The translations under genes and the position numbers were made by a program. From contig NZ_FNUC01000003.1 of NCBI RefSeq assembly GCF_900106035.1, positions 2,907,501-2,971,500 on the forward strand: a stretch of DNA of 64,000 bases, written 5' to 3'. The number at the start of each line of letters is the position of its first letter. Within the stretch, counting starts at the first letter, position 1. Under the pieces are notes generated by a model. The model saw nothing but the letters and a program-made list of their open reading frames with translations, was not told the DNA's origin and ran no database searches. Below, in pieces: positions 1 through 64,000 of this stretch. This DNA comes from Jiangella alba. GTDB lineage: Bacteria > Actinomycetota > Actinomycetes > Jiangellales > Jiangellaceae.

Positions 1-53
1 GTACCGTCGCAGCGCGGCGACGTCGGACCGCACGTCGGGGTGCGACGGCGCGC

Positions 54-1091
54 TCACACCTCCATCCGCCAGTCCGACGGCGCCGCGACCCACTCGCCGG
101 ACCCGGCGTCGGCGATGATGTACATGTACTCCCCCGGGTTCACCCGCGAGAAGCCCGGCCGCGTCTGCAGGATCGCCGACTTCTCGTACGGCGCCCTGAT
201 CTCCTGCAGCGTGTCGCCGGTGTGCGCGTCGACGATCCGCGACAGCAGCGTGCCGCCGTCCACCACCGCCGACAGCCCCTCGATGCCGACCGACGGGTAG
301 CAGAGGCCGCCGTGGTCGGCCCGGATCAGCACCCGCTCGCGCATCAGCAGCTGCTTCTCCGGCAGCTCCGGCTCGCCGTCGATGATGCCCAGCCCCTTGA
401 GGAAGTTGTCGATGCGGGTCTGGGTGAGCGCGGCGAAGCCCTCGGGCATGACGTTGCCGCCCTGTTCGGCGACGATCGACAGCTTGCCGAGCGACTTCAC
501 GTACTGGTCGATGGTGCCGGCGAACGGGTCGACGTCGTGGACGAAGACGAAGTCGGTGCCCATCAGGCGGGTGAAGTCGAAGATCCGCTTCTGCTCCGGC
601 GTCCGGTCCGAGTTCACCAGCGTGTAGTTGATCGAGGTGTCGCCGGCGCAGTGGTAGTCGATCATCGCGTCGATGTGAGGGATGATCTCCTCGCTGATGA
701 CGGCGGCCATCTTCTGCGTGATCCAGCCCTGCCGGGTGCCCGGGAACACCCGGTTCATGTTGTTCATGTCGGTGTTCCAGCCCTGGCCGGTGGCCCGGGT
801 GCCGCTCTCGAACGCGACCGGGTTGGCCACCGGCACCCCGATGACGGTGCCGGCCAGCTGCTCCGGGTCCAGCCGGGCCAGCGCCGTGTTGACGGCCTCG
901 GCGCCGAAGATCGCGTCGCCGTGCACGTTGGCGATCAGCAGCAGGGTCGCGCCGGGCGACCGGCCGCGCACCACCTGCCCGCTGATCCCCAGTTCCTCGC
1001 CGGAGCTGCGCCGGGCCACCGGCAGCCGGAACCGGGACCGGGAGCCGGGTGCGACGGCGGCGATCTCGTCGGATTGGGTCAGCGTGGTCAT
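54..1091 (-). CDS. AstE/AspA-family deacylase, paralogue 1
   Basis: A 345-residue protein of the succinylglutamate desuccinylase/aspartoacylase branch of M14 zinc carboxypeptidases, which remove acyl groups from N-acyl amino acids. Visible landmarks are VHGDAIFG (H57), the FESGTRATGQGWNTDMNN block, RVFPG, IDYHCAG with the later His ligand, and VAEQGG with the likely catalytic Glu. The usual HxxE zinc motif reads H57-G-D-A60, so the Glu ligand is missing; the paralogue at 8269 has the same change. The ATG at 1091 overlaps the stop of the upstream M32 gene by 4 bp (ATGA), which fixes this start over a much longer open frame. It is the last visible gene of a leftward GntR-peptidase-deacylase operon. 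Cytoplasmic, no signal peptide. Family is solid; the substrate is unknown. Confidence 0.85.
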   Translation of the reverse strand: MTTLTQSDEIAAVAPGSRSRFRLPVARRSSGEELGISGQVVRGRSPGATLLLIANVHGDAIFGAEAVNTALARLDPEQLAGTVIGVPVANPVAFESGTRATGQGWNTDMNNMNRVFPGTRQGWITQKMAAVISEEIIPHIDAMIDYHCAGDTSINYTLVNSDRTPEQKRIFDFTRLMGTDFVFVHDVDPFAGTIDQYVKSLGKLSIVAEQGGNVMPEGFAALTQTRIDNFLKGLGIIDGEPELPEKQLLMRERVLIRADHGGLCYPSVGIEGLSAVVDGGTLLSRIVDAHTGDTLQEIRAPYEKSAILQTRPGFSRVNPGEYMYIIADAGSGEWVAAPSDWRMEV

Positions 1092-2596
1092 CGGGTCTCC
1101 CCTTCGGTGTCGGGCGCGTAGCGCCGCTCGAGATGGGACAGGTAGGCCTCGGTGCCGAGGTCGGCGCCGGTGGCGCGCGGCACCAGCTCGGCGAGGGTGA
1201 ACGTGCGGCCGGGCGCGTGCACGTGGCGGCGCAGCCAGCCCAGCATCGGCGCGAAGTCGCCGGCCTCGGCGCCGGCCTCGAGGTCGACGCCGTCGCGGCG
1301 CATCGCGGCGGCCAGCTGGGCCGACACCAGGTTGCCGATGACGTAGCTGGTGAACAGCCCCATCCACCGGTGGCACCAGTGCGGGTCCTGCAGGGCGCCG
1401 TCGCGGTCGGACGCGGGCGCGGCGCCGAAGTACTCGGCGCTGCGCGCGTTCCACAGCTCCGGCACGTCGTCGACGTCGAGCGTGCCGGACAGCAGCGACG
1501 TCTCGATCTCCCAGCGCAGCAGGATGTGCAGGTTGAAGGTCAGCTCGTCGGTGGCGATGCGGATGACGCTGGTCGGGCGGGCCACCAGCGCCTCGTGCAG
1601 CGACTCCGGCGTCACCTCGCCGGGGTGGTCGCCCAGGTATGGCGCCAGCACCCCGTGCGCGAACCGGGCGAACTCGGGGGTGCGCCCGACGATGTTCTCC
1701 CAGAACTTCGCCTGCGACTCGTGCAGCCACGGCATGACGCCGCGCGCCGCCGACGTCCCCCACAGCTCCGGCGCGATGCCCTGCTCGTAGAGCGCGTGCC
1801 CGATCTCGTGGACGGCGCTGGTGAGGATCTCGTCGAACGGGACGTCGTCGCGCAGCGTGAAGCGGACGTCGTTGGCGCCGGACGGGCTGGTGAACGGGTG
1901 CGGCGACACCGCGAGGCCGCCGCGGTTCCAGTCGTAGCCGATGCGCTCGGTGAGGTCGCGGACGAACGCGAACGCCGTCTGCCGGTCGAGGTCGGGGAAG
2001 CCGACCCGGGGCCGGCCGGCGTAGCGCTGCTGCCGCAGCGCGTTCAGCCGCAGGACCGGCTCGCGCAGGCCGGCCAGCAGCGCGTCGGTGGCCGCGTAGG
2101 ACAGGCCCGGCTCGTACGCCGACAGCAGCGCGTCCATCGGGTGGTCGGGGTAGCCGACGGCGTCGGCCAGCCGCAGGTTGAGGTCGACCAGCCGCCGCAG
2201 CCACGGCGCGAAGTCGGCCCAGCGGCCGGCCGCACGGGCGTCGCGCCAGGCCGGGAACGCCTCGGCCGCGACCACCTGGAAGTCGGACAGCACCTCGACC
2301 GGCCGGGTGCGGGCCGCGTCGTGGTCGCGCCGCGCCGTGCGCGCGACGGCCCAGGCGGCGAAGTCGTCGTCCGGGTCCGGTCCGTGCCGCTCGACGGCCG
2401 CGACCAGCTGGTCCAGGCGCGGGTCGGCGATGCGGTCGCGCATGCGCCGCTCCATCAGCCCGATCTGGCGGGCGCGGTCGGCGGTCGCGCCGTCCGGGAG
2501 CACGGTCTGCTGGTCGTAGCGGAGGTGGTCGAAGATCCGGCGGTAGTCCTCGGTCTCGGCGAGGTACTCGCGCAGGTCGGCGATGGGGGGTGCCAC
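1088..2596 (-). CDS. M32 family metallocarboxypeptidase (Taq-type)
   Basis: A 502-residue cytoplasmic zinc carboxypeptidase of family M32, which trims C-terminal residues from peptides. Full length for the family (about 500). The M32 HPF motif is seen as SPHPFT near residue 231 and the zinc site HEIGH at 263-267, followed by ALYEQG. The start is GTG at 2596 with AGGAGG about 8 bp upstream. It follows the GntR gene by 22 bp and overlaps the next deacylase by 4 bp, so the three are one transcript. The pairing with a deacylase and a divergent transporter suggests breakdown of an imported acylated peptide or amino-acid conjugate (inference). Confidence 0.93.
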   Translation of the reverse strand: MAPPIADLREYLAETEDYRRIFDHLRYDQQTVLPDGATADRARQIGLMERRMRDRIADPRLDQLVAAVERHGPDPDDDFAAWAVARTARRDHDAARTRPVEVLSDFQVVAAEAFPAWRDARAAGRWADFAPWLRRLVDLNLRLADAVGYPDHPMDALLSAYEPGLSYAATDALLAGLREPVLRLNALRQQRYAGRPRVGFPDLDRQTAFAFVRDLTERIGYDWNRGGLAVSPHPFTSPSGANDVRFTLRDDVPFDEILTSAVHEIGHALYEQGIAPELWGTSAARGVMPWLHESQAKFWENIVGRTPEFARFAHGVLAPYLGDHPGEVTPESLHEALVARPTSVIRIATDELTFNLHILLRWEIETSLLSGTLDVDDVPELWNARSAEYFGAAPASDRDGALQDPHWCHRWMGLFTSYVIGNLVSAQLAAAMRRDGVDLEAGAEAGDFAPMLGWLRRHVHAPGRTFTLAELVPRATGADLGTEAYLSHLERRYAPDTEGETR

Positions 2597-2618
2597 GTGC
2601 GGTCCTCCTGGGTCTGGG

Positions 2619-3326
2619 TCAGGCGGGACGGTGCCCGGCGGCCGGCTCGTCGGCGCCGGCCACGCGCTGGCGGAAGTACTCGAGGACCTGGTCGCCCGTC
2701 TGGCAGAGAAACGCGCTGACCAGGGCGGCCACGGCCTCGGCGTTGCCGTTGCGCACGGCGGTGGTGGCCTGGCGGTAGAAGATGTTGTTGAGCGTGACGT
2801 GCTCGGGGTCGTCGCGCAGCCCGTGCGGCACCGACGAGATGCGGGCGCGCAGCTGCCGGACGACCTCCAGCGCGGTGCGGTTGCCGGACGCGTCGTAGAG
2901 GATCTCCCGCCACCGCCAGGCCGTCTGGAACATCAGCTCCCACTCGCCGCTGGCCGAGAGCTCCAGGACCTGCGCGAGCAGCGCCTCCATGCGTTCCACC
3001 TCGGCCGGGCCGAGCCGCGGGACGGCCGCGCGGGCCATGTCCGCCTCGATCAGCGCGCGCAGCCCGTACACCTCCCGCACCGTCTGCCGCGACATGCCGC
3101 TGGACACCGCGCCGACGTTCGGCACGTGCCGGACCAGCCCGCGGCCGGCCAGGACGCGCAACGCCTCGCGCACCGGCGCCCGGCTGACCTCCAGCTCCTT
3201 GGCGATCGCCAGCTCGCGGATGCGGGCGCCCTCGGGGAACCGGCCGTCGATGATGGCCCGCTCGATCCAGTCGGCCACCGTCTCGGGCAGGGTCGATGAC
3301 TCCGTCAGGGCGTCGGTCGTGACCAT
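2619..3326 (-). CDS. GntR-family regulator, FadR/FCD type
   Basis: A 235-residue one-component regulator. The N-terminal winged helix covers about residues 10-75 (VADWIERAIIDGRF, ELEVSRAPVREALRVL) and is followed by an all-helical FCD ligand-binding domain. The ATG at 3326 is chosen because upstream in-frame codons run into the promoter region; a longer frame to 3458 exists but would cover the operator. It heads the leftward operon and faces the ABC operon starting at 3659. An inverted repeat matching the FadR-subfamily pattern (t-N-G-T-N-A-C-N-a) overlaps its own -10, suggesting autoregulation, with a second copy before the transporter. The ligand is probably the imported substrate or a breakdown product. 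Confidence 0.9.
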   Translation of the reverse strand: MVTTDALTESSTLPETVADWIERAIIDGRFPEGARIRELAIAKELEVSRAPVREALRVLAGRGLVRHVPNVGAVSSGMSRQTVREVYGLRALIEADMARAAVPRLGPAEVERMEALLAQVLELSASGEWELMFQTAWRWREILYDASGNRTALEVVRQLRARISSVPHGLRDDPEHVTLNNIFYRQATTAVRNGNAEAVAALVSAFLCQTGDQVLEYFRQRVAGADEPAAGHRPA

Positions 3327-3351
3327 CTCGTTCCCGTCTCGCGTGGAAATG

Positions 3352-3363
3352 ATTGTCGACAAT
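3352..3363. promoter_or_regulatory. GntR operator 1 (ATTGTCGACAAT)
   Basis: A perfect 12-bp palindrome, ATTGTCGACAAT, 26 bp upstream of the GntR start. On the minus strand it overlaps a TATTGT hexamer (3364-3359) that fits an actinobacterial -10 (TANNNT). The core TTGTCGACAA fits FadR-type GntR sites. A near-identical copy lies 270 bp away at 3622. Confidence 0.7.
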
Positions 3364-3457
3364 AAGACCCGACTCGCCGCCGACGCAAGACCCGCGCCCG
3401 GAGGTCTCGGCCGGACGCCGGAGCGCGCATCGGGTTCGTAAAGTCTGCGTGACGTCA

Positions 3458-3486
3458 TTGACAGCCCGCACGCTGTTTCCTAAGCT
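3458..3486 (+). promoter_or_regulatory. Sigma-70-like promoter for the ABC operon
   Basis: TTGACA at 3458-3463, a 17-bp spacer, then TAAGCT at 3481-3486, a consensus -35 and an actinobacterial TANNNT -10. Transcription would start near 3493, giving a leader of about 165 nt before the ATG at 3659. That leader contains operator 2, so bound regulator would block elongation or a second, downstream promoter. Confidence 0.5.
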
Positions 3487-3621
3487 CACGGCAATCGCAC
3501 CGGCCGTCGGCCGCACTCGATCGCCGTCCGGCCCCGCGCGACGCCGCCCCCTCGGACCGAGGGTCAGCCCTCGCGTTCATACGCCTCCTCGCCCCGACGA
3601 GAGGCCACATTGACTCACTGT

Positions 3622-3633
3622 AGTGTCGACAAT
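3622..3633. promoter_or_regulatory. GntR operator 2 (AGTGTCGACAAT)
   Basis: AGTGTCGACAAT differs from operator 1 at one position. It lies 26 bp before the substrate-binding-protein ATG and just upstream of its GGAGG ribosome site. It also overlaps a possible TAGTGT -10 at 3621. The paired sites are the expected signature of control by the adjacent FCD regulator. Confidence 0.65.
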
Positions 3634-3658
3634 CTCTCCTGATGTGGAGGTCAGGCAC

Positions 3659-4732
3659 ATGGCACCCGAACTCAGTCGACGGTCGCTGCTGACCATCGCC
3701 GGCGGACTCGGCGCCGGCTACCTGCTCGCCGGGTGCGGCAGCGACGATGAACCGTCGGCCACCGGGGCGTCCGGTGGCGGCGGCGAGCTCGTCGTCCGCA
3801 CCTGGAGCGGCGTCTGGGAGGGCGCCGTCAACGCGATGGCGTCCGGCTTCGAGTCCGCGAGCGGCATCTCGCTGCTCAACGACCCGGGCAGCGACACGCT
3901 CACACTGCTGGAACAGCGGCCGGGCGAGCACGACGTCGCCTGGCTGATCGGCACCGACTCCACCCGCGGCATGACCGACGGCACCCTCGAGCCGATCGAC
4001 ACCAGCCGGATCGAGCGGTTCGGCCAGATCAACTCGCGGCTCTCCGACGGCATCACCCACGAGGGCGAGCTGTCCGGCGTCCCGATCAGCTACACCGCCA
4101 CCGGCATCATCTACAACCGCGACCGCCTCGGGTTCGAGATCACCAGCTGGGAGGACCTCTGGCGCGAGGAGCTGCGCGGGCAGCTGTGCATCCAGAACGC
4201 GCCGTCGATCGGCGGCCTGTTCCTCGTCTTCACCGGCGCGCGCGTCTTCGGCTCCGGCCCGGACGACTACGAGGCCGGCTGGAAGGCGATCGAGGAGCTG
4301 GCGCCGAACGTCCAGTTCCTCTTCAACACCAGCAGCGACGGCGTCAGCAAGCTGGCCTCGGGCAGCGTGCTGGCCTGCGTCACCATCGCCGACCAGGGCG
4401 TGCCGCTGCGCGAGCAGGGCATCGAGACCGTCATCCCGGAGGAGGGCACCACCTACAGCATCCAGAGCCTCACCGTGCCGGCCGAGACGAAGAACAAGGA
4501 CGCCGCCTACGAGTTCATCAACTTCATGCTCGACCCGGACAACCAGGTCGAGTGGGCCCGCAACGGCAAGGCGGCGCCGTCGACCACCGACGTCACGCTC
4601 CCCGACGACCTCGCCTCCGAGCTGATGGAGACGCCGGCCGTCGCCGAGAGCCTGTGGCCGATCGACTGGTACGAGTTCGGCCAGCAGATCCCGGACTGGA
4701 CCACGCGCTGGCAGAGGATCTTCGGCTCGTGA
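3659..4732 (+). CDS. ABC transporter substrate-binding lipoprotein (spermidine/putrescine type)
   Basis: A 357-residue extracellular solute-binding protein of the PotD/type 1 group. The N-terminus carries a twin-arginine motif (RRSLLTIAGG) and a lipobox (LLAGC), so export is probably by Tat followed by lipid anchoring at Cys 22-23. The mature part starts with ELVVRTWSGVWEGAVN, typical of this family. The ATG at 3659 is preferred over an in-frame GTG 36 bp upstream because it has GGAGG eight bases away and begins the signal peptide; the GTG lies inside the operator. The stop overlaps the next permease start (GTGA). It is the first gene of a six-gene operon. The ligand is unknown; the following deacylase and amidohydrolase suggest an acylated amine or amino acid rather than a free polyamine. 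Confidence 0.9.
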   Translation: MAPELSRRSLLTIAGGLGAGYLLAGCGSDDEPSATGASGGGGELVVRTWSGVWEGAVNAMASGFESASGISLLNDPGSDTLTLLEQRPGEHDVAWLIGTDSTRGMTDGTLEPIDTSRIERFGQINSRLSDGITHEGELSGVPISYTATGIIYNRDRLGFEITSWEDLWREELRGQLCIQNAPSIGGLFLVFTGARVFGSGPDDYEAGWKAIEELAPNVQFLFNTSSDGVSKLASGSVLACVTIADQGVPLREQGIETVIPEEGTTYSIQSLTVPAETKNKDAAYEFINFMLDPDNQVEWARNGKAAPSTTDVTLPDDLASELMETPAVAESLWPIDWYEFGQQIPDWTTRWQRIFGS

Positions 4733-5595
4733 CCCGAGCACGCTCCCCCGAGGACGAGGCCACGCTGGGACGGCGCGGCAGCTGGCTGCTGGGCGGCCCG
4801 ATGCTGGTGTTCGTGGTGGCCATGTTCGGCTACCCGGCGTACCTGGTGCTGCGCACCAGCGTGGCCAGTGGTGACGGGCTGGACTCCGGCGGGTTCAGCC
4901 TCACCCACTACGTCACGTTCTTCACCGACTCGCTGTACCTCGACGCGTTGCTGAACACGTTCGTCATCGCGGTGGTCTCGACGGCGATCACCGCGGTGCT
5001 CGGGCTGCTGTACGCCTACGAGATCACCCGGCGGCCGGGGCTGCGCACCGTGCTGCTCCTACTGCTGGTGCTGCCGCTGCTGGTGAACGGCGTGGTGCGG
5101 ATCTACGGGCTGCAGCTGGGGATGATCTCGCTGGACCGTGTGCTGCTCGACCTCGGGCTGCGCGACACCCCGCTCGGGCTGCAGTACTCCTTCGCCGGCA
5201 TCATCATCGCGCTGGTCATGTTCCAGTTCCCGTTCATGGCGCTGGCGATCTACGCGGGGCTGTCGCGGCTGGACGTCTCGCTGGTCGAGGCGGCGCAGAC
5301 GCTCGGCGCGCCGCGGCGGGCGGTGCTGCTGCGGGTGGTGCTGCCGCTGGCGGTGCCCGGGCTGGTCGCGGGCAGCGTGCTGACGTTCGCCGCCGCGGCC
5401 GGCACCTTCATCGTCCCGGCCATGATGGGCGGCGGACGGGTCAACACCATCCCGCAGATGATCTACACGTCGGTCAGCCAGACGTCGCAGTGGGCCACCG
5501 CCTCGGCGTTCGCCGTCGTGCTGGTCGCCATCCTCGCCGTCTCCATCCTCTACAGCCTGCGCCGCGGCCTGCGTTCGACGGCGGGAACGAGGTGA
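4729..5595 (+). CDS. ABC transporter permease (PotB-like)
   Basis: A 288-residue inner-membrane permease with about six membrane segments. It carries the cytoplasmic EAA loop (LVEAAQTLGAPRRAVLLRVVLPLAVPG) that docks on the ATPase. The GTG start at 4729 overlaps the binding-protein stop by 4 bp; a longer open frame starting at 4186 is a shadow through the previous gene. Pairs with the permease at 5601. Confidence 0.92.
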   Translation: MTRARSPEDEATLGRRGSWLLGGPMLVFVVAMFGYPAYLVLRTSVASGDGLDSGGFSLTHYVTFFTDSLYLDALLNTFVIAVVSTAITAVLGLLYAYEITRRPGLRTVLLLLLVLPLLVNGVVRIYGLQLGMISLDRVLLDLGLRDTPLGLQYSFAGIIIALVMFQFPFMALAIYAGLSRLDVSLVEAAQTLGAPRRAVLLRVVLPLAVPGLVAGSVLTFAAAAGTFIVPAMMGGGRVNTIPQMIYTSVSQTSQWATASAFAVVLVAILAVSILYSLRRGLRSTAGTR

Positions 5596-5600
5596 GCGCG

Positions 5601-6407
5601 ATGGGACGCGAGCGCGTCCGCTACCCGGCCTTCGCCATCTGCTTCACGCTGCTGCTCCTGCTGCCGCTCGTGGTGGTCGTCGCCACGGCGGTCAACCCCG
5701 GCGCGTACATCAAGTTCCCGCCCGACGGGTTCACGCTCGACTGGTTCACCACCGCCGTCGAGACGCCGCGGTTCCAGTCGTCGCTACTGCTCAGCCTCCG
5801 CATCGCCGTCATCGCGTCGGTGGTGGGGCTGGCCCTGACGATCCCGACGGCGGTCGCGATCACCCGCGGCCGGCGACGGATGCGGCCCTGGGTCAGCACC
5901 GCGACCGTGCTGCCGCTGATCACGCCGGACATGCTGCTGGCGCTCGGCCTGCTGATCATGCTGGTGCAGATCGGGATGGCCAGCAGCCTGGTCGGGCTGG
6001 TGCTCGGCCACGTCCTCATCGGCATGCCGCTGGCGGTGCAGGTGCTGGTGGCCGCGCTCAGCGGCGTCGACGAGAACGTCGAGCAGGCGGCGCAGACCCT
6101 GGGCGCCTCGCGGGCCACCGCGTTCATCCGGGTGACGCTGCCGGCGATCCTGCCGGCCATCGGGTCGGCGGCGGTGTTCCTGTTCATCTTCTCCTTCGAC
6201 AACGTCTCCATCTCGCTGTTCCTGTCCGCACCGGGCCAGACGACGCTGCCGATCACGATGTTCCAGTACCTGGAGTACAACTCCGATCCGACCGTCTCGG
6301 CGATGTCGACGATCCTCATCGTCCTGTCACTGGTCGTCGCCGTGGTCCTGTCGCGGCTGGGTGGCCTCTCCCACCTCGCCGGCTCGCCCACCAGGAGATC
6401 GTCATGA
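5601..6407 (+). CDS. ABC transporter permease (PotC-like)
   Basis: A 268-residue second permease with six predicted membrane segments and an EAA loop (NVEQAAQTLGASRATAFIRVTLPAILPAIG). The ATG at 5601 is chosen because GAGGTGA lies six bases upstream. A GTG at 5592 overlapping the previous stop (GTGA) is in frame and would add three residues. Forms the heterodimeric channel with the preceding gene. Confidence 0.9.
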   Translation: MGRERVRYPAFAICFTLLLLLPLVVVVATAVNPGAYIKFPPDGFTLDWFTTAVETPRFQSSLLLSLRIAVIASVVGLALTIPTAVAITRGRRRMRPWVSTATVLPLITPDMLLALGLLIMLVQIGMASSLVGLVLGHVLIGMPLAVQVLVAALSGVDENVEQAAQTLGASRATAFIRVTLPAILPAIGSAAVFLFIFSFDNVSISLFLSAPGQTTLPITMFQYLEYNSDPTVSAMSTILIVLSLVVAVVLSRLGGLSHLAGSPTRRSS

Positions 6408-7489
6408 CGTTCACCCACCAGTCCGGCACCGTCCCCGCCACCACGGAGGCGTCCGCGCCCTACCTGCGGCTGCGGGCGGTCACCAAGCAGTACCCGACCG
6501 GCGGCGGCGTCGCCGGCGTCGACCTCACCGTCGCCAAGGGCGACATGCTGGTGCTGCTCGGCCCGTCCGGCTGCGGCAAGACGACGCTGCTGCGCACGCT
6601 GGCCGGGCTGCTGCAACCCGACTCCGGCGCCATCGAGCTGGACGGCCAGGACCTCGTCTCGGTGCCGACGTTCCGGCGCAACATCTCGATGGTGTTCCAG
6701 ACCTGGGCGCTGTTCCCGACCATGACCGTGCGCGACAACGTCGCGTTCGGGCTGAAGATGCGCCACGTCGGCAAGCAGGACCGCGCCGAGCGGGTGGCCC
6801 GGGCGCTGGAGCTGGTCGGGCTGACGGAGTTCGCCGACCGGCTGCCGCGGCAGCTCTCCGGCGGGCAGCAGCAGCGGGTCGCCGTGGCCCGCGCCATCGT
6901 CGTCGAGCCCCGGCTGATCCTCATGGACGAGCCGCTGTCCAGCCTCGACCACCGCATCCGCGTGCAGTTGCGGGCGCAGCTCAAGGACCTGCAGCGCGGT
7001 CTCGGCCTGACCGGCGTCTACGTCACGCACGACCACACCGAGGCGCTGGCGCTGGGCGACCGCATCGCCGTCATGGACGCCGGGCGCATCGTCGAGCTGG
7101 GCCGGCCGGTCGACGTGTTCGCCCGGCCCACCCGCCGCTACACCGCCGAGTTCCTCGGCCTGGCCAATGTGGTCGACGTCAGCGCCGACGGCGACGGCTA
7201 CCGCACCGCGGCCGGCGCCCGGATCCCGGGCGACGTCACCGCCGGCCGGTCCGACGTCGTCGCCGTCGCGCTGCGGCCCGACTGCGTGCGGCTCAGCCAG
7301 ACCGACGACGGCGGCACGCCGGGCGTCGTCCGGGTGGTCGAGTACCAGCCCGGCGGCGTCCTGCACGACGTCGAGCTGACCGGCGGCGCCCGGCTGCAGG
7401 CGCTGACGCCGGTCGGGCTCAGCTACTCGATCGACACCCCGGTCTTCGTGACCCCCGAATGGAGCAAGGCCGTACCCCTGGCCGACTGA
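6404..7489 (+). CDS. ABC transporter ATP-binding protein (PotA-like)
   Basis: A 361-residue ATPase with Walker A GPSGCGKT (53-60), signature LSGGQ (151-155), Walker B LILMDEP (171-177) and a C-terminal TOBE-like domain of roughly 110 residues, as in PotA, MalK and FbpC. The ATG overlaps the permease stop (ATGA). Energises the transporter made by the three genes upstream. Confidence 0.93.
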   Translation: MTFTHQSGTVPATTEASAPYLRLRAVTKQYPTGGGVAGVDLTVAKGDMLVLLGPSGCGKTTLLRTLAGLLQPDSGAIELDGQDLVSVPTFRRNISMVFQTWALFPTMTVRDNVAFGLKMRHVGKQDRAERVARALELVGLTEFADRLPRQLSGGQQQRVAVARAIVVEPRLILMDEPLSSLDHRIRVQLRAQLKDLQRGLGLTGVYVTHDHTEALALGDRIAVMDAGRIVELGRPVDVFARPTRRYTAEFLGLANVVDVSADGDGYRTAAGARIPGDVTAGRSDVVAVALRPDCVRLSQTDDGGTPGVVRVVEYQPGGVLHDVELTGGARLQALTPVGLSYSIDTPVFVTPEWSKAVPLAD

Positions 7490-7504
7490 GCGAAGGAGCG
7501 TTCG

Positions 7505-8272
7505 TTGCGGATCGACTTCCACACCCACATCTGGAACACCCAGCTCGACGAGGTGGACACGTTCGTCCAGAACATCACCGCGCTCGGGATCGACAAGGCC
7601 GTGGTGCTGCCCATCGCGCCGTACATGTCGAACCAGGCGGTGGCCGACCTCGTCACCAAGGCCGACGGCGCGATCGTCGGGTTCGCCTCCGTGGTCCCGT
7701 TCGCCGAGACCACCGGCATCCCGCGGGAGGACCCGCTGGAGACGCTGGCGCACGCGGTGAACGTGCTCGGGCTCAAGGGCCTCAAGCTGCACCCGCTGAT
7801 CCAGGGGTTCGCACTGAACGACCCCGGCCTGGTGCCGGTGGTCTCCGCCGCCGGCGACCTCGGCATCCCCGTCATCTTCCACACCGGGCCGTCGAACGGC
7901 CGGGCCGGGCGGCTGGAGAACGGGCGCGTCGAGCTGCTCGACGACCTCGCGGTCATGTGCCCGAACACGGTGCTGGTCGCGGGGCACGCCAACCCGATGA
8001 GCGACGCGCTCTACCTCGCCCGCAAGCACCCGAACGTCTACCTGGAGACGTCCATCTCGTGGGCGCGGTGGGGCGCGCTGATCCCCGGCCTGGTGAAGCA
8101 GGTGGTCACCGAGGCCGGCCCGGACAAGATCCTCTACGGCAGCGACTTCTCCCTCGACCGCGACCAGCGCGTCATCGACACCGACGCCGTCTTCACGTCG
8201 TCCGGCCTGTCCGCCGGCGACCTCGAGCTGGTCTTCGGCGGCAACGCCGCCCGGCTGCTGGGGCTGTCGTGA
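7505..8272 (+). CDS. Amidohydrolase-superfamily metal-dependent hydrolase
   Basis: A 255-residue TIM-barrel hydrolase of the amidohydrolase-2 type. Metal-site landmarks are the N-terminal FHTH, LKLHP, IFHTG, AGHANP and YGSDF with the final Asp. The start is TTG at 7505 with GAAGGAG seven bases upstream; no better in-frame start exists. Fifteen bp separate it from the ATPase gene, and its stop overlaps the next GTG. Likely hydrolyses a ring or amide/ester bond of the imported compound, or decarboxylates it; the family does not tell which. Confidence 0.85.
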   Translation: MRIDFHTHIWNTQLDEVDTFVQNITALGIDKAVVLPIAPYMSNQAVADLVTKADGAIVGFASVVPFAETTGIPREDPLETLAHAVNVLGLKGLKLHPLIQGFALNDPGLVPVVSAAGDLGIPVIFHTGPSNGRAGRLENGRVELLDDLAVMCPNTVLVAGHANPMSDALYLARKHPNVYLETSISWARWGALIPGLVKQVVTEAGPDKILYGSDFSLDRDQRVIDTDAVFTSSGLSAGDLELVFGGNAARLLGLS

Positions 8273-9324
8273 CCGCCGCGCTGCTGACCGGACCGGCCCA
8301 GCTGCTCGACGTCGCGCCCGGCGCCCGGCGGCTGTTCCATCTCCCCGTCGCCCGGCGCGCCTCGGGCGAGGACCTGCGCATCGCCGTCCACGTCGCCCGC
8401 GGCGCGGCCGGCGACGGGCCGGTGCTCGGGCTGGTGGGCGCCGTGCACGGCGACGCGATCTTCGGCTCGCACATCATCCGGCTGGCGATGGAGCGGCTCG
8501 ACCTCGCCGGGCTGGCCGGCACCGTCGTCGCCGTCCCCGTCGCCAACCCGGTCGCGTTCGAGTCCGGCACCCGGACCACCGGGCAGGGCTGGAACACCGA
8601 CATGAACAACCTCAACCGGGTCTTCCCCGGCGCCGCCGACGGCTGGGTGACGCAGCAGCTGGCGGCCGCGCTGTCGGAGAACGTGCTCGGCCGGCTGGAC
8701 GCGCTGATCGACTACCACTGCGGCGCGAACACGTCGATCAACTACACGCTGGTCAGCGGCGACTCCACGCCGGAGCAGAAACGCGCGTTCGACTTCAACC
8801 GGCTGATGGGCTGTGACTTCATCTACGTGCACGACGTCAACCCGTACTCCGGCACCATCACCGGCTACGCGGCCGAGCAGGGCGTGCTGTGCGTCGTCGC
8901 CGAGCAGGGCGGCAACGTGCTGCCCGACGGCTTCGACGAGCTGGCGCTGACCCGCATCGACAACTACCTCAAGGCGCTGGGCATGATCGACGGCGAGCCG
9001 GTGCTGCCGGAGCGCCAGCTGGTCATGCGCGGCGGGCGGACGTTGCAGCGCGTGGTGCACGGCGGCCTGTTCTACCCGGCGGTCGGCATCGAGGCGCTGT
9101 CGGCGACGGTGCCGGGCGGCACCGTGCTCGGCCGCGTGGTCGACCCGCACTCGTTCGAGGTGCTGCAGACCATCACGGCGCCGTACGAGCGGTCCGCGCT
9201 GTTCCAGATGCGGCCGTCGTTCGGCCAGGTGAACCCCGGCGACTACGCCTACATCATCGGCGACGCGACGCAGGCCGCCGAGCTGCCCCGGCTGACCGAC
9301 TGGAGGTTCCCACTGCCGGCCTGA
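8269..9324 (+). CDS. AstE/AspA-family deacylase, paralogue 2
   Basis: A 351-residue protein clearly paralogous along its whole length to the deacylase at 54-1091 (shared blocks include PVANPVAFESGTR, TGQGWNTDMNN, RVFPG, IDYHC, VAEQGGNV). The zinc motif again reads H60-G-D-A63 instead of HxxE. Start GTG at 8269 overlaps the amidohydrolase stop by 4 bp. Having one copy on each arm of the divergent locus, both with the same altered motif, suggests either two related substrates or a two-step deacylation, possibly as a hetero-oligomer (inference). Last gene of the operon; a strong palindrome follows 13 bp after the stop. Confidence 0.85.
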   Translation: MTAALLTGPAQLLDVAPGARRLFHLPVARRASGEDLRIAVHVARGAAGDGPVLGLVGAVHGDAIFGSHIIRLAMERLDLAGLAGTVVAVPVANPVAFESGTRTTGQGWNTDMNNLNRVFPGAADGWVTQQLAAALSENVLGRLDALIDYHCGANTSINYTLVSGDSTPEQKRAFDFNRLMGCDFIYVHDVNPYSGTITGYAAEQGVLCVVAEQGGNVLPDGFDELALTRIDNYLKALGMIDGEPVLPERQLVMRGGRTLQRVVHGGLFYPAVGIEALSATVPGGTVLGRVVDPHSFEVLQTITAPYERSALFQMRPSFGQVNPGDYAYIIGDATQAAELPRLTDWRFPLPA

Positions 9325-9337
9325 CGACCCGGGCCTC

Positions 9338-9393
9338 CCATGATCATCAACCTTTTGAGCTGTCATGACAGCTCAAAAGGTTGATGATCATGG
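9338..9393. terminator. 56-bp perfect palindrome between convergent operons
   Basis: A perfect 28+28 inverted repeat centred at 9365/9366, running from CCATGATCATC to GATGATCATGG. It is markedly AT-rich against its surroundings and has T4 and A4 runs within its arms. It sits between the deacylase stop (9324) and the convergent transporter gene, whose stop codon (9388-9390) lies inside the right arm. It probably acts as a bidirectional terminator. A decayed copy is at 28493-28537. Confidence 0.75.
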
Positions 9394-10380
9394 AACCGGG
9401 GCGAGCAGGTGGCAGCGGGCGAACCCGTCGCCGGCCGGGTGCGGCGCCGGCTCGGTCTCGTCGCAGACCGGGCCGATCCGCACCGGGCAGCGGGTGTGGA
9501 ACGAGCACCCCGGCGGCGGGTCCTCCGGCCGCGGCGGTTCGCCCTGCAGGACGATCCGGTGGCGCCGCTCCGCCAGCCGGACCGCCGGCGCCGCCGACTC
9601 CAGCGCCTGCGTGTACGGGTGCCGCGGCGCCGCGAACACCGCGTCGGTCGCCCCGGTCTCCATCACCTCGCCGAGGTAGAGGACGGCGACCCGCTCGCAG
9701 AAGAACCGCACCACGCCGAGGTCGTGCGAGATGAATAGGAACGCGGTGCCGAGCTCCTCGCGCAGGTCGGTGAGCAGGTTGAGGATCTGCGCCTGCACCG
9801 AGACGTCCAGCGCCGACACCGGCTCGTCGGCGACGATCAGGCGCGGCCCGGCCGCGATCGCCCGGGCGATGCCGACCCGCTGGCACTGCCCGCCGGAGAG
9901 CTGGTGCGGGTACAGCTCCGCCACCCGCGACGGCAGCCCCACGCGGTCGAGCAGCCGCGCGACCTCGGCCCGTCCGGCCGGCAGCCCGTGGGTGCGCAGC
10001 GGCTCGGCGACGGTGCGGTGGATCGGCAGCCGCGGGTTCAGCGACGCCCGCGGGTCCTGGAAGATCATCTGCACGTCCCGCGACAGCGCCCGGCGGCGCC
10101 GCTCGGACGCGTCGGCCATCTCGGCCCCGAGCAGCCGCAGCGACCCGCCGGTCGGGCGCAGCAGCCCGGCGACGATGCGGGCCAGCGTCGACTTGCCGCT
10201 GCCGCTCTCACCGACCAGCCCGACCGACGCGCCCGCGCCGACGCTGAGGTCGACGCCGCGCAGGGCCTGCACCTCGCCACCCCCGCCGCGCAGCCGGAAC
10301 GTCCGGGTCAGCCCGGACGCCGCCAGCACCGGCGGGTCCGCCACCGGGGTACCCACCGCCACCGCCGCCGACTCCGTCAT
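9388..10380 (-). CDS. Peptide ABC transporter ATP-binding protein (DppF/OppF-like)
   Basis: A 330-residue ATPase with Walker A GESGSGKS, signature LSGGQCQR, Walker B LIVADEP and a C-terminal oligopeptide-transporter domain with the cysteine pattern CSFHTRCP. The ATG at 10380 overlaps the stop of the preceding ATPase (ATGA). It is the last gene of a five-gene leftward transporter operon, and its stop codon is inside the 56-bp palindrome. Second ATPase half of a Dpp/Opp-type importer. Confidence 0.92.
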   Translation of the reverse strand: MTESAAVAVGTPVADPPVLAASGLTRTFRLRGGGGEVQALRGVDLSVGAGASVGLVGESGSGKSTLARIVAGLLRPTGGSLRLLGAEMADASERRRRALSRDVQMIFQDPRASLNPRLPIHRTVAEPLRTHGLPAGRAEVARLLDRVGLPSRVAELYPHQLSGGQCQRVGIARAIAAGPRLIVADEPVSALDVSVQAQILNLLTDLREELGTAFLFISHDLGVVRFFCERVAVLYLGEVMETGATDAVFAAPRHPYTQALESAAPAVRLAERRHRIVLQGEPPRPEDPPPGCSFHTRCPVRIGPVCDETEPAPHPAGDGFARCHLLAPVP

Positions 10381-11363
10381 CGTGCCTCCTCCACCAGTCC
10401 GGTCCGGGGCGACGGCAGCTCGCCGGCGCGCAGGCAGGCGACGCCGTCGACCAGCCGCGGGTCGGTCGTCCGGCAGGCGTCGACGGCGTACGCGCAGCGC
10501 GGCGCGAACCGGCAGCCGGCCGGCATCGCGTCGATGCCCGGCACGCTGCCCGGCACCGTGGCCAGCCGGTCGGCGCCCTGCCCCATCGTCGCCAGGCACT
10601 CGACCAGCGCCCGGGTGTACGGGTGCCCGGGCGCCGACAGCACCCGGTCGACCGTCCCGGTCTCGACCACCCGCCCGGCGTACATGACGTAGACCCGCTG
10701 GCAGAACTCCGCGACCAGCCCGAGGTCGTGCGAGATGAACAGCATCGCCATGCCCTCGTCGCGGACGAGGTCGCGCAGCAGGTCCATGATCTGCGCCTGG
10801 ACGGTGGTGTCCAGCGCCGTCGTCGGCTCGTCGGCCACGAGGAGCCGCGGCTCGCAGGACAGCGCCATCGCGATGAGCACCCGCTGCCGCATGCCGCCGG
10901 ACAACTCGAACGGGTAGGACCGTGCGACCCGGTCCGGCGCCGGAATGCCGACCCGGGCCAGCAGCTCCAGCACCCGGGCCCGCCGCGCCCGCCGGTCCAG
11001 CGCGGTGTGCGCCTTGAGCACGTCACCCAGTTGGTTCCCGACCGGCAGCACCGGGTTCAGCGCGGTGAGCGGGTCCTGGAAGATCATCGCGACGTCCCGC
11101 CCCCGCAGCGGGCGCAGGCCGGCGCCGTTGGCGAGATCGTGCGACGTGCCGCCGAGCGTGACGGTGCCGCGGGCGGTCAGCCCGGGCGCCAGCAGGCCGA
11201 GCAGCGAGTACGCCGTCACGGACTTGCCGCACCCGCTCTCCCCCACCAGCGCCACCGCCTCGCCCGGCGCGACGGTGACGTCGACGCCGTCGACGGCGCG
11301 CAGGGCGGGGTCGGAGCGCAGCGAGACGACCAGGTGGTCGAGGGTCAGCAGCGGCGCGTTCAT
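10377..11363 (-). CDS. Peptide ABC transporter ATP-binding protein (DppD/OppD-like)
   Basis: A 328-residue ATPase with GESGCGKS, LSGGMRQR, LLVADEP and the C-terminal cysteine cluster CRFAPRCAYAVDAC characteristic of OppD/DppD (iron-sulfur binding in some members). ATG at 11363 overlaps the stop of the DppC-like permease by 4 bp. Works with the gene at 9388. Confidence 0.92.
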   Translation of the reverse strand: MNAPLLTLDHLVVSLRSDPALRAVDGVDVTVAPGEAVALVGESGCGKSVTAYSLLGLLAPGLTARGTVTLGGTSHDLANGAGLRPLRGRDVAMIFQDPLTALNPVLPVGNQLGDVLKAHTALDRRARRARVLELLARVGIPAPDRVARSYPFELSGGMRQRVLIAMALSCEPRLLVADEPTTALDTTVQAQIMDLLRDLVRDEGMAMLFISHDLGLVAEFCQRVYVMYAGRVVETGTVDRVLSAPGHPYTRALVECLATMGQGADRLATVPGSVPGIDAMPAGCRFAPRCAYAVDACRTTDPRLVDGVACLRAGELPSPRTGLVEEAR

Positions 11364-12229
11364 CGGGACCTCCGCGGGTCGGCGGCGTCGCGCAGCCCGT
11401 CGCCGGCGAACAGCAGCGCCATCAGCAGCACCGCGATCACCACGCCGGGCGCGACCGCGAGCGCCGGTGCCTCCAGGGTGTAGTTCGCGCCCTCGGCCAG
11501 CATGTTGCCCAGCGACGCCGACGGCGGCTGCACGCCGAGGCCGACGAAGCTCAGCCCGGCCTCGCCGACGATGGCGAACGCGAAGATCAGCGTGAGCTGC
11601 ACCGTCGTCGCGCCGAGCACGTTGGGCAGCACGTGCCGCAGCACGATGCGCCACGGCCGCACGCCGGTGACCCGGGCGCTCTCGACGTACTCCTCCTGCC
11701 GCACCTGCAGCACGACGCTGCGCACCACCCGCGCGAGGTAGGCCCCGTAGCCGGCCACCAGCGCGATGATCGTGCTCTGCATGCCGGCGCCCATCGCGGC
11801 GATCAGCCCGAGCGCCAGCACCAGCGACGGCAGCGCCAGCCCGACGTCGATGACCCGCGCGACGACGACGTCCAGGGCGCCGCGTGCGTACCCGGCCAGC
11901 AGGCCCACCGGCAGCCCGATCAGCGCGACGCCGGCCGTCGTCGCCAGCCCGATGAACAGCGACGAGCGCAGCGCGTAGAACAGCCGGCTGAGCTGGTCGC
12001 GGCCGAAATCGTCGGTGCCCAGCACGTGGCCGCCGCCGGGCGGCTGCAGCGTGTTGCGCAGGTCCTGCGCGTTCGGCTCGTACGGCGCCAGCAGCGGCGC
12101 CGCGACGGCGGCCAGCACGAGCAGCGCGACGATCGCCCACGCGATCCGCTGCCCGGTGCTGCTGAGCAGCCGCCGCAGGAACGACGGACGGGGCGCCGCC
12201 ACCGCCTCGACGGTGTCAGACACGGCCAC
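11360..12229 (-). CDS. Peptide ABC transporter permease (DppC-like)
   Basis: A 289-residue permease with about six membrane segments, the N-terminal APYEPNAQD and LGTDDFGRDQLSR blocks of DppC/OppC proteins, and an EAA loop (YVESARVTGVRPWRIVLRHV). GTG start at 12229, overlapping the DppB-like gene by 14 bp. Confidence 0.92.
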   Translation of the reverse strand: MAVSDTVEAVAAPRPSFLRRLLSSTGQRIAWAIVALLVLAAVAAPLLAPYEPNAQDLRNTLQPPGGGHVLGTDDFGRDQLSRLFYALRSSLFIGLATTAGVALIGLPVGLLAGYARGALDVVVARVIDVGLALPSLVLALGLIAAMGAGMQSTIIALVAGYGAYLARVVRSVVLQVRQEEYVESARVTGVRPWRIVLRHVLPNVLGATTVQLTLIFAFAIVGEAGLSFVGLGVQPPSASLGNMLAEGANYTLEAPALAVAPGVVIAVLLMALLFAGDGLRDAADPRRSR

Positions 12230-13208
12230 GCGATCGCCTCACTCTCGGGTCGACGACGGCGTACACGACGTCCATCAGCAGGTTGACCGCCACGAAGATC
12301 ACGACGATGACGAGGATGCAGGCCTGCACCACCGGGTAGTCGCGCGACAGCACGCCCTGCACCACCAGCCGGCCCATGCCGGGCAGCGCGAACGCGTTCT
12401 CGACCAGCAGCGCGCCGCTCATCAGCGCACCGGCCTGGATGCCGAGGATGGTCAGCGTCGGCAGGAACGCGTTGCGCAGCGCGTACCGGCCGTACACCCG
12501 CCACTCCGGGATCCCGAAGGCCCGCGCGGTGCGCACGTAGTCCGAGCTCAGCGTCTCGACCAGCCCGGCCCGGTTGGTCTCGAACACCAGCGCCGCGAAC
12601 CCGGCGCCGAGCGCGATCGCGGGCAGGATCATGTGCACCAGGTGGTCGGTGAGGCTCTCCGACACCGGCACGTAGCCGAAGATCGGCAGGTACCCCTGGA
12701 ACAGGATGATCAGCAGCAGCGCCAGCCAGAAGCTGGGCACCGCGATGCCGGTCGATCCGACCAGCCGGGCGGCCCGGTCGGCGGCGGCGCCCTGCCAGCG
12801 GGCCGCCACCACGCTCAGCGGGATGGCCAGCGCGACGGCCAGCAGGAACGAGTAGGCCGACAGCTGCGCCGTCACCACCAGCCGGTCGCCCAGCAGGTCG
12901 GACACCCGCTCGCCGAGCACCAGCGAGGTGCCGAAGTCGCCGCGGAACGCCGCGCTGATCCAGTCCCAGTACTGCACCGGCAGCGGGTCGTCCAGGCCCA
13001 GCTCGCGCCGGGTCAGCTCGATCTGCTCGTCGGTGACGTTGCCGCCCGGCCCGGCCAGGATCCGGGCCGGATCACCGGGGATCAGCCGCATCAGCAGGAA
13101 GACCGCCGACGTCGCACCGACGGCGACCACCAGGGCCTGCAACAGGCTCAGCGCGACGCGCCCGGCCGTGCGGGCCGGGCGGCGCGCCGTCAGCTGGAGA
13201 GCCAACAC
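12216..13208 (-). CDS. Peptide ABC transporter permease (DppB-like)
   Basis: A permease of about 330 residues with the DppB landmarks MRLIPGDP, RRELGLDDPLPVQYWDWI and an EAA loop (YVRTARAFGIPEWRVYGRYALRN). The start is uncertain. GTG at 13208 and TTG at 13205 both overlap the binding-protein gene end and sit just behind a GGAGGG. A CTG at the overlap itself is also possible. Overlap with the upstream stop (13190) implies translational coupling. Confidence 0.88.
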   Translation of the reverse strand: MLALQLTARRPARTAGRVALSLLQALVVAVGATSAVFLLMRLIPGDPARILAGPGGNVTDEQIELTRRELGLDDPLPVQYWDWISAAFRGDFGTSLVLGERVSDLLGDRLVVTAQLSAYSFLLAVALAIPLSVVAARWQGAAADRAARLVGSTGIAVPSFWLALLLIILFQGYLPIFGYVPVSESLTDHLVHMILPAIALGAGFAALVFETNRAGLVETLSSDYVRTARAFGIPEWRVYGRYALRNAFLPTLTILGIQAGALMSGALLVENAFALPGMGRLVVQGVLSRDYPVVQACILVIVVIFVAVNLLMDVVYAVVDPRVRRSRGRV

Positions 13209-14782
13209 CCCTCCGTCGAGTGGGTGCCGCCGGCGTAGAACGTGAGGCCCTTGACGTTCGGGCTGGCCGCGATGATCTCCTTCGGCCACACGGTGAACGC
13301 GGCGTGCGCGTTCTCGGCGACGTTGCGGGCGATGTCGTGGTACATCTCGGCCCGGATGCCGGGGTCGCCCTCGGCGCGGGCCTGGTCCAGCAGCGAGTCC
13401 AGCTCGGGGTCGGCGAGGCCGAACACGTTGAGGTCGCCGCTGGAGTGCGCCAGCGGGTACAGCACCTCGTCGGGGTCGACGGTGCGGGTGGTCTGCCCGC
13501 TGTTGAACATGGTGAAGTCCTTGGCCGTGTAGATGAGGTCGGCCCACGAGCCGAAGTCCTGCTTCTCCAGCTTGATGTCCAGCCCGATCTCCTGCAGCTG
13601 GGCGGTCATCGCGTCGGCCTCGGAGCCCCACGGCGCCTGCGTGAACGAGTCGAACCGCACGGTCGCGCCGGTGTCGAAGCCGGACTGCTGCAGCCAGCGG
13701 CGGGCCTCGTCGGGCGCATAGCTCTGCGCGACGACGTCGGACAGGTCCTGGTAGGCGTCGCCGATGGCCGGCGAGAACGGGCCGCTGGCCGGCTCGGCGT
13801 AGCCGTTGTAGACGCCCTGCGCGATGCCCTCGCGGTCCAGCGCGGCGGAGAACGCGCGCCGCACGTCCGGGTTGTCGAACGGCGCCCGCGCCTGGTTGAA
13901 GGTCAGGTAGTTGAAGGTGTTGCCGACGAACTCGTGGATGACGACGCTGGGGTCGCGGGTGACCTGCCCGACCTGCGCGGGCACGACGCCGATGAGGTCG
14001 AACTCGCCGTTGAGGAAGGCCTGGATCTGAGTGCTGGTGGTCGGGATGATCGTGAACGTGATCGCGTCGAGGTGGTTGGTGCCGGCCCAGTAGCCGTCGA
14101 ACCGCTCGAGCCCGATCCGGTCGCCCGGCCGGTACTCGCTGAACTGGTAGGGCCCGGTGCCGACGGAGGCCTTGAACGGGTCGGTCTGCGCGTACTGCTC
14201 GACGGCCGTGGGCGACATCATCATCACCCGGCCGCGGCGCAGCGACCCGAGGAACGCGGCGGCCGGCTGGGCCAGCCGGAACTCGACCTGGTGGCCGCCG
14301 AGCACCGTCACCGACTCCAGGAACGGCGGCAGGTTCACCGCGTCGGACCCGGGTGCCATCAGCCGGTCGAAGTTCGCCTTGACGGCGGCCGCGTCGAACG
14401 GGGTGCCGTCGTGGAACTCGACGTCGGTGCGCAGGTCGAACACGTAGCGGGTGGGCTCGGGCTGCTCCCACGAGAGCGCCAGCTGCGGCACCACCTCGCC
14501 GTCGACCACCTCGACCAGCCCGTTGTACGCGAGCGTCGAGATGGCCGCGGTGCCGACCGAGCCGGCCGCCCGGGTGCCCATGTCGAAGGCGGGCGCGATC
14601 GGTTCCTGCGTCAGCGGGATGCGCAGCTCGCCGCCGCGCTGCGGGGTGCCCTCGTCGGTCGGCGCGCCCGCGCCCGCCGGACGTGATCCGCCGCCCCGGC
14701 CGCCGCACCCGGTCAGCGCGAGCGCGCCGGCGGCGGCCCCCGCGACCAGGACCTGCCGTCTCGTGAGGATGTGCTCGGCCAT
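13190..14782 (-). CDS. Peptide ABC transporter substrate-binding lipoprotein (family 5)
   Basis: A 530-residue DppA/OppA-type binding protein. The N-terminus has a twin-arginine motif (TRRQVLVAG) and a lipobox (LTGC), so it is probably a Tat-exported lipoprotein. The core contains the family-5 LALSWEQPEPTRYVFDLR and FHDGTPFDA blocks. ATG at 14782 is preferred to one at 14794 because GGGAGGG lies just upstream and it starts directly at the signal. First gene of the leftward transporter, divergent from the GntR regulator at 14919 across one operator. Confidence 0.9.
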   Translation of the reverse strand: MAEHILTRRQVLVAGAAAGALALTGCGGRGGGSRPAGAGAPTDEGTPQRGGELRIPLTQEPIAPAFDMGTRAAGSVGTAAISTLAYNGLVEVVDGEVVPQLALSWEQPEPTRYVFDLRTDVEFHDGTPFDAAAVKANFDRLMAPGSDAVNLPPFLESVTVLGGHQVEFRLAQPAAAFLGSLRRGRVMMMSPTAVEQYAQTDPFKASVGTGPYQFSEYRPGDRIGLERFDGYWAGTNHLDAITFTIIPTTSTQIQAFLNGEFDLIGVVPAQVGQVTRDPSVVIHEFVGNTFNYLTFNQARAPFDNPDVRRAFSAALDREGIAQGVYNGYAEPASGPFSPAIGDAYQDLSDVVAQSYAPDEARRWLQQSGFDTGATVRFDSFTQAPWGSEADAMTAQLQEIGLDIKLEKQDFGSWADLIYTAKDFTMFNSGQTTRTVDPDEVLYPLAHSSGDLNVFGLADPELDSLLDQARAEGDPGIRAEMYHDIARNVAENAHAAFTVWPKEIIAASPNVKGLTFYAGGTHSTEGCWLSS

Positions 14783-14821
14783 CGGCCCTCCCATACGTGC
14801 ACTCGACCCTTGCTCGGATGG

Positions 14822-14847
14822 GTTAGGTGTAATACCTTACGCCTAAC
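14822..14847. promoter_or_regulatory. 26-bp inverted-repeat operator between peptide transporter and GntR operon
   Basis: Arms GTTAGG and CCTAAC with inner GTAA and TTAC: 20 of 26 positions are symmetric, mismatches falling only at 7/20 and the central four. On the minus strand a perfect TTGACA (14854-14849) abuts it, so a bound protein would cover the transporter promoter. The regulator encoded at 14919 is the obvious candidate. Confidence 0.7.
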
Positions 14848-14918
14848 ATGTCAATGGTTGCGGACCTGACTACGGTGGAGGTCCCGATCACGATCAACGA
14901 CTTCGTCAGAGGCGGTTC

Positions 14919-15602
14919 ATGGCCACCGAAACCCCGCGGTTCGACGAACTGCCGCGCACGAAACTGCGCGACGCCGCGACGGACCAGATCAAGGCGCAGA
15001 TCATCGCCGGCACGCTCGAGCCCGGCGCGCTCTACTCGATCAGCACCATCTCCGAGCAGCTGCGGGTGTCGGCCACCCCGGTCCGCGAGGCGGTGCTCGA
15101 CCTCGCCAAGGACGGCCTGGTCGAGATGGTCCGCAACCGCGGGTTCCGGGTCCGCGTCCTCAGCGACAAGGACCTCGACGACATCGTCGAGCTGCGGCTG
15201 GCGCTCGAGGTCCCGGCGATGGAGCGGCTGGCGTCGCAGCGTCCGGCCCTCGACGTCGAGCCGCTGCGGTCGCCGGCCCGCGACCTCGTCCGGCTGGCCG
15301 AGGAGGGCGACATGGTCGGCTTCGTCGCCCTCGACCGGCAGTTCCACCTCGCGGTCACGGCGCTGCTGGGCAACGACCGCTACGTCGCGATGGTGGCGCT
15401 GCTGCGCGACCAGATGCGGCTGCTGGGCCTGTCCGGGCTGGAGGGCGACAGCCAGCTGGTCGCGTCGGCGCGCGAGCACGAGCAGCTGCTCGACCTCATC
15501 GCGGCCGGCGACGCCGACGGCACCCGGACGCTGATGACCCAGCACCTGCAGCACGCCCGGGGACTGTGGGCCGGCCGGCCCGAGGAGCCGGCCGATGACT
15601 GA
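14919..15602 (+). CDS. GntR-family regulator, FadR/FCD type
   Basis: A 227-residue regulator with an N-terminal winged helix (residues about 15-80, including EQLRVSATPVREAVLDLAKDGL) and a C-terminal FCD domain with an RQFHLAVTALLGN-type metal/ligand helix. AGAGGCGG precedes the ATG. It overlaps the next gene by 8 bp, so it is co-transcribed with the catabolic genes it probably controls, and it likely also governs the divergent peptide transporter via the operator at 14822. Confidence 0.92.
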   Translation: MATETPRFDELPRTKLRDAATDQIKAQIIAGTLEPGALYSISTISEQLRVSATPVREAVLDLAKDGLVEMVRNRGFRVRVLSDKDLDDIVELRLALEVPAMERLASQRPALDVEPLRSPARDLVRLAEEGDMVGFVALDRQFHLAVTALLGNDRYVAMVALLRDQMRLLGLSGLEGDSQLVASAREHEQLLDLIAAGDADGTRTLMTQHLQHARGLWAGRPEEPADD

Positions 15603-16551
15603 CCCCGCCGGCCCCGCGTACCTCGACCCCGCCGCCGTCCGTGCCGCCCTGACCATGGGCCAGGCGGTCGAGGCGCTCGGCCCGGCGCTGGCGGCCGTGG
15701 TGCGCGGCGAGCTGGACCAGCCGCCGCGGCTGGTGCTCGACGGCGGCCGGGTGCTGGTCATGGCCGCGACCCACGGCGGCACCGGCGACACCGTCGTCAA
15801 GACGGTCAGCGTCAGCCTCGACCACGGCGGCCGGGCGCCGGCCATCGCCGGCACCGTCCTGTGGCTCGACGGCGGCACCGGCCGGGCCGCGTTCACCGCC
15901 GACGGCGCCGAGATCACGGCCCTGCGCACCGGCGCGGTGGCCGGCCTCGCCACGTCGCTGCTGGCCGCGCCGGACGCCCGCCGGCTGACGGTGCTGGGCT
16001 CGGGCCGGCAGGCGGCCGCGCAGGTCGACGCGATGCTCGCGGTCCGCCCCATCGACGACGTCACGGTGTACAGCCGCACGCCCGCGCACGCGGCCGCGTT
16101 CGCCGGCGCGCTGACCCGCCGGGCCCCGGGCGTCGCCGTCCGCACCGAGGCCGACGCCGACGCCGCGGTGGCCGCCGCCGACGTCGTCTGCTGTGCCACG
16201 TCCGCCCGCGAGCCGCTGTTCCGCACGTCGTCGCTGCCCGAGCGGGTGCACGTCAACGCCGTCGGCTCGTTCCGGTCGGACATGAGCGAGCTGCCGCCGG
16301 ACCTGCTCACCACCGCGTCCGCCGTGGTCGTCGACGACGTCGCCGGCTGCCTGGACGAGTCCGGCGAGGTGGCCGCCGCGCTGCGGGCCGGCCTCGACCT
16401 CGCGGCGCTGCGCCCGCTCGGCGAGCTGGCCGCGGCGCCGTCCCACCCCACCCACTCCGGCCGCACCGTCTTCAAGTCGGTCGGCTGCGCCGCCCTCGAC
16501 TGGGCCGTCGCCGCCCGGCTGGCCGCCCGCGTCACCGCACCGCTGTCCTGA
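15595..16551 (+). CDS. Ornithine cyclodeaminase/mu-crystallin family protein
   Basis: A 318-residue NAD(P)-binding protein. The Rossmann segment LTVLGSGRQAAAQVDA and the preceding GAEITALRTGAVAGLA block are typical of the ornithine cyclodeaminase, mu-crystallin and alanine/ketimine reductase family. Members deaminate ornithine to proline or reduce cyclic imines such as pyrroline-carboxylate. The start overlaps the GntR gene by 8 bp. In an operon with a dipeptidase-like protein and a sarcosine-oxidase-like enzyme, a role in cyclic-imine or N-alkyl amino-acid metabolism fits (inference). Confidence 0.88.
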   Translation: MTDPAGPAYLDPAAVRAALTMGQAVEALGPALAAVVRGELDQPPRLVLDGGRVLVMAATHGGTGDTVVKTVSVSLDHGGRAPAIAGTVLWLDGGTGRAAFTADGAEITALRTGAVAGLATSLLAAPDARRLTVLGSGRQAAAQVDAMLAVRPIDDVTVYSRTPAHAAAFAGALTRRAPGVAVRTEADADAAVAAADVVCCATSAREPLFRTSSLPERVHVNAVGSFRSDMSELPPDLLTTASAVVVDDVAGCLDESGEVAAALRAGLDLAALRPLGELAAAPSHPTHSGRTVFKSVGCAALDWAVAARLAARVTAPLS

Positions 16552-16576
16552 CCCCCGCCCCCGTCCGGAGGTGTGC

Positions 16577-17578
16577 ATGCCCGCGCGAGATCTGCACGAC
16601 TCCGCCGTCGTGATCGACGGCACCTGTCCCGGCTACTACTGGATGCAGAACGTCGACGACTGGCGCAAGGGCGGCACGACCTGCTGCGTCGTCACCGCCG
16701 TCGCGTTCGAGGACGTCCGGCAGGCGGCCACCGCGATCGCCGGGCTGTTCCGGTTCGTCCGCGAGCGGCCGGACGACCTCGTGCTGGCCACCACCGCCGC
16801 GGACATCCGTGCGGCCAAGGCGGCCGGGAAGCTGGCCGTCGTCCTGCAGTTCCAGGGCACCGCCGCGCTCGGCTACGAGCTCGACCTCGTCGAGTACTAC
16901 TGGCGCCTCGGCGTGCGGGTCGTGCAGCTGACCTACAACCAGCGCGGCCCGGTCGGCGACGGCTGCGAAGAGCCGTCCGACGCCGGGCTGAGCGCGTTCG
17001 GCCACCGCGTCGTCGGCGAGCTGAACCGCCTCGGCATGCTGGTCGACGTCTCGCACACCGGCGAGCGGACCAGCCTCGACGCGGTCGCGGCGTCGTCGGC
17101 GCCGGTGGTGGCGTCGCACTCGAACCCGGCCGCGCTGCACGCCAGCGCCCGCAACGTCTCCGACGAGCTGATCCGGGCGCTGGCCGGCACCGGCGGGCTG
17201 GTCGGCATCAACGGGTTCTCGGCGTTCCTCGGCGGCGACCGGCCCGGCCTGGACCGCTTCGTCGACCACATCGCCCACGTGGCCGGCCTCGTCGGCATCG
17301 AGCACGTCGCGCTCGGCCTCGACTACACCGTCCGCGACGCGCCGCGCGAGCTGTACGACCAGTACGTCCGCGACGGCATCTGGTCGGCGGCCACCTATCC
17401 CCCGCCGCCGTGGTCGTTCCCCGGCGGGCTGGACACCGCCGCGGAGTTCCCCCAGCTCACCGACCGGCTGCTGGAGCGCGGCTTCGGCGAGACCGACGTC
17501 CGGGCGGTGCTCGGCGAGAACTGGCTGCGCGTGTTCGACGCGGTCTGGAGTTCCGGAACCACACAGGAGGCACGATGA
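16577..17578 (+). CDS. M19 (renal dipeptidase)-family protein with altered metal site
   Basis: A 333-residue TIM-barrel protein of peptidase family M19, which cleaves dipeptides, often with a D-residue, using two zinc ions. It retains VDVSH160T, ASH181SN, the ARNVSDE arginine block and LGLDYT. The first zinc motif, normally DGHxD, reads I-D-G-T16-C-P18, and the bridging Glu (normally EG) is Q93-G. Three of five canonical metal ligands are therefore absent. ATG at 16577 has GGAGG five bases upstream. The stop overlaps the next gene (ATGA). It may be a variant hydrolase using one metal or a non-catalytic member; family assignment itself is firm. Confidence 0.85.
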   Translation: MPARDLHDSAVVIDGTCPGYYWMQNVDDWRKGGTTCCVVTAVAFEDVRQAATAIAGLFRFVRERPDDLVLATTAADIRAAKAAGKLAVVLQFQGTAALGYELDLVEYYWRLGVRVVQLTYNQRGPVGDGCEEPSDAGLSAFGHRVVGELNRLGMLVDVSHTGERTSLDAVAASSAPVVASHSNPAALHASARNVSDELIRALAGTGGLVGINGFSAFLGGDRPGLDRFVDHIAHVAGLVGIEHVALGLDYTVRDAPRELYDQYVRDGIWSAATYPPPPWSFPGGLDTAAEFPQLTDRLLERGFGETDVRAVLGENWLRVFDAVWSSGTTQEAR

Positions 17579-18462
17579 CCCCCGTCATGGACGACATCGC
17601 CGCGGCCCTGCGGCGGGCCGGCACCGACGCCGCGCTGCACGTGCGGCCGGTCGACGGTCCGGGCGAGGTGGCGCTGAACCCCGACGCCGTCAGCGTCGCC
17701 GCGTCCACCTACAAGATCGCCGTGCTGCTGGAACTGGCCTGCCAGGCCGCCGAGGGCACGCTGTCGCTGACCGCGCGGCAGCGGGTGCCGGCCGGACGGC
17801 GCAGCCTCGGCCCGACCGGCATCTCGGCCATGCTCGACGACGTCGACCTCTCGCTGCGCGACCTCGCGCTGCTGATGATGCAGGTCAGCGACAACACCGC
17901 CACCGACGTCGTGCAGGAGGTCGTGGGCACCGACCGCATCACGGCGCGGCTGAAGGGGCTCGGCCTGGCGAACACCTCGTTCCCGCACGACTGCGCGAAG
18001 CTGGTCGGCGACGTCCTCGACGAGTTCGGCGGCTACCCGCACGAGATGGACCGCCCGCGGCTGCGCGCCGCCGTCGCCGCCAGCCCGTCCATCGCCGGCA
18101 CCGTCGGCAACACCACCACGCCGCGCGACATGACGACGCTGGTCAGCGCGATCTGGCGGGACGAAGCCGGCCCGGCCGAGGCGTGCGAAGAGGTGCGCCG
18201 CATCATGGCGCAGCAGTACGCGCCGCACCGGCTGTCCACCGCCTACCGCGACGGCCCGGCCATCGCCGGCAAGACCGGCACCTTCCACGGCGGCATCCGC
18301 AACGAGGTCGGCGTCGTCGACTTCGGCGGCGGCGACCGGTACGCCGTCGCCGTCTACCTGCGCCAGCACGAGTACGACCTGCGCGACGGCGCCGCCGACG
18401 CCGTCATCGGCGAGGTGGCCCGGCTGGCCGTCGACCACCTGCGGGCGGGTGGGGCGGCATGA
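17575..18462 (+). CDS. Serine hydrolase of the class A beta-lactamase/PBP-like fold
   Basis: A 295-residue protein with the three active-site signatures of the serine beta-lactamase superfamily: S44-T-Y-K47, S105-D-N107 and K233-T-G235. There is no signal peptide, so it is probably cytoplasmic and not an antibiotic-resistance enzyme; intracellular peptidase, amidase or esterase activity on the imported substrate is more likely (inference). AGGAGG lies four bases before the ATG, which overlaps the M19 stop. Confidence 0.87.
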   Translation: MTPVMDDIAAALRRAGTDAALHVRPVDGPGEVALNPDAVSVAASTYKIAVLLELACQAAEGTLSLTARQRVPAGRRSLGPTGISAMLDDVDLSLRDLALLMMQVSDNTATDVVQEVVGTDRITARLKGLGLANTSFPHDCAKLVGDVLDEFGGYPHEMDRPRLRAAVAASPSIAGTVGNTTTPRDMTTLVSAIWRDEAGPAEACEEVRRIMAQQYAPHRLSTAYRDGPAIAGKTGTFHGGIRNEVGVVDFGGGDRYAVAVYLRQHEYDLRDGAADAVIGEVARLAVDHLRAGGAA

Positions 18463-19223
18463 GCGTGCTGCGGCTGTCCGACGTGTCCTGGGCCGCGATG
18501 CGGGCCGCCCTCGACGCCGGGCGGCGGACCGCGGTGTTCGCCGTCGGCTCGACCGAGCAGCACGGCCCGCACCTGCCGCTGCGCACCGACGCGCTGCTCG
18601 GCGACGCGCTGGTGACCCGGCTCGCGCCGCGCCTCGGCGAGGTCGTCGTCGGCCCGACGGTCCCGTTCGGCGTCGCCACCCACCACATGGCCTTTCCCGG
18701 CACGATCACGCTGGACACCGAGACGTTCCAGGCCGTCGTGCTGCAGTACGTGCGCAGCCTGGCCAGCCACGGCTTCGAGACCGTGCTGGTGGTGCCGAGC
18801 CACGGCGGCAACTTCGGGCCGCTCGCGCAGCTGCTGGAGTCGACCGGCGGGGAGGTCGGAGGCGCGCGGTTCGTCCCGTACACCGACCTCGCCGCGTTCG
18901 TCGCCGTGCTCGAGCGGGTCGGCCGCGACGACGGCATCCCGCCCGAGGTCAGCGGGTCGCACGCGGGCGAGGCCGAGACGTCGATCGTGCTGGCCGAGCG
19001 GCCCGACCTGGTCGACATGAGCGCCGCCGTCCGCGGCTTCGACGGCGTCTTCGACGACGAGGTCGCCCAGCGGATCTTCACCGGCGGCACCGCGGCGCTG
19101 TCCGCCAACGGCGTCCTCGGCGACGCCCGCCCGGCCGACGCGGCCCGCGGCGCCCGCTACCTCGAGGCGCTGACGGACCTGCTGGCCGGATTCTTCGCCC
19201 CCGTGCTGGAGGGCCGGCCGTGA
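18459..19223 (+). CDS. Creatininase-family amidohydrolase
   Basis: A 254-residue enzyme of the creatininase/creatinine amidohydrolase family, which opens cyclic amides. Metal ligands are visible: GSTE33QH35GPHLPLRTD44, PSH115GGN and SHAGEAE173TS. ATG overlaps the previous stop, and the stop overlaps the next GTG. Next to a sarcosine-oxidase-like gene it recalls the creatinine-to-sarcosine pathway, but creatinase (an M24-type hydrolase) is absent, so another cyclic or formyl-amide substrate is possible. The family also includes formamide hydrolases of cofactor and riboflavin pathways. Confidence 0.88.
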   Translation: MSVLRLSDVSWAAMRAALDAGRRTAVFAVGSTEQHGPHLPLRTDALLGDALVTRLAPRLGEVVVGPTVPFGVATHHMAFPGTITLDTETFQAVVLQYVRSLASHGFETVLVVPSHGGNFGPLAQLLESTGGEVGGARFVPYTDLAAFVAVLERVGRDDGIPPEVSGSHAGEAETSIVLAERPDLVDMSAAVRGFDGVFDDEVAQRIFTGGTAALSANGVLGDARPADAARGARYLEALTDLLAGFFAPVLEGRP

Positions 19224-20407
19224 AGACGACCTACGACCACATCGTCATCGGCGCCGGTGCGCTGGGCTCGGCCGCCGCGTACCGGCTGGCGGCGGCCGGG
19301 CACACCGACGTGCTGGTGCTGGAGCAGTACGAGCTGGGGCACACCCGCGGCGCGTCGGAAGACCACTCGCGGATCATCCGGCACACCTACCACTCGCCCG
19401 TCTACACGGCGCTCACCCCGGCCGCGTACGCCGCGTGGGACGAGGTCGAGGACGAGACCGGCCTGCGGCTGGTGTTCAAGGTGGGCGGCCTGGACCTCGC
19501 CGTCGCCGGGACTCCCGGCGCGCGCGAGCTGGACACCTACCGGGCGTCGCTGGCGCCGCTCGCCGCCCAGGGCGTCACGTGGGAGGACCTCGACGCCGCC
19601 GAGATCCGGTCGCGGTGGCCGCAGTGGCGCATCGGCGACGACGTCGTCGGGCTGTTCCAGGCCGACGGCGGCATCCTGGACGTCCGCCGGGCCACCGCCG
19701 CGCACATCGCGCTGGCCCGCGCCCGCGGCGTCGAGTTCGCCCCCGGCACCGCGGTGCTCGGCCTGTCGTCGTCGCCCACGCAGGTCACCGTCACGACCAG
19801 CCGCGGCTCGTTCACGGCGGGGTCGGTCGTGCTCTGCGCCGCGTCGTGGACGCCCGCCCTGCTGCCGAGCCTGGGCGTCGACTGGCCGATCACGCTGAGC
19901 CAGGAGCAGGTCAGCTACTTCGCGACGCCGAACCTGCGCGACTTCGCCCCGGACCGGTTCCCGATGTGGATCTGGCACGGCGACTCGTTCTTCTACGGCT
20001 TCCCGGTCTACGGCGAGGTCGCGGTGAAGGCGGCCCGCGACATGGCCGGCCGGTTCGTCACCCAGGAGACGCGTTCGGAGCTGCCCGATCCCGCCGAGAC
20101 CGAGCGGGTGGCGGCGTTCCTGCGCGACCAGCTGCCCGGCGCCGTGGGCCCGGAACTGGTCAGCAAGACCTGCGTCTACGACATGCCGCCGGACCGCGAG
20201 TTCATCCTCGACCACGTGCCCGGCCACCCCCGCATCGTCGCCGCCGTCGGCGGCGGGCACGCGGCCAAGTTCGCCTCGCTGCTCGGCGAGATCCTGGCGT
20301 CGCTGGCCGTGGACGGCACGAGCCCGCACCCGATCGACGCGTTCCGCGCCGACCGGCCCGCCCTCACCGACCCCGCCTTCGTGCCGTCGTTCCGGCTGTC
20401 GTCGTGA
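19220..20407 (+). CDS. FAD-dependent oxidase, sarcosine oxidase/N-methyl amino-acid oxidase family
   Basis: A 395-residue flavoenzyme. The FAD-binding GAGALG is at 11-16. The motif SKTC318VYDMPPD near the C-terminus matches the cysteine that covalently holds FAD in monomeric sarcosine oxidase and N-methyltryptophan oxidase, and GGGHAAKFASLLGE matches the C-terminal FAD contact. These enzymes oxidatively demethylate N-methyl amino acids to formaldehyde, hydrogen peroxide and the free amine. GTG start at 19220 overlaps the creatininase stop. Confidence 0.9.
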   Translation: MKTTYDHIVIGAGALGSAAAYRLAAAGHTDVLVLEQYELGHTRGASEDHSRIIRHTYHSPVYTALTPAAYAAWDEVEDETGLRLVFKVGGLDLAVAGTPGARELDTYRASLAPLAAQGVTWEDLDAAEIRSRWPQWRIGDDVVGLFQADGGILDVRRATAAHIALARARGVEFAPGTAVLGLSSSPTQVTVTTSRGSFTAGSVVLCAASWTPALLPSLGVDWPITLSQEQVSYFATPNLRDFAPDRFPMWIWHGDSFFYGFPVYGEVAVKAARDMAGRFVTQETRSELPDPAETERVAAFLRDQLPGAVGPELVSKTCVYDMPPDREFILDHVPGHPRIVAAVGGGHAAKFASLLGEILASLAVDGTSPHPIDAFRADRPALTDPAFVPSFRLSS

Positions 20408-20862
20408 CCGGCCACTACGCGGAGCTGGTGCGGTGGGCGCACGACGGCGAGGTGTTCGGCGCGGCGTTCCTGCGGGCGCTGGCCGGTGGGTCCGCCCACG
20501 CGGAGCACCGTCGGCAGCTGGCGGCGCTGCTGGAGCTCGAGGAGCGGACGCTGGCCCTGCTCGCGCCCGTCGTCGCCGCCGAGCTGGGCGCCGTCGACGA
20601 CACCGCGGCCCGGTCCCGGGCGGCGGCCTACGCGGCCCGGGTCGCGGCCGCGCCCTGGGACGCGTTCCTCACCGACCTCGCCGACGGCGCCGAGCGGGCG
20701 ATGCCGCGCTTCGCCGAGCTGGTCGCGGCCGCGCCCCCGGAGCAGCGCGACCGGTTCGAGCGGCTGGCCGAGCACGAGCGGGTGGTCGGCGAGTTCGCCC
20801 GCCTGTCGCTCTCCGGCGACATCCCCTCCGCCCTCGCCGTCGTCGACGCGCACCTGCGCTGA
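20404..20862 (+). CDS. Small helical protein of unknown function
   Basis: A 152-residue, Ala/Glu/Arg-rich, probably all-helical protein starting at GTG 20404, which overlaps the oxidase stop by 4 bp. I do not recognise the family. No membrane segment, signal or metal motif is evident. Translational coupling and position as last gene of the operon argue that it is real. A terminator-like hairpin follows 13 bp after its stop. Confidence 0.65.
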   Translation: MTGHYAELVRWAHDGEVFGAAFLRALAGGSAHAEHRRQLAALLELEERTLALLAPVVAAELGAVDDTAARSRAAAYAARVAAAPWDAFLTDLADGAERAMPRFAELVAAAPPEQRDRFERLAEHERVVGEFARLSLSGDIPSALAVVDAHLR

Positions 20863-20875
20863 GCCAGCCGCGACT

Positions 20876-20929
20876 GTGATGGTTGGCGGTTTGCTGGCCC
20901 CCTGGCACCACCAAACCGCCAGCCATCAC
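20876..20929. terminator. Bidirectional terminator hairpin
   Basis: An 18-bp stem (GTGATGGTTGGCGGTTTG, 20876-20893, against 20912-20929) with a single T/C mismatch and an 18-nt loop. It lies between the catabolic operon and the convergent sigma-factor gene. Confidence 0.65.
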
Positions 20930-20985
20930 GCCGGCCGGCCGAGCTGCGCTGGACCGGCTTCCGCGGCGCCGCGCGGCCCTGAGTG

Positions 20986-21903
20986 TCAGCCGCGACGGGC
21001 CTGGCGCAGCTCGTGCGCGACGGCCCACGCGTCGGACAGCGGGCCGAGGTGGCCGAGCTTGTCGGGGTTGACGACGGAGCGGATGGCCTGGATGCGGCCG
21101 TCCAGCACGTCCAGCGACATCGTGGCGATCAGCGCGCCGTCGCGGTCCTCGACGACGGCGCCCGGCTGGCCGTTCAGCGTGCGCGGGCGCAGCTTCGCGC
21201 CCACGGTGTCGAGCAGCGGGAGGATCGACGTGACCAGGCGGGCGACGTTGTCGGCGCCGAACACGCCCTTCGCCAGCGCGGGCGCCTTGCCGCCGCCGTC
21301 GCCGACCATCTGCACGTCGGCCGCGAGCAGCTCGCGCAGGCCGTCGACGTCGCCGTCGCGGACCGCGTCGAAGAACCGGGCCGCCAGCTCGTCGCGTTCC
21401 TGCTGGTCGGCCGCGAACCGGGGCCGGCCGTCGTCCATGTGGCGGCGGGCCCGGACGGCGAGCTGGCGGCAGGCGGTCTCGGACCGGTCGACGGCCGCCG
21501 CGATCTCCGGGAAGCCGAAGCCGAACACGTCGCGCAGCACGAACACCGCCCGTTCCAGCGGGCTGAGCCGCTCGAGCAGCAGCAGCGCGGCCATCGACAC
21601 GGAGTCGGCCAGCTCGGCGGAGCGGGCCGGGTCTTCGTACGGGTCGGTGGCCAGCGGCTCGGGCAGCCACGGGCCGACGTACTCCTCGCGCCGCACCCGG
21701 GCCGAGCGCAGCACGTCGATCGACACCCGGGTGACGACGGCGGAGAGGTACGCCTTCACCGACTTGGGCTGGGTGGTGGACGTCTGGTAGCGCAGCCACG
21801 TCTCCTGGACGGCGTCCTCGGCCTCGCTCACGCTGCCCAGCAGCCGGTACGCGATGGAGAACAGCAGCGGCCGCAGGTCCTCGAACTCCTCGGCCGGGGT
21901 CAT
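20986..21903 (-). CDS. ECF sigma factor of group ECF41
   Basis: A 305-residue extracytoplasmic-function sigma factor. Sigma-2 and sigma-4 domains occupy about 1-170, followed by a SnoaL-like C-terminal extension. All three ECF41 hallmark motifs are visible: WLPEP (79-83), DGGGK (202-206; usually DGGGR) and NPDKL (279-283). In this group the extension replaces a separate anti-sigma factor and tunes activity. ATG at 21903 overlaps the stop of the upstream epimerase gene by 4 bp; longer frames toward 22104 are shadows. Pairing with an epimerase, oxidoreductase or carboxymuconolactone decarboxylase gene is the rule for ECF41. Confidence 0.93.
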   Translation of the reverse strand: MTPAEEFEDLRPLLFSIAYRLLGSVSEAEDAVQETWLRYQTSTTQPKSVKAYLSAVVTRVSIDVLRSARVRREEYVGPWLPEPLATDPYEDPARSAELADSVSMAALLLLERLSPLERAVFVLRDVFGFGFPEIAAAVDRSETACRQLAVRARRHMDDGRPRFAADQQERDELAARFFDAVRDGDVDGLRELLAADVQMVGDGGGKAPALAKGVFGADNVARLVTSILPLLDTVGAKLRPRTLNGQPGAVVEDRDGALIATMSLDVLDGRIQAIRSVVNPDKLGHLGPLSDAWAVAHELRQARRG

Positions 21904-22835
21904 GCCGCTTCCGCCTTGAAGCCGGCGCGCCAGCTGGGGTACCGCAGCTGCCAGCCGAGATCCCGCTTGGCCTTCGCGTTGGAGAACGGCCGCGCCTGTG
22001 TCATGGCCGCCACCCCCATCTCGCCGGCGAGCGGCCGGACCAGCCAGGCCGGGACCCGCAGCGGCCGCTTCGCCCCGACGCACGCGGCGAGGTACGGCAG
22101 CCACTCGCGGACGGGGGCCGGTTCGTCGTCGACGATGTTGTACACGCCGGTCGCGCGTTGCTCCACAGCCAGCACGGTAGCGCTCGCCGCGTCGTCGATG
22201 TGCACCAAGGAGAAATAGCCCGCGCCGCCGCCGATGACCGGCATCCGCCGTTTGCGGACGAGATCGATCTGGTCCTCGATGCCGCCGCCGGGGCCGTAGA
22301 AGACGCCGTAGCGCAGCGCAGCGCCGCCGGCCTTCCCGACCGCGTCCTCGACGTAGCGCAGCGGCCGGGCGATGACCCGCAGCTTCGCCGGCAGCTGCTC
22401 CGGCGGCAGCGGCTCGTCCTCGGTGATCGGGCCGGCCTCGCGCTGCGCCGGCCAGGTGGCCAGGCTCTGCGCGACGACGTGGGTGACGCCGGTCGCCGCG
22501 GCGGCGGCCAGCAGGTGGTCGGTGCCGTCGGTGCGCAGCCGGTTGGTGACGGCGCCGAACTTCTCCGGGTGCCGGTAGTCGGGCTTGCCGATGTAGTCGG
22601 GCGCCAGCGCGGTCATCTGGTGCACGATCGTGTCGGGCCGGGCGTGCGCCACCGCCTCGCCGACGGAGGCCGCGTCCAGCCCGTCCATCAGCACGCCCTC
22701 GGCGCCCAGCCGCTCCAGCAGGCCGAGCCGTTCCGGGCTCGTCGTCGTCGCCGTCACCTGGTGGCCCCGGGCCACCAGCTGCGGCACCAGGCGCCGCCCG
22801 ATGGCTCCGGTCCCGCCCGCCACGAACACCCGCAT
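21900..22835 (-). CDS. NAD-dependent epimerase/dehydratase, ECF41 partner
   Basis: A 311-residue short-chain-type Rossmann protein with the N-terminal GGTGAIGRRL nucleotide motif. The usual YxxxK is not obvious; an arginine/alanine-rich helix follows ITEDEPLPP, so catalysis may be unusual. It lies directly upstream of, and is translationally coupled to, the ECF41 sigma gene, the conserved arrangement in which this type of gene is the sigma factor's own target. An ECF41-type promoter is found about 40 bp upstream of its ATG. Confidence 0.88.
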   Translation of the reverse strand: MRVFVAGGTGAIGRRLVPQLVARGHQVTATTTSPERLGLLERLGAEGVLMDGLDAASVGEAVAHARPDTIVHQMTALAPDYIGKPDYRHPEKFGAVTNRLRTDGTDHLLAAAAATGVTHVVAQSLATWPAQREAGPITEDEPLPPEQLPAKLRVIARPLRYVEDAVGKAGGAALRYGVFYGPGGGIEDQIDLVRKRRMPVIGGGAGYFSLVHIDDAASATVLAVEQRATGVYNIVDDEPAPVREWLPYLAACVGAKRPLRVPAWLVRPLAGEMGVAAMTQARPFSNAKAKRDLGWQLRYPSWRAGFKAEAA

Positions 22836-22859
22836 CGCGTCACGCTCCTCGTCCGGTCG

Positions 22860-24347
22860 TCACTCCCGTTCCCGAGACGAGACAGCGCGGCGTGCCGTGA
22901 CATGGGCGACTGCGGCGGCCACCAGCGGCAGCGCGACCAGCAGCAACACCGGCCAGTCGCCGGTGCGGGCGTACGGGGTCAGGCCGGTGCGCAGCGGCAC
23001 CTCCTGCTCGAGCAGTTCCTGCGTGCCCAGCCCGCTGAGCTGCGTCACCGACCCGTCGGGCAGGACGATGGCGGAGTAGCCGGTCGGCGCGGCCTGCAGG
23101 ACGGTGCGGCCGAACTCGCGGGCGCGCAGCCGCGACGCCGCCACCTCGATGGCCGGCACCTCCTCGCCGACGTACGACGACGCGTTGGTGGGCGCGAGCA
23201 CCAGCTGGCCGCCGTCGCGGACGCCGTCGGCGACGCGGTCGGCGAAGAACACCTCGTAGGAGATGACGATGGCCAGCGGCCGGCCGGCCGCCTGGACGAC
23301 GGCGTCGGTCGTGCCGACGATCGCGTCGCGCGGGACGAACCGGGTGTCGTCGCTGAGCCGCTCGAACAGGCCGCGCAGCGGGATGTACTCGCCGAACGGG
23401 ACGCGGTGCCGCTTCTCGTACCGGTCGACGATGTGGCCGTCGGGTCCCCAGACGACGGAGGCGTTGCGGAACCCGTCGCCCTCGCGTTCGGTGAGGCCGA
23501 CGACCAGCGTGGTGCGCAGCCGCCGGGCCTGCTCGGCGAACGCCTCGTCCAGCGCGGTGCCGGCGACCGGGCCGTCGACGTCGGCGACGTTCTCGGGCAG
23601 GAGGACGACGTCCGGCTCGCCCTGCACCTGCCGCAGCGCGTCGAGGTGGCGGTTGGTGGCGTCCATCGAGTCGACGAAGATCGCCCGCAGGCCGCGTGGC
23701 CCGCCGCCCTGCACGATCACCGCGTCCAGGCTGCCCGCGCCCTGGGTGGCGGCGGCGCCGCCGAGCGCGAGCGGCAGCCCGGCGGCGACGACGGCGGTGG
23801 CGGCGGCCACGACGCGGGTGCGGTTCGGGCCCGCGACGACCGCGGCCAGCGCCCCGCCGGTGAGCGCCGCGAGCGCCGTCACGAACAGCGCGCCGCCCAG
23901 CGGCGCGACCGCCAGGAACGGGCTGTCGGCCAGGCTCAGCCCGAACGCCGGCAGCGGGAACCCGCCGAACGGGAAGCGGTACTGCACGGCCTCCAGCGCC
24001 ACCAGCGCGGCCGGGGCGACCAGCCACCAGCCGGGCCACCGTCCGGCCGAACGGCCCGGCGACACCACCGCGACCAGCGTCAGCAGCGCCGTCTCGAGCA
24101 CGGCGACAGCGACGTAGCCTGCCGAGTTGAAGTCGATCAGCCAGCGCAGCGCGACGACGTAGTGCACCGCGCCGCACAGCGCGCCCAGCCAGAGCCGGTC
24201 GCGCAGCGAGCGCCCGGCCAGCGCCAGCACGAACCCGGCCACGCCGAGCGGGAACAGCGGCCACCAGTCGCGCGGCGGCAGCGCCAGCCACCACAGCAGC
24301 GCGACGGCCACCATCAGCCCGGCGCTGACCGCGCGCCGCTGGATCAC
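22860..24347 (-). CDS. lnt: Apolipoprotein N-acyltransferase homologue with Ser in place of catalytic Cys
   Basis: A 495-residue membrane protein with about six to seven N-terminal membrane segments (1-200), a nitrilase-like domain (about 205-450) and a final membrane segment. Lnt adds the third acyl chain to lipoproteins. Two of the three catalytic residues are visible: E252 in LLPENVADVDGP and K312 in YEKRHRVPFGEY. The third, normally Cys in a C-Y-E-hydrophobic motif, is S363 in VISYEVFF. GTG at 24347 overlaps the M56 stop (GTGA); a second GTG is one codon upstream. A Cys-to-Ser Lnt homologue of doubtful activity is, as far as I recall, also known in mycobacteria, so this may be a non-acylating or sensory paralogue. 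Confidence 0.87.
   Translation of the reverse strand: MIQRRAVSAGLMVAVALLWWLALPPRDWWPLFPLGVAGFVLALAGRSLRDRLWLGALCGAVHYVVALRWLIDFNSAGYVAVAVLETALLTLVAVVSPGRSAGRWPGWWLVAPAALVALEAVQYRFPFGGFPLPAFGLSLADSPFLAVAPLGGALFVTALAALTGGALAAVVAGPNRTRVVAAATAVVAAGLPLALGGAAATQGAGSLDAVIVQGGGPRGLRAIFVDSMDATNRHLDALRQVQGEPDVVLLPENVADVDGPVAGTALDEAFAEQARRLRTTLVVGLTEREGDGFRNASVVWGPDGHIVDRYEKRHRVPFGEYIPLRGLFERLSDDTRFVPRDAIVGTTDAVVQAAGRPLAIVISYEVFFADRVADGVRDGGQLVLAPTNASSYVGEEVPAIEVAASRLRAREFGRTVLQAAPTGYSAIVLPDGSVTQLSGLGTQELLEQEVPLRTGLTPYARTGDWPVLLLVALPLVAAAVAHVTARRAVSSRERE
22876..22902 (-). promoter_or_regulatory. Predicted ECF41 promoter
   Basis: Reading leftward: TGTCACG (22902-22896), 16-bp spacer, CGTC (22879-22876). 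This fits the reported ECF41 target consensus of TGTCACA with CGTC. It lies about 40 bp before the epimerase ATG and inside the 3' end of the lnt-like gene, so the sigma factor would drive its own operon from within the neighbouring coding sequence. Confidence 0.7.
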
Positions 24348-25318
24348 CACGGCTCGCTCCGGCAGTCGGCGTCGCAGGTGGCGGCGTCGTAGGCGGCGGT
24401 CGCGACCGGCGCCGCCAGCACGGCCAGCTGGATCGCCAGCATCGCGGCCAGGCCGGTCACCGCGCCCGCCATCGCCACCGGGGCCAGCGGACGGCGCCGC
24501 GGCACCGTCCGCTCCAGCAGCCGCTCGACCCGGGTGACCATGCCGACGGCGCCGATGCCGATGCCCGCCTCGGGCGCGGCGCCACGCCCCAGCTTCAGCA
24601 GCGCACCGGCCACCACCAGCGGCGACGTGCTGCGCGCGGCGGCGTCGTCGGCGTGCAGTTCGGCCAGCAGCCGCAGCGAGCGGTGGCTGTCGCGGGCGCC
24701 GGGCAGCCAGCCGGCCCGGGCGAACGTCGCCGCCACCCCGAGCAGCCGGGCGTGCCGCGCCCGCAGGTGGGTCCGCTCGTGCGCCAGCACCGCGGTCAGC
24801 TCGGCCGGGTCCAGCGCGTCGCGGGCCGCCGACGTCAGCACGACGGCGCCGGGGCGGCCGGGCACCGCGTAAGCGGCCGGCTGCGCGACGTCGACCACGA
24901 GCACGCCGGGCAGGCCGACCGGGCGGGCCACCAGCCCGAGGTCGGCGAGGTGCCGGCGCCGGTCCGCCGCCGTCCGCCGGCCGCTGACGACGACCGCCAA
25001 CACCGCGCCGGTGACCACCGCGGCGGCGACCCCGCCGACGACGGCGTCGAGCGGGCGCCCGCCCAGGTGCGCGTAGCTGCGCAGCAGCGCGTCGGTGTGC
25101 CCGGGCAGCCAGGCGTGCAGGGCGGCCGCGATCGGCGGCAGGTGCAGCACCAGCGACAACGCCGCCGCGAGCACCGTCCCGTAGGTGGCCGGCAGCACCA
25201 GCGCCCAGGCCAGGATGCCGGCCCGCGGGTAGCGCAGCGGCCAGCGGGCCGACGCGAGCAGCGCCGGCAGCGTCCACGCCGCCACCAGCCCGGTGACGGC
25301 GACGACCAGCGCCGTCAC
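24344..25318 (-). CDS. BlaR1-like M56 family metallopeptidase without sensor domain
   Basis: A 324-residue membrane protease. Hydrophobic segments occur at about 1-20, 33-62 and 95-112 and near the C-terminus, with the zinc motif H180-E-R-T-H184 between. M56 proteins such as BlaR1 and MecR1 cleave or release a BlaI-type repressor after sensing a signal. This one ends shortly after the last membrane segment with a short Cys-containing tail, so the extracytoplasmic penicillin-binding domain is absent. Start GTG 25318 overlaps the blaI-like stop by 4 bp. Confidence 0.88.
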   Translation of the reverse strand: MTALVVAVTGLVAAWTLPALLASARWPLRYPRAGILAWALVLPATYGTVLAAALSLVLHLPPIAAALHAWLPGHTDALLRSYAHLGGRPLDAVVGGVAAAVVTGAVLAVVVSGRRTAADRRRHLADLGLVARPVGLPGVLVVDVAQPAAYAVPGRPGAVVLTSAARDALDPAELTAVLAHERTHLRARHARLLGVAATFARAGWLPGARDSHRSLRLLAELHADDAAARSTSPLVVAGALLKLGRGAAPEAGIGIGAVGMVTRVERLLERTVPRRRPLAPVAMAGAVTGLAAMLAIQLAVLAAPVATAAYDAATCDADCRSEPW

Positions 25319-25698
25319 GGGGGCGGCCCGTCGGCGCCGGAGCGGCGCCGTTCCAGCGCCTCGGCCAGCCGCCGCACGTCGGCGTCGTCCATGCGGTCGG
25401 CGAAGCGGATCAGCACGGCCGCGGGGTCGGGCGCGCCGGACAGCGCCGCGCCGACGAGGTCGGCCGCGAACTCCTCGCGGGTGGCGGCCGGGCGGTAGAC
25501 GTTCGCGCGGCCGGCCGGCTCGCGGGTCAGCATGCCCTTGCGGCACAGGTTGTCCATGACCGTCTGCACGGTGGTGTAGGCGACCGTCCGGCCGGTCAGC
25601 AGGGTGTCGAGCACCTGGCGCACCGTCCTGGGTTCCGGCGCCGCCCAGAGGACGTCCATGACGTCGGCCTCCAGCGAGCCGAGCTTGTTCCGCGGCAC
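25315..25698 (-). CDS. BlaI/MecI/CopY-family repressor
   Basis: A 127-residue winged-helix repressor. The N-terminus (LGSLEADVMDVLWAAPEPRTVRQVLDTLL, then the recognition region TVQTVMDNLCRKGML) is typical of BlaI. It is the first gene of a three-gene leftward run: repressor, M56 protease, Lnt homologue. A 19-bp palindrome 33 bp upstream is the likely operator and is shared with the divergent DsbA-like gene. Confidence 0.93.
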   Translation of the reverse strand: MPRNKLGSLEADVMDVLWAAPEPRTVRQVLDTLLTGRTVAYTTVQTVMDNLCRKGMLTREPAGRANVYRPAATREEFAADLVGAALSGAPDPAAVLIRFADRMDDADVRRLAEALERRRSGADGPPP

Positions 25699-25731
25699 CC
25701 GTTCACCTCTCTCCGTCCGGCCCGGGTGATA

Positions 25732-25750
25732 CTACTATCCCGGATAGTAG
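25732..25750. promoter_or_regulatory. BlaI-type operator
   Basis: CTACTATCC-C-GGATAGTAG, a perfect 9+1+9 palindrome that is notably AT-rich for this genome. It lies 33 bp from the repressor start and 16 bp from the divergent thiol-oxidoreductase ATG, so one site could repress both directions. Confidence 0.75.
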
Positions 25751-25766
25751 ACGCCCGAGGAGAGCC

Positions 25767-26441
25767 ATGACGAAGGACCTGAAACGCTCGCTGCTGCTCG
25801 TCGCCGGCTTCGTCGTCGCGCTCGTCGTGCTCCTGGCATTGAACCGGACCGGCGGCGGCGACGACGAACCGGCGGCCGCCACCCCGACCGGCGGGGGCGG
25901 CAGCGTCGAGGTGCCCGTGGTGCGCGACGACAGCCACGTCCTCAGCCCGGCGCCCGACGGCGCGCCCGTCCTCGTCGAGTTCCTCGACTTCGAGTGCGAG
26001 GCCTGCCGCGCCGTCCATCCCGGCATCGAGCAGCTGCGCCAGGAGTACGACGGCCGCGTCGCGTTCGTCGCCCGGTACATGCCCGGCCCCGGCCACTTCA
26101 ACGCCGAGAACGCCGCCGTCGCCGTCGAGGCCGCCGCCCAGCAGGGACAGTACGAGGCGATGTACGACCGGATGTTCGAGACGCAGGGCGACTGGGGCGA
26201 GCAGCAGGTGTCCGCGGCCGACCTGTTCCGCACGTTCGCCGGCGAGCTCGGCCTGGACCTCGCCGCCTACGACGCCGCCGTCGCCGACCCCGCGACCCTC
26301 GACCGCGTCCGCAGCGACCTCGACGACGGCCTCGCGCTCGGCGTCGAGGGCACGCCGACGTTCTTCCTCGACGGCGAGCGCATCGAGCCGCAGTCCCTCG
26401 ACGACCTGCGGGCCCTGCTCGACGCCGCACTGGCGGACTGA
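25767..26441 (+). CDS. Membrane-anchored DsbA-like thioredoxin-fold protein
   Basis: A 224-residue protein with one N-terminal membrane anchor (about 8-25), a Gly/Ala/Pro linker and a DsbA-type thioredoxin domain. The active site is C77-E-A-C80 in FLDFECEAC; the cis-proline loop is T196-P197. It probably makes or isomerises disulfides in exported proteins. GAGGAG lies upstream of the ATG, very close to the BlaI-type operator, so expression is probably under the repressor-protease pair. Linking disulfide formation with a lipoprotein-acylation homologue suggests an envelope-stress module (inference). Confidence 0.9.
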   Translation: MTKDLKRSLLLVAGFVVALVVLLALNRTGGGDDEPAAATPTGGGGSVEVPVVRDDSHVLSPAPDGAPVLVEFLDFECEACRAVHPGIEQLRQEYDGRVAFVARYMPGPGHFNAENAAVAVEAAAQQGQYEAMYDRMFETQGDWGEQQVSAADLFRTFAGELGLDLAAYDAAVADPATLDRVRSDLDDGLALGVEGTPTFFLDGERIEPQSLDDLRALLDAALAD

Positions 26442-26470
26442 CGCGGACGCCGCCACCGTCCTCGTCCGCG
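26442..26470. terminator. Hairpin after the DsbA-like gene
   Basis: A perfect 8-bp stem, CGCGGACG (26442-26449) with CGTCCGCG (26463-26470), and a 13-nt loop, starting immediately after the stop codon. No T-run follows, as is common in actinobacteria. Confidence 0.5.
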
Positions 26471-26508
26471 CAACGCCCGGCGAATCGCCGGTCTCGTGCG
26501 TCCGGCAC

Positions 26509-26847
26509 TCAACGGCAGGCCCACGCATCCCGCGGCGGAACCGGATCCCCTTCCCAGGCGTCGACCGCGGCAGCGTCGACGTGCTGGAAGATCGGCGCAC
26601 CGCGGATGCAGAGACCCCAGAACAGGATGCGCCGGCATCGGCGGCATTCCAGGTAGCTCACGATCGTGTACTTCAGGTCCGACTCGGCCAGTGCCATCAT
26701 GTCGACGAGCGGGACGTCACCACGCAGCTCAAGCATGCGACCGGACTCGACGCGCTCGATCAGTGCATCGGTCGTCGCGTACGGATCGATGCTGTGCGGG
26801 CCCGGAGCCGATACTCGCGCGGTATCGCAGGTCGGGCAGTCGGTCAC
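26509..26847 (-). CDS. Small protein with two CxxC knuckles, function unknown
   Basis: A 112-residue protein starting at GTG 26847 (AGGATGG just upstream). Cysteine pairs C4-P-T-C7 and C68-R-R-C71, with C80 nearby, look like a split zinc-ribbon. Between them is a charged segment DPYATTDALIERVESGRMLELRG. No membrane segment. The composition is normal protein-like and not Arg-rich like the shadow frames, which supports it being real. I cannot assign a function. Confidence 0.65.
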   Translation of the reverse strand: MTDCPTCDTARVSAPGPHSIDPYATTDALIERVESGRMLELRGDVPLVDMMALAESDLKYTIVSYLECRRCRRILFWGLCIRGAPIFQHVDAAAVDAWEGDPVPPRDAWACR

Positions 26848-26907
26848 CGTGCCATCCTGCCACCGGCGCTGACGGCGGGCCGGCCGCCGGCCCGGCCGGC
26901 GCCGCGA

Positions 26908-27501
26908 TCAGCCGTACGTGACGCCGTAGCGCAGGTGGGTGACCTGCTCGCCCTGCACCACCTGCAGCAGCTCCAGCGTCGTCCGGTCGTGGCGCAGGTG
27001 GTCGAGGTAGCGCACGCCGTCGCGCATGAGGATGGGGACGAGGTCGACCCGGATCTCGTCGAGCGCGCCGAGGTCGATGCACTGCTGCGCGATGTTCGGG
27101 CCGGCGACGCCGATGTCCCTGTCGCCGGCGATGGCGCGGGCGCCCTCCAGGGCCTCCTCGACGCTGCCGACGAACGTGAACGGCGCGTCCGGCACCGGCG
27201 GCCAGTTCTCCGGCGGCGGCCGGTGCGTCACCACGAACGTCGGCGAGTCGTTCGGCGGCCGGCCGCCCCAGCCGTTGGCGTGGTCGAAGATCCGCCGCCC
27301 GGCGATGAAGACGCCCTCGGTCTCGTTCTGGTGCCAGTAGGCGGCGCTGGCCTCCGACATCCGGAACGTGATCGGGTAACCGGCCGGCCGCACCTCGACG
27401 TCACCGCTGGTGAACCAGTCGAACAGCGCGCCGACGGAGTCGTCGGGGTACGCGACGAAGCCGTCGAGCGACATGGTGAAGCTGGAGAAGACGACACCCA
27501 T
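26908..27501 (-). CDS. RibD C-terminal/dihydrofolate-reductase-like protein
   Basis: A 197-residue protein beginning VVFSSFTMSLDGFVA, the hallmark of the RibD_C/YyaP/DHFR-like family of small NADPH-dependent reductases, followed by EGVFIAGRRIFDHANGWGG and DIGVAGPNIAQQCIDLGALDEIRVDLVPILMRDGVR. ATG at 27501 has GGGAGG six bases upstream; the longer frame to 27549 lacks such support. Physiological substrate unknown for most members. Confidence 0.88.
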   Translation of the reverse strand: MGVVFSSFTMSLDGFVAYPDDSVGALFDWFTSGDVEVRPAGYPITFRMSEASAAYWHQNETEGVFIAGRRIFDHANGWGGRPPNDSPTFVVTHRPPPENWPPVPDAPFTFVGSVEEALEGARAIAGDRDIGVAGPNIAQQCIDLGALDEIRVDLVPILMRDGVRYLDHLRHDRTTLELLQVVQGEQVTHLRYGVTYG

Positions 27502-27686
27502 CAGAGCCTCCCGCTCGGGTCCGCGTGCCCGTCGCAGATCAGACCACACCGGGCCGTGGAACTCATCGCTCCAGCATCACCCCGGCCATGGCGTCGCCGG
27601 TCACCGCGACAGCGACTAGCGGACTGGATGGGGGCGGTGTGCTCGGCGCTCCGTTCGCTGGCCGACCGTTCGCCGTATTTGCCACG

Positions 27687-27836
27687 TTGGCCGTCCCCCT
27701 GGCGCCCATTCTCTTAGCCGGAAGCACGCGCCTCAAGCGGACCCAATTGGCGCTTCGCGCGGGCGAAGGTCCGCCTGACCCGCGCGCTCCCGGCCAAGAA
27801 CAGGCACCTATCAGGGGACGGGGGAAGGCTGGGCAC
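27687..27836 (+). repeat. Hairpin element, copy A
   Basis: Starts TTGGCCGTCCCCCTGGCGCC, then CCATTCTCTTAGCCG; the right part reads GGCCAAGAACAGGCACC and TATCAGGGGACGGGG. These blocks match copy B (28690-28778) in the opposite orientation. Copy A carries about 60 bp extra between its two halves. Confidence 0.6.
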
Positions 27837-28172
27837 CGCCTCGGCCACGCCGGCCGTCGCTCCGGCCCACCGTGGCACCCACCATCGAGTTGATCAGTCG
27901 CCGGGGGTGGGTTCACGCGCGGCGGCGGCACCTCACCCGCGCCAGGACTGCACAACCGCCACCGAGGACCGTCATCCGGCACTACGGCGGGTGAAGTGCC
28001 GGCCAGACGAGTGAAGCCAACGGTGCCGTGCCACCCACAACCACCCGCAGCCGACAACCGGCACCCGGAGCCGACTTCGATAGCCAGCATCACGCGAACA
28101 GCCCACCAACGACACCCCATACGCGACTTCCGTTATCGAAGACCGGCCAACCGCCGTCGGCACGAACCCGGG

Positions 28173-28240
28173 CAACGGTGCACCGGGCACCGGACGGCAG
28201 GCAGCCAACGGTGCACCGGCGAACGGCCAACGGTGCGGGG
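28173..28240 (+). repeat. Three short direct repeats (CAACGGTGCACCGG)
   Basis: CAACGGTGCACCGG at 28173-28186 and 28206-28219, and a partial CAACGGTGCGGGG at 28228-28240. A related CCAACGGTGCCG occurs near 28018. Too irregular for a CRISPR array. Confidence 0.5.
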
Positions 28241-28492
28241 TTAGCCGCCACCGAAAGTGCTGATGACGGCGTCACCGATCATGAAGATCCGGCCATCACC
28301 GGCGATGTCGCGTGACCGGCACGGTGACGTCTGCGTCGTCACGGTGTCGCCGTGTCGCCCGTCCCGGTCTTGCCGGGCGGCGACAAGCGGTGATCTCCGA
28401 CGCGTGCTGGCACCGGCGCCACCATGTGCCGCCCTGGTCAACACGCTGCTGACGACGACCGGCCCCACCGCCCGGGAGCTGACCGAAACCAT

Positions 28493-28537
28493 CCACCCTT
28501 TCAGTCGTCATAGCAGCTCAAAAGGTTGACGATCACA
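28493..28537. repeat. Decayed copy of the 56-bp palindrome
   Basis: The right half, GCAGCTCAAAAGGTTGACGA plus TCA, matches the right arm of the element at 9338-9393 with two changes. The left half (ACCCTTTCAGTCGTCAT) is a degraded version of its left arm (AACCTTTTGAGCTGTCAT). Here it is not next to a gene stop. Confidence 0.6.
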
Positions 28538-28689
28538 GATGGAGGTCATCACTGGTCGTCACGGTGACGCCGCCGACAACCCTCAGAACCCGGACCAGCT
28601 GTCCACAACTCGTCGTCACCCTGAGCGACGGCAGGTCACCACACAGAACGGCGGCTAACACGGGTGCGGACCGTTCACCGGGCGGGATG

Positions 28690-28778
28690 TGCCCGCACTT
28701 CCCCGTCCCCCTGATAGCTGCCCGTTCTTGGGCCGCGGTGCCGCGGCCAAGAGAATGGACAGCAGGGGGACGGCCAAC
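28690..28778 (-). repeat. Hairpin element, copy B
   Basis: Outer arms CCGTCCCCCTG (28703-28713) and CAGGGGGACGG (28763-28773) are a perfect 11-bp inverted repeat; inner arms TTCTTGGGCCGCGG and CCGCGGCCAAGAGAA pair imperfectly. Together they make a long cruciform-like hairpin. Matches copy A at 27687 in reverse orientation. Confidence 0.65.
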
Positions 28779-28852
28779 GGCCGCATAGCGGCGAACTGGC
28801 GCAAGGCGGCCGACGAGCGGCTGAACCTCGGCAAGGCGGCAGGCCGCCGGAC

Positions 28853-29623
28853 TCAGCCGGGCCGGCGCTCCTGCCGCAGCACCGCCTCGTAGCGGTCGCC
28901 GCGGTAGACCGCCTCGGTGTAGTGGACGACGCGGCCGGCGTCGTCGCGGGCGACGGTGTGGACGCGCAGGGCCGGCTCGCCGGTGGCGAGCTCCAGCAGC
29001 CGGCTGTGCAGCTCGTCGAGCAGGACGGCGACGATGCGCTGCTCCGTCACCCACAGTTGCACGCCCCACTCGCGCTCGAGCACCTCGTACAGCGACGCGT
29101 CGGTGAGGTCGACCTCCTCGAGGCCGGCGAACCGGGCGGCCGGCAGGTGTGCCCGCTCGACCGCCATCGGCACGTCGTCGCCCGTGCGGACGCGCTCGAT
29201 CTGCACCGTCGCGGCGTCGTCGGCGATCTCCAGCTGCTGGGCGACGGACCGGCTGGCCCGCGCCTGCGCGCTGGTGAGCATCCGCGACCCCGGCCGCATG
29301 CCGCGGTGGCGCATCTCCTCGGTGAACGACGTCACCGACGCCGACTGGCTGACGCTGACCCGGCGGTCGGCGACGAACGTGCCGCTGCCCTGCACGCGGT
29401 ACGTCAGGCCCTCGCCGCTCATGCGCTCCAGCTCGCCGCGGACGGTCTGCCGGGCGACGCCGAAGCGGCTGGCCAGCACCCGTTCCGACGGCAGCAGCGA
29501 GCCCGGTTCGAGCGTGCTGACCAGCTCTTCCAGCAGCCGGCGCAGCTCGCGGCCCTTCGTGGCCCGGCCCGGGAGGTTCTCGGGCAGCAGGCCGGCCACC
29601 GGCTCGGAGCGGGCGCGGCTCAT
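28853..29623 (-). CDS. GntR-family regulator, HutC/UTRA type (DasR-like)
   Basis: A 256-residue regulator: winged helix at about 20-85 (SLLPSERVLASRFGVARQTVRGELERM) and a UTRA effector domain (about 95-250, with SFTEEMRHRGMRPGS and the DASLYEVLEREWGVQLW block). UTRA domains commonly bind phosphosugars or similar small molecules. It lies 91 bp downstream of the MDR dehydrogenase on the same strand. The three dre-like sites at 30777-30876 fit the DasR subgroup consensus, so this protein is the probable regulator of both the dehydrogenase and the divergent transporter operon. Confidence 0.9.
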   Translation of the reverse strand: MSRARSEPVAGLLPENLPGRATKGRELRRLLEELVSTLEPGSLLPSERVLASRFGVARQTVRGELERMSGEGLTYRVQGSGTFVADRRVSVSQSASVTSFTEEMRHRGMRPGSRMLTSAQARASRSVAQQLEIADDAATVQIERVRTGDDVPMAVERAHLPAARFAGLEEVDLTDASLYEVLEREWGVQLWVTEQRIVAVLLDELHSRLLELATGEPALRVHTVARDDAGRVVHYTEAVYRGDRYEAVLRQERRPG

Positions 29624-29714
29624 GGCCGGCCGCCGCCGGTGGTCTGACGTTCCGCGAGGAGATGCATGGCGGCACCAATCTAGCGGCGGTTCGGTGTCCG
29701 GGGCAGCACCGGCA

Positions 29715-30719
29715 TCAGCCGACCCAGTCGAAGATCACGCCCATGGTCGTGCCCCGCTCGGTGGTCACCAGCCGGTAGGCCGCCGCGCAGTCCTCGGGTG
29801 CGAAGTGGTGCGTGTTCAGGCCCTCGGCGCAGATCCGGCCGGTGGTGATCAGCCCGAAGAAGGAGCGGTAGGTCTCGGCCTCGACGTCCAGCCGCAGCGG
29901 GCCGTGCGCGCCCCGGATCTGCAGGCCGCGGGTGATCACGTCCTTGGTGAGGTGCTGCTCCGACGGCGCGCCCGGGTCGCCGAGCAGCACGACCGTCCCG
30001 TGGTCGCGGACCAGCCCCAGCGCCTTCGGCAGCATGTCCGGCCGCCCGGTGGTGTCGATGACGACGCGCGGCGCCTCGCCGAAGCCGGCCGCGAGGATCT
30101 CGTCGGCCCGCTCCCCCGGGTCGCCCTCGACGACGGCCGTGGCGCCGCCGCGCAGCGCGAGCTCGAGCCGCTGCGGCGCGATGTCGGCGACGATGACGGA
30201 CTCGGCGCCGGCGGCGACGGCCCAGCGCACCGACATCTGGCCGATCGGCCCGGCGCCGATCACCAGCACGCCGTCACGCAGCCGGTGCTCGGCCGCCTCG
30301 GCGCCGACGTAGGCCACCTGCGCGAGCGTGGCCCACGGCGCGAGGTCGGAGGCGATGTCGTCGGGCACCGGGAAGCACTCGACGGCGTCGACGACGGCGT
30401 GCGAGGCGTGCGAGATGCGGGCCATGATCCGGTCGCCCGGCACCAGGCCGGTGACGTCGGCACCGACCTCCTCGACCACCGCGGTGGCCGTGTAGCCGGG
30501 CAGGAACGGGTACTGGACGTAGTTGTCCCAGTGCGAGCCCGGCTCGAACGAGCCCTTCAGCGCGGTCGTCTCGGTGCCGGTGCTGATCAGCGAGTACTCC
30601 GTGCGCAGGCGCACCTGCCCCGCCGCGATGCCCGGGAGGTCGAACGGCTCCAGCTCGACCTTGCCCGGACCGGGGAAGACGACGCGCTGGCCGCGGCTCG
30701 AAAGGTGGTGAGGGGACAT
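29715..30719 (-). CDS. MDR-superfamily NAD(P)-dependent dehydrogenase
   Basis: A 334-residue medium-chain dehydrogenase. The Rossmann motif is GAGPIG at about 152-157. The N-terminal segment SLISTGTETTALKG replaces the usual zinc-binding Cys region, so the catalytic zinc may be absent or differently held, as in BchC-like and some sugar-oxidising members. Divergent from the transporter operon with a dre-like operator covering its promoter. It probably oxidises a sugar or polyol released from the imported substrate, perhaps together with the Gfo/Idh enzyme at 36302 (inference). Confidence 0.87.
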   Translation of the reverse strand: MSPHHLSSRGQRVVFPGPGKVELEPFDLPGIAAGQVRLRTEYSLISTGTETTALKGSFEPGSHWDNYVQYPFLPGYTATAVVEEVGADVTGLVPGDRIMARISHASHAVVDAVECFPVPDDIASDLAPWATLAQVAYVGAEAAEHRLRDGVLVIGAGPIGQMSVRWAVAAGAESVIVADIAPQRLELALRGGATAVVEGDPGERADEILAAGFGEAPRVVIDTTGRPDMLPKALGLVRDHGTVVLLGDPGAPSEQHLTKDVITRGLQIRGAHGPLRLDVEAETYRSFFGLITTGRICAEGLNTHHFAPEDCAAAYRLVTTERGTTMGVIFDWVG

Positions 30720-30776
30720 CGGCGCTGCCTCTCATGAAGGTCGGGTGAGCGGATCGGATGGCCGGAACCGTACCAC

Positions 30777-30796
30777 AAAGTGGCCTAGTCCACTTT
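30777..30796. promoter_or_regulatory. dre-like operator 1 (AAAGTGGCCTAGTCCACTTT)
   Basis: A 20-bp inverted repeat with a single asymmetric pair, 58 bp upstream of the MDR dehydrogenase start. The core GTGGnCTAGnCCAC resembles the DasR-responsive element (consensus around TGGTCTAGACCA). Confidence 0.7.
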
Positions 30797-30841
30797 TCTC
30801 CCACATCTTGACAGTCCCCTCGCGCTCTGCAATTTTGGTGA

Positions 30842-30855
30842 GTGGACTAGGCCAC
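30842..30855. promoter_or_regulatory. dre-like operator 2 (GTGGACTAGGCCAC)
   Basis: Same core as operator 1, in the opposite sense, preceding the transporter operon by about 100 bp. Confidence 0.7.
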
Positions 30856-30862
30856 CTTACGT

Positions 30863-30876
30863 GTGGACTGGGCCAC
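30863..30876. promoter_or_regulatory. dre-like operator 3 (GTGGACTGGGCCAC)
   Basis: One base different from operator 2 and spaced exactly 21 bp from it, two helical turns, which would place two regulator dimers on the same face. Confidence 0.65.
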
Positions 30877-30954
30877 TCGGCTACCGCCCATCCGCGGCCT
30901 TCAGCAGCCACGCTGGTCCCTGGTGGACCGCGCCCATATCCAGACGGAGGCGTC

Positions 30955-32637
30955 ATGACTCGCACGGCGACGCGCTCGACCCGCTCGACCCGTACCCGGC
31001 TGTTCCGCTGTCTCGTCCCGCTGCTCGCCGTCGCCCTCGCCGGCGCCTGCGCCGGGAAGAGCCCGTCGGACGACGGCGGCGGCGACGATGCCGGCGGCAG
31101 CAGCGGCAACGAGCTCTCGGCCGACTTCCCGGCCGCGGCGGACGGCGACATCTCGTCGTTCACCGTCGGTATCGCCGCCGGCCAGGGCCGCTACGACCCG
31201 CTGCTGGCGACCACCAGCGTCATCGTCGTCAACTCCTACGACTGCCTGCTCACCTGGAACGACAAGGGCGAGCTGGTGCCCGGCCTGGCGGAGTCCTGGG
31301 AGCAGACCTCGGACACCACCTACGTCTACCATCTGCGCGAGGGCCTGAAGTTCTGGGACGGCTCGCCGGTCACCGTCGACGACGTGATCTTCTCCCTGAA
31401 GCGCAACGTCGACCCGGCCGTCGCCAGCCCGTACGGCGTCTACTACACGGCCTTCCAGGACGTCACCGCCACCGGCCCGAACGAGATCACCGTCACGCTC
31501 AGCCGCCCCGACCCGTACTGGCGCTACGCCAGCGCCATCGCGACGACGGTCATCCAGCAGCAGTTCGCCGTCGAGAACGCCGAGAACCTGGGCACACCGG
31601 GCGTGATCCCGATCGGCACCGGGCCGTACCTGCCCAGCGAGTACTCCCCCGCCACCGGCGCCGCGCTGGTCCGCAACGAGCACTACTGGGGCGAGCAGCC
31701 GGCCGTCGAGGAGCTGGTGTTCTCCGTCGTCCCCGACCCCGAGTCGCGCCGGCTGGCGCTGGAGTCCGGCGCCATCGACGCCACCTGGGACGTCCCGCTG
31801 GAGCAGGCCCGGCTGTGGGACCAGATCCCGAACGTGCGCATCGGCTACGGCCCCGGCGGCAACACCAAGATCTTCAGCTTCGACGTCACCGCGCCGCCGT
31901 TCGACGACGTCCACCTGCGCCGCGCCATCGCCTACGCGATCGACCGCGAGGGCATCGCGAACTCGGTGTTCAACGGGCACGCCGAGCCGGCCCGCGGGGT
32001 GGTCCCGCCGGAGATCTTCGAGATCTTCTTCGACGAGCAGCAGCTCGCCGACTGGTACGACTCGGTGCCGGCCTACGAGTTCGACATGGACAAGGCCAAG
32101 GAGGAGCTGGCGCAGTCGGCGTACCCCGACGGCGGCCTGACCATCGAGCTGCCGTTCCAGGCGTCGCAGACCGTCGACCAGGACATCCTCGCCACCGTCC
32201 AGCAGAACCTGCGTGAGCTGAACATCGAGCTGACCTACCAGAGCATGCCCGACACCCAGTACTTCGCCGAGCTGTACCGGCACGAGGACCTGGGGATGCA
32301 GCTGTTCTACTTCGGCCCGACCTACCCGGACCCGTTCACGTACACCTTCTACATGATGGCCGAGAGCCAGGCCGTGCCGAACGCGTTCAACTTCGCCAAC
32401 TTCCACAGCGACGCGTCGGAGGAGCTGATGGCGATCCAGGAGACCGACCCCGACCTGCAGGCGCGGGTCGAGGCGGGCGCCGAGCTGGTGCGCATGGCGG
32501 CGGACGACGCGGCTTACGTCGGCATCGCGTTCCTGCCGTTCCCGGTGGCGCTGAACCGCGAGTACACCATCGACGGCGACTTCAGCATCTGGACGTTCGC
32601 CAACTGGGCGTCCCGCATCCGGATCGCGGAGTCCTGA
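30955..32637 (+). CDS. Family-5 ABC transporter substrate-binding protein
   Basis: A 560-residue DppA/OppA-like binding protein. The N-terminus is an Arg-rich stretch plus hydrophobic segment (LFRCLVPLLAVALAGAC) with a weak lipobox, then an acidic linker; it is probably a lipoprotein. ATG at 30955 has GGAGG four bases away; a longer frame to 30745 crosses the operators. Family-5 blocks LAESWEQTSDTTYVYHLREG and FWDGSPVTVDDVIFSL are clear. First gene of an operon ending with a NagZ-like glycosidase, so oligosaccharide or muropeptide ligands are plausible; this family is known to bind chitobiose and murein peptides in some bacteria. Confidence 0.9.
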   Translation: MTRTATRSTRSTRTRLFRCLVPLLAVALAGACAGKSPSDDGGGDDAGGSSGNELSADFPAAADGDISSFTVGIAAGQGRYDPLLATTSVIVVNSYDCLLTWNDKGELVPGLAESWEQTSDTTYVYHLREGLKFWDGSPVTVDDVIFSLKRNVDPAVASPYGVYYTAFQDVTATGPNEITVTLSRPDPYWRYASAIATTVIQQQFAVENAENLGTPGVIPIGTGPYLPSEYSPATGAALVRNEHYWGEQPAVEELVFSVVPDPESRRLALESGAIDATWDVPLEQARLWDQIPNVRIGYGPGGNTKIFSFDVTAPPFDDVHLRRAIAYAIDREGIANSVFNGHAEPARGVVPPEIFEIFFDEQQLADWYDSVPAYEFDMDKAKEELAQSAYPDGGLTIELPFQASQTVDQDILATVQQNLRELNIELTYQSMPDTQYFAELYRHEDLGMQLFYFGPTYPDPFTYTFYMMAESQAVPNAFNFANFHSDASEELMAIQETDPDLQARVEAGAELVRMAADDAAYVGIAFLPFPVALNREYTIDGDFSIWTFANWASRIRIAES

Positions 32638-32639
32638 TC

Positions 32640-33593
32640 TTGAGTATCGCCTGGTACATCCTGCGACGGCTCGGCGTCGGCCTGCTGCTGCTGGTCATCG
32701 CGTCGTTCTTCGTGTTCTGCCTGCTCTACATCAGTCCCGGCTCCCCCGAGCAGGTGCTGCTCGGGGGCCGGCCGTCGACCCCGGAGATCATCGGCACCAT
32801 CCGGGAGAAGTACAACCTCGACGACCCGTTCCTGGTGCAGTACGGCCAGTGGCTGCTGGACGCGTTCCGGCTGAACTTCGGCGAGTCGATCGTCACCGAC
32901 CAGTCGGTGACGACCGTCCTCGCCGACCGGGCCGGGCCGACGCTGGCGCTGGCGGTGGCCGGCCTGGTGCTGACGATCGTCGTCGCGGTGCCGGCCGGCA
33001 TGTACGCCGCGGCCAAGCGCAACACCAGCGGCGACCGGCTGGTCAGCATGCTCACGCTGCTGGGCAGCAGCGCGCCGACGTTCGCCGTCGGCGTCCTGCT
33101 GCTCTACGTGTTCGGCGTCTCGCTGGAGTGGTTCCCGGTGTTCGGCAACGGCACCGGGTTCACCGGCCACCTGCACCACCTGGTGCTGCCGGCCTTCGCG
33201 CTGGCGGTCACCCAGATCGCCTACGTGACCCGGCAGACCCGGGCCGCCGCGCTGCGCGTCTACGACCAGGACTACGTGACGTTCGCGCGGTCGCGCGGGC
33301 TGGGCCGGACGCTGATCTGGCGTCGGTACGCGCTGCTGAACAGCAGCCTGCCGATCGTGACGGCGACCGGCCTGCTGCTCGCCTACACCCTCGGCGGCGC
33401 CGTCCTGGTGGAGGTGACGTTCTCCCGGGAGGGTGTCGGCTCGCTCATGCTGCAGGCGGTGCAGAGCAAGGACATCCCGGTGGTGCAGGGGCTGGTGGCG
33501 TTCGCCGCCATCACCGTGACGCTGGTCAACCTCGGCGTCGACCTCGTCAACCTGGCCATCGACCCGCGGCTGCGCAAGGAGGTCACCGGATGA
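32640..33593 (+). CDS. ABC transporter permease (DppB-like)
   Basis: A 317-residue permease starting with TTG at 32640, two bases after the binding-protein stop. About six membrane segments, the DppB block REKYNLDDPFLVQYGQWLLD and an EAA loop (YVTFARSRGLGRTLIWRRYALLN). Confidence 0.91.
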   Translation: MSIAWYILRRLGVGLLLLVIASFFVFCLLYISPGSPEQVLLGGRPSTPEIIGTIREKYNLDDPFLVQYGQWLLDAFRLNFGESIVTDQSVTTVLADRAGPTLALAVAGLVLTIVVAVPAGMYAAAKRNTSGDRLVSMLTLLGSSAPTFAVGVLLLYVFGVSLEWFPVFGNGTGFTGHLHHLVLPAFALAVTQIAYVTRQTRAAALRVYDQDYVTFARSRGLGRTLIWRRYALLNSSLPIVTATGLLLAYTLGGAVLVEVTFSREGVGSLMLQAVQSKDIPVVQGLVAFAAITVTLVNLGVDLVNLAIDPRLRKEVTG

Positions 33594-34462
33594 GCGCCAT
33601 CGCCGGACAGGACGCCATCGGCAGCACCAGGACGGAACGCCGTCGCCGGCGGATGCCGGTCAGCGTGCTGCTGGCCGCGATCTTCGCCGTGCTGGTGGTC
33701 GGCCTGGCCGTCTTCGGGCCGCTGCTGGCGCCGCACGACCCGGCCGCGCAGTCGCTGCAGACCGGCGTCATCGGGCCGACGGCCGACCATCTGCTCGGCA
33801 CCGACCACCTCGGCCGCGACATTCTCTCCCGGGTGATGGCCGGCGCCCGCGACGCCGTCATCGGCCCGCTCATCATCGCGGTCTCCGCCACGGTGATCAG
33901 CCTCGTCTTCGGCATCATCGCCGGCTACCGCGGCGGCGTCGTCGAGGCGGTCGTGCTGCGCGTCGGCGACCTCATGTACGCGGTGCCGGCGATCCTCGTG
34001 TCGATCGTCGTGATCGGCGTGCTCGGCGGCGGCTACTACCTCGCCGTCGCGGTGCTGGTGCTGCTCTCCGTCCCGGCCGACACCCGCGTGGTGCGGGCCG
34101 CGGTGCTGTCCGAGCGGCACCTCCCCTACATCGAGGCCGGTCAGACGCTCGGGCTGTCGCGCTGGCGGATCATGACGGTGCACATCCTGCCCAACGTCAT
34201 GCCGACGGCGGTGGCGATCGCGCTGCTGGAGTTCGTCTACGGCCTGATCACGCTGTCGTCGCTGTCCTTCCTGGGCCTCGGCGCCGAGGCCGGCTCGCCG
34301 GAGTGGGGCCGCATGCTGGCCGACAACCGGACGCTGCTGGCGGAGAACCCGAACGCGGCGCTCGCGCCCGCTCTGCTGATCATGGCCACGGCGGCCGCGG
34401 TGATGCTGCTCGGCGACTGGATCTACGACCGCGTCAGCGAGGAGTCGACCAAACGTGACTGA
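33590..34462 (+). CDS. ABC transporter permease (DppC-like)
   Basis: A 290-residue permease with APHDPAAQSLQ, LLGTDHLGRDILSR and an EAA loop (YIEAGQTLGLSRWRIMTVHILPN). ATG overlaps the DppB stop by 4 bp; the frame extending upstream to 32849 is a shadow. Confidence 0.92.
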   Translation: MSAIAGQDAIGSTRTERRRRRMPVSVLLAAIFAVLVVGLAVFGPLLAPHDPAAQSLQTGVIGPTADHLLGTDHLGRDILSRVMAGARDAVIGPLIIAVSATVISLVFGIIAGYRGGVVEAVVLRVGDLMYAVPAILVSIVVIGVLGGGYYLAVAVLVLLSVPADTRVVRAAVLSERHLPYIEAGQTLGLSRWRIMTVHILPNVMPTAVAIALLEFVYGLITLSSLSFLGLGAEAGSPEWGRMLADNRTLLAENPNAALAPALLIMATAAAVMLLGDWIYDRVSEESTKRD

Positions 34463-36305
34463 CCCCACGACGACCGCGCCGGCCCCCGGCGACCAGCAGT
34501 CCGGACCGCCGCTGCTGGCCGTCCAGGACCTCGTCATCACCCGCTGGCCCGGCGGCCCGCCGCTGGTCACCGGCCTGGACCTGGAGCTGCGCCGGGGCGA
34601 GACCATCGCCCTGGTCGGCGAGTCGGGTGCGGGCAAGTCGCTGTCCGCCCGGGCCGCGATCAGGCTCGTCCCGACCGGCCTGCACGTCAGCGGCGAGGTG
34701 CGCTTCCAGGGCGAGGACCTCAACCGCATGGACGAGGAGGCGGTCCGGGCCGTCCGCGGCGGCGGGGTGGCGATGCTGCTGCAGGACCCGTTCACCATCC
34801 TCAATCCGCTGATCCGCACCCGCACCCACCTGATCGAGACGCTGCGCTCGTCCGGACGGCGCATCAGCGGCGCCGAGGCCGCCGACGAGGTGGCCCGGCG
34901 GCTGGCCGAGGTGGGCATCACCGACGCCTCGGTCGGCGACAAGTACCCGTTCGAGCTGTCCGGCGGCATGCGCCAGCGGGTCGCGCTGGCCTGCGCGCTG
35001 GCCAAGGACCCGGCGCTGCTGATCGCCGACGAGCCGACCACCGCGCTGGACGCCACCACGCAGCGCGACGTGCTGCGGCTGCTGCGCTCGGTGCAGCAGG
35101 CACGCGGCATGGGCGTGCTGATGATCACCCACGACCTGCGGGTGGCGTTCTCGATCAGCGACCGCGTCTACGTCATGTACGCCGGCGGCGTGGTGGAGCG
35201 GGCCCGGCCGGGCGACTTCCTGGCCGCCCCCGCCCACCCCTACACCGTCGGCCTGATCCGGGCCGAGCCGCCGACCGGCTACCGCCGCGACCAGCTCGAC
35301 GGCATCCCCGGCCAGGTGCCCGCGCCGGAGACCGTCATCCACCAGTGCGCGTTCGCCGACCGCTGCTCCTGGGCGACGCCGGAGTGCACGACCGCCCGGC
35401 CGCCGCTGCTCGCCGTCACCGACGAGCACGCGAGCGCGTGCCGGCGACGCGAGGAGATCGCCGGCGAGCTGCTGGCCGAGCTGCACGCCGCCTGGGAGCC
35501 GTCCGCCGTGCCGGAGCCCCCCGCCGGCGAGACCGTGCTGCGGGTCGCCGGCCTGCGCAAGAGCTACCAGCGCGACCGGTCGGCGTGGGCCGTCGACGGC
35601 ATCGACTTCACCCTCGGCAGCGGCCGCAACCTCGGCATCGTCGGCGAGTCCGGGTCCGGCAAGACGACGCTCGCGCGCTGCCTGCTGGGCCTCGAGGAGC
35701 CGACCGAGGGCACCATCGAGCTGCTCGGCACCGACGTCAGCCGGTACCAGTCGCTCGGCCGCGAGCAGCTGCGCCGGGTGCGCGGGCAGCTGCAGTGCGT
35801 CTTCCAGGACCCCTACTCCTCGCTCAACCGGTCGCACTCGGTCGGGTTCATCCTGCGCGAGGCCCTGAGCCGCCGCTCCCCCGAGGCCGGGCCGGCGCCG
35901 TCGGTCGAGGAGCTGCTGGAACGGGTCGGGCTGGCGGCGCGGTACGCGAGCCGCAAGCCGGTCGCGCTCTCCGGCGGCCAGCGGCAGCGGGTCGCCATCG
36001 CGCGCTCGCTGGCCATCGCACCGAAGGTGCTGCTCTGCGACGAACCCGTCGCGGCGCTCGACGTCTCCGTCCAAGGACAGGTGTTGCAGGTGTTGCGTGA
36101 GGTCAGCGAGTCGGGGACCCAGTTGTTGTTCATCACCCACGACCTCGCGGTCGTGCGGCAGATGACCGACGACCTGGTGGTGCTCGAACGCGGGAAGATC
36201 GTCGAGTCCGGCCGCACGGACGCCGTGCTGGACCAGCCGTCGCACCCGTACACGGCCCGCCTCGTCGGCGCCGTGCCGACCGGCGACGCGGAGTGGCTGT
36301 CGTGA
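34455..36305 (+). CDS. Fused dual ABC ATPase (DppD-DppF type)
   Basis: A 616-residue protein carrying both ATPase halves of a peptide-type importer. First domain: GESGAGKS (55-62), LSGGMRQR (about 171). Second: GESGSGKTT (about 395), LSGGQRQR (about 505). The OppD-type cysteine cluster CAFADRCSWATPEC lies at the end of the first half. GTG start at 34455 overlaps the DppC stop by 8 bp. The other Dpp system in this window uses two separate ATPase genes, so the two transporters are not recent duplicates. Confidence 0.93.
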   Translation: MTDPTTTAPAPGDQQSGPPLLAVQDLVITRWPGGPPLVTGLDLELRRGETIALVGESGAGKSLSARAAIRLVPTGLHVSGEVRFQGEDLNRMDEEAVRAVRGGGVAMLLQDPFTILNPLIRTRTHLIETLRSSGRRISGAEAADEVARRLAEVGITDASVGDKYPFELSGGMRQRVALACALAKDPALLIADEPTTALDATTQRDVLRLLRSVQQARGMGVLMITHDLRVAFSISDRVYVMYAGGVVERARPGDFLAAPAHPYTVGLIRAEPPTGYRRDQLDGIPGQVPAPETVIHQCAFADRCSWATPECTTARPPLLAVTDEHASACRRREEIAGELLAELHAAWEPSAVPEPPAGETVLRVAGLRKSYQRDRSAWAVDGIDFTLGSGRNLGIVGESGSGKTTLARCLLGLEEPTEGTIELLGTDVSRYQSLGREQLRRVRGQLQCVFQDPYSSLNRSHSVGFILREALSRRSPEAGPAPSVEELLERVGLAARYASRKPVALSGGQRQRVAIARSLAIAPKVLLCDEPVAALDVSVQGQVLQVLREVSESGTQLLFITHDLAVVRQMTDDLVVLERGKIVESGRTDAVLDQPSHPYTARLVGAVPTGDAEWLS

Positions 36306-37288
36306 CGGCCGTGCGGTGGGCCGTCCTCGGGACCGCCCAGATCGCGGCCGGCGAGTTCCTGCCCAGCCTGCTCGCCGAGGGCGGCGGCCGGGCCGAGCTG
36401 GTCGCCTCGCGCGACGAGCGGCGGGCCGCGGAGTTCGCCGCCCGCCACGGCGTCGCCCGGCACACCGGCGGCTACCAGCAGGCGGTCGACGACCCCGGCG
36501 TCGACGCGGTCTACGTCGCGCTGCCGAACGCCCTGCACGCCGAGTGGACGACGGCGGCGCTGCGGGCCGGCAAGGCGGTGCTGTGCGAGAAGCCGTTCGC
36601 CACCGACCTGCCGCAGGCCCGTGCCGTCGCCGCCGAGGCGCAGCGCGCCGCCGCGCCGGCCTGGGAGGCGTTCGCGTTCCTGTTCCACCCGCAGACCCGG
36701 CGGGTGCTCGAGCTCGTCCGGACCGGCGCCATCGGCACCGTCCGGGAGGTGCACGGGGCCTACCACTCGGAGCTGGACACCGCCGGAACCATCCGCGGCG
36801 ACGCCGCCCTCGGCGGCGGCGCGCTGTTCGACCTCGGCGTCTACCCCCTGCGGCTGACCCGGCTGCTGCTCGGCGACGAGTTCACCGTCGTCAGCGCGGA
36901 CCAGCGACTGGCGCCGTCGGGCGTCGACCTCGCCACCACGGCGGTCGTCGACTTCGCGACCGGCGCGCGGCTGCACTTCGAGACCAGCTACACGCAGGAG
37001 TACGCGCCGGCGGCCCGGATCGTCGGCGACCTCGGCGAGCTGCGCATCGCCGCTCCCTACGCCACCGGCCCCGAGGACACCCTCGAGCTCGACCTGGTCG
37101 GCGAGGGCACCCGGGTCGAGCACTGGGGCAGCGACCGGCCGCTGTTCACCGACCAGCTCGCCCACATCCACGCGGCGCTCTCCGGCACCGTCGCGGCCCG
37201 GCACCGGCTCGGCGAGGACGCCGCCGGAACGCTGGCGCTCGTCGACGCGATCCGGGCCGCCGCACCTGAGACGAAGGGACATCCATGA
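36302..37288 (+). CDS. Gfo/Idh/MocA-family oxidoreductase
   Basis: A 328-residue NAD(P)-dependent dehydrogenase. An N-terminal Rossmann domain (RWAVLGTAQIAAGEFLPSL) is followed by the family's EKP motif in AVLCEKPFATDL, then the alpha/beta sheet domain with GGGALFDLGVYPLRL. GTG at 36302 overlaps the ATPase stop (GTGA); GTG at 36293 is an alternative. Substrates in this family are mostly sugars, inositols or N-acetylamino sugars, consistent with the glycosidase that follows. Confidence 0.9.
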   Translation: MTAVRWAVLGTAQIAAGEFLPSLLAEGGGRAELVASRDERRAAEFAARHGVARHTGGYQQAVDDPGVDAVYVALPNALHAEWTTAALRAGKAVLCEKPFATDLPQARAVAAEAQRAAAPAWEAFAFLFHPQTRRVLELVRTGAIGTVREVHGAYHSELDTAGTIRGDAALGGGALFDLGVYPLRLTRLLLGDEFTVVSADQRLAPSGVDLATTAVVDFATGARLHFETSYTQEYAPAARIVGDLGELRIAAPYATGPEDTLELDLVGEGTRVEHWGSDRPLFTDQLAHIHAALSGTVAARHRLGEDAAGTLALVDAIRAAAPETKGHP

Positions 37289-38760
37289 CCGCTGCGAACA
37301 CCAGGCTCGACGAGGCGGAGATCCACCGGCTGGCGCTCGGCTGCATCCTGGCCAGCTGGACCGGGCCGGTGCCACCGGCCCGCATCGAGCACCTGCTCGC
37401 CGACGGGCTCGGCGGCGTCGTGCTGTTCGAGAACAACATCACCGGCGACGACGCGGCCACCCGCGCGCTGACCGACCGGCTGCGCACCGCGGCCGGCCGG
37501 CCGATCGTCATCGCCGCCGACGAGGAGGGCGGCGACGTCGTCCGCCTGCCCTGGACCGAGGGCTCCGGCCCCGGCCAGGCCGCGCTCGGCCACCTCGACG
37601 ACATCGAGACGACCGAGCAGGTGTACGCGAGCCTCGGCGAGCGGCTGGCCCGGTGCGGGCTGACCGCCGACCTCGGCCCGGTCGCCGACGTCAACACCAA
37701 CCCGGACAACCCGGTGGTCGGGCTGCGCTCGTTCGGCTCGGACAGCGCGCTGGTCGCGCGGCACGTCGAGGCCGCGGTCCGCGGGCTGCAGCGGGCCGGC
37801 GTCGCCGCGGTCGTGAAGCACTTCCCCGGGCACGGCAACACCGGCATGGACTCCCACCACGACCTGCCGGTGATCGACTCCGACCTCGACCACCTCGACC
37901 GGCACGAGCTGCCGCCGTTCCGCGCCGGGATCGAGGCCGGGACCCGCGCGGTGATGACGGGGCACCTGTTCGTGCCGTCCGTCGACCCGGACCGGTTCGC
38001 CACCATCAGCCCCGCGCTGGCCCGGACGCTGCTGCGCGAGCGGCTCGGGTTCACCGGCACCGTCGTCAGCGACGCCATGGAGATGGGCCCGCTGGCCGGC
38101 GGCCTCGGCATCGTCGAGGGGACGGTCCAGGCGCTGATCGCCGGCACCGACGCGATCGAGCTCGGCTTCGACGAGCACGTCGAGGTACTGGCGGCGCTGC
38201 CGGGCGCCGTCTACGCCGCCGTCGCCGACGGCCGGCTCGACCTCGAACGACTGCGCGACGCCGCCGCGCGCACCGCCGCGCTCGCCGTCGTCGTCCCGGA
38301 CGGGACCGGTGCGGGCGACCACCCGCTGGCCGCGTCGGCCGCCACACGCAGCCTCGAGCTGCACGGCGACGTCGCGACCGAGGGCAAGCTGCTGGTCGTC
38401 GAGTGCCACAGCCCGAACAGCATCCCGACCGGCGACCTCGACTGGTCGCTGGCCGAGCCGCTACGGGCGCGCGGAGCGGAGGTCACGCTGCTGCGGGTGA
38501 CCGACGACGCCACCGCCGCGGCCGCCGTCGACGAGCTGCGCACGTCGGGCCTGTTCGCCGTCGTCGTCACCCGGGACCCGCAGTGGTACCCGTGGCAGCG
38601 GGAGGTGCTGCGGGCCGCGGCCGCGCGCACCCGCGTCGTCACCGTCGACACCGGCTGGCCGAGCCCCGCCCATCCCCCGGCGTCGATCCGCACCCGCGGC
38701 ATCGGCCGCGGCCTGCTGGCGGCGGCTGCGGACCTGCTGGCCGGCAGCCCGGCCGCGTGA
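37285..38760 (+). CDS. Family 3 glycoside hydrolase, NagZ-like beta-N-acetylhexosaminidase
   Basis: A 491-residue cytoplasmic enzyme. The NagZ-type signature KHFPGHGNTGMDSH is at 178-191, carrying the His/Asp dyad used by N-acetylglucosaminidases of GH3, and the nucleophile is D263 in VVSDAMEM. The extra C-terminal half (about 330-491) resembles the second GH3 domain. No signal peptide, so it acts on imported material, releasing GlcNAc from chito-oligosaccharides or muropeptides. ATG overlaps the previous stop by 4 bp. It is the strongest clue to the operon's substrate. Confidence 0.9.
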   Translation: MTAANTRLDEAEIHRLALGCILASWTGPVPPARIEHLLADGLGGVVLFENNITGDDAATRALTDRLRTAAGRPIVIAADEEGGDVVRLPWTEGSGPGQAALGHLDDIETTEQVYASLGERLARCGLTADLGPVADVNTNPDNPVVGLRSFGSDSALVARHVEAAVRGLQRAGVAAVVKHFPGHGNTGMDSHHDLPVIDSDLDHLDRHELPPFRAGIEAGTRAVMTGHLFVPSVDPDRFATISPALARTLLRERLGFTGTVVSDAMEMGPLAGGLGIVEGTVQALIAGTDAIELGFDEHVEVLAALPGAVYAAVADGRLDLERLRDAAARTAALAVVVPDGTGAGDHPLAASAATRSLELHGDVATEGKLLVVECHSPNSIPTGDLDWSLAEPLRARGAEVTLLRVTDDATAAAAVDELRTSGLFAVVVTRDPQWYPWQREVLRAAAARTRVVTVDTGWPSPAHPPASIRTRGIGRGLLAAAADLLAGSPAA

Positions 38761-38766
38761 TCCGGC

Positions 38767-38800
38767 GGCGGGGCCGCGCCGGAGGCGGTGCGGCCCCGCC
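38767..38800. terminator. Terminator hairpin after the GH3 gene
   Basis: A perfect 11-bp stem, GGCGGGGCCGC (38767-38777) with GCGGCCCCGCC (38790-38800), and a 12-nt loop, just after the operon's last stop codon. Confidence 0.65.
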
Positions 38801-38833
38801 GATGCCGGCCGGCCGGGTCTAGGATGGCGCGGC

Positions 38834-39523
38834 GTGGGGCTGACCTTCACCGCTGTCGCCGGCGAACTCCCGCTGGTGCAGCGGGTGTGGTCGGCGAGCT
38901 GCCACGCCGCCACCGGGTTCGCCTCGGCGGTCAAGACCTCCTCGCTGATCTCGTTCGCGCGGCGCGGCGGCCAGGTGACCGTGCACGTGCACGGCCCCGA
39001 GACCGTGGGCACGTCGATGACGTGCGAGGAGGGTTCGGAGTACTTCGGCGTCGAGCTGCGGCTCGGCGCGTACCTGCCGCTGCACCCGCCCGCCGGCCTG
39101 ACCGATCATCGGGACGCGCTGTTGCCGGTCCTGTCCGGCCACCGGTTCCTGCTGGACAACCGCGAGTGGGAGCTGCCCACCGTGCAGAACGTCGACGTCT
39201 TCGTCAGCCGGCTGGTGCGTGCGGGGCTGCTGCTCTTCGACCCTCTCGTCGCCGACATCCGGCACGGGGAACGGCCCCGCGGAATGTCGGAGCGCGTAGC
39301 GCAGCTCCGGTTCCGCCGGGCCGTCGGCCTCTCGCACCGCAAGGTCGTCAGCATCGAGCAGGCCCGCCACGCCGCACAGCTCCTCATGGCGGGCAGGTCG
39401 ATCGCCGACGTCGTCACCGCCTGCGGCTACTACGACCATCCGCACCTCACCCGGGCGATGCGCCGGGCGACCGGCCACGCACCGAGCGAGTTGAGGTCCG
39501 GCATTCCGTTCCTGGCGTTGTGA
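38834..39523 (+). CDS. AraC-family regulator
   Basis: A 229-residue protein. The C-terminal part (about 165-225) is an AraC-type double helix-turn-helix with SIADVVTACGYYDHPHLTRAMRRATGHAPSE. The first half (residues 1-110) is a beta-rich ligand-binding region without an obvious cupin His cluster. GTG start at 38834. It may control the DHFR-like and hydrolase genes downstream. Confidence 0.85.
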   Translation: MGLTFTAVAGELPLVQRVWSASCHAATGFASAVKTSSLISFARRGGQVTVHVHGPETVGTSMTCEEGSEYFGVELRLGAYLPLHPPAGLTDHRDALLPVLSGHRFLLDNREWELPTVQNVDVFVSRLVRAGLLLFDPLVADIRHGERPRGMSERVAQLRFRRAVGLSHRKVVSIEQARHAAQLLMAGRSIADVVTACGYYDHPHLTRAMRRATGHAPSELRSGIPFLAL

Positions 39524-39579
39524 TCCCGGCTTCGGTTCGATACAAGACGGACCGATCGGCCGGATGATTCACTCCGGGG

Positions 39580-40122
39580 ATGCGGAAACTGATCGAATAC
39601 GATCACCTCTCGATCGACGGGCGGATGTCCGGCGACGCCTGGTGGGCCGGGCAGTCGGAGGTCGTCCCCAACGACCGTCACTTCGCCTACCAGCTCCAGT
39701 TGCTGTCCTCGGCAGTCGGCCTCGTGCTCGGCCGGGCGACCTACGAGGGCTTCGCCCAGGCCTGGCCGGCCCGCACCGGCGACGTCGCCGACACGATCAA
39801 CGCGCTGCCCAAGTACGTCGCCTCCACCACGCTCACCGAGACCACCTGGAACGCCGAGGTGCTGTCGGGCAACGCGGTCGACGCGGTCGCGCGGCTCAAG
39901 GAGGCCGGCGACGGCACCCTGGTGAAGTACGGCAACGGCCCGTTCAGCCGGGCGCTGGTCGAGGCCGGTCTGCTCGACGAGCTGCACCTGAGCATCTCCC
40001 CGTTCGTCGCCGGGTCCGGCGAGTCGCTGCTGGCCGGCCTGGGCACCACCGCCATGGAGCTGACGGGGGTCACCGAGCTCGGCAACGGCACGGTGGTGCT
40101 GGCCTACGCACCGGGCCGGTAG
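39580..40122 (+). CDS. RibD C-terminal/dihydrofolate-reductase-like protein
   Basis: A 180-residue protein starting RKLIEYDHLSIDGRM, the variant N-terminal motif of the RibD_C family, followed by LVLGRATYEGFAQAWP and VKYGNGPFSRALVEAGLLDELHLSISP. Distinct in sequence from the family member at 26908. Confidence 0.88.
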   Translation: MRKLIEYDHLSIDGRMSGDAWWAGQSEVVPNDRHFAYQLQLLSSAVGLVLGRATYEGFAQAWPARTGDVADTINALPKYVASTTLTETTWNAEVLSGNAVDAVARLKEAGDGTLVKYGNGPFSRALVEAGLLDELHLSISPFVAGSGESLLAGLGTTAMELTGVTELGNGTVVLAYAPGR

Positions 40123-40162
40123 CGACGTGGCCGATCATCGACGGATGGACGAAGGAAACGAC

Positions 40163-40930
40163 ATGACGCAGGCCGCACACGCCTCGGTGAACGGCATCGA
40201 CCTCTACTACGAGATCCTCGGCGCCGACAGGCCCGGTCCGCCGCTGGTCATGCTGCACGGCGGCATGCTCACGTTCCACCTGAGCTTCGACGCGTTGCTG
40301 CCGGCGCTGACCGCCGAGCGCAAGGTGATCGGGATCGAGCTGCAGGGGCACGGGCACACGGCCCTCGGCGACCGGCCGTTCTCCATCCGGCAGTGCGCCG
40401 AGGACGTGATCGCGCTGCTCGACCAGCTCGGCATCGACCAGGCCGACTTCCTCGGCTACAGCCTGGGCGGGCTGGTCTCCGCCGACGTCGCCGTCGTGGC
40501 ACCGGACCGGGTCGGCCGGCTCGTGGTGGCGGCCTCGCACTTCCGGGCGACGCGGTCCGAGGCCTACTACCCCGAGATCACCGAGCTCGACCTGGACTCG
40601 CCGCGGATGCCGACCGAGGAGGAGTCGGCGGCCATGGTCGGCGCCTACGAGGAGGCGGCGCCGTCCACCGAGGACTTCTTCCGGTCCGTGGGCCAGGTCC
40701 AGCCGGCGGTGCACGACTTCGAGGGGTGGACCGACGACGAACTGGCCCGGCTCACCATGCCGGTCCTGATCATCGTCGGCGACACCGACTTCGTCCGCCT
40801 CGAGCACGCCGTCGAGATGAAGCAGCTGGTGCCGGACGCGCAGCTGGCCATCCTGCCGGGGACGACGCACATGCGGGTCATTCGGCCCGACCTGGTGCTG
40901 CCGATGGTGACCGCGTTCCTGCGGCGGTGA
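40163..40930 (+). CDS. Alpha/beta hydrolase
   Basis: A 255-residue alpha/beta-hydrolase-fold enzyme. Oxyanion region HGGM follows strand 3; the nucleophile elbow is GYSLGG; the late Asp is in IIVGDTDFV and the catalytic His in PGTTHM. ATG at 40163, preceded by GAAGGA, is preferred to the in-frame ATG-like codon at 40127. Could be an esterase, lactonase or haloperoxidase-type hydrolase; the substrate is not predictable. Confidence 0.88.
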   Translation: MTQAAHASVNGIDLYYEILGADRPGPPLVMLHGGMLTFHLSFDALLPALTAERKVIGIELQGHGHTALGDRPFSIRQCAEDVIALLDQLGIDQADFLGYSLGGLVSADVAVVAPDRVGRLVVAASHFRATRSEAYYPEITELDLDSPRMPTEEESAAMVGAYEEAAPSTEDFFRSVGQVQPAVHDFEGWTDDELARLTMPVLIIVGDTDFVRLEHAVEMKQLVPDAQLAILPGTTHMRVIRPDLVLPMVTAFLRR

Positions 40931-40942
40931 CCGCCCGCGCCG

Positions 40943-41794
40943 TCAGGGCCGCAGCTGCGCCTGGCGGTAGTCGCGCGGCGACATGCCCTTGAGCTCGCGG
41001 AAGCGGCGGTTGAAGTTCGACAGGTTCACGTAGCCGCTGCTCGCCGCGATCTCGATGACCGGCGCGTTGGTGTTGGTCAGCAGCCGGCAGGCCGTCTCGA
41101 CCCGCAACTGGTTCAGGTACTCCGTCAGCGTCCGGCCCATCGCGCGCCGGAAGAACCGGCTGAACGACGTCGGCGCCATGTGCACCAGGCCGGCCACCTC
41201 GGTCAGCTCGACGTGCCGCGTGTGCACCTGCTCGAGGTGCCGGCACACCTTGTCGACCCGCTCGCGGACCGCGGGGTCGGGCGCGGAGATGTAGCCGGGG
41301 CCGGTGATCGGCACGCCGCCCGGCGCGACCGCGAGCAGGTGCAACGCCTCCAGCAGCCGGGCCGTCTGCAGCGCGGCCGGCTGGTCCATCAAGGTCGCCA
41401 GGATGTCGCGCACCGGCGGCGGCGCCGGGCTGTAGACGATGCCGTGGACGGACGCGTCCAGCAGCGTCGCGATCTGGTCGAACTGCGGCAGCGCGAAGAA
41501 GTCCGGGCCGAGGAAGTCCGCGGGGAACTGTGCGCAGGCGGCCTCGGCCGGATGGTCCGGGTCCTGCGCCGACGTGAAGGTGTGCGGCAGGTCCGGCCCC
41601 AGCACCAGCAGATCGCCCGTCCGCAACGGCTCGACGGTGGTACCCACATAGCGGGTGCCACGCCCCTGAGTGATCAACGCCAGCTCGTACGCCTGATGGT
41701 AGTGCCAGCTGAAGTCGAACGACTCTTCATGCAGGACAAAGGTGCTGAACGTGGTCCCATACGGGATTCCGGGACGTTCGTGACGCGGGTTCAC
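40943..41794 (-). CDS. AraC-family regulator with N-terminal cupin
   Basis: A 283-residue regulator: cupin-type sensor (about 15-95, with the metal-site-like WHYHQAYELALI and PDLPHTF) and AraC double helix-turn-helix at the C-terminus (LTEVAGLVHMAPTSFSRFFRRAMG, then EIAASSGYVNLSNFNRRFRE). GTG at 41794 is chosen because upstream codons in the frame reach into the intergenic region. Divergent from the PhyH dioxygenase gene by about 150 bp, so it probably activates that pair. Confidence 0.88.
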   Translation of the reverse strand: MNPRHERPGIPYGTTFSTFVLHEESFDFSWHYHQAYELALITQGRGTRYVGTTVEPLRTGDLLVLGPDLPHTFTSAQDPDHPAEAACAQFPADFLGPDFFALPQFDQIATLLDASVHGIVYSPAPPPVRDILATLMDQPAALQTARLLEALHLLAVAPGGVPITGPGYISAPDPAVRERVDKVCRHLEQVHTRHVELTEVAGLVHMAPTSFSRFFRRAMGRTLTEYLNQLRVETACRLLTNTNAPVIEIAASSGYVNLSNFNRRFRELKGMSPRDYRQAQLRP

Positions 41795-41945
41795 AGCCCG
41801 ACTGTAGCGCCGTCCAGCCGATCTTGACGGGGCAACTGAGTACTGGTTTTGGGCAAGCGGCAGGTGGCTGGGGTCAGCCCGCGACTGCGAGACTCTGAGG
41901 CACTTCCGGTCCGTGACCGACGTCACTCAGAGGAGTTGAGGGCCC

Positions 41946-42803
41946 ATGAGCAGCACCGCCGACGCCGTCCGTGCCGAGCTCGACCGGCAGTATCCGCTGC
42001 CGGAGACCGCCGCCGCGGACTTCGCCCGCGACGGCTTCGCCCACCTCTCCCGGGTGCTCTCCCCCGCGGCCGTCGCGCACGTCGAGCCGGCTGTCACGTC
42101 CGAGGTGCTCCGGCTGAACACCCAGCACCTCCCGCTGGCCGAACGCGACACCTACGAGCGCGCGTTCCTGCAGGTCACCAACCTCTGGGAGCACAACGAG
42201 ACGGTCCGCGATCTGGTCTTCTCCAGGCGCCTCGCCGGCATCGCCGCGCGGCTGCTCGGCGTACACGCCGTCCGCCTGTACCACGACCAGGCGCTCTACA
42301 AGGAGCCCAGCGGCGGCATCACGCCCTGGCACGCCGACCAGTTCTACTGGCCGTTGTCCAACGACCGCGTGTGCACGATCTGGCTGCCGCTGCAGGAGAC
42401 CCCGCTCGAGATGGGGCCGCTGGCGTTCGCCCGCGGCAGCCACAACCTCTCCTACGGCCGCGACCTCCCGATCAGTGACGAGTCCGAGGCGCGGATGCAG
42501 GAGCTGCTCGCCGAGCAGCGGTTCGAGGACGTCGTCGAGCCGTACGCGCTGGGCGACGCCAGCTTCCACCGCGGGTGGACGTTCCACCACGCGGGCGCCA
42601 ACCGCGGCACCGTCCCGCGCCGCGTCATGACCGTCATCTACCTGGACGCCGACGTCCGCGTCACCGAGCCGGTGAACGACCACCAGGAGGAGGACCGCGT
42701 CTGGATGCCCGGCGTCGAGGTCGGGCGGGTGCCGGACACCCCGCGCAACCCCGTCCTGTACGACGGCACTCCTCCATCGCGGGGAGGTGCGCATGCGCAG
42801 TGA
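41946..42803 (+). CDS. Phytanoyl-CoA dioxygenase (PhyH)-family oxygenase
   Basis: A 285-residue Fe(II)/2-oxoglutarate dioxygenase-like protein. The iron facial triad is visible as H129-x-D131 in PWHADQFYW and a distal His in WTFHHAGANR, with the following Arg expected to bind 2-oxoglutarate. GAGGAG lies about 12 bases upstream of the ATG. It overlaps the next flavoprotein gene by 11 bp and is divergent from the cupin-AraC regulator. It probably hydroxylates a small molecule; the substrate is unknown. Confidence 0.88.
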   Translation: MSSTADAVRAELDRQYPLPETAAADFARDGFAHLSRVLSPAAVAHVEPAVTSEVLRLNTQHLPLAERDTYERAFLQVTNLWEHNETVRDLVFSRRLAGIAARLLGVHAVRLYHDQALYKEPSGGITPWHADQFYWPLSNDRVCTIWLPLQETPLEMGPLAFARGSHNLSYGRDLPISDESEARMQELLAEQRFEDVVEPYALGDASFHRGWTFHHAGANRGTVPRRVMTVIYLDADVRVTEPVNDHQEEDRVWMPGVEVGRVPDTPRNPVLYDGTPPSRGGAHAQ

Positions 42804-44049
42804 ACCTGCCCACGTCATCGTCGGCGCCGGCCTGGTCGGCGCTCGAGCGGCCCAGGCGCTGCGCGCGCAGGGCTGCGACGAGCGGATCGTGCTGATCGGC
42901 GACGACAACGCCGGCACGTCCGCGCGGCCCGCGCTGGCCGCCGGCGCGCAGCTCGGCATGAACGGCCGGGCGGCGGTCCGGCGGCGCGACGGGCGCTGGT
43001 TCGCCGACGGCGACATCGAGGTGCTGCTCGGCCGGCGCGTGACGGCGCTGGACCGGGTCGCCCGCTCGGTGCTGCTGGACGACGGCGACCGCGTCGACTA
43101 CACGACGCTGCTGCTGGCCACCGGCGCGGCGCCGCGACGGCTCGCGGTGCCGGGCGCCGACCTCGACGGCGTGCACCACCTGCGCTGGGTCGAGGACTCC
43201 GGCCGGCTGGCGTCGGTGCTGCAGGGCGGCGGCCGGATCGTCGTGGTCGGCGGCGGGTGGGCCGGGCTGGAGACGGCGGCCGCGGCCCGCGAGCACGGCT
43301 GCGACGTCACCGTGCTCGAGTCGCGGCCGGTGCTGCTGCAGGACGAGGTGGGGCCGGAGCTGGGTGCGTTCTTCGCCGGGCTGCACCTCAGTCACAGCGT
43401 CGACCTGCGGCTGGGCCGGTCGGCGGTCGCGTTCCGCGGCGACGGCCGGGTCACGTCCGTGCGCACCGACGACGGCGCCGAGCTGCCGGCCGACGCGGTC
43501 GTCGTCGCCCTCGGCGTCTCGCCGCGGGTGGAGCTGGCCGAACGGGCCGGCCTCAGCTGCCGCGACGGCATCCTCGTCGACGAGTCGCTGCGCACCGCCG
43601 ACCCGCACGTCTACGCCGCCGGCGACGTCGCACGTCCGGCGAGTCCCTTCTATGGCGCGCCGCTGCGGATCGAGCACTGGGCGAACGCCATGCACAGCGC
43701 GCCGGTCGCGGCGGCGGCGATGCTCGGACGGGCGACGGCCTACGACCGGCTGCCGTCGCGGTTCACCGACCAGTACGGCGTCGGCGTCCAGTTCACCGGC
43801 CGTGTCTCCGGCTACGACCAGCTCGTCCTGCACGGCGACGTCGCGGGCCCGGAGTTCCAGGCGTTCTGGCTGACCGGGCGCCGGGTGGTGGCCGCCATGC
43901 AGGTCAACCTCTGGGACGACGACCTCGCCCCGGCCGAGGAGCTGATCCGCTCGCGCCGCCCCGTCGACCCCGAACGGCCGGCGGACGCGCTGCGCCACGA
44001 CCTCAGCGACCAGCCGATGTCCGCCGTCCATCAGGACACCCTGGTGTAA
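42793..44049 (+). CDS. FAD/NAD(P)-dependent ferredoxin-reductase-like oxidoreductase
   Basis: A 418-residue flavoprotein of the rubredoxin/ferredoxin reductase type. An FAD motif (VGAGLVGARAAQAL) is at the N-terminus, a second dinucleotide motif (VVGGGWAGLETAAAA) near 150, and the C-terminal FAD contact is HVYAAGDVA. The usual PPLSK-like segment after the first motif is replaced by an Ala/Arg-rich SARPALAAGAQLGMNGRAAV, so redox-partner contacts may differ. ATG 42793 has GGGGAGG five bases away. Overlap with the PhyH gene suggests it supplies electrons to, or acts after, that oxygenase. Its stop codon lies inside the first unit of a tandem-repeat array. Confidence 0.87.
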   Translation: MRSEPAHVIVGAGLVGARAAQALRAQGCDERIVLIGDDNAGTSARPALAAGAQLGMNGRAAVRRRDGRWFADGDIEVLLGRRVTALDRVARSVLLDDGDRVDYTTLLLATGAAPRRLAVPGADLDGVHHLRWVEDSGRLASVLQGGGRIVVVGGGWAGLETAAAAREHGCDVTVLESRPVLLQDEVGPELGAFFAGLHLSHSVDLRLGRSAVAFRGDGRVTSVRTDDGAELPADAVVVALGVSPRVELAERAGLSCRDGILVDESLRTADPHVYAAGDVARPASPFYGAPLRIEHWANAMHSAPVAAAAMLGRATAYDRLPSRFTDQYGVGVQFTGRVSGYDQLVLHGDVAGPEFQAFWLTGRRVVAAMQVNLWDDDLAPAEELIRSRRPVDPERPADALRHDLSDQPMSAVHQDTLV

Positions 44050-44483
44050 CTCCCGGGCGGCCAGGTGCCGCGATCCCCACCCAGCCGAGTACTGCGACCC
44101 CCGCCCGCTTGGTGTCGTGACCCCCGCCCGGCCGGCTGCTGTAACTCCCGCCCGGCCCGGTGTTGCGACCCCGCCCAGCCGAGTGCTGCGATCCCCGCCC
44201 GCTTGGTGTCGTGACCCCGCCCGCTTGGTGTCGTGACCCCGCCCGGCCCGGTGTTGCGACCCCGCCCAGCCGGGTGCTGCGACCCACACCCGGCTAGTTG
44301 TCGTGACCCCCGCCCAGCCGGCTCCTGTAACCCCGCCCAGCCGGGTGCTGTAACTCCCGCCCGGCCGGGTGCGGCCCACCGGCCCGGTGTTGCGACTCCC
44401 GCCCAGCCGGGCGTCGCGACCCCCGCCCGGCTGGCGTTTGGGCCTCCGGCCGGCGGGGTGATGTCACGCCGGCCGGCCGGCGA
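44040..44483 (+). repeat. Tandem array of about 18-19 degenerate 22-25-bp units
   Basis: Units follow the pattern TGYYGYGACCCCCGCCCRGCYGG; several carry TGTAACTCCCGCCCGG instead. The first unit contains the end of the flavoprotein gene (CTGGTGTAACTCCCG, with its TAA stop), and later units repeat TGTAACTCCCG. The array fills the whole space up to the GNAT gene's leader. Confidence 0.8.
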
Positions 44484-44526
44484 AATGCGTTGGCCCGCAG
44501 GTTTCCGGCGACGGTATGGTCCCGGC

Positions 44527-45087
44527 ATGACGCTGCTCCGGGGCGCGCTGGTCACGCTGCGCCCCGCCGCGCCCGCCGACGTCGAGCGGTTGGTGGCCAT
44601 CCGGTCGACGCCCGAGGTACACCACCGCTGGGGCGGCGACGACCTTCCCGCCGAGCTCGCCGCCGACCTCACCGACGACGACCTCCACCTGTACGTCATC
44701 GAGGTCGGCGGCCCACCCACCAGCGGCGCGGCGACCGCCAGCCCGGCACCCCGCGGCGAGGTGGTCGGCGCCGTGCAGTGGTCGGCCGAGCAGGACCCGC
44801 AGTACCGGCACGCCGGCATCGACATCTACGTCGACCCGGCGCACCACGGCCGCGGCCTCGGCACCGACGCCGTCCGTACCCTCGCCCGCCACCTGATCCG
44901 CGACCACGGCTACCACCGCCTCGTCATCGACCCGGCGGCCGACAACGCCGTGGCCATCGCCTGCTACGCGAAAGTCGGCTTCCGGCCGGTGGGCGTGATG
45001 CGCCAGTACGAGCGCGGCCCGGACGGCACCTGGCACGACGGCCTGCTCATGGACCTCCTCGCTGCCGAGTTCGTCGACCGCCCCTGA
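44527..45087 (+). CDS. GNAT-family N-acetyltransferase
   Basis: A 186-residue acetyltransferase of the RimJ/AAC(6')-like type. The acetyl-CoA motif is HHGRGLGTDAVRTLARHL, followed by NAVAIACYAKVGFRPVGVMRQYE. The ATG at 44527 follows immediately after the repeat array; longer upstream frames translate the repeats and are rejected. Acceptor unknown. Confidence 0.9.
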   Translation: MTLLRGALVTLRPAAPADVERLVAIRSTPEVHHRWGGDDLPAELAADLTDDDLHLYVIEVGGPPTSGAATASPAPRGEVVGAVQWSAEQDPQYRHAGIDIYVDPAHHGRGLGTDAVRTLARHLIRDHGYHRLVIDPAADNAVAIACYAKVGFRPVGVMRQYERGPDGTWHDGLLMDLLAAEFVDRP

Positions 45088-45096
45088 CCGGCCGCG

Positions 45097-45759
45097 TCAC
45101 ACCGTCGCGACCAGCGCGTACCGCTCGTCGTCGACGGCGCGGCCCCACAGCTCGGGCTCGCCGGTGAGGTCCTCGACCCGCAGCTCGGCGACCAGCGGGC
45201 GCACCGCGTCGACGAGGTCGGCCGCGCGCACGCCGCCGTCCCACGGCAGTGGCTCGGCACCGTCGACGTAGGCGGTCACGGGGCCGGCCGCCGCCCACCG
45301 GCCCTCGACGAGGATGAGCGTGCCGCCTGGGCGCAGCCGGCCGGTCCAGTCGCGCAGCGCCGCGGCCGGGTCGGGCAGCGTCCACACGACGTGCCGGGCC
45401 AGCACGACGTCGAAGGCCTGGTCCCCCAGCGGCGGGCGGCCAGCGTCGCCGGTCAGGAACCGGCCCGGCAGCCCGGCCGCGGCGAGCTTCGCCTCGGCCA
45501 GCCGCACCATGGCCGGTGCGAGGTCGACCCCGGTGACCCGATGCCCCAGCTCCGCCAGCAGCAGCGACAGCGACCCCGTGCCGCACCCGGCGTCGAGCGC
45601 GTCGAGCGGGTCGCCCGGCGCGGACGGCGCCCAGGACGCCAGCCGGCGCGCCCACGCCGTGCGCGTCACCGGGTCGCGCAGCCCGTGGTCGTTCTCGGCG
45701 TCGAACTCAGCGGCGGCGGTGTTCCAGAACTCCTGGATGGGTGAGGTGTCGTGCGGCAT
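45097..45759 (-). CDS. Class I SAM-dependent methyltransferase
   Basis: A 220-residue methyltransferase with motif I LDAGCGTGSLSLLLAELG, the acidic VTGVDLAPAMV and VLARHVVWTLPDP. ATG 45759, with GGGAGCC upstream, starts MPHDTSPIQEFWNTAAAEFD, the usual beginning of this family. Convergent with the GNAT gene; only 9 bp separate the stops. Confidence 0.9.
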   Translation of the reverse strand: MPHDTSPIQEFWNTAAAEFDAENDHGLRDPVTRTAWARRLASWAPSAPGDPLDALDAGCGTGSLSLLLAELGHRVTGVDLAPAMVRLAEAKLAAAGLPGRFLTGDAGRPPLGDQAFDVVLARHVVWTLPDPAAALRDWTGRLRPGGTLILVEGRWAAAGPVTAYVDGAEPLPWDGGVRAADLVDAVRPLVAELRVEDLTGEPELWGRAVDDERYALVATV

Positions 45760-45854
45760 GGGCGGCTCCCGGTTCGTGCGTCTGGTCGGCCCATCATCGC
45801 CGCCGCCACCGACAAGGTCGGCCGGTTGACACGTCGGCCACCGCAGGCCGATAC

Positions 45855-45884
45855 TCAACCAATCGGCTTATCAACCAATCGGTT
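45855..45884. promoter_or_regulatory. Tandem operator half-sites before ArsR gene
   Basis: TCAACCAATCGG occurs at 45855-45866 and 45871-45882, spaced 16 bp. The second copy extends to AACCAATCGGTT with outer AACC/GGTT symmetry. It lies 17-46 bp before the ArsR-type ATG, as expected for autoregulation. Confidence 0.6.
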
Positions 45885-45900
45885 GCGTATCGGAGGACGG

Positions 45901-46248
45901 ATGGACGACGACGGCCTGAGCCTGGTCTTCGGCGCGCTCGCCGACCCGACCCGGCGCGCCATCCTCGCCCGGCTGGCCGAAGGGCCGGCGCCCGTCACCG
46001 AGCTCGGCCGGCCGTTCGACATCAGTGCCCAGGCGGTCTCCAAGCATCTCAAGGTGCTGGAGCGGGCCGGGCTGATCAGCCGCACCCGGCAGGGCCAGTG
46101 GCGTCCCTGCCGGCTGGAGGCCGCGCCGCTGGAGCGCGCGAGCGGCTGGATCGAGCAGTACCGCGCGGTCTGGGAAGACTCCCTGGGCCGCCTCGAGCAG
46201 GAGATCGACCGGATCCGAGGGAGGCAGGACGATGCCACGCACGACTGA
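45901..46248 (+). CDS. ArsR-family regulator (SdpR/YgaV-like)
   Basis: A 115-residue winged-helix regulator: LSLVFGALADPTRRAILARLAEG, then the recognition region ISAQAVSKHLKVLERAGLI. No metal-binding cysteines, so it belongs to the common non-metal branch that is co-encoded with SRPBCC proteins. GGAGG precedes the ATG. Overlaps the next gene by 17 bp. Confidence 0.92.
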   Translation: MDDDGLSLVFGALADPTRRAILARLAEGPAPVTELGRPFDISAQAVSKHLKVLERAGLISRTRQGQWRPCRLEAAPLERASGWIEQYRAVWEDSLGRLEQEIDRIRGRQDDATHD

Positions 46249-46720
46249 GGTGCTCTTCGAGCCAGGACGGCAGGACATCGTCGTCACCAGGGGCTTCGCC
46301 GCGCCGCCCGACGCCGTCTTCGCCGCGATGACCGACCCGGCGCTGATCCCGCGCTGGTGGGGCTCGCGCCGGTTCGACACCACCGTCGAGGAGATGGACG
46401 TGCGCCGCGGCGGCAGCTGGCGGTTCGTCACCCGGCACCGCGAGGGCCCCTCGACGCCGTACACCTTCCGCGGCGTCTACCACGACGTCGTCCCCGGCTC
46501 GCTGATCGTGTCGACGCTGCAGTTCGAGATGGGCGGGCCGGGACACCTGCAGCTCGTCACCGACACCTTCGAGCCCGACGGCGACGGCGGCACCCGCTAC
46601 CTCAACGTCGCGCTGTTCCAGTCGGTGGCCGACCGCGACGGCTGGATCCCGACAGGCATGGAGACCGGCATCCGCGAGTCGCACGACCTGCTCGACCAGC
46701 TCCTCGGGGCGACGCGATGA
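46232..46720 (+). CDS. SRPBCC (AHSA1-like) protein 1
   Basis: A 162-residue START-like protein: VVTRGFAAPPDAVFAAMTDPALIPRWWG and MDVRRGGSWRFV are typical of activator-of-Hsp90-ATPase-like proteins, a hydrophobic-ligand-binding fold. Located between the ArsR gene and a second family member, overlapping both. Confidence 0.9.
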   Translation: MPRTTEVLFEPGRQDIVVTRGFAAPPDAVFAAMTDPALIPRWWGSRRFDTTVEEMDVRRGGSWRFVTRHREGPSTPYTFRGVYHDVVPGSLIVSTLQFEMGGPGHLQLVTDTFEPDGDGGTRYLNVALFQSVADRDGWIPTGMETGIRESHDLLDQLLGATR

Positions 46721-47181
46721 TGGACCTCACCGTCACCCGCCGGTACGACGCGCCGCCCGCCCGGGTGTGGGCCGCCCTGACCGAGCCGGACCTGGTGAGG
46801 CGCTGGTGGGGCCCGGACGGTTTCACCGCACCGGTCGCGCGCATGGACGTGCGCCCGGGCGGCGTCTCGCTGGTCGCCATGCGCTCCCCCGGCGGCGTCG
46901 AGCTGTACACCACCTGGACGTACGGGGTGGTCGAGCGGCCGCACCGGCTCGAGTACGTCCTGCGCTTCTCCGACGCATCCGGCCGGCCGGTCCCGCCGTC
47001 GTCGCTCGGGCTGCCCGACGGCATCCCCGAGGCCGGCGTGCCGCACGAGCTGACACTGGAGACGTCGGACGGCGGGACGGAGCTCACCGTCACCGAGCGC
47101 GGCTACGCGGACGCCGGCGTCGTGGCCGGGTCACGGCTCGGGCTGGAGCAGACGCTGGCCAAGCTCGCCGCCGTGCTGTGA
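46717..47181 (+). CDS. SRPBCC (AHSA1-like) protein 2
   Basis: A 154-residue relative of the preceding protein (TRRYDAPPARVWAALTEPDLVRRWWG, MDVRPGGVS). ATG 46717 overlaps the preceding stop by 4 bp; an ATG one codon later is equally possible. The ArsR-SRPBCC-SRPBCC arrangement is common in actinobacteria; ligands are mostly unknown. Confidence 0.9.
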   Translation: MMDLTVTRRYDAPPARVWAALTEPDLVRRWWGPDGFTAPVARMDVRPGGVSLVAMRSPGGVELYTTWTYGVVERPHRLEYVLRFSDASGRPVPPSSLGLPDGIPEAGVPHELTLETSDGGTELTVTERGYADAGVVAGSRLGLEQTLAKLAAVL

Positions 47182-47186
47182 GCGGC

Positions 47187-47287
47187 GGGCTCTGCGCCGC
47201 AGCCGGCGCTGTCCGGGCCCGGTGAGGCGTCCGGGCTCTGCGGAGAGTCAGGCCCTGCGCCGCAGCCGGCGCCGGCGCCGTCCGGGC
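47187..47287. repeat. Partial duplication spanning a convergent gene junction
   Basis: A roughly 30-bp block, GGGCTCTGCGCCGCAGCCGG plus CGCTGTCCGGGC (47187-47218), recurs as the end of the DUF1707 gene (47249-47287), with a fragment CGTCCGGGCTCTGCGG in between. The second copy encodes that protein's Arg-rich tail and stop codon, as in the larger arrays nearby. Confidence 0.6.
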
Positions 47288-47871
47288 GCGACTGCGGTGA
47301 CCCGGCTCCACTGCAGCCGGCCGGTCACCCGGACGACAGCGCGGGCCGGGATATCGTTCCGGGCCGGTTCGAAACGCAGCTTCGAGCCGTGCTCATCCAG
47401 GTCGGTGGCCTCGACCCGGACGTCGTCCGGGACGATCAGCCGGAGCCGGCTGTGCGTGAGGTCGGCGTCGATCAGCAGCTGCGGCCCGGGCAGGACCACC
47501 TCGGTCAGGTCGAGCACCAGCGACGAGTGCACCAGCGTGACGACGAGGTGCGTCGGCACATCCCACCGACCGGAGCGCTGCATGCGGGCGTGCGTCCCGG
47601 TGATCGTGACGGGCTCACCGGCAGGCCTCGTCGCAGAAACGGGCTCGGCCGCGGCCAGGACGGCGTCGGCGCCGGGCAGGTGCACCAGCGCCGCCTCGAG
47701 ATCGCCACGGGTGCGTGCCCCCAGGACCGCGCCGAGCCGCTCGTCGATCTCCTCGAGCCCGATGCGACCGTCGCCGAGGGCCGTGCGGACGAACTCGGCG
47801 GCCCGCTCCCGGTCGGCGTCGGACACCCGTTCCAGCGCCCGCTCCTCGCGCCGTGCCACGTCGTCGCCCAT
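47248..47871 (-). CDS. DUF1707 domain protein with LiaF-like C-terminal domain
   Basis: A 207-residue protein. The N-terminal DUF1707 helix pair reads VSDADRERAAEFVRTALGDGRIGLEEIDERL (about 16-46); the rest is beta-rich and resembles the cell-wall-stress LiaF/DUF2154 domain. No membrane segment. It ends in an unusually basic tail (about nine Arg in the last eleven residues) that is the duplicated repeat sequence. Confidence 0.82.
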   Translation of the reverse strand: MGDDVARREERALERVSDADRERAAEFVRTALGDGRIGLEEIDERLGAVLGARTRGDLEAALVHLPGADAVLAAAEPVSATRPAGEPVTITGTHARMQRSGRWDVPTHLVVTLVHSSLVLDLTEVVLPGPQLLIDADLTHSRLRLIVPDDVRVEATDLDEHGSKLRFEPARNDIPARAVVRVTGRLQWSRVTAVAPGRRRRRLRRRA

Positions 47872-47915
47872 GACGCAGAACTCTACGCAGGCGGCCGCGC
47901 GCGGACCTCCGCGGC

Positions 47916-48201
47916 TCAGACGGGGAGCCGTGCCCCAGCCGGCGCCTCGGACGCCTCCCCAGTCAGACCGGGAGCCGTGCCCCAGCCGGCGCCTCGGACG
48001 CCTCCCCAGTCAGACCGGGAGCCGTGCCCCCGCCGGCGCCTCGGACACGTCCCACAGTCAGACCGGGAGCCGTGCCCCCGCCGGCGCCTCGGACACGTCC
48101 CACAGTCAGACCGGGAACCGCGCCCCCACCAGCCACTCGGACACGTCCCTCAGTCAGACCGGGAACCGCGCCCCCACCAGCGCCTCGGACACGTCCCACA
48201 G
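47916..48201 (-). repeat. Six tandem copies of the 3' end of the SDR gene (47-48 bp)
   Basis: Units begin at 47916, 47963, 48010, 48058, 48106 and 48154. The last is the true end of the SDR gene (codons [14 protein letters not shown] and TGA, plus 3 bp on the plus-strand right side). Units at 48010 and 48058 are identical; 47916 and 47963 differ by one base. Every unit keeps the TGA stop. Confidence 0.88.
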
Positions 48202-49089
48202 TCGGCGGGCGTCGTCGGGGTCGCGCAGCGGCGCCCACAGGTCCTGCCGGGCGGGCGCGCCGCCGAGGCCACCGCGTCGCCGCGGACCGTAGAACTCGCT
48301 CCCCCGCGCGCCGGGACCGGTCGCGGCCAGCAGCGCCGGCAGCGCCGCGCTCTCGACGGTGCCGGTGAGGCCGAGCCGCGACAGCACCCGGATCAGCCGG
48401 ACCGAGCTGGTGTCGCGCCGTCGCCCCATGCCGGGCTGCGCGGCGAGCAGGTTCGTCGGCGAGACCCCGGGATGGGCCAGGTTGCTGCTGATGCCCCAGC
48501 CCGCGGCCGCGCTGCGCCGGTCGAGCTCGTGCGCGAACAGGCCGACGGCGATCTTCGACTGAGCGTAGGCCTTGCGCGCGTCGTAGCCGCGTTCCCAGTC
48601 GAGGTCGTCCCAGTTGATCGCGCCGCTGCGCGCGGCGACGCTGGTCTGGTGCGTGACGCGGGCCCGACCCTGCCGCAGCAACGGCAGCAACCCCAGAGTC
48701 AGCGCGAAGTGCCCGACGTGGTTGGTGCCGAACTGCAGCTCGAACCCGTCCGCCGTCACCTGCCGGCTGGGCGGCGTCATGACACCGGCATTGTTGATCA
48801 ACAGGTTGATTGGGCGGCCCTCCTCGACGAGACGGTCAACTATGGACGTCACCGAATCCAGTGATGACAGGTCGAGGGCCCGGGTGCTGACCTTCACGCC
48901 CGGCACCCGGTCGCGAATGCGTCCGGCGGCCCGCTCCCCCTTCGCCGCGTCGCGCACCGGCATGATCACCTCCGCGCCTGCGCCGGCGAGCCGCGTCGCG
49001 ATGACCAGGCCGATGCCGTCGCTCGCGCCGGTGACGACGGCGAGCCGGCCGGACTGGTCGGGGATCGCGAGGTCGATCGTGCGCGCCAT
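48154..49089 (-). CDS. Short-chain dehydrogenase/reductase (SDR)
   Basis: A 311-residue SDR of the retinol-dehydrogenase/protochlorophyllide-reductase-like branch. Cofactor motif [17 protein letters not shown], the Ser-containing [11 protein letters not shown] and the catalytic YAQSK. ATG 49089 with AAGGAG eight bases upstream; a frame from 49149 exists but lacks a ribosome site. Divergent from an XRE/MmyB regulator, a frequent pairing in actinobacteria. Its final 16 codons are the repeat unit of the array at 47916-48201. Confidence 0.92.
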
Positions 49090-49145
49090 GAGCAGTTCTC
49101 CTTCGTCGGTGTCCTCCTCATGCTGCGAGCCCGGCACGATCTGAG

Positions 49146-49166
49146 CCACGGCCTGACGATCCGTGG
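49146..49166. promoter_or_regulatory. Inverted repeat between SDR and XRE genes
   Basis: CCACGG (49146-49151) and CCGTGG (49161-49166) with a 9-bp spacer, in the 110-bp divergent intergenic region. Possible operator for the XRE regulator. Confidence 0.45.
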
Positions 49167-49199
49167 TTACGGCGCCGCGCAGGCGGTAGAAAAGGTCGC

Positions 49200-50087
49200 A
49201 TGCTGATCGACCGCGCCGGGCTGGCGGCGTTCCTCCGCAGCCGCCGCGAGGCGCTGCAGCCCGAGGACGTCGGTCTCCCGCGGGGACGGCGCCGCCGGAC
49301 CAGCGGACTGAGGCGCGAGGAGGTGGCCGCGCTCTGCCATCTGTCGGCCGACTACTACGCCCGGCTCGAACGGGAGCGCGGCCCGCATCCGTCCGAGCAG
49401 CTGATCGCGTCCATCGCGCAGGGCCTGCACCTGTCGCTCGACGAGCGCGACCACCTGTTCCGGCTCGCTGGGCACCACCCGCCGGTACGCGGGCCGGCCA
49501 GCGAGCACATCAGCCCCGGCCTGCTGCGCACCCTCGACCGCCTCGCCGACACCCCCGCGGAGATCATCACCGAGCTGGCCGAGACCCTGCGCCAGACGCC
49601 GCTCGGGGTCGCGCTCACCGGCGACGCCACCCGGTACACCGGGCCGGCCCGCAGCTTCGGCTACCGCTGGTTCACCGACCCCGCCGCCCGCGACCGGTAC
49701 GCACCCGGCGACCACGAGCAGCTCTCCCGGGCGTTCGCCTCCGGCCTGCGCGGCGTCGTCACGCTGCGCGGCCCCGAGTCGAGAGCGGCGCGCATCGCCG
49801 AGCGGCTGCTCGCACGCAGCGACGAGTTCCGGAGGCTCTGGGACGAGCACGAGATCGGCGTGCGCCCCAGCGAGGTCAAGCGCTTCGTGCACCCCGAGGT
49901 CGGCCTGCTGGAGCTCACCTGCCAGACGCTGCTCGACCCGGACCAGTCGCACCGTCTGCTCGTCTACACCGCCGTTCCGGGCAGCGAGAGCTACGACAAG
50001 TTACGGCTGCTCGCGGTCGTCGGCGCCCAGACGCTGGCCGCTCAGGGCGACACCCTGACGCTGCCCGCTCACGACGACGCGCCGTAA
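49200..50087 (+). CDS. XRE-family regulator with MmyB-like ligand domain
   Basis: A 295-residue regulator: XRE helix-turn-helix at about 10-75 ([31 protein letters not shown]) and the MmyB-like PAS-type domain (about 105-275). Members usually repress a divergent SDR and respond to fatty-acid-like ligands. Its 3' end (codons for [15 protein letters not shown] and the last residues before the stop) is repeated downstream. Confidence 0.9.
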
Positions 50088-50425
50088 CGGGCGGAGAGAG
50101 CACCACAAGCTACGGCTGCACGCCGTCGTCGGCGTCCAGACGCTGCCCGCATGATGGCGTGCCGTAGCGGGCGGAGAGAGCACCACAAGCAACGGCAGCT
50201 CGCCGCCGTCGGCACCCGGACACTGCCCGCTCACAACACGCGCCGTAGCGGGCGACGAGAGCACCCCCGAGCTACTGCTGGTCGCCGCCGTCGGCACCCA
50301 GACACGGCCCGCTCACAACGACGCGCCGTAACGGGCGACGAGAACACCACAAGCCACGGCTGCTCAAGGTCGTCGGCACCCAGACGCTGCCCACTCAGGG
50401 TGGCGTGTCGTAGCGGGCGGCGAGC
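49996..50425. repeat. Five-copy tandem array joining two convergent gene ends
   Basis: Units start at about 49996, 50105, 50185, 50265 and 50349, so the period is 80-84 bp apart from the first. Each unit holds a version of ACAAGYTACGGCTGC plus CGTCGGCRCCCAGAC (from the XRE gene end) and then CGCCGTARCGGGCGRCGAG (matching the end of the WYL gene, codons LAARYDTP). The first unit is the XRE gene end; the last runs into the WYL gene end. Confidence 0.8.
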
Positions 50426-51423
50426 GCGAGGGCGCGGTCGCGCAACGCGGTGCGCAGCGACGGCGGCGCCAGCGCCTCGGCGTCCGTCGCGAGCTGCCAC
50501 AGCGCCCACTCGGCGTGCCGGGCGTCCTGGAACGTCACCGTCATCCGCAGCCAGCCGCCCGCGCCATCCGCTCCATCCGCGCCATCCGCGCCGCCCGCAC
50601 CGCCCACGCCATCCGCCTCGGCCGCCTCGGCCAGGACAGCCAGTGCGGTGCCGGCCAGCTCTTCCCGCCGCGACGGCCGCAGTCGCAGCTCGACGGCGAC
50701 CTGGTCGCCGCCGGCGCGGAAGCGGGTGCTGCGGTCGCGCCAGATCCGGTCGAGGTCGACGTGGTCAGGACGCTCCGCCGGTTCGGGCAGCTCCTCGGCC
50801 GCCAGCACCCGCGACAGCCGGTAGGTGCGGTCCTCGCCCGATCTCGTGGCCAGCAGATACCCGCGGTCGCGGACGGTGACCAGCCCGATCGGGTCGACCG
50901 TCCGCCACGCCGGCGGCCGGCCCGCCGCCGCGTAGTGTAGGCGCAGCTTGTGCCCGGCGAACACCGCGCGCCGGACCTCGGCCGCGACGTCGCCGGGCAC
51001 CTCGTCGACGGCCGCCCGGCGGGCCAGCAGGTCCGTCTCGGGCTCGATCAGCATCCGCCGGGCCGCGTCGCTCGCCGTCGCCTGGGACCCCTCCGGCAGC
51101 GCGTCGACCACCTTGCGCATGGCCGACGCCAGCGCCGAACCGAGCCCGAACACCTGCTCGCCCCGCCCCAGCCCGGCGACCAGCAACGACAGCGCCTCGT
51201 CGTGGTTGAGCCCGGTGAGCTCGGTCCGGAACCCCGGCAGCAGCGCGAAGCCACCGTGCCGGCCGCGTTCGGCGTACACCGGCACCCCGGCCGCCGACAG
51301 CGCCTCGATGTCGCGCAGGACGGTGCGCGTGGACACCTCCAGCTCGTGGGCCAACGTGGCCGCGGACAGCCGTCCGCGCTGGCGCAGCAGCAGCACCAGC
51401 GACACCAACCGGTCGGCGCGCAC
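50395..51423 (-). CDS. WYL-domain regulator (YafY/PafBC-like)
   Basis: A 342-residue regulator: DeoR-type winged helix (1-60, with LSAATLAHELEVSTRTVLRDIEALSAAGVPV), then a WYL domain with the RLHYAAAGRPPAWRTVDPIGLV segment, and a C-terminal WCX-like region. Near residue 280 sits a low-complexity insertion of Gly-Ala-Asp repeats (GGAGGADGADGADGAGG), coded by a short tandem DNA repeat at about 50560-50625. GTG start at 51423. Its 3' end is part of the repeat array. Confidence 0.88.
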   Translation of the reverse strand: MRADRLVSLVLLLRQRGRLSAATLAHELEVSTRTVLRDIEALSAAGVPVYAERGRHGGFALLPGFRTELTGLNHDEALSLLVAGLGRGEQVFGLGSALASAMRKVVDALPEGSQATASDAARRMLIEPETDLLARRAAVDEVPGDVAAEVRRAVFAGHKLRLHYAAAGRPPAWRTVDPIGLVTVRDRGYLLATRSGEDRTYRLSRVLAAEELPEPAERPDHVDLDRIWRDRSTRFRAGGDQVAVELRLRPSRREELAGTALAVLAEAAEADGVGGAGGADGADGADGAGGWLRMTVTFQDARHAEWALWQLATDAEALAPPSLRTALRDRALALAARYDTPP

Positions 51424-51510
51424 AGGGACGTTCTACCAAATCACGACACCGACTGTCGTGGTTCGGCGCCTGGTCGGCAGAATGGGAGCTCTCGTCCCCC
51501 TGGAGTCGCG

Positions 51511-51900
51511 ATGACGCACCTGCCGGTCGCCCTCGGCGCCACCTGCGACCTCCACCAGACCTCGGACGACGGCCGCACCGTGAGCTTCTCCGTGAGCGAG
51601 TTCGTCGAGCTCGAGGGCGCGCGGCGGGTCGTTCTCCGCGGCGACCTCGGGTTCACGGCCGGCTGGAACTCGCCGGCCCCGATCTGGACGTCGTACACGG
51701 AGGAATCCCTCACGCAGGACGTCCTGAACGTCGTGCTCCCCGACGAGGACGGCACCGGCGAGGACCACCCCTGGGACTGGCTCGCCGAGCTGGCCCGCGG
51801 CCGCGGCGTCGTGGTCACCGCCGACCAGCTGCGGCGCCTGCCGTACGAGGTCGAGCTCACCGATCGCGTCCGGCGCCTGATCTCGACCGGCCGGACCTAG
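51511..51900 (+). CDS. Hypothetical protein, 129 aa
   Basis: A small, acidic, soluble protein (MTHLPVALGATCDLHQTSDD at the start; later EDHPWDWLAELARGRGVVV). ATG at 51511 with TGGAG seven bases upstream. Divergent from the WYL regulator by 87 bp. I do not recognise a family; the balanced composition and consistent third-position GC support coding. Confidence 0.7.
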   Translation: MTHLPVALGATCDLHQTSDDGRTVSFSVSEFVELEGARRVVLRGDLGFTAGWNSPAPIWTSYTEESLTQDVLNVVLPDEDGTGEDHPWDWLAELARGRGVVVTADQLRRLPYEVELTDRVRRLISTGRT

Positions 51901-51926
51901 CCGCGCCCGGGGACGAACTCGCGCGT

Positions 51927-51962
51927 GGTGGGGCCGGCCAGAGTGCTCCGGCCGGCCCCACC
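51927..51962. terminator. Terminator hairpin between hypothetical gene and pyc
   Basis: A perfect 13-bp stem, GGTGGGGCCGGCC (51927-51939) with GGCCGGCCCCACC (51950-51962), and a 10-nt loop. Serves both convergent genes. Confidence 0.7.
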
Positions 51963-52074
51963 CGGCGATACCCGATACGGCGCCGGCCAAACCGCGCGCC
52001 GCGACATCAGGCGTCGCGCGGGAGGTCGCCGCGGGCCGTCGCCGCGCGACGGTCGACGGCGCCGCGCGCCGGGC

Positions 52075-55000
52075 TCAGCCCAGCTCCAGGATGAGGTCAC
52101 CCGCCTCGACCCGCCGGACGGCGCTGACGGCGAGCCGGCGGACGGTGCCGGCCTGGCCGGCGGTGATGGCCGCCTCCATCTTCATCGCCTCGATGGTGGC
52201 GACGGTGCCGCCGGCCTCGACGACGTCGCCCTCGGCGACGGTGAGGGTGACGACGCCGGCGAAGGGCGCCGCGACGTGGCGCGGGTTCGCCGGGTCGGCC
52301 TTCTCGGCGGGCGTGTGGTCGGAGACGATCGAGCGGTCGCGGATCTGCAGCGGCCGGAGCTGGCCGTTCAGCGTCGCCATGACGGTGCGCACGCCGCGTT
52401 CGTCGGCCTCGCCGATGGCCTGCAGCTCGATCAGCAGCCGCACGCCGGGCTCGAGGTCGACGGGGTACTCCTGGTTGGCGCGCAGGCCGTAGAAGAACTC
52501 GCGGGTCGACAGCACGCTGGTGTCGCCGTAGGCCTCGCGGTGCGCCTGGTGCTCGCGCGCCGGCCCGGGGAACAGCAGCCGGTTCAGGGTGTCGCGCCGG
52601 TCGGCGGCCAGTCCGGCGCGGTCGTCGTCGGAGAGGTCGGCGGCGACGGGCGTGTACGGGCGGCCGGCCAGCGCCTTGGTGCGGAAGGGCTCGGGCCAGC
52701 CGCCGGGCGGGTCGCCCAGCTCGCCGTGCAGGAACCGGATGACGGAGTCGGGGATGTCGTACGCGTCGGGCGAGGCGGCGAAGTCGTCGGGCGACACCCC
52801 GGCGCCGACGAGGTGCAGCGCGAGGTCGCCGACCACCTTCGACGACGGCGTCACCTTGACCAGGCGGCCGAGGATGCGGTCGGCGGCGGCGTACAGGTCC
52901 TCGATCTCCTCGAACCGGTCGCCCAGCCCGAGCGCGACCGCCTGGGTGCGCAGGTTGGACAGCTGCCCACCGGGGATCTCGTGGTGGTAGACGCGGCCCG
53001 TGGGCGCGCCCAGCCCGGACTCGAACGGCGCGTACAGCGTGCGGACGCCCTGCCAGTACGGTTCGAGGTCGCCGACGGCGCGCAGGTCGAGCTCGGTCGG
53101 ACGGTCCGACGCCTCGGCCGCGGCGACGATGGCCGACAGCGAGGGCTGCGACGTCGTGCCGGCCATGGACGCGACGGCGCCGTCGACGGCGTCGACCCCG
53201 GCCTCGGCGGCGGCGAGGTACGTGGCCAGCTGCCCGCCGGCGGTGTCGTGGGTGTGCAGGTGCACCGGCAGCTCGAACTCGCGGCGCAGGGCCGTCACCA
53301 GCCGCGTGGCGGCGGGCGGGCGGAGCAGCCCGGCCATGTCCTTGATCGCCAGCACGTGCGCGCCCGCGGCGACGATCTGCTCGGCCAGCCGCAGGTAGTA
53401 GTCGAGGGTGTACTGCGTCTCGCCGGGGTCGCTGAGGTCGGCCGTGTAACACATCGCGACCTCGGCGACCGCCGTCCCGGTCTCGCGGACGGCGTCGATG
53501 GCGGGGCGCATCGGCTCGACGTTGTTGAGCGCGTCGAAGATGCGGAAGATGTCCACCCCGGTGGCGGCGGCCTCCTGCACGAAGGCCGTCGTGACGTCGA
53601 CGGGGTACGGCGTGTAGCCGACGGTGTTGCGGCCGCGGAGCAGCATCTGCAGGCAGATGTTCGGCACCGCCCGGCGCAGCGCCGCCAGCCGCTCCCACGG
53701 GTCCTCGGCCAGGAACCGCAGCGCGACGTCGTAGGTGGCGCCGCCCCAGCACTCCAGCGAGAGCAGCTCGGGCACCGTGTGCGCGACCACCGGCGCGGCC
53801 GCGACCAGGTCCTTCGTGCGCACCCGGGTGGCCAGCAGCGACTGGTGCGCGTCGCGGAACGTGGTGTCGGTGACGTGCAGCGACGGCGACGAGCGCAGCC
53901 AGGCGGCGAAGCCGTCCGGCCCCAACTCGTCCAGCCGCTGCTTGGAGCCGGCCGGCGGCGGCCCGGTGGGCGCCGGCGGCAGCTTCAGCGCGGGCTCGGC
54001 GGCGAGCGGCGGCTCGCCGTGCGGCCGGTTCACGGTGACGTCGGCGAGGTAGCTGAGCAGCCGGGTGCCGCGGTCGGCCGACACCCGGCCGGCCAGCAGG
54101 TGCGGGTGCTCGTCGATGAACGACGTCGTGACCCCGCCGGCCCGGAAGTCGGGATCGTCGAGCACGGCCTGCAGGAACGGGATGTTGGTGCGGACGCCGC
54201 GGATGCGGAACTCGGCCAGCGCCCGGCGGGCCCGCGCCGCGGCGGCGTCGAAGTCGCGGCCCCGGCAGGTCAGCTTCACCAGCATGGAGTCGAAGTGCGG
54301 GCTGATCTCGCTGCCGGCGTGGGTGGTGCCGCCGTCGAGCCTGATGCCCGAGCCGCCCGGCGAGCGGTACGCGCTGATGGTGCCGGTGTCGGGCTGGAAG
54401 CCGTCGGAGGGGTCCTCGGTGGTGATGCGGCACTGCAGCGCCGCGCCCCGCACGGTGATGGTGTCCTGAGCGAGGCCGAGCTCGGCCAGCCGCTCCCCCG
54501 CGGCGATGCGGAACTGCGCCTGCACCAGGTCGACGTCGGTGACCTCCTCGGTCACCGTGTGCTCGACCTGGATGCGCGGGTTCATCTCGATGAACACGTG
54601 CCGGCCCGCGGGGTCGAGCAGGAACTCGACGGTCCCGGCGTTGCGGTAGCCGATGTGCCGGGCGAACCGGACGGCGTCGGCGCAGATGCGGTCGCGCAGG
54701 GCGGGGTCGAGGTTCGGCGCGGGCGCCAGCTCGACCACCTTCTGGTGCCGCCGCTGCACCGAGCAGTCGCGCTCGAACAGGTGGATGACGTCGCCCTGCC
54801 CGTCGGCGAGGATCTGCACCTCGATGTGCCGCGGGCTCACCACGGCCTGCTCGAGGAAGAGCGTGGGGTCGCCGAACGCCGCCGCGGCCTCGCGGGCCGC
54901 GGTGTCGAGCGCCTCGGGCAGCTGCGCGGCGTCGTTGACCTGGCGCATGCCCCGGCCGCCGCCACCGGCGACGGCCTTGACGAACAGCGGGAACCCGATC

Positions 55001-55449
55001 TCCTGCGCGGCCGCCAGCAGCTCCTCGCGGTCCGGCGACGGCGCCGACGACCGCAGCACCGGGACGTCGGCCTCGCGGGCCGCCGCCACGGCGTGCGCCT
55101 TGTTGCCCGTCAGCCGGAGCAGCTCGGCCGGCGGCCCGATGAACGTGATGCCCGCCTCGGCGCACGCCTGCGCCAGGCCGGCGTTCTCGGAGAGGAACCC
55201 GTAGCCCGGGTACACCGCGTCGGCGCCGGACTCCGTCGCCGCCCGCACGATCTCGCTCACCGACAGGTAGGCCCGCACGGGGTGCCCCGGCTCGCCGATC
55301 TCGTACGCCTCGTCGGCCTTCAGCCGGTGCAGCGAGTTGCGGTCCTCGTGCGGGAACACCGCGACGGTGCGAACGCCCAGCTCGTACGCGGCACGGAACG
55401 CACGGATCGCGATCTCGCCGCGGTTGGCCACGAGCACCTTCCGGATCAT
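52075..55449 (-). CDS. pyc: Pyruvate carboxylase
   Basis: A 1124-residue single-chain pyruvate carboxylase that makes oxaloacetate from pyruvate, bicarbonate and ATP. Biotin carboxylase domain about 1-450 (MIRKVLVANRGEIAIRAFRA, KAVAGGGGRGMR, EMNPRIQVEHTVTE), carboxyltransferase about 530-830 (DTTFRDAHQSLLATRVR, LHTHDTAGG), then the linker domain and a biotinyl domain at the end with EAMKM. ATG at 55449 has AAGGGG six bases upstream; a GTG two codons earlier is possible. Full length and intact. Stands alone between a terminator and an AraC gene. Confidence 0.97.
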   Translation of the reverse strand: MIRKVLVANRGEIAIRAFRAAYELGVRTVAVFPHEDRNSLHRLKADEAYEIGEPGHPVRAYLSVSEIVRAATESGADAVYPGYGFLSENAGLAQACAEAGITFIGPPAELLRLTGNKAHAVAAAREADVPVLRSSAPSPDREELLAAAQEIGFPLFVKAVAGGGGRGMRQVNDAAQLPEALDTAAREAAAAFGDPTLFLEQAVVSPRHIEVQILADGQGDVIHLFERDCSVQRRHQKVVELAPAPNLDPALRDRICADAVRFARHIGYRNAGTVEFLLDPAGRHVFIEMNPRIQVEHTVTEEVTDVDLVQAQFRIAAGERLAELGLAQDTITVRGAALQCRITTEDPSDGFQPDTGTISAYRSPGGSGIRLDGGTTHAGSEISPHFDSMLVKLTCRGRDFDAAAARARRALAEFRIRGVRTNIPFLQAVLDDPDFRAGGVTTSFIDEHPHLLAGRVSADRGTRLLSYLADVTVNRPHGEPPLAAEPALKLPPAPTGPPPAGSKQRLDELGPDGFAAWLRSSPSLHVTDTTFRDAHQSLLATRVRTKDLVAAAPVVAHTVPELLSLECWGGATYDVALRFLAEDPWERLAALRRAVPNICLQMLLRGRNTVGYTPYPVDVTTAFVQEAAATGVDIFRIFDALNNVEPMRPAIDAVRETGTAVAEVAMCYTADLSDPGETQYTLDYYLRLAEQIVAAGAHVLAIKDMAGLLRPPAATRLVTALRREFELPVHLHTHDTAGGQLATYLAAAEAGVDAVDGAVASMAGTTSQPSLSAIVAAAEASDRPTELDLRAVGDLEPYWQGVRTLYAPFESGLGAPTGRVYHHEIPGGQLSNLRTQAVALGLGDRFEEIEDLYAAADRILGRLVKVTPSSKVVGDLALHLVGAGVSPDDFAASPDAYDIPDSVIRFLHGELGDPPGGWPEPFRTKALAGRPYTPVAADLSDDDRAGLAADRRDTLNRLLFPGPAREHQAHREAYGDTSVLSTREFFYGLRANQEYPVDLEPGVRLLIELQAIGEADERGVRTVMATLNGQLRPLQIRDRSIVSDHTPAEKADPANPRHVAAPFAGVVTLTVAEGDVVEAGGTVATIEAMKMEAAITAGQAGTVRRLAVSAVRRVEAGDLILELG

Positions 55450-55492
55450 GCCCACCCCTTATCGTCGGTTGGCGGCACTGTATCGAGCGGCC

Positions 55493-56233
55493 CTAGCGGT
55501 ACAGGGCTCCCGGGGTACGCCCGAACGCGGCGCGGAACGCGGTGATGAACGCGCTGGCGGACGAGTAGCCGCACGCGGCGGCCACGCGGGTGACGGTGTC
55601 GCCGCGGGCGAGCATGAGGACGGCGCGGTGCAGCCGCAGCTGGTGGCGCCAGACGGCGAAGCTCATGCCCACCTCGTCGTGGAAGAGCCGCGAGAGGGTG
55701 CGCTCGCTCGCTCCGACGCGACGGCCCAGCGCGGCCAGGGCCGGCGACGTGGTGAGGTCGGCCTCGATGACGGCCTGCACGTCGCGCAGCCGCGGATCGC
55801 GCAGCACCGGGAGCATGGTCGGCGGCTCCGGCGCCGGCTCGACGTGGTCGACGAGGACGCGCAGCAGCCGGCGGGCGGCCGGGGTGGTGGCCGGCCCGTT
55901 CCGGGAGCAGGCGATCATCAGCTCGCGGACCAGCGGCGACACCGGTACCAGCGACGGGACGTGCCCGGCGGGCGGCATGAGCCCGGCGGGGACGCCGACC
56001 AGGTGCACGGTGGTGGCGCCGTGCACCTGCCAGTGATGGATCGTGCCGCCGGGCACCCAGACGGCGCGGACCGACGGCGTGTACCACGTGCCGTCGGCCA
56101 CGATCACCTCCAGCACGCCGGAGCTGGCGCAGATGAGCTGGTGGTCGTCGTGACGATGCGGAGTGACCTCGTCGCCGGCCGAGAGGTGGCGGGTCTCGGT
56201 CGGTGCGACGGGGACGTGGCGGATTCCTGACAT
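55493..56233 (-). CDS. AraC-family regulator with cupin sensor
   Basis: A 246-residue regulator: cupin (HRHDDHQLICASSG, VPGGTIHHWQ) then AraC double helix-turn-helix (ALAALGRRVGASERTLSRLFHDEVGMS, RVAAACGYSSASAFITAFRAAFGRTP). ATG 56233 (a GTG one codon earlier). Divergent from the MFS gene by about 50 bp; such AraC/MFS pairs often control efflux. Confidence 0.9.
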   Translation of the reverse strand: MSGIRHVPVAPTETRHLSAGDEVTPHRHDDHQLICASSGVLEVIVADGTWYTPSVRAVWVPGGTIHHWQVHGATTVHLVGVPAGLMPPAGHVPSLVPVSPLVRELMIACSRNGPATTPAARRLLRVLVDHVEPAPEPPTMLPVLRDPRLRDVQAVIEADLTTSPALAALGRRVGASERTLSRLFHDEVGMSFAVWRHQLRLHRAVLMLARGDTVTRVAAACGYSSASAFITAFRAAFGRTPGALYR

Positions 56234-56286
56234 CACTCGTCAGTCTAGTGAAAGCGCGCCGCCGCGGGCCCGGTGACGCTGGAGGT

Positions 56287-57858
56287 ATGACGTCCCCCGA
56301 GTCCCGCCGCGGTGCGCGCCTGCTGGCGTACGCGCACCTGACGGTCGACTTCCACCAGGGCGCGATGGCCGCCCTCGTTCCCTTCCTCGTGCTGGAACGC
56401 GGGTACACCCATGCCGCCGCCGCGGGCGTCGTGCTGGCCTTCTCGCTGTCGTCCTCCGTCGTGCAGCCGCTGTTCGGGGCGCTGGGCGATCGGTGGCGGA
56501 TGCCGTGGTTGATCCCGGTGAGCGTCGCCGTCGCCGGAGCCGGCCTCGCCGCCGTCGCCGTGTCGGAGGCGCTCTGGCCCACGGCGGTCGCGGCGGCCGT
56601 CTCGGGCGTCGGCGTGGCCGCGTTCCACCCCGCCGGCGCCGGGCGCGCCCGGGAGCTCAGCGGCGACGACCACGTCGTCATGTCCTGGTTCTCCCTCGGC
56701 GGGAACCTCGGCTTCGCGTTCGCCCCGCTCGTCGTCGCCGCGACGGTCGGCCTGCTCGGCCTGCGGGCCGGCCCGCTGCTCGCGATCCCGGCGATCACCG
56801 GCCTCGTCGCCGTCGCCCTGATCGGCCGCGGCCACGCCCCCGCGTCGGCCGGCCCTCGGGTGGCGCGAGCGCGGGCGGGCCGCGACGACTGGCGCTCGTT
56901 CGCCCGCATGTCGGTGGCGATCGCGTGCCGGTCCGTCGTGTTCGTCGGGACGGGCTCGTTCCTCGTCCTGTTCATGCACCAGCACCGCGGCGCCGGCACC
57001 ACCGTCGCGGCCGCCGCGCTGGTCGTCTTCTATCTCGGCGGGGCGTTCGGGACGGCCATCGGCGGGTACCTCGCGCGTCGTTGGCCGCGCACGACGATCC
57101 TGCGCTGGGCCTACCTCGTCGCCGGCCCGGTGGTCGCCGGCATGCTGCTGGTCCCCGGACCGGCCGCGTTCGTGCTCGTCGCGCTGGCGTCGCTCGTGCT
57201 GTACGTGCCGTTCTCGCTGCACGTCAGCCTCGGGCAGGACTACCTGCCCCGGCACGTCGGCACCGCCAGCGGCGTCACGCTGGGGCTGGCCGTCTCGGCC
57301 GGCGGGCTGGCCACGCCGGGCATCGGCGCCCTGGCCGACAGCGTCGGCCTCGCCCACGCCCTGCTCCCCCTGGCCGCGCTGCCCGCGCTCGCCTTCGTCG
57401 TCCTGCTCGGCCTGACCGACCCGCTCGCCGCGTCAGGTGGTCGCGGTGGCGCCCGCCGCCCAGGAGGCGAGCAGCTGGAGCCGTTCGGCGGACGGGGAGC
57501 CGGGCTCGGCGGTGTAGACGAGGAGCACGAGGCCCGGCTCGGCGGTGATGGCCAGCTCCTCGTAGGCGAGGGTGAGCTCGCCGACGAGCGGATGGCGGAA
57601 CCGCTTGGTGCCGGCGCCGTGGGTGCGGACGTCGTGGCCGGCCCAGAGGCGGCGGAAGGTCTCGCTGCGGGTGGAGAGCTCGCCGACGAGGTCCTGCAGC
57701 CCGCGGTCGTGCGGGTCGCGGCCGGCCTCGGCCCGCATGATGCCCACACACATCTCGGCGAACAGCTCCCAGTCCGGGTAGAAGTCGCGGGCGGCGGGGT
57801 CGAGGAACTGGAAGCGCGCGAGGTTGGGCGTGCGTCCCCCGTCGCCGATGACCGGTGA
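56287..57858 (+). CDS. MFS transporter (Fsr-like) with long antisense-encoded tail
   Basis: A transporter of the fosmidomycin-resistance-like MFS group: about twelve membrane segments in the first 385 residues, with AHLTVDFHQGAMAALVPFLV, the loop motif GALGDRW and AAFHPAGAGRARELSG. Family members end near LLGLTDPLAA. Here no stop occurs until 57858, giving 523 residues with about 140 extra Gly/Glu/Val-rich ones encoded antisense to the convergent XRE gene (57433-58299). The tail is probably the result of a lost stop, or of a sequencing error near 57420-57440. The ATG at 56287 has GGAGG only one base away, so an upstream in-frame GTG at 56248 is also possible. Confidence 0.8.
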   Translation: MTSPESRRGARLLAYAHLTVDFHQGAMAALVPFLVLERGYTHAAAAGVVLAFSLSSSVVQPLFGALGDRWRMPWLIPVSVAVAGAGLAAVAVSEALWPTAVAAAVSGVGVAAFHPAGAGRARELSGDDHVVMSWFSLGGNLGFAFAPLVVAATVGLLGLRAGPLLAIPAITGLVAVALIGRGHAPASAGPRVARARAGRDDWRSFARMSVAIACRSVVFVGTGSFLVLFMHQHRGAGTTVAAAALVVFYLGGAFGTAIGGYLARRWPRTTILRWAYLVAGPVVAGMLLVPGPAAFVLVALASLVLYVPFSLHVSLGQDYLPRHVGTASGVTLGLAVSAGGLATPGIGALADSVGLAHALLPLAALPALAFVVLLGLTDPLAASGGRGGARRPGGEQLEPFGGRGAGLGGVDEEHEARLGGDGQLLVGEGELADERMAEPLGAGAVGADVVAGPEAAEGLAAGGELADEVLQPAVVRVAAGLGPHDAHTHLGEQLPVRVEVAGGGVEELEAREVGRASPVADDR

Positions 57859-58299
57859 GTAGAACGCGCGGCCGAGCGCGTTGGCGGCGAGCAGGTTCTG
57901 GTGCGGGTCGCGGACGAACGCCACGCCGTCCTTGATCGCGTCGAGCGTCCACTGCAGGCTCGTGCGGGACGCCGCCCTGGCCGGCACGCGGCGACGGGCC
58001 CGCCCCGACGTGGGCACGCCGTCGGCGGCGCGGGCGAGGTCGAACAGGTGGGCCCGTTCGGTGTCGTCGAGCTGCAGCGCCCGGGCGAGCGCCTCGAGCA
58101 CCCCGGACGACGCGCCGGCGATCTGGCCGCGCTCCAGCCGCGCGTAGTACTCGACGCTGAGCCCGGCGACGGCCGCGACCTCGCTGCGGCGCAGCCCGGG
58201 CACCCGCCGGCGGCCCGTGGCCGGGAGACCGGCCTGGTCAGGGGTGAGACGCGCGCGACGGGTGGTGAGGAACTCGCGCACCTCCTGCCGATTGTCCAC
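57433..58299 (-). CDS. XRE-family regulator with MmyB-like ligand domain
   Basis: A 288-residue relative of the regulator at 49200: helix-turn-helix with RRVPGLRRSEVAAVAGLSVEYYARLERGQ (about 31-60), then the MmyB-like domain (about 105-275; LLAANALGRAFYSPV, RFQFLDPAARDFYPDW). GTG start at 58299. Divergent from a zinc alcohol dehydrogenase, with an inverted repeat in between. The convergent MFS frame reads 426 bp across its 3' half. Confidence 0.92.
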   Translation of the reverse strand: MDNRQEVREFLTTRRARLTPDQAGLPATGRRRVPGLRRSEVAAVAGLSVEYYARLERGQIAGASSGVLEALARALQLDDTERAHLFDLARAADGVPTSGRARRRVPARAASRTSLQWTLDAIKDGVAFVRDPHQNLLAANALGRAFYSPVIGDGGRTPNLARFQFLDPAARDFYPDWELFAEMCVGIMRAEAGRDPHDRGLQDLVGELSTRSETFRRLWAGHDVRTHGAGTKRFRHPLVGELTLAYEELAITAEPGLVLLVYTAEPGSPSAERLQLLASWAAGATATT

Positions 58300-58328
58300 A
58301 CCCCGAGCCTAGGCCGGTCGAGGCCTCT

Positions 58329-58355
58329 GATGGGTGCCCTGCTGGTACACCCATC
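58329..58355. promoter_or_regulatory. Operator-like inverted repeat GATGGGTG...CACCCATC
   Basis: Perfect 8-bp arms (58329-58336 and 58348-58355) with an 11-bp spacer, 30 bp from the XRE start and 46 bp from the dehydrogenase start. Best candidate site for the XRE regulator. Confidence 0.6.
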
Positions 58356-58400
58356 GTCAGTGACTTCCTGCCCGGCCGGCGATCGGGTGGACTCGATGTC

Positions 58401-59420
58401 ATGCGTCAAGTAGTCATGTACGGACCCGGGGACGTCCGGGTCGAGGAACGCGCCGACCCCACCATCCTGGAGCCGACCGATGCGATCGTCCGGCTGAGCG
58501 CCACCTGCGTCTGCGGCAGCGACCTGTGGCCCTACCGCGGCGCCGAGCCGGTCGACCACCAGGTGATGGGACACGAGTACGTCGGCGTCGTCGAGGAGGT
58601 CGGCGCCGACGTGCGCACCGTCGCGCCGGGCGACTTCGTCGTCGGCTCGTTCTGGGCCTCCGACAACACCTGCGAGATCTGCCGGGCCGGGTACCAGGCG
58701 TACTGCGTGCACCGGGTCCTCATGGGCACCATCGGCACCCAGGCCGAGCTGGCCCGCGTCCCGCTCGCCGACGGCACCCTCGTCGCCACCCCCGGCCGGC
58801 CCGACCCGGATCTCGTCCCCTCGCTGCTGGCCGCCTCCGACGTCCTCGGCACCGGCTGGTTCGCCGCCGTCGCGGCCCAGGCCGGCCCGGGCCGGACGGT
58901 CGCGGTCGTCGGCGACGGCGCGGTCGGGCTGCTCGCGGTGCTGGCCGCCCGGCAGCTCGGCGCCGAGAGGGTCATCGCGTTCAGCCGGCACGCCGATCGT
59001 CAGGCCCTGGCCCGCGAGTTCGGCGCCACGGACATCGTCGAGGAACGCGGCGACGCCGGCGTCGCGGAGGTCAAGGCCCGCACCGGCGGCCTCGGCGCCC
59101 ACTCCGTCATCGAGGCCGTCGGCACCCAGGAGGCCATGATGCAGGCCATCCACGCCACCCGCCCCGGCGGCCACGTCGGCTTCGTCGGCGTCTCCCACGA
59201 CGTCGCCATCCCCGGCGACGACCTGTTCATGGCGGGGGTGCACCTGCACGGCGGCCCGGCTCCGGTCCGCCAGTACCTGCCGCACCTGATCCAGCTCATC
59301 TGGGACCGCGAGATCGACCCCGGCAAGGTCTTCGACCTCACCCTGCCGCTCGACCGGGCGGCCGAGGCGTACCGGGCGATGGACCAGCGCACCGCCACCA
59401 AGGTCCTGCTCACCCCATGA
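58401..59420 (+). CDS. Zinc-dependent alcohol dehydrogenase
   Basis: A 339-residue MDR dehydrogenase. Catalytic zinc region CVCGSDLW and GHEYVG; structural-zinc cysteines in CEICRAGYQAYC; Rossmann motif VVGDGAVG. Typical of the zinc-containing ADHs that are controlled by a divergent MmyB-type XRE repressor in actinobacteria. Both zinc sites look intact, unlike the MDR at 29715. Confidence 0.93.
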   Translation: MRQVVMYGPGDVRVEERADPTILEPTDAIVRLSATCVCGSDLWPYRGAEPVDHQVMGHEYVGVVEEVGADVRTVAPGDFVVGSFWASDNTCEICRAGYQAYCVHRVLMGTIGTQAELARVPLADGTLVATPGRPDPDLVPSLLAASDVLGTGWFAAVAAQAGPGRTVAVVGDGAVGLLAVLAARQLGAERVIAFSRHADRQALAREFGATDIVEERGDAGVAEVKARTGGLGAHSVIEAVGTQEAMMQAIHATRPGGHVGFVGVSHDVAIPGDDLFMAGVHLHGGPAPVRQYLPHLIQLIWDREIDPGKVFDLTLPLDRAAEAYRAMDQRTATKVLLTP

Positions 59421-59741
59421 CCCGTGTCCCGGCGACTGCTGGGTGGCCGCCCACTCGGTGAGCCGACCGCCCGCTCGGTGAGCCGGCCGCCCGCAGCGGC
59501 TGGCGCCGGCCCGCCCATCGGGTGCGTCGGCCCGCCCACTGGGTGGGCCACCCCTCCCGGCCGGGTGGGCCCCACCTTAGGCGCAGGCACCGACAACCGT
59601 GCGCCTCGAGTCCGCTGGCGGCACGGTCACTGCCACCGTCGAGGCCGTCCCGGCTGATCCACCGGGACGGCGCCCGGTCGGCTGCGGCACGGCGTGGGAT
59701 CATGGGCGCTCCTGCCGCCGTCGCCCGGGAGGCCGAGGCCC
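59421..59741. repeat. Gene-free gap with 20-22-bp degenerate tandem repeats (59445-59572)
   Basis: About six units of the form GGCCGCCCACTCGGTGAGCC, with later versions GGCCCGCCCACTGGGTGGGCC, lie just after the alcohol dehydrogenase stop. The remaining 170 bp shows no gene and no clear promoter. The units resemble in size the array at 44040 but differ in sequence. Confidence 0.6.
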
Positions 59742-60653
59742 ATGGCCCGCGAGAGGCTCGACACCGCGCCGCTGACCCGTCGCGCCACGTGGCCGCGGTG
59801 GCGCCGGTTCCGGGCCGAGGCCATCGCCGGCCGGCACGGCGCCGATCTGGCCGAACCCCGCTGGTGGAGGCGGTCCGCGTTCGCGCTGCTGACGACCCTG
59901 CTCGTCGTCGGCGCGCCCGTGCTGCCGGTGGCCGTGCTCGTCACCGAAGGCGCCACGGCCCTGGGGCTGTCCGTGGCGGCGCTGTGGACCGCGGGCATGG
60001 TGGCGGTCGTCGTCATCAGCTGGTGGTCGCGGCACGACTCCTGGGGGCCGCGCGCCCGCACCCGGCTCCGCCTCACCGAGTTCGCCCGGGCCAACGATCT
60101 GCGCTACCAACCGGCGGCGGGCGGGCCCCGGCAGAAGGCGCACATCTTCGGCTCCGCCACCCGGCGCAGCCACCTGGACCGCTTCGAGGCGCCGCACGGC
60201 TTCGTCGTCGCGAACTACCAGGAGCTCTTCGACGACGGCGCCTCCGAGTCCGACAGCTTCGAGGCCGGTTACGTGGTGTTCACGCTGCGCGAGTCCTACC
60301 CGCACACCCTGGTGACGACGCGGGCCACGCACCGGCCCCGCCGGCTCCGCGACGTCGATCCGGTGGACGGCCCCGACGGCACCCGGGTGTGGAGCACCAA
60401 GCCCGAGTACCCGCTGCTGCAGCGGCTGCTGCTCGACACCGGCATCGTCGGCCACGCGCACGGCTTCGGCCGGTCGGCCGAGGTCGAGATCGTCGGCGAC
60501 GAGCTGTTCCTGCTGACCGGAGGCTTCCTGCGGCTGCGCTCACCGCGCGTGTGGCGGCGCCTCGACGCCGCGGCCGAGGCGCTCGCGCCGTTCCTCGCCC
60601 TGCCCGACGGCGGCGGCCGGCCCAGCGGCCCCGTCGTCATCGCCGAGAGGTAG
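59742..60653 (+). CDS. Two-span membrane protein of unknown function
   Basis: A 303-residue protein with a basic N-terminus, two membrane segments (about 48-72 and 76-95) and a cytoplasmic C-terminal domain of about 200 residues (YQPAAGGPRQKAHIFGSATRR, later VEIVGDELFLLTGG). ATG 59742 follows CGAGG; a frame from 59694 is possible. I do not recognise a named family. Convergent with the next gene; stops lie 7 bp apart. Confidence 0.75.
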   Translation: MARERLDTAPLTRRATWPRWRRFRAEAIAGRHGADLAEPRWWRRSAFALLTTLLVVGAPVLPVAVLVTEGATALGLSVAALWTAGMVAVVVISWWSRHDSWGPRARTRLRLTEFARANDLRYQPAAGGPRQKAHIFGSATRRSHLDRFEAPHGFVVANYQELFDDGASESDSFEAGYVVFTLRESYPHTLVTTRATHRPRRLRDVDPVDGPDGTRVWSTKPEYPLLQRLLLDTGIVGHAHGFGRSAEVEIVGDELFLLTGGFLRLRSPRVWRRLDAAAEALAPFLALPDGGGRPSGPVVIAER

Positions 60654-60659
60654 GAGCGC

Positions 60660-61787
60660 CTACCCCAACGGCCCCGCGTACTGCCGTGGCTCGGGGTCGC
60701 GCAGCGGGCCGAGGGACGACCCGAGCCAGCCGGCCGGGGTGAACGACGCGTAGAGGCGGGGCAGCGCCTCGCGCAGCGCCCGCTCGTACTCGCGGGGGTC
60801 GTCGCGGACGAACACGAGGGCGTTCGGGTCCTGGCCGGTCAGGTCGAACGTGTAGAGGCCGGTCGGATGCGAGGCGGCCCGGCACGGGACCAGCTCGTTG
60901 CGCACCACGACGTCCCCGGGCGCGACGTCAGAGCCGGCGACGATCTCGTGCGTGCCGTCCGGGTGCCGCACGAGCGCCGAGCCGGACACCTCGATCCAGG
61001 CGGCGGTCTCCCACACCGCGTGCCGCCGCCCGTAGACGCGCTCGGCGACCTCGGCCGGCGGGTCCTCGTCGAGCGCCCGCAGGAAGTCGATCCGCGTCGA
61101 CACGCCCAGCCCGTAGAGCAGGTAGCGCTTCAGCGCCGGGTGCAGGCCGTCGATCCAGCGCAGGTCGTCGAACCACCAGAGCGTGTTGTGCGCGCCGTAG
61201 GAGAAGCAGTCGACCTCGGTGGCGCACGGGTACAGCGCGAGCGGCAGGCCGGAGTCGACCAGGCGGATGACGGCCAGCGGGTCGAGGTAGACGTTCCACT
61301 CCAGGTAGTCCAGCGACGTCGAGCCCGCGCTGAGGTGGATGCGGGCGACCTTCTCGCGGACCAGCGCCGGGTCGCGGTTGAAGGCGACGGCGATCGGGCG
61401 GGCCGATCCGAACGACATGAGGTGGACGGGCGTGTCCGACGCCCGCAGGGTGTCCAGCAGCAGCTCCGGCCCGGTCTGCTGGAACGGCGGCACGTCGCGC
61501 AGCTGGTCGTCGACGGTGCGCATGCGGGCGAACGGCGAGATCCCGTACGGCACCTGCCGGCCGAACAGGGCGTTCAGCTGCGTGACGGGGATGACGCCCG
61601 GCTCCCGCGGCCCCGGGTAGCCCGGCACGCCCTCGCTGACCGACTCGCGCTTCTCGGCCGACACGTCCAGGACGATCGCCCGCAGGTCGACGCGGTCGAG
61701 CCCGAACGGCAGCAGCAGGTCGAAGTTGTCACCCGGATCCTCGGGCGGCTGATAGAGGTCGGTGACCACGATCACGGGGGTCGGCAT
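60660..61787 (-). CDS. Nucleoside-hydrolase-like protein
   Basis: A 375-residue protein resembling inosine-uridine nucleoside hydrolases. The N-terminal aspartate cluster (VTDLYQPPEDPGDNFDLLL) parallels the calcium-binding DTDPGxDDA motif, and MSFGSARPIAVAFNRDPALVREKVARIHLSAG parallels the family's GPLTNLA-rrdP-MGG segment. The clusters are spaced differently from classical members, so this is a divergent branch and activity is not certain. Divergent from the LacI gene; the ribokinase and sugar permease nearby support nucleoside or ribose metabolism. Confidence 0.7.
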   Translation of the reverse strand: MPTPVIVVTDLYQPPEDPGDNFDLLLPFGLDRVDLRAIVLDVSAEKRESVSEGVPGYPGPREPGVIPVTQLNALFGRQVPYGISPFARMRTVDDQLRDVPPFQQTGPELLLDTLRASDTPVHLMSFGSARPIAVAFNRDPALVREKVARIHLSAGSTSLDYLEWNVYLDPLAVIRLVDSGLPLALYPCATEVDCFSYGAHNTLWWFDDLRWIDGLHPALKRYLLYGLGVSTRIDFLRALDEDPPAEVAERVYGRRHAVWETAAWIEVSGSALVRHPDGTHEIVAGSDVAPGDVVVRNELVPCRAASHPTGLYTFDLTGQDPNALVFVRDDPREYERALREALPRLYASFTPAGWLGSSLGPLRDPEPRQYAGPLG

Positions 61788-61825
61788 GGCCCGACTCTAC
61801 TCGAATAGATACCCTGCTCCTATAC

Positions 61826-61839
61826 TCGTCGCACGACGA
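61826..61839. promoter_or_regulatory. LacI operator candidate TCGTCGCACGACGA
   Basis: A 6+2+6 inverted repeat directly after a TATACT hexamer (61821-61826) that could be the -10 of the LacI gene. The site would then overlap the transcription start, giving autorepression. Confidence 0.5.
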
Positions 61840-61854
61840 AAGGCGCAGGTATCG

Positions 61855-62862
61855 ATGAACGACATGGAGCGCCGGCGCGCACCCACGCGGACCGACGTCG
61901 CCCGACTGGCCGGGGTGAGCACGGCCGTCGTCAGCTACGTCACCAACGACGGCCCGCGCCCGGTCGCCGCCGCCACCCGCGAGAAGGTGCTGGCGGCCAT
62001 GCGCGAGCTCGACTACCGCCCCAACGCGGTGGCCCGGGCGCTGCGCCTCCAGCGCGCCCAGGCCGTCGGCCTCGTCGTCCCCGACGTCAGCAACACCTAC
62101 TTCGGCGCCCTGGCGCGCGAGCTGTCGAACCAGGCGTTCACCGCCGGCTACGCCCTGCTGCTCGGCGACTCCGACGACGATCCCGACCGCGAGCGCGCCC
62201 AGATCGAGTCGCTGGTGAGCCACCAGATCGACGGCCTGATCATCGTCAGCCTCGCCCCCGACTCGGTGGCCGACGTCAACGGCACCCCGACGGTGTACCT
62301 CAACCAGCGCAGCCAGCCCGGCCAGCTGTCCGTCATCGTCGACAACGAGGGCGGCGCCCGGCTCGCCGTGTCGCACCTGGTCGAGCACGGGCGGCGGCGC
62401 ATCGCGCACCTGGGCGGACGTGAGGGCGCTCCCGGCGCCGACGAGCGGCGGGCCGGCTGGGCGGCCGCGCTGGCGGCGGCCGGGCTGACCGCCGACCCCG
62501 CCCTGGTCCGGACGGCGGAGTACAGCCGCGTCGCCGGTCACGAGGCGGCGGCCGAGCTGCTGACCCGCGCGCCCCGGCCCGACGCCGTGTTCGTGGCCTC
62601 CGACGTCCAGGCGCTCGGCCTGCTCGCCGCGGCGCGCGAGCTCGGCATCTCGGTGCCGCACGACCTCGCCGTCGTGTCGTTCGACGGCACCGACGACGCC
62701 GTGTTCAGCGACCCGCCGCTCACCGCCGTCGAGCAGCCCGTCCCGGCCATCGCGGAGGCCGCTCTCCAGGCGGTCCTGGGCCAGGCGGCGCCGGCCGCGG
62801 GCGGCCTCGTCCCCGTCCGCCTGGTCGTGCGCGCGTCGTGCGGGTGCCCGCCGGGTCACTGA
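61855..62862 (+). CDS. LacI-family transcriptional regulator
   Basis: A 335-residue repressor: helix-turn-helix TRTDVARLAGVSTAVVSYVTN with the hinge helix VARALRLQ, then a periplasmic-binding-protein-like sugar domain (AVGLVVPDVSNTYFGALAREL, AVVSFDGTDDAVFSDPPLTAVEQP). ATG 61855. Its stop overlaps the convergent ribokinase by 7 bp. Likely controls the ribokinase/ABC operon and perhaps the nucleoside-hydrolase-like gene. Confidence 0.93.
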   Translation: MNDMERRRAPTRTDVARLAGVSTAVVSYVTNDGPRPVAAATREKVLAAMRELDYRPNAVARALRLQRAQAVGLVVPDVSNTYFGALARELSNQAFTAGYALLLGDSDDDPDRERAQIESLVSHQIDGLIIVSLAPDSVADVNGTPTVYLNQRSQPGQLSVIVDNEGGARLAVSHLVEHGRRRIAHLGGREGAPGADERRAGWAAALAAAGLTADPALVRTAEYSRVAGHEAAAELLTRAPRPDAVFVASDVQALGLLAAARELGISVPHDLAVVSFDGTDDAVFSDPPLTAVEQPVPAIAEAALQAVLGQAAPAAGGLVPVRLVVRASCGCPPGH

Positions 62863-63761
62863 CGGGCGCGGCGCCACCGGGTGAGCTCTTCCGACGTCGG
62901 GTAGGAGCCCTGCGCCCCGGGCCGTGTCGCCACGTACGCGCCGGCCTCGACGGCCCGGGCCGCCGCGCCGGCCGGGTCCAGGTCCGCCGCCAGCCCCGCC
63001 ACCAGGGCGCCCATGAACGCGTCGCCGCACCCGGTGGTGTCCACCGCGTCGACCCGCGGCGCGACGAGCTCGGCCGTCCGACCGCCCGCCGCCTCGTGCA
63101 GCAGCGCGCCCCGGGCGCCCAGCGTCACCAGGACGTCGCAGCCGCCGAACCGCGCGCTGGCCGCGTCGGCCCGCCCGGCCACCGGGCCGTCGCCGGCCAG
63201 CATCGCCAGCTCGTGCTCGTTCACCACGAGCAGCGCGCCCGGGCCGAGCAGGCCGCCGGGCAGCGGCCGCATCGGTGACGGGTTGAGGACGAAGCGCGCG
63301 CCGAGCTCCCGGGCCCGGGCCGCGGCCGCGAGCACGGCGTCGTCGGGGACCTCGAAGCCGGTGACGACGAACCGCGCCGCACGCACCGCCGACGTCACCG
63401 CGGCCGCGTCGAGGCACAGGTTCGCCCCGCCGCTGACGACGATCAGGTTCTCGGCGTCCGCGTCGACGAGCACGACGGCCTCCCCCGTCGGCGCGTCGGC
63501 GCGCACGACCCCCGTGACGTCGACCCCCGCCGCGGCGACCGACGCCAGCAGGTCGTCGCCGCCCCGGTCCCGGCCCACGGCGCCCACGAGCGCGACGTCG
63601 GCGCCGAGCAGCGCCGCGGCGACGGCCTGGTTCGCGCCCTTCCCGCCCGCCGCCGTCGAGCTGCTCCGCGCGTGGATGGTGTGCCCCGCCGCGGGCAGGC
63701 GCTCGACCCGGAACGTGCGGTCCACGTTGAGCGAGCCCACCACGACGACCCGCGCGGTCAT
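62856..63761 (-). CDS. rbsK: Ribokinase (PfkB family)
   Basis: A 301-residue sugar kinase. PfkB signatures: GSLNVDR at 9-15, GGKGANQA at 39-46 and DTTGCGDAF at 241-249 with catalytic D247. GGKGANQA points to ribokinase rather than fructokinase. ATG 63761 overlaps the stop of the upstream permease (ATGA). Phosphorylates ribose or a related pentose after import. Confidence 0.9.
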   Translation of the reverse strand: MTARVVVVGSLNVDRTFRVERLPAAGHTIHARSSSTAAGGKGANQAVAAALLGADVALVGAVGRDRGGDDLLASVAAAGVDVTGVVRADAPTGEAVVLVDADAENLIVVSGGANLCLDAAAVTSAVRAARFVVTGFEVPDDAVLAAAARARELGARFVLNPSPMRPLPGGLLGPGALLVVNEHELAMLAGDGPVAGRADAASARFGGCDVLVTLGARGALLHEAAGGRTAELVAPRVDAVDTTGCGDAFMGALVAGLAADLDPAGAAARAVEAGAYVATRPGAQGSYPTSEELTRWRRARQ

Positions 63762-64000
63762 CCCTTGAGCCCCGTCGTCGACAACGACTCGGTGTACTGC
63801 TTCTGGAAGAACAGCAGCAGCACCATCGGGATGATCGTCAGCACGAACGAGCCGGCGAAGATCTGCCCGAGGTCGACGGTGAACAGCGTGCTGAGGTTGG
63901 CCAGCGCGATCGGCGCGAGCTGGCGTTCCGGCGAGGTCCCGATCAGCAGTGGCCACAGGTAGGCCTGCCACTGCGACAGGAACAGCATCATGCCGGCGCC
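63758..64000 (-). CDS. Carbohydrate ABC transporter permease (MalG-like), C-terminal part
   Basis: The last 80 or so residues of a CUT1-type sugar permease, cut by the window edge: a membrane segment (SFVLTIIPMVLLLFFQKQYT) and the family's ending KQYTESLSTTGLKG. The rest of the gene, and probably its partner permease and binding protein, lie beyond 64000. Overlaps the ribokinase start by 4 bp, so the kinase is part of the transporter operon. Confidence 0.88.
   Translation of the reverse strand, partial: GAGMMLFLSQWQAYLWPLLIGTSPERQLAPIALANLSTLFTVDLGQIFAGSFVLTIIPMVLLLFFQKQYTESLSTTGLKG

Follow-up and report, generated by a model that had tools for sequence, protein, structure and literature searches.

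A tandem array of six units that lies between a short-chain dehydrogenase (SDR) gene and a DUF1707 gene in Jiangella alba is very probably a young minisatellite of the VNTR type, most likely neutral, which arose when the 48 bp that end the SDR gene were duplicated in tandem. The array is located in a stretch of 64,000 nucleotides, hereafter called the window, where it occupies 47916..48201 on the minus strand as head-to-tail units of 48, 48, 48, 48, 47, and 47 bp. This reading draws on the anatomy of the array, an empty site in two collinear relatives, drift of the units without signs of coding constraint, the lack of any special RNA structure, the presence of other gene-tail copies in the same genome, and the absence of gene-head copies from the part of it that was sampled. 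The features concerned are as follows.

48154..49092, minus strand: SDR gene (short-chain dehydrogenase; PF00106, E 7.6e-26), whose last 48 bp are unit 1
48154-48201, minus strand: unit 1, 48 bp, coding, CTG...TGA, the TGA being the SDR gene's own stop
48106-48153, minus strand: unit 2, 48 bp, 3 differences from unit 1
48058-48105, minus strand: unit 3, 48 bp, 4 differences from unit 1
48010-48057, minus strand: unit 4, 48 bp, exactly equal to unit 3, 4 differences from unit 1
47963-48009, minus strand: unit 5, 47 bp, 8 differences from unit 1, frame shifted relative to units 1-4
47916-47962, minus strand: unit 6, 47 bp, 9 differences from unit 1, its TGA abutting native downstream sequence
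47872..47915, minus strand: native spacer between the SDR and DUF1707 genes, with a promoter-like TAGAGT just ahead of the ATG; it lies outside the array and, by alignment, is conserved in the relatives G010 and G009
47248-47871, minus strand: DUF1707 gene (PF08044, E 1.4e-16), downstream of the SDR gene and on the same strand

The array is real and far above chance. TRF reports it at 47916-48203 with a period of 48, 6.0 copies, 93% matches, and a score of 436, in agreement with the definition of a minisatellite as a head-to-tail series of highly similar units, each about 10-100 bp long. The SDR gene tail aligns with the sequence downstream at a score of 81, and no mispaired tail reached 40 in eight genomes. 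When the intergenic DNA of each sampled genome was resampled once under a Markov model, 0 arrays passed the TRF threshold of 80. An earlier note on this DNA had described six units of 47-48 bp with the coding end of the SDR gene at 48154-48201, and both its coordinates and its similarities hold. Its proposal that the array is built from a gene end together with the stop is likewise borne out. CTG opens and TGA closes all six units. Adjacent units are most alike, as had also been remarked: units 3 and 4 are the same, units 5 and 6 are a single base apart, and the mutual closest pairs are 1-2, 3-4, and 5-6. The distance to coding unit 1 grows along the array, with 0, 3, 4, 4, 8, and 9 differences for units 1-6.

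A near-intact peptide had been reported for every unit, and this is accurate for only part of the array. Units 2-4 carry the peptide in frame with the SDR gene, with 2-3 changes per unit, whereas units 5 and 6 keep only its last 11 residues and are shifted in frame. Unit 5 reads LGRR... in the frame of the preceding units, and both 47-bp units are changed near their start. When unit 5 is read back from the TGA that closes it, it gives SEAPAGARLPV (ORF 47963-48238), and unit 6 does likewise by eye. The last 11 residues are retained in all six units, and the start of the peptide is found only in units 1-4. Among the substitutions that separate units 2-4 from unit 1, 6 of the 7 distinct ones affect codon position 1 or 2, where about 4.7 would be expected without constraint; judged on these few (7) changes, nothing suggests that the peptide is preserved. 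All units share the opening CTG, the closing TGA, and the final 11 codons, as recent copies would, and constraint on these features is possible.

The empty site can be seen in two other Jiangella genomes, G010 and G009, whose SDR orthologues are 91% and 89% identical to the gene in the window. Both have kept the SDR-DUF1707 gene order and have a single copy of the tail. In alignments, their stop codon directly abuts the sequence that stands after unit 6 in the window, which means that this lineage acquired five units at the stop codon. The lineages differ in copy number, with 1 in G010 and G009 versus 6 here, a comparison between species only, with one genome per species. Across the genus, a tail copy was found in 0 of 9 SDR orthologues (scores 15-24 versus 81 in the window); this test took in the 9 of 11 relatives with an SDR gene at least 62% identical and left out G005 and G006 (46-47% matches). 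Seven of these nine orthologues are weaker evidence. Gene order was mapped in six relatives and is kept in G009 and G010; G002, G003, G004, and G007 have other downstream neighbors, and the remaining three of the seven are G001, G008, and G011. Judged from these alignments, the array is young on the scale of the genus, and the recent expansion suspected in the earlier note is supported by the single copy in the two collinear relatives.

The array would have begun with a tandem duplication of the terminal 48 bp of the gene, with breakpoints before the CTG and right after the TGA. Only a 2-base match, GA, is present at the duplication junction (CCGA before unit 1 and TCTGA at the unit end). Because the copied block includes the stop, the extra copies fall 3' of the first stop and the protein is unchanged. 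The duplication would also have left intact the conserved stretch beyond the last unit that we take to be promoter-like for the DUF1707 gene. The array ends 44 bp from the DUF1707 start, and alignment reveals an invariant CTGCGTAGAGTTC shortly 5' of the DUF1707 ATG in the window, G010, and G009; a scan of 47200-49300 found no sigma-70-type site, and the stretch with TAGAGT is a putative promoter. With the stop copied along, neither the protein nor this stretch would be touched, which would explain how such a duplication could survive. Subsequently, the array would have grown by single-unit steps while the noncoding units drifted. The molecular step was probably replication slippage or unequal crossing over, and the slippage- or duplication-driven growth that had been suggested for the array fits the data. 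We infer that the array is neutral.

Functional roles for the array were also weighed. Formation of the 3' end had been proposed. In such a role, the transcript of the six units would form a long stem that ends or protects the SDR mRNA. The array RNA is predicted to fold at -179 kcal/mol (z -3.55), and 0 of 200 dinucleotide shuffles were as stable. However, this apparent special structure is significant only against such plain shuffles and is gone in a tandem-aware control made of arrays of shuffled units. A perfect consensus repeated six times folds at -174.3 kcal/mol, compared with a mean of -174.4 (sd 17.1) for shuffled units repeated six times, 46 of 100 of which were at least as stable. 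Similarly, six copies of unit 1 have a z of -0.73, and 20 of 100 shuffled-unit arrays were at least as stable. Special RNA structure was rejected on these grounds, and the predicted stem is ordinary for a GC-rich array. Furthermore, 47200-49300 contains 0 terminator-like sites (hairpin plus T run), 43000-52000 has no Rfam match, and the two collinear orthologues dispense with the array, which is also absent from all nine orthologues tested in the genus. A 3'-end or RNA-stability element is therefore very unlikely. The idea that the array serves as a set of regulator sites ahead of the DUF1707 gene agrees with its six near-equal units on the same strand, 44 bp upstream of the DUF1707 start. This suggestion of the earlier note nevertheless appears highly improbable. 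G010 and G009 have just one unit, itself SDR coding sequence, none of the nine tested genus orthologues has the array, and the conserved promoter-like stretch lies wholly outside it. In addition, no other close copy of the array was seen among the 40 of 296 candidate matches in the genome that were scored, the next matches there covering 34-42 bp at 83-89% identity with E values of 2e-4 or weaker.

Two further explanations concern the protein and the assembly. TGA before C is a leaky stop context. Units 1-4 are 48 bp long and in frame, each of their TGA codons precedes C, and the peptide is recognizable in units 2-4, such that readthrough might append tail-peptide repeats to the SDR protein and make the array a reservoir of C-terminal extensions. 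Yet an in-frame TGA closes every one of units 1-4, units 5 and 6 are in another frame, and 6 of the 7 substitutions in units 2-4 are at codon positions 1 and 2, leaving this scenario scarcely credible. Tandem repeats are sometimes assembled wrongly. The chance of an artefact is nonetheless exceedingly slight, given a genome of 7.68 Mb in 4 contigs that was scored as 100% complete, identity between units that is limited to units 3 and 4, and comparable arrays elsewhere in the same genome.

The array is not the only one of its kind in this genome. The genome that contains the window (G000) was sampled as the window plus 54 further 20-kb stretches, or 1.144 Mb, with genes called by a codon-usage script. 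At gaps of at least 60 bp, the last 60 bp of a gene was sought downstream and the first 60 bp upstream, with a score of at least 40 required. Tail copies, for which the earlier note had suggested a search, were present at 6 of 360 gene ends, and none of the 510 gene starts had a head copy (Fisher p 0.005). With the window excluded, the counts are 4 of 341 ends and 0 of 483 starts (p 0.03); the last 14 stretches to be added contributed 1 of 95 ends and 0 of 117 starts. The earlier note had counted relatives with a single copy, together with no other such arrays in the genome, as evidence against its reading. The relatives are indeed single-copy, but other such arrays are present in the genome.

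Tail copies are scarce in the other samples, with 0 of 115 ends in G010, 0 of 76 in G003, 0 of 57 in G008, 1 of 54 in G001, 0 of 56 in G024, 0 of 91 in G039, 1 of 62 in G033, and 0 of 235 in 80 actinobacterial loci. Head copies at gene starts numbered 0 in each sampled genome and in the 80 loci. When pooled, tail copies occur at 8 of 1106 ends and head copies at 0 of 1626 starts (p 0.0007), or 6 of 1087 and 0 of 1599 without the window (p 0.004). Two of the eight pooled tail matches are weak as arrays, as the G001 copy begins 783 bp past the gene, in the distal part of an 843-bp spacer, and the G033 copy is 24 bp long. Mispaired controls predict 0.00 matches at a score of 40 in each of the eight genomes that they covered, later-added stretches and the 80 loci excluded. 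TRF arrays that cross a gene boundary tell the same story, summing to 11 at 3' ends and 1 at a 5' end (binomial p 0.006), or 8 to 1 without the window (p 0.04). All of these p values are rough, because starts are placed less surely than stops, one array between convergent genes is counted for two gene ends, and the samples include related genomes that lack independence. The arrays crossing 3' ends include 7 in G000 at 8 ends (1017 genes), two of them in the ascertained window, and 3 in the 80 actinobacterial loci (566 genes), with none in four other Jiangella samples (880 genes) and 0 in three single genomes of other families (534 genes).

A high density of arrays peculiar to this species was considered and ruled out, because other genomes reach a similar density. 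Gaps shorter than 60 bp and arrays with a TRF period below 12 or a score below 80 were dropped, and overlapping TRF rows were merged. On this basis, intergenic arrays per 100 kb number 3.36 in G000 (864 kb with the window counted in), 3.25 in G010, 1.0 in G003, 1.5 in G008, and 0.5 in G001 among the Jiangella genomes, and 2.5 in G024, 3.5 in G039, and 2.5 in G033 from other families.

The 3' bias is best read as a filter of selection, reflecting what selection tolerates. A duplication on the start side would be likely to change the leader or the protein, and a tail copy that carries the stop is silent. Alternatively, gene 3' ends could be a specific birthplace of tandem duplications in this species, with a gene-end process that copies tails along with their stops. 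We regard this as unlikely. Such a process might act, for example, at convergent junctions or at a dispersed palindrome, and would produce one-sided arrays at about 1-2% of the gene ends that border spacers. The proposal draws on few cases, two of the six being in the ascertained window, and is accordingly held with little confidence. If true, gene ends would be a specific source of such arrays, beyond being a tolerated place. Tolerance by selection remains our preferred account of the bias. A point against reading the six-unit array as a neutral minisatellite is that two more arrays are situated close by, and this 6-kb stretch may be unusual for some other reason.

50051..50424, no strand assigned: second gene-end array, an 82-bp unit in 4.6 copies, spanning the 3' ends of convergent HTH (MLTR_LBD) and WYL genes
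44058..44480, no strand assigned: third array, 24 bp x 17, degenerate, beginning 8 bp past the TAA of a reductase gene

The HTH/WYL junction is also expanded in G010, there with other units of 61-64 and 21 bp (L156 13080-13526), and no array was found at this junction in G009. The HTH gene of G009 was missed by the script and by eye ends with TAG against the WYL gene, with a shorter tail. This junction appears to be repeat-prone: two species carry different arrays there, a third has none, and the repeats may also vary the protein end. In the third array, the stop context TGTAAC is repeated at three places; the corresponding site in G010 is an 81-bp spacer. Elsewhere in G000, L037 18209-18993 holds a 142-bp unit x 5.5 (97% identity) in the spacer between convergent genes, the top score among the mostly noncoding arrays listed. 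A 77-bp unit x 5.5 (90%) at L065 3544-3970 nearly fills a co-directional gap, 1 bp after one gene and 10 bp before the next.

The dispersed palindrome of G000 has the form CTTTGCAATGAGCACC...GGTGCTCATTGCAAAG and spans about 50-70 bp in simple copies.

L051 12200-12261; L053 19404-19455; L061 6762-6980; L065 15743-15962; L162 12482-12908: palindrome copies in G000

Judged by eye, its inner stem seems to undergo compensating changes between copies. Exact matches to the half-site number 110 in G000, 53 in G008, and 37 in G010; every one of nine further Jiangella genomes has 0-3, and a control with the reversed pattern gave 0. When one mismatch is allowed, all 17 half-sites in the sampled 1.144 Mb of G000 lie in intergenic DNA, convergent genes flank 11 of them, and the palindrome is inside 3 of the 6 gene-tail arrays of G000 (L061, L065, and L162). 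A RAYT-type or Y1 transposase (PF01797) was rejected as its source, with 0 of 5 Jiangella genomes giving a match and a control search positive in 5 of 14.

The array in the window offers a clean example, young on the genus scale, of spacer DNA that grows out of coding DNA. A duplication that ends just past the stop is silent for the protein and in this case leaves the next promoter-like stretch intact, and so it can both survive and expand. The 3' bias gives a straightforward gauge of the places at which tandem duplication is tolerated by selection, and empty sites make the timing of duplication testable within one genus.

Several known repeat systems bear comparison with this array. Mycobacterial interspersed repetitive units (MIRUs) are tens of base pairs long, are found between neighboring genes, and overlap stop and start codons; they form one dispersed family at many loci. 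The Jiangella array is similarly composed of actinobacterial tandem units of tens of base pairs between neighboring genes, but its unit was made from its own local gene rather than from a dispersed family. MIRU-like dispersal was not seen, as the 40 of 296 candidates that were scored include, beyond the array, four matches (34-42 bp, 83-89%) and no other full copy. Like bacterial minisatellites in general, the array is arranged head to tail, its neighboring units are most alike, and it is confined to one lineage and largely outside coding sequence; it differs in having a coding first unit that contains the stop codon.

The earlier note knew of no named repeat family with such a form. This statement needs qualification in view of the VNTRs of Yersinia pestis, which overlap a stop codon at 10 of 88 loci and start codons at six (PMC3689786). 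Among the open-licence papers listed in literature searches, there were no further reports of arrays that contain stop codons. For the stop-overlapping loci, the authors expect copy number to affect coding less (PMC3689786). As in Y. pestis (PMC3689786), the repeat unit here holds the stop of the gene at its 3' end, and the first stop is unaltered. In the Jiangella array, by contrast, the entire 48-bp unit comes from coding sequence, and variation was compared between species only. Stop-overlapping repeats had therefore already been described and the system itself is not new; in the Jiangella array, the empty site is visible.
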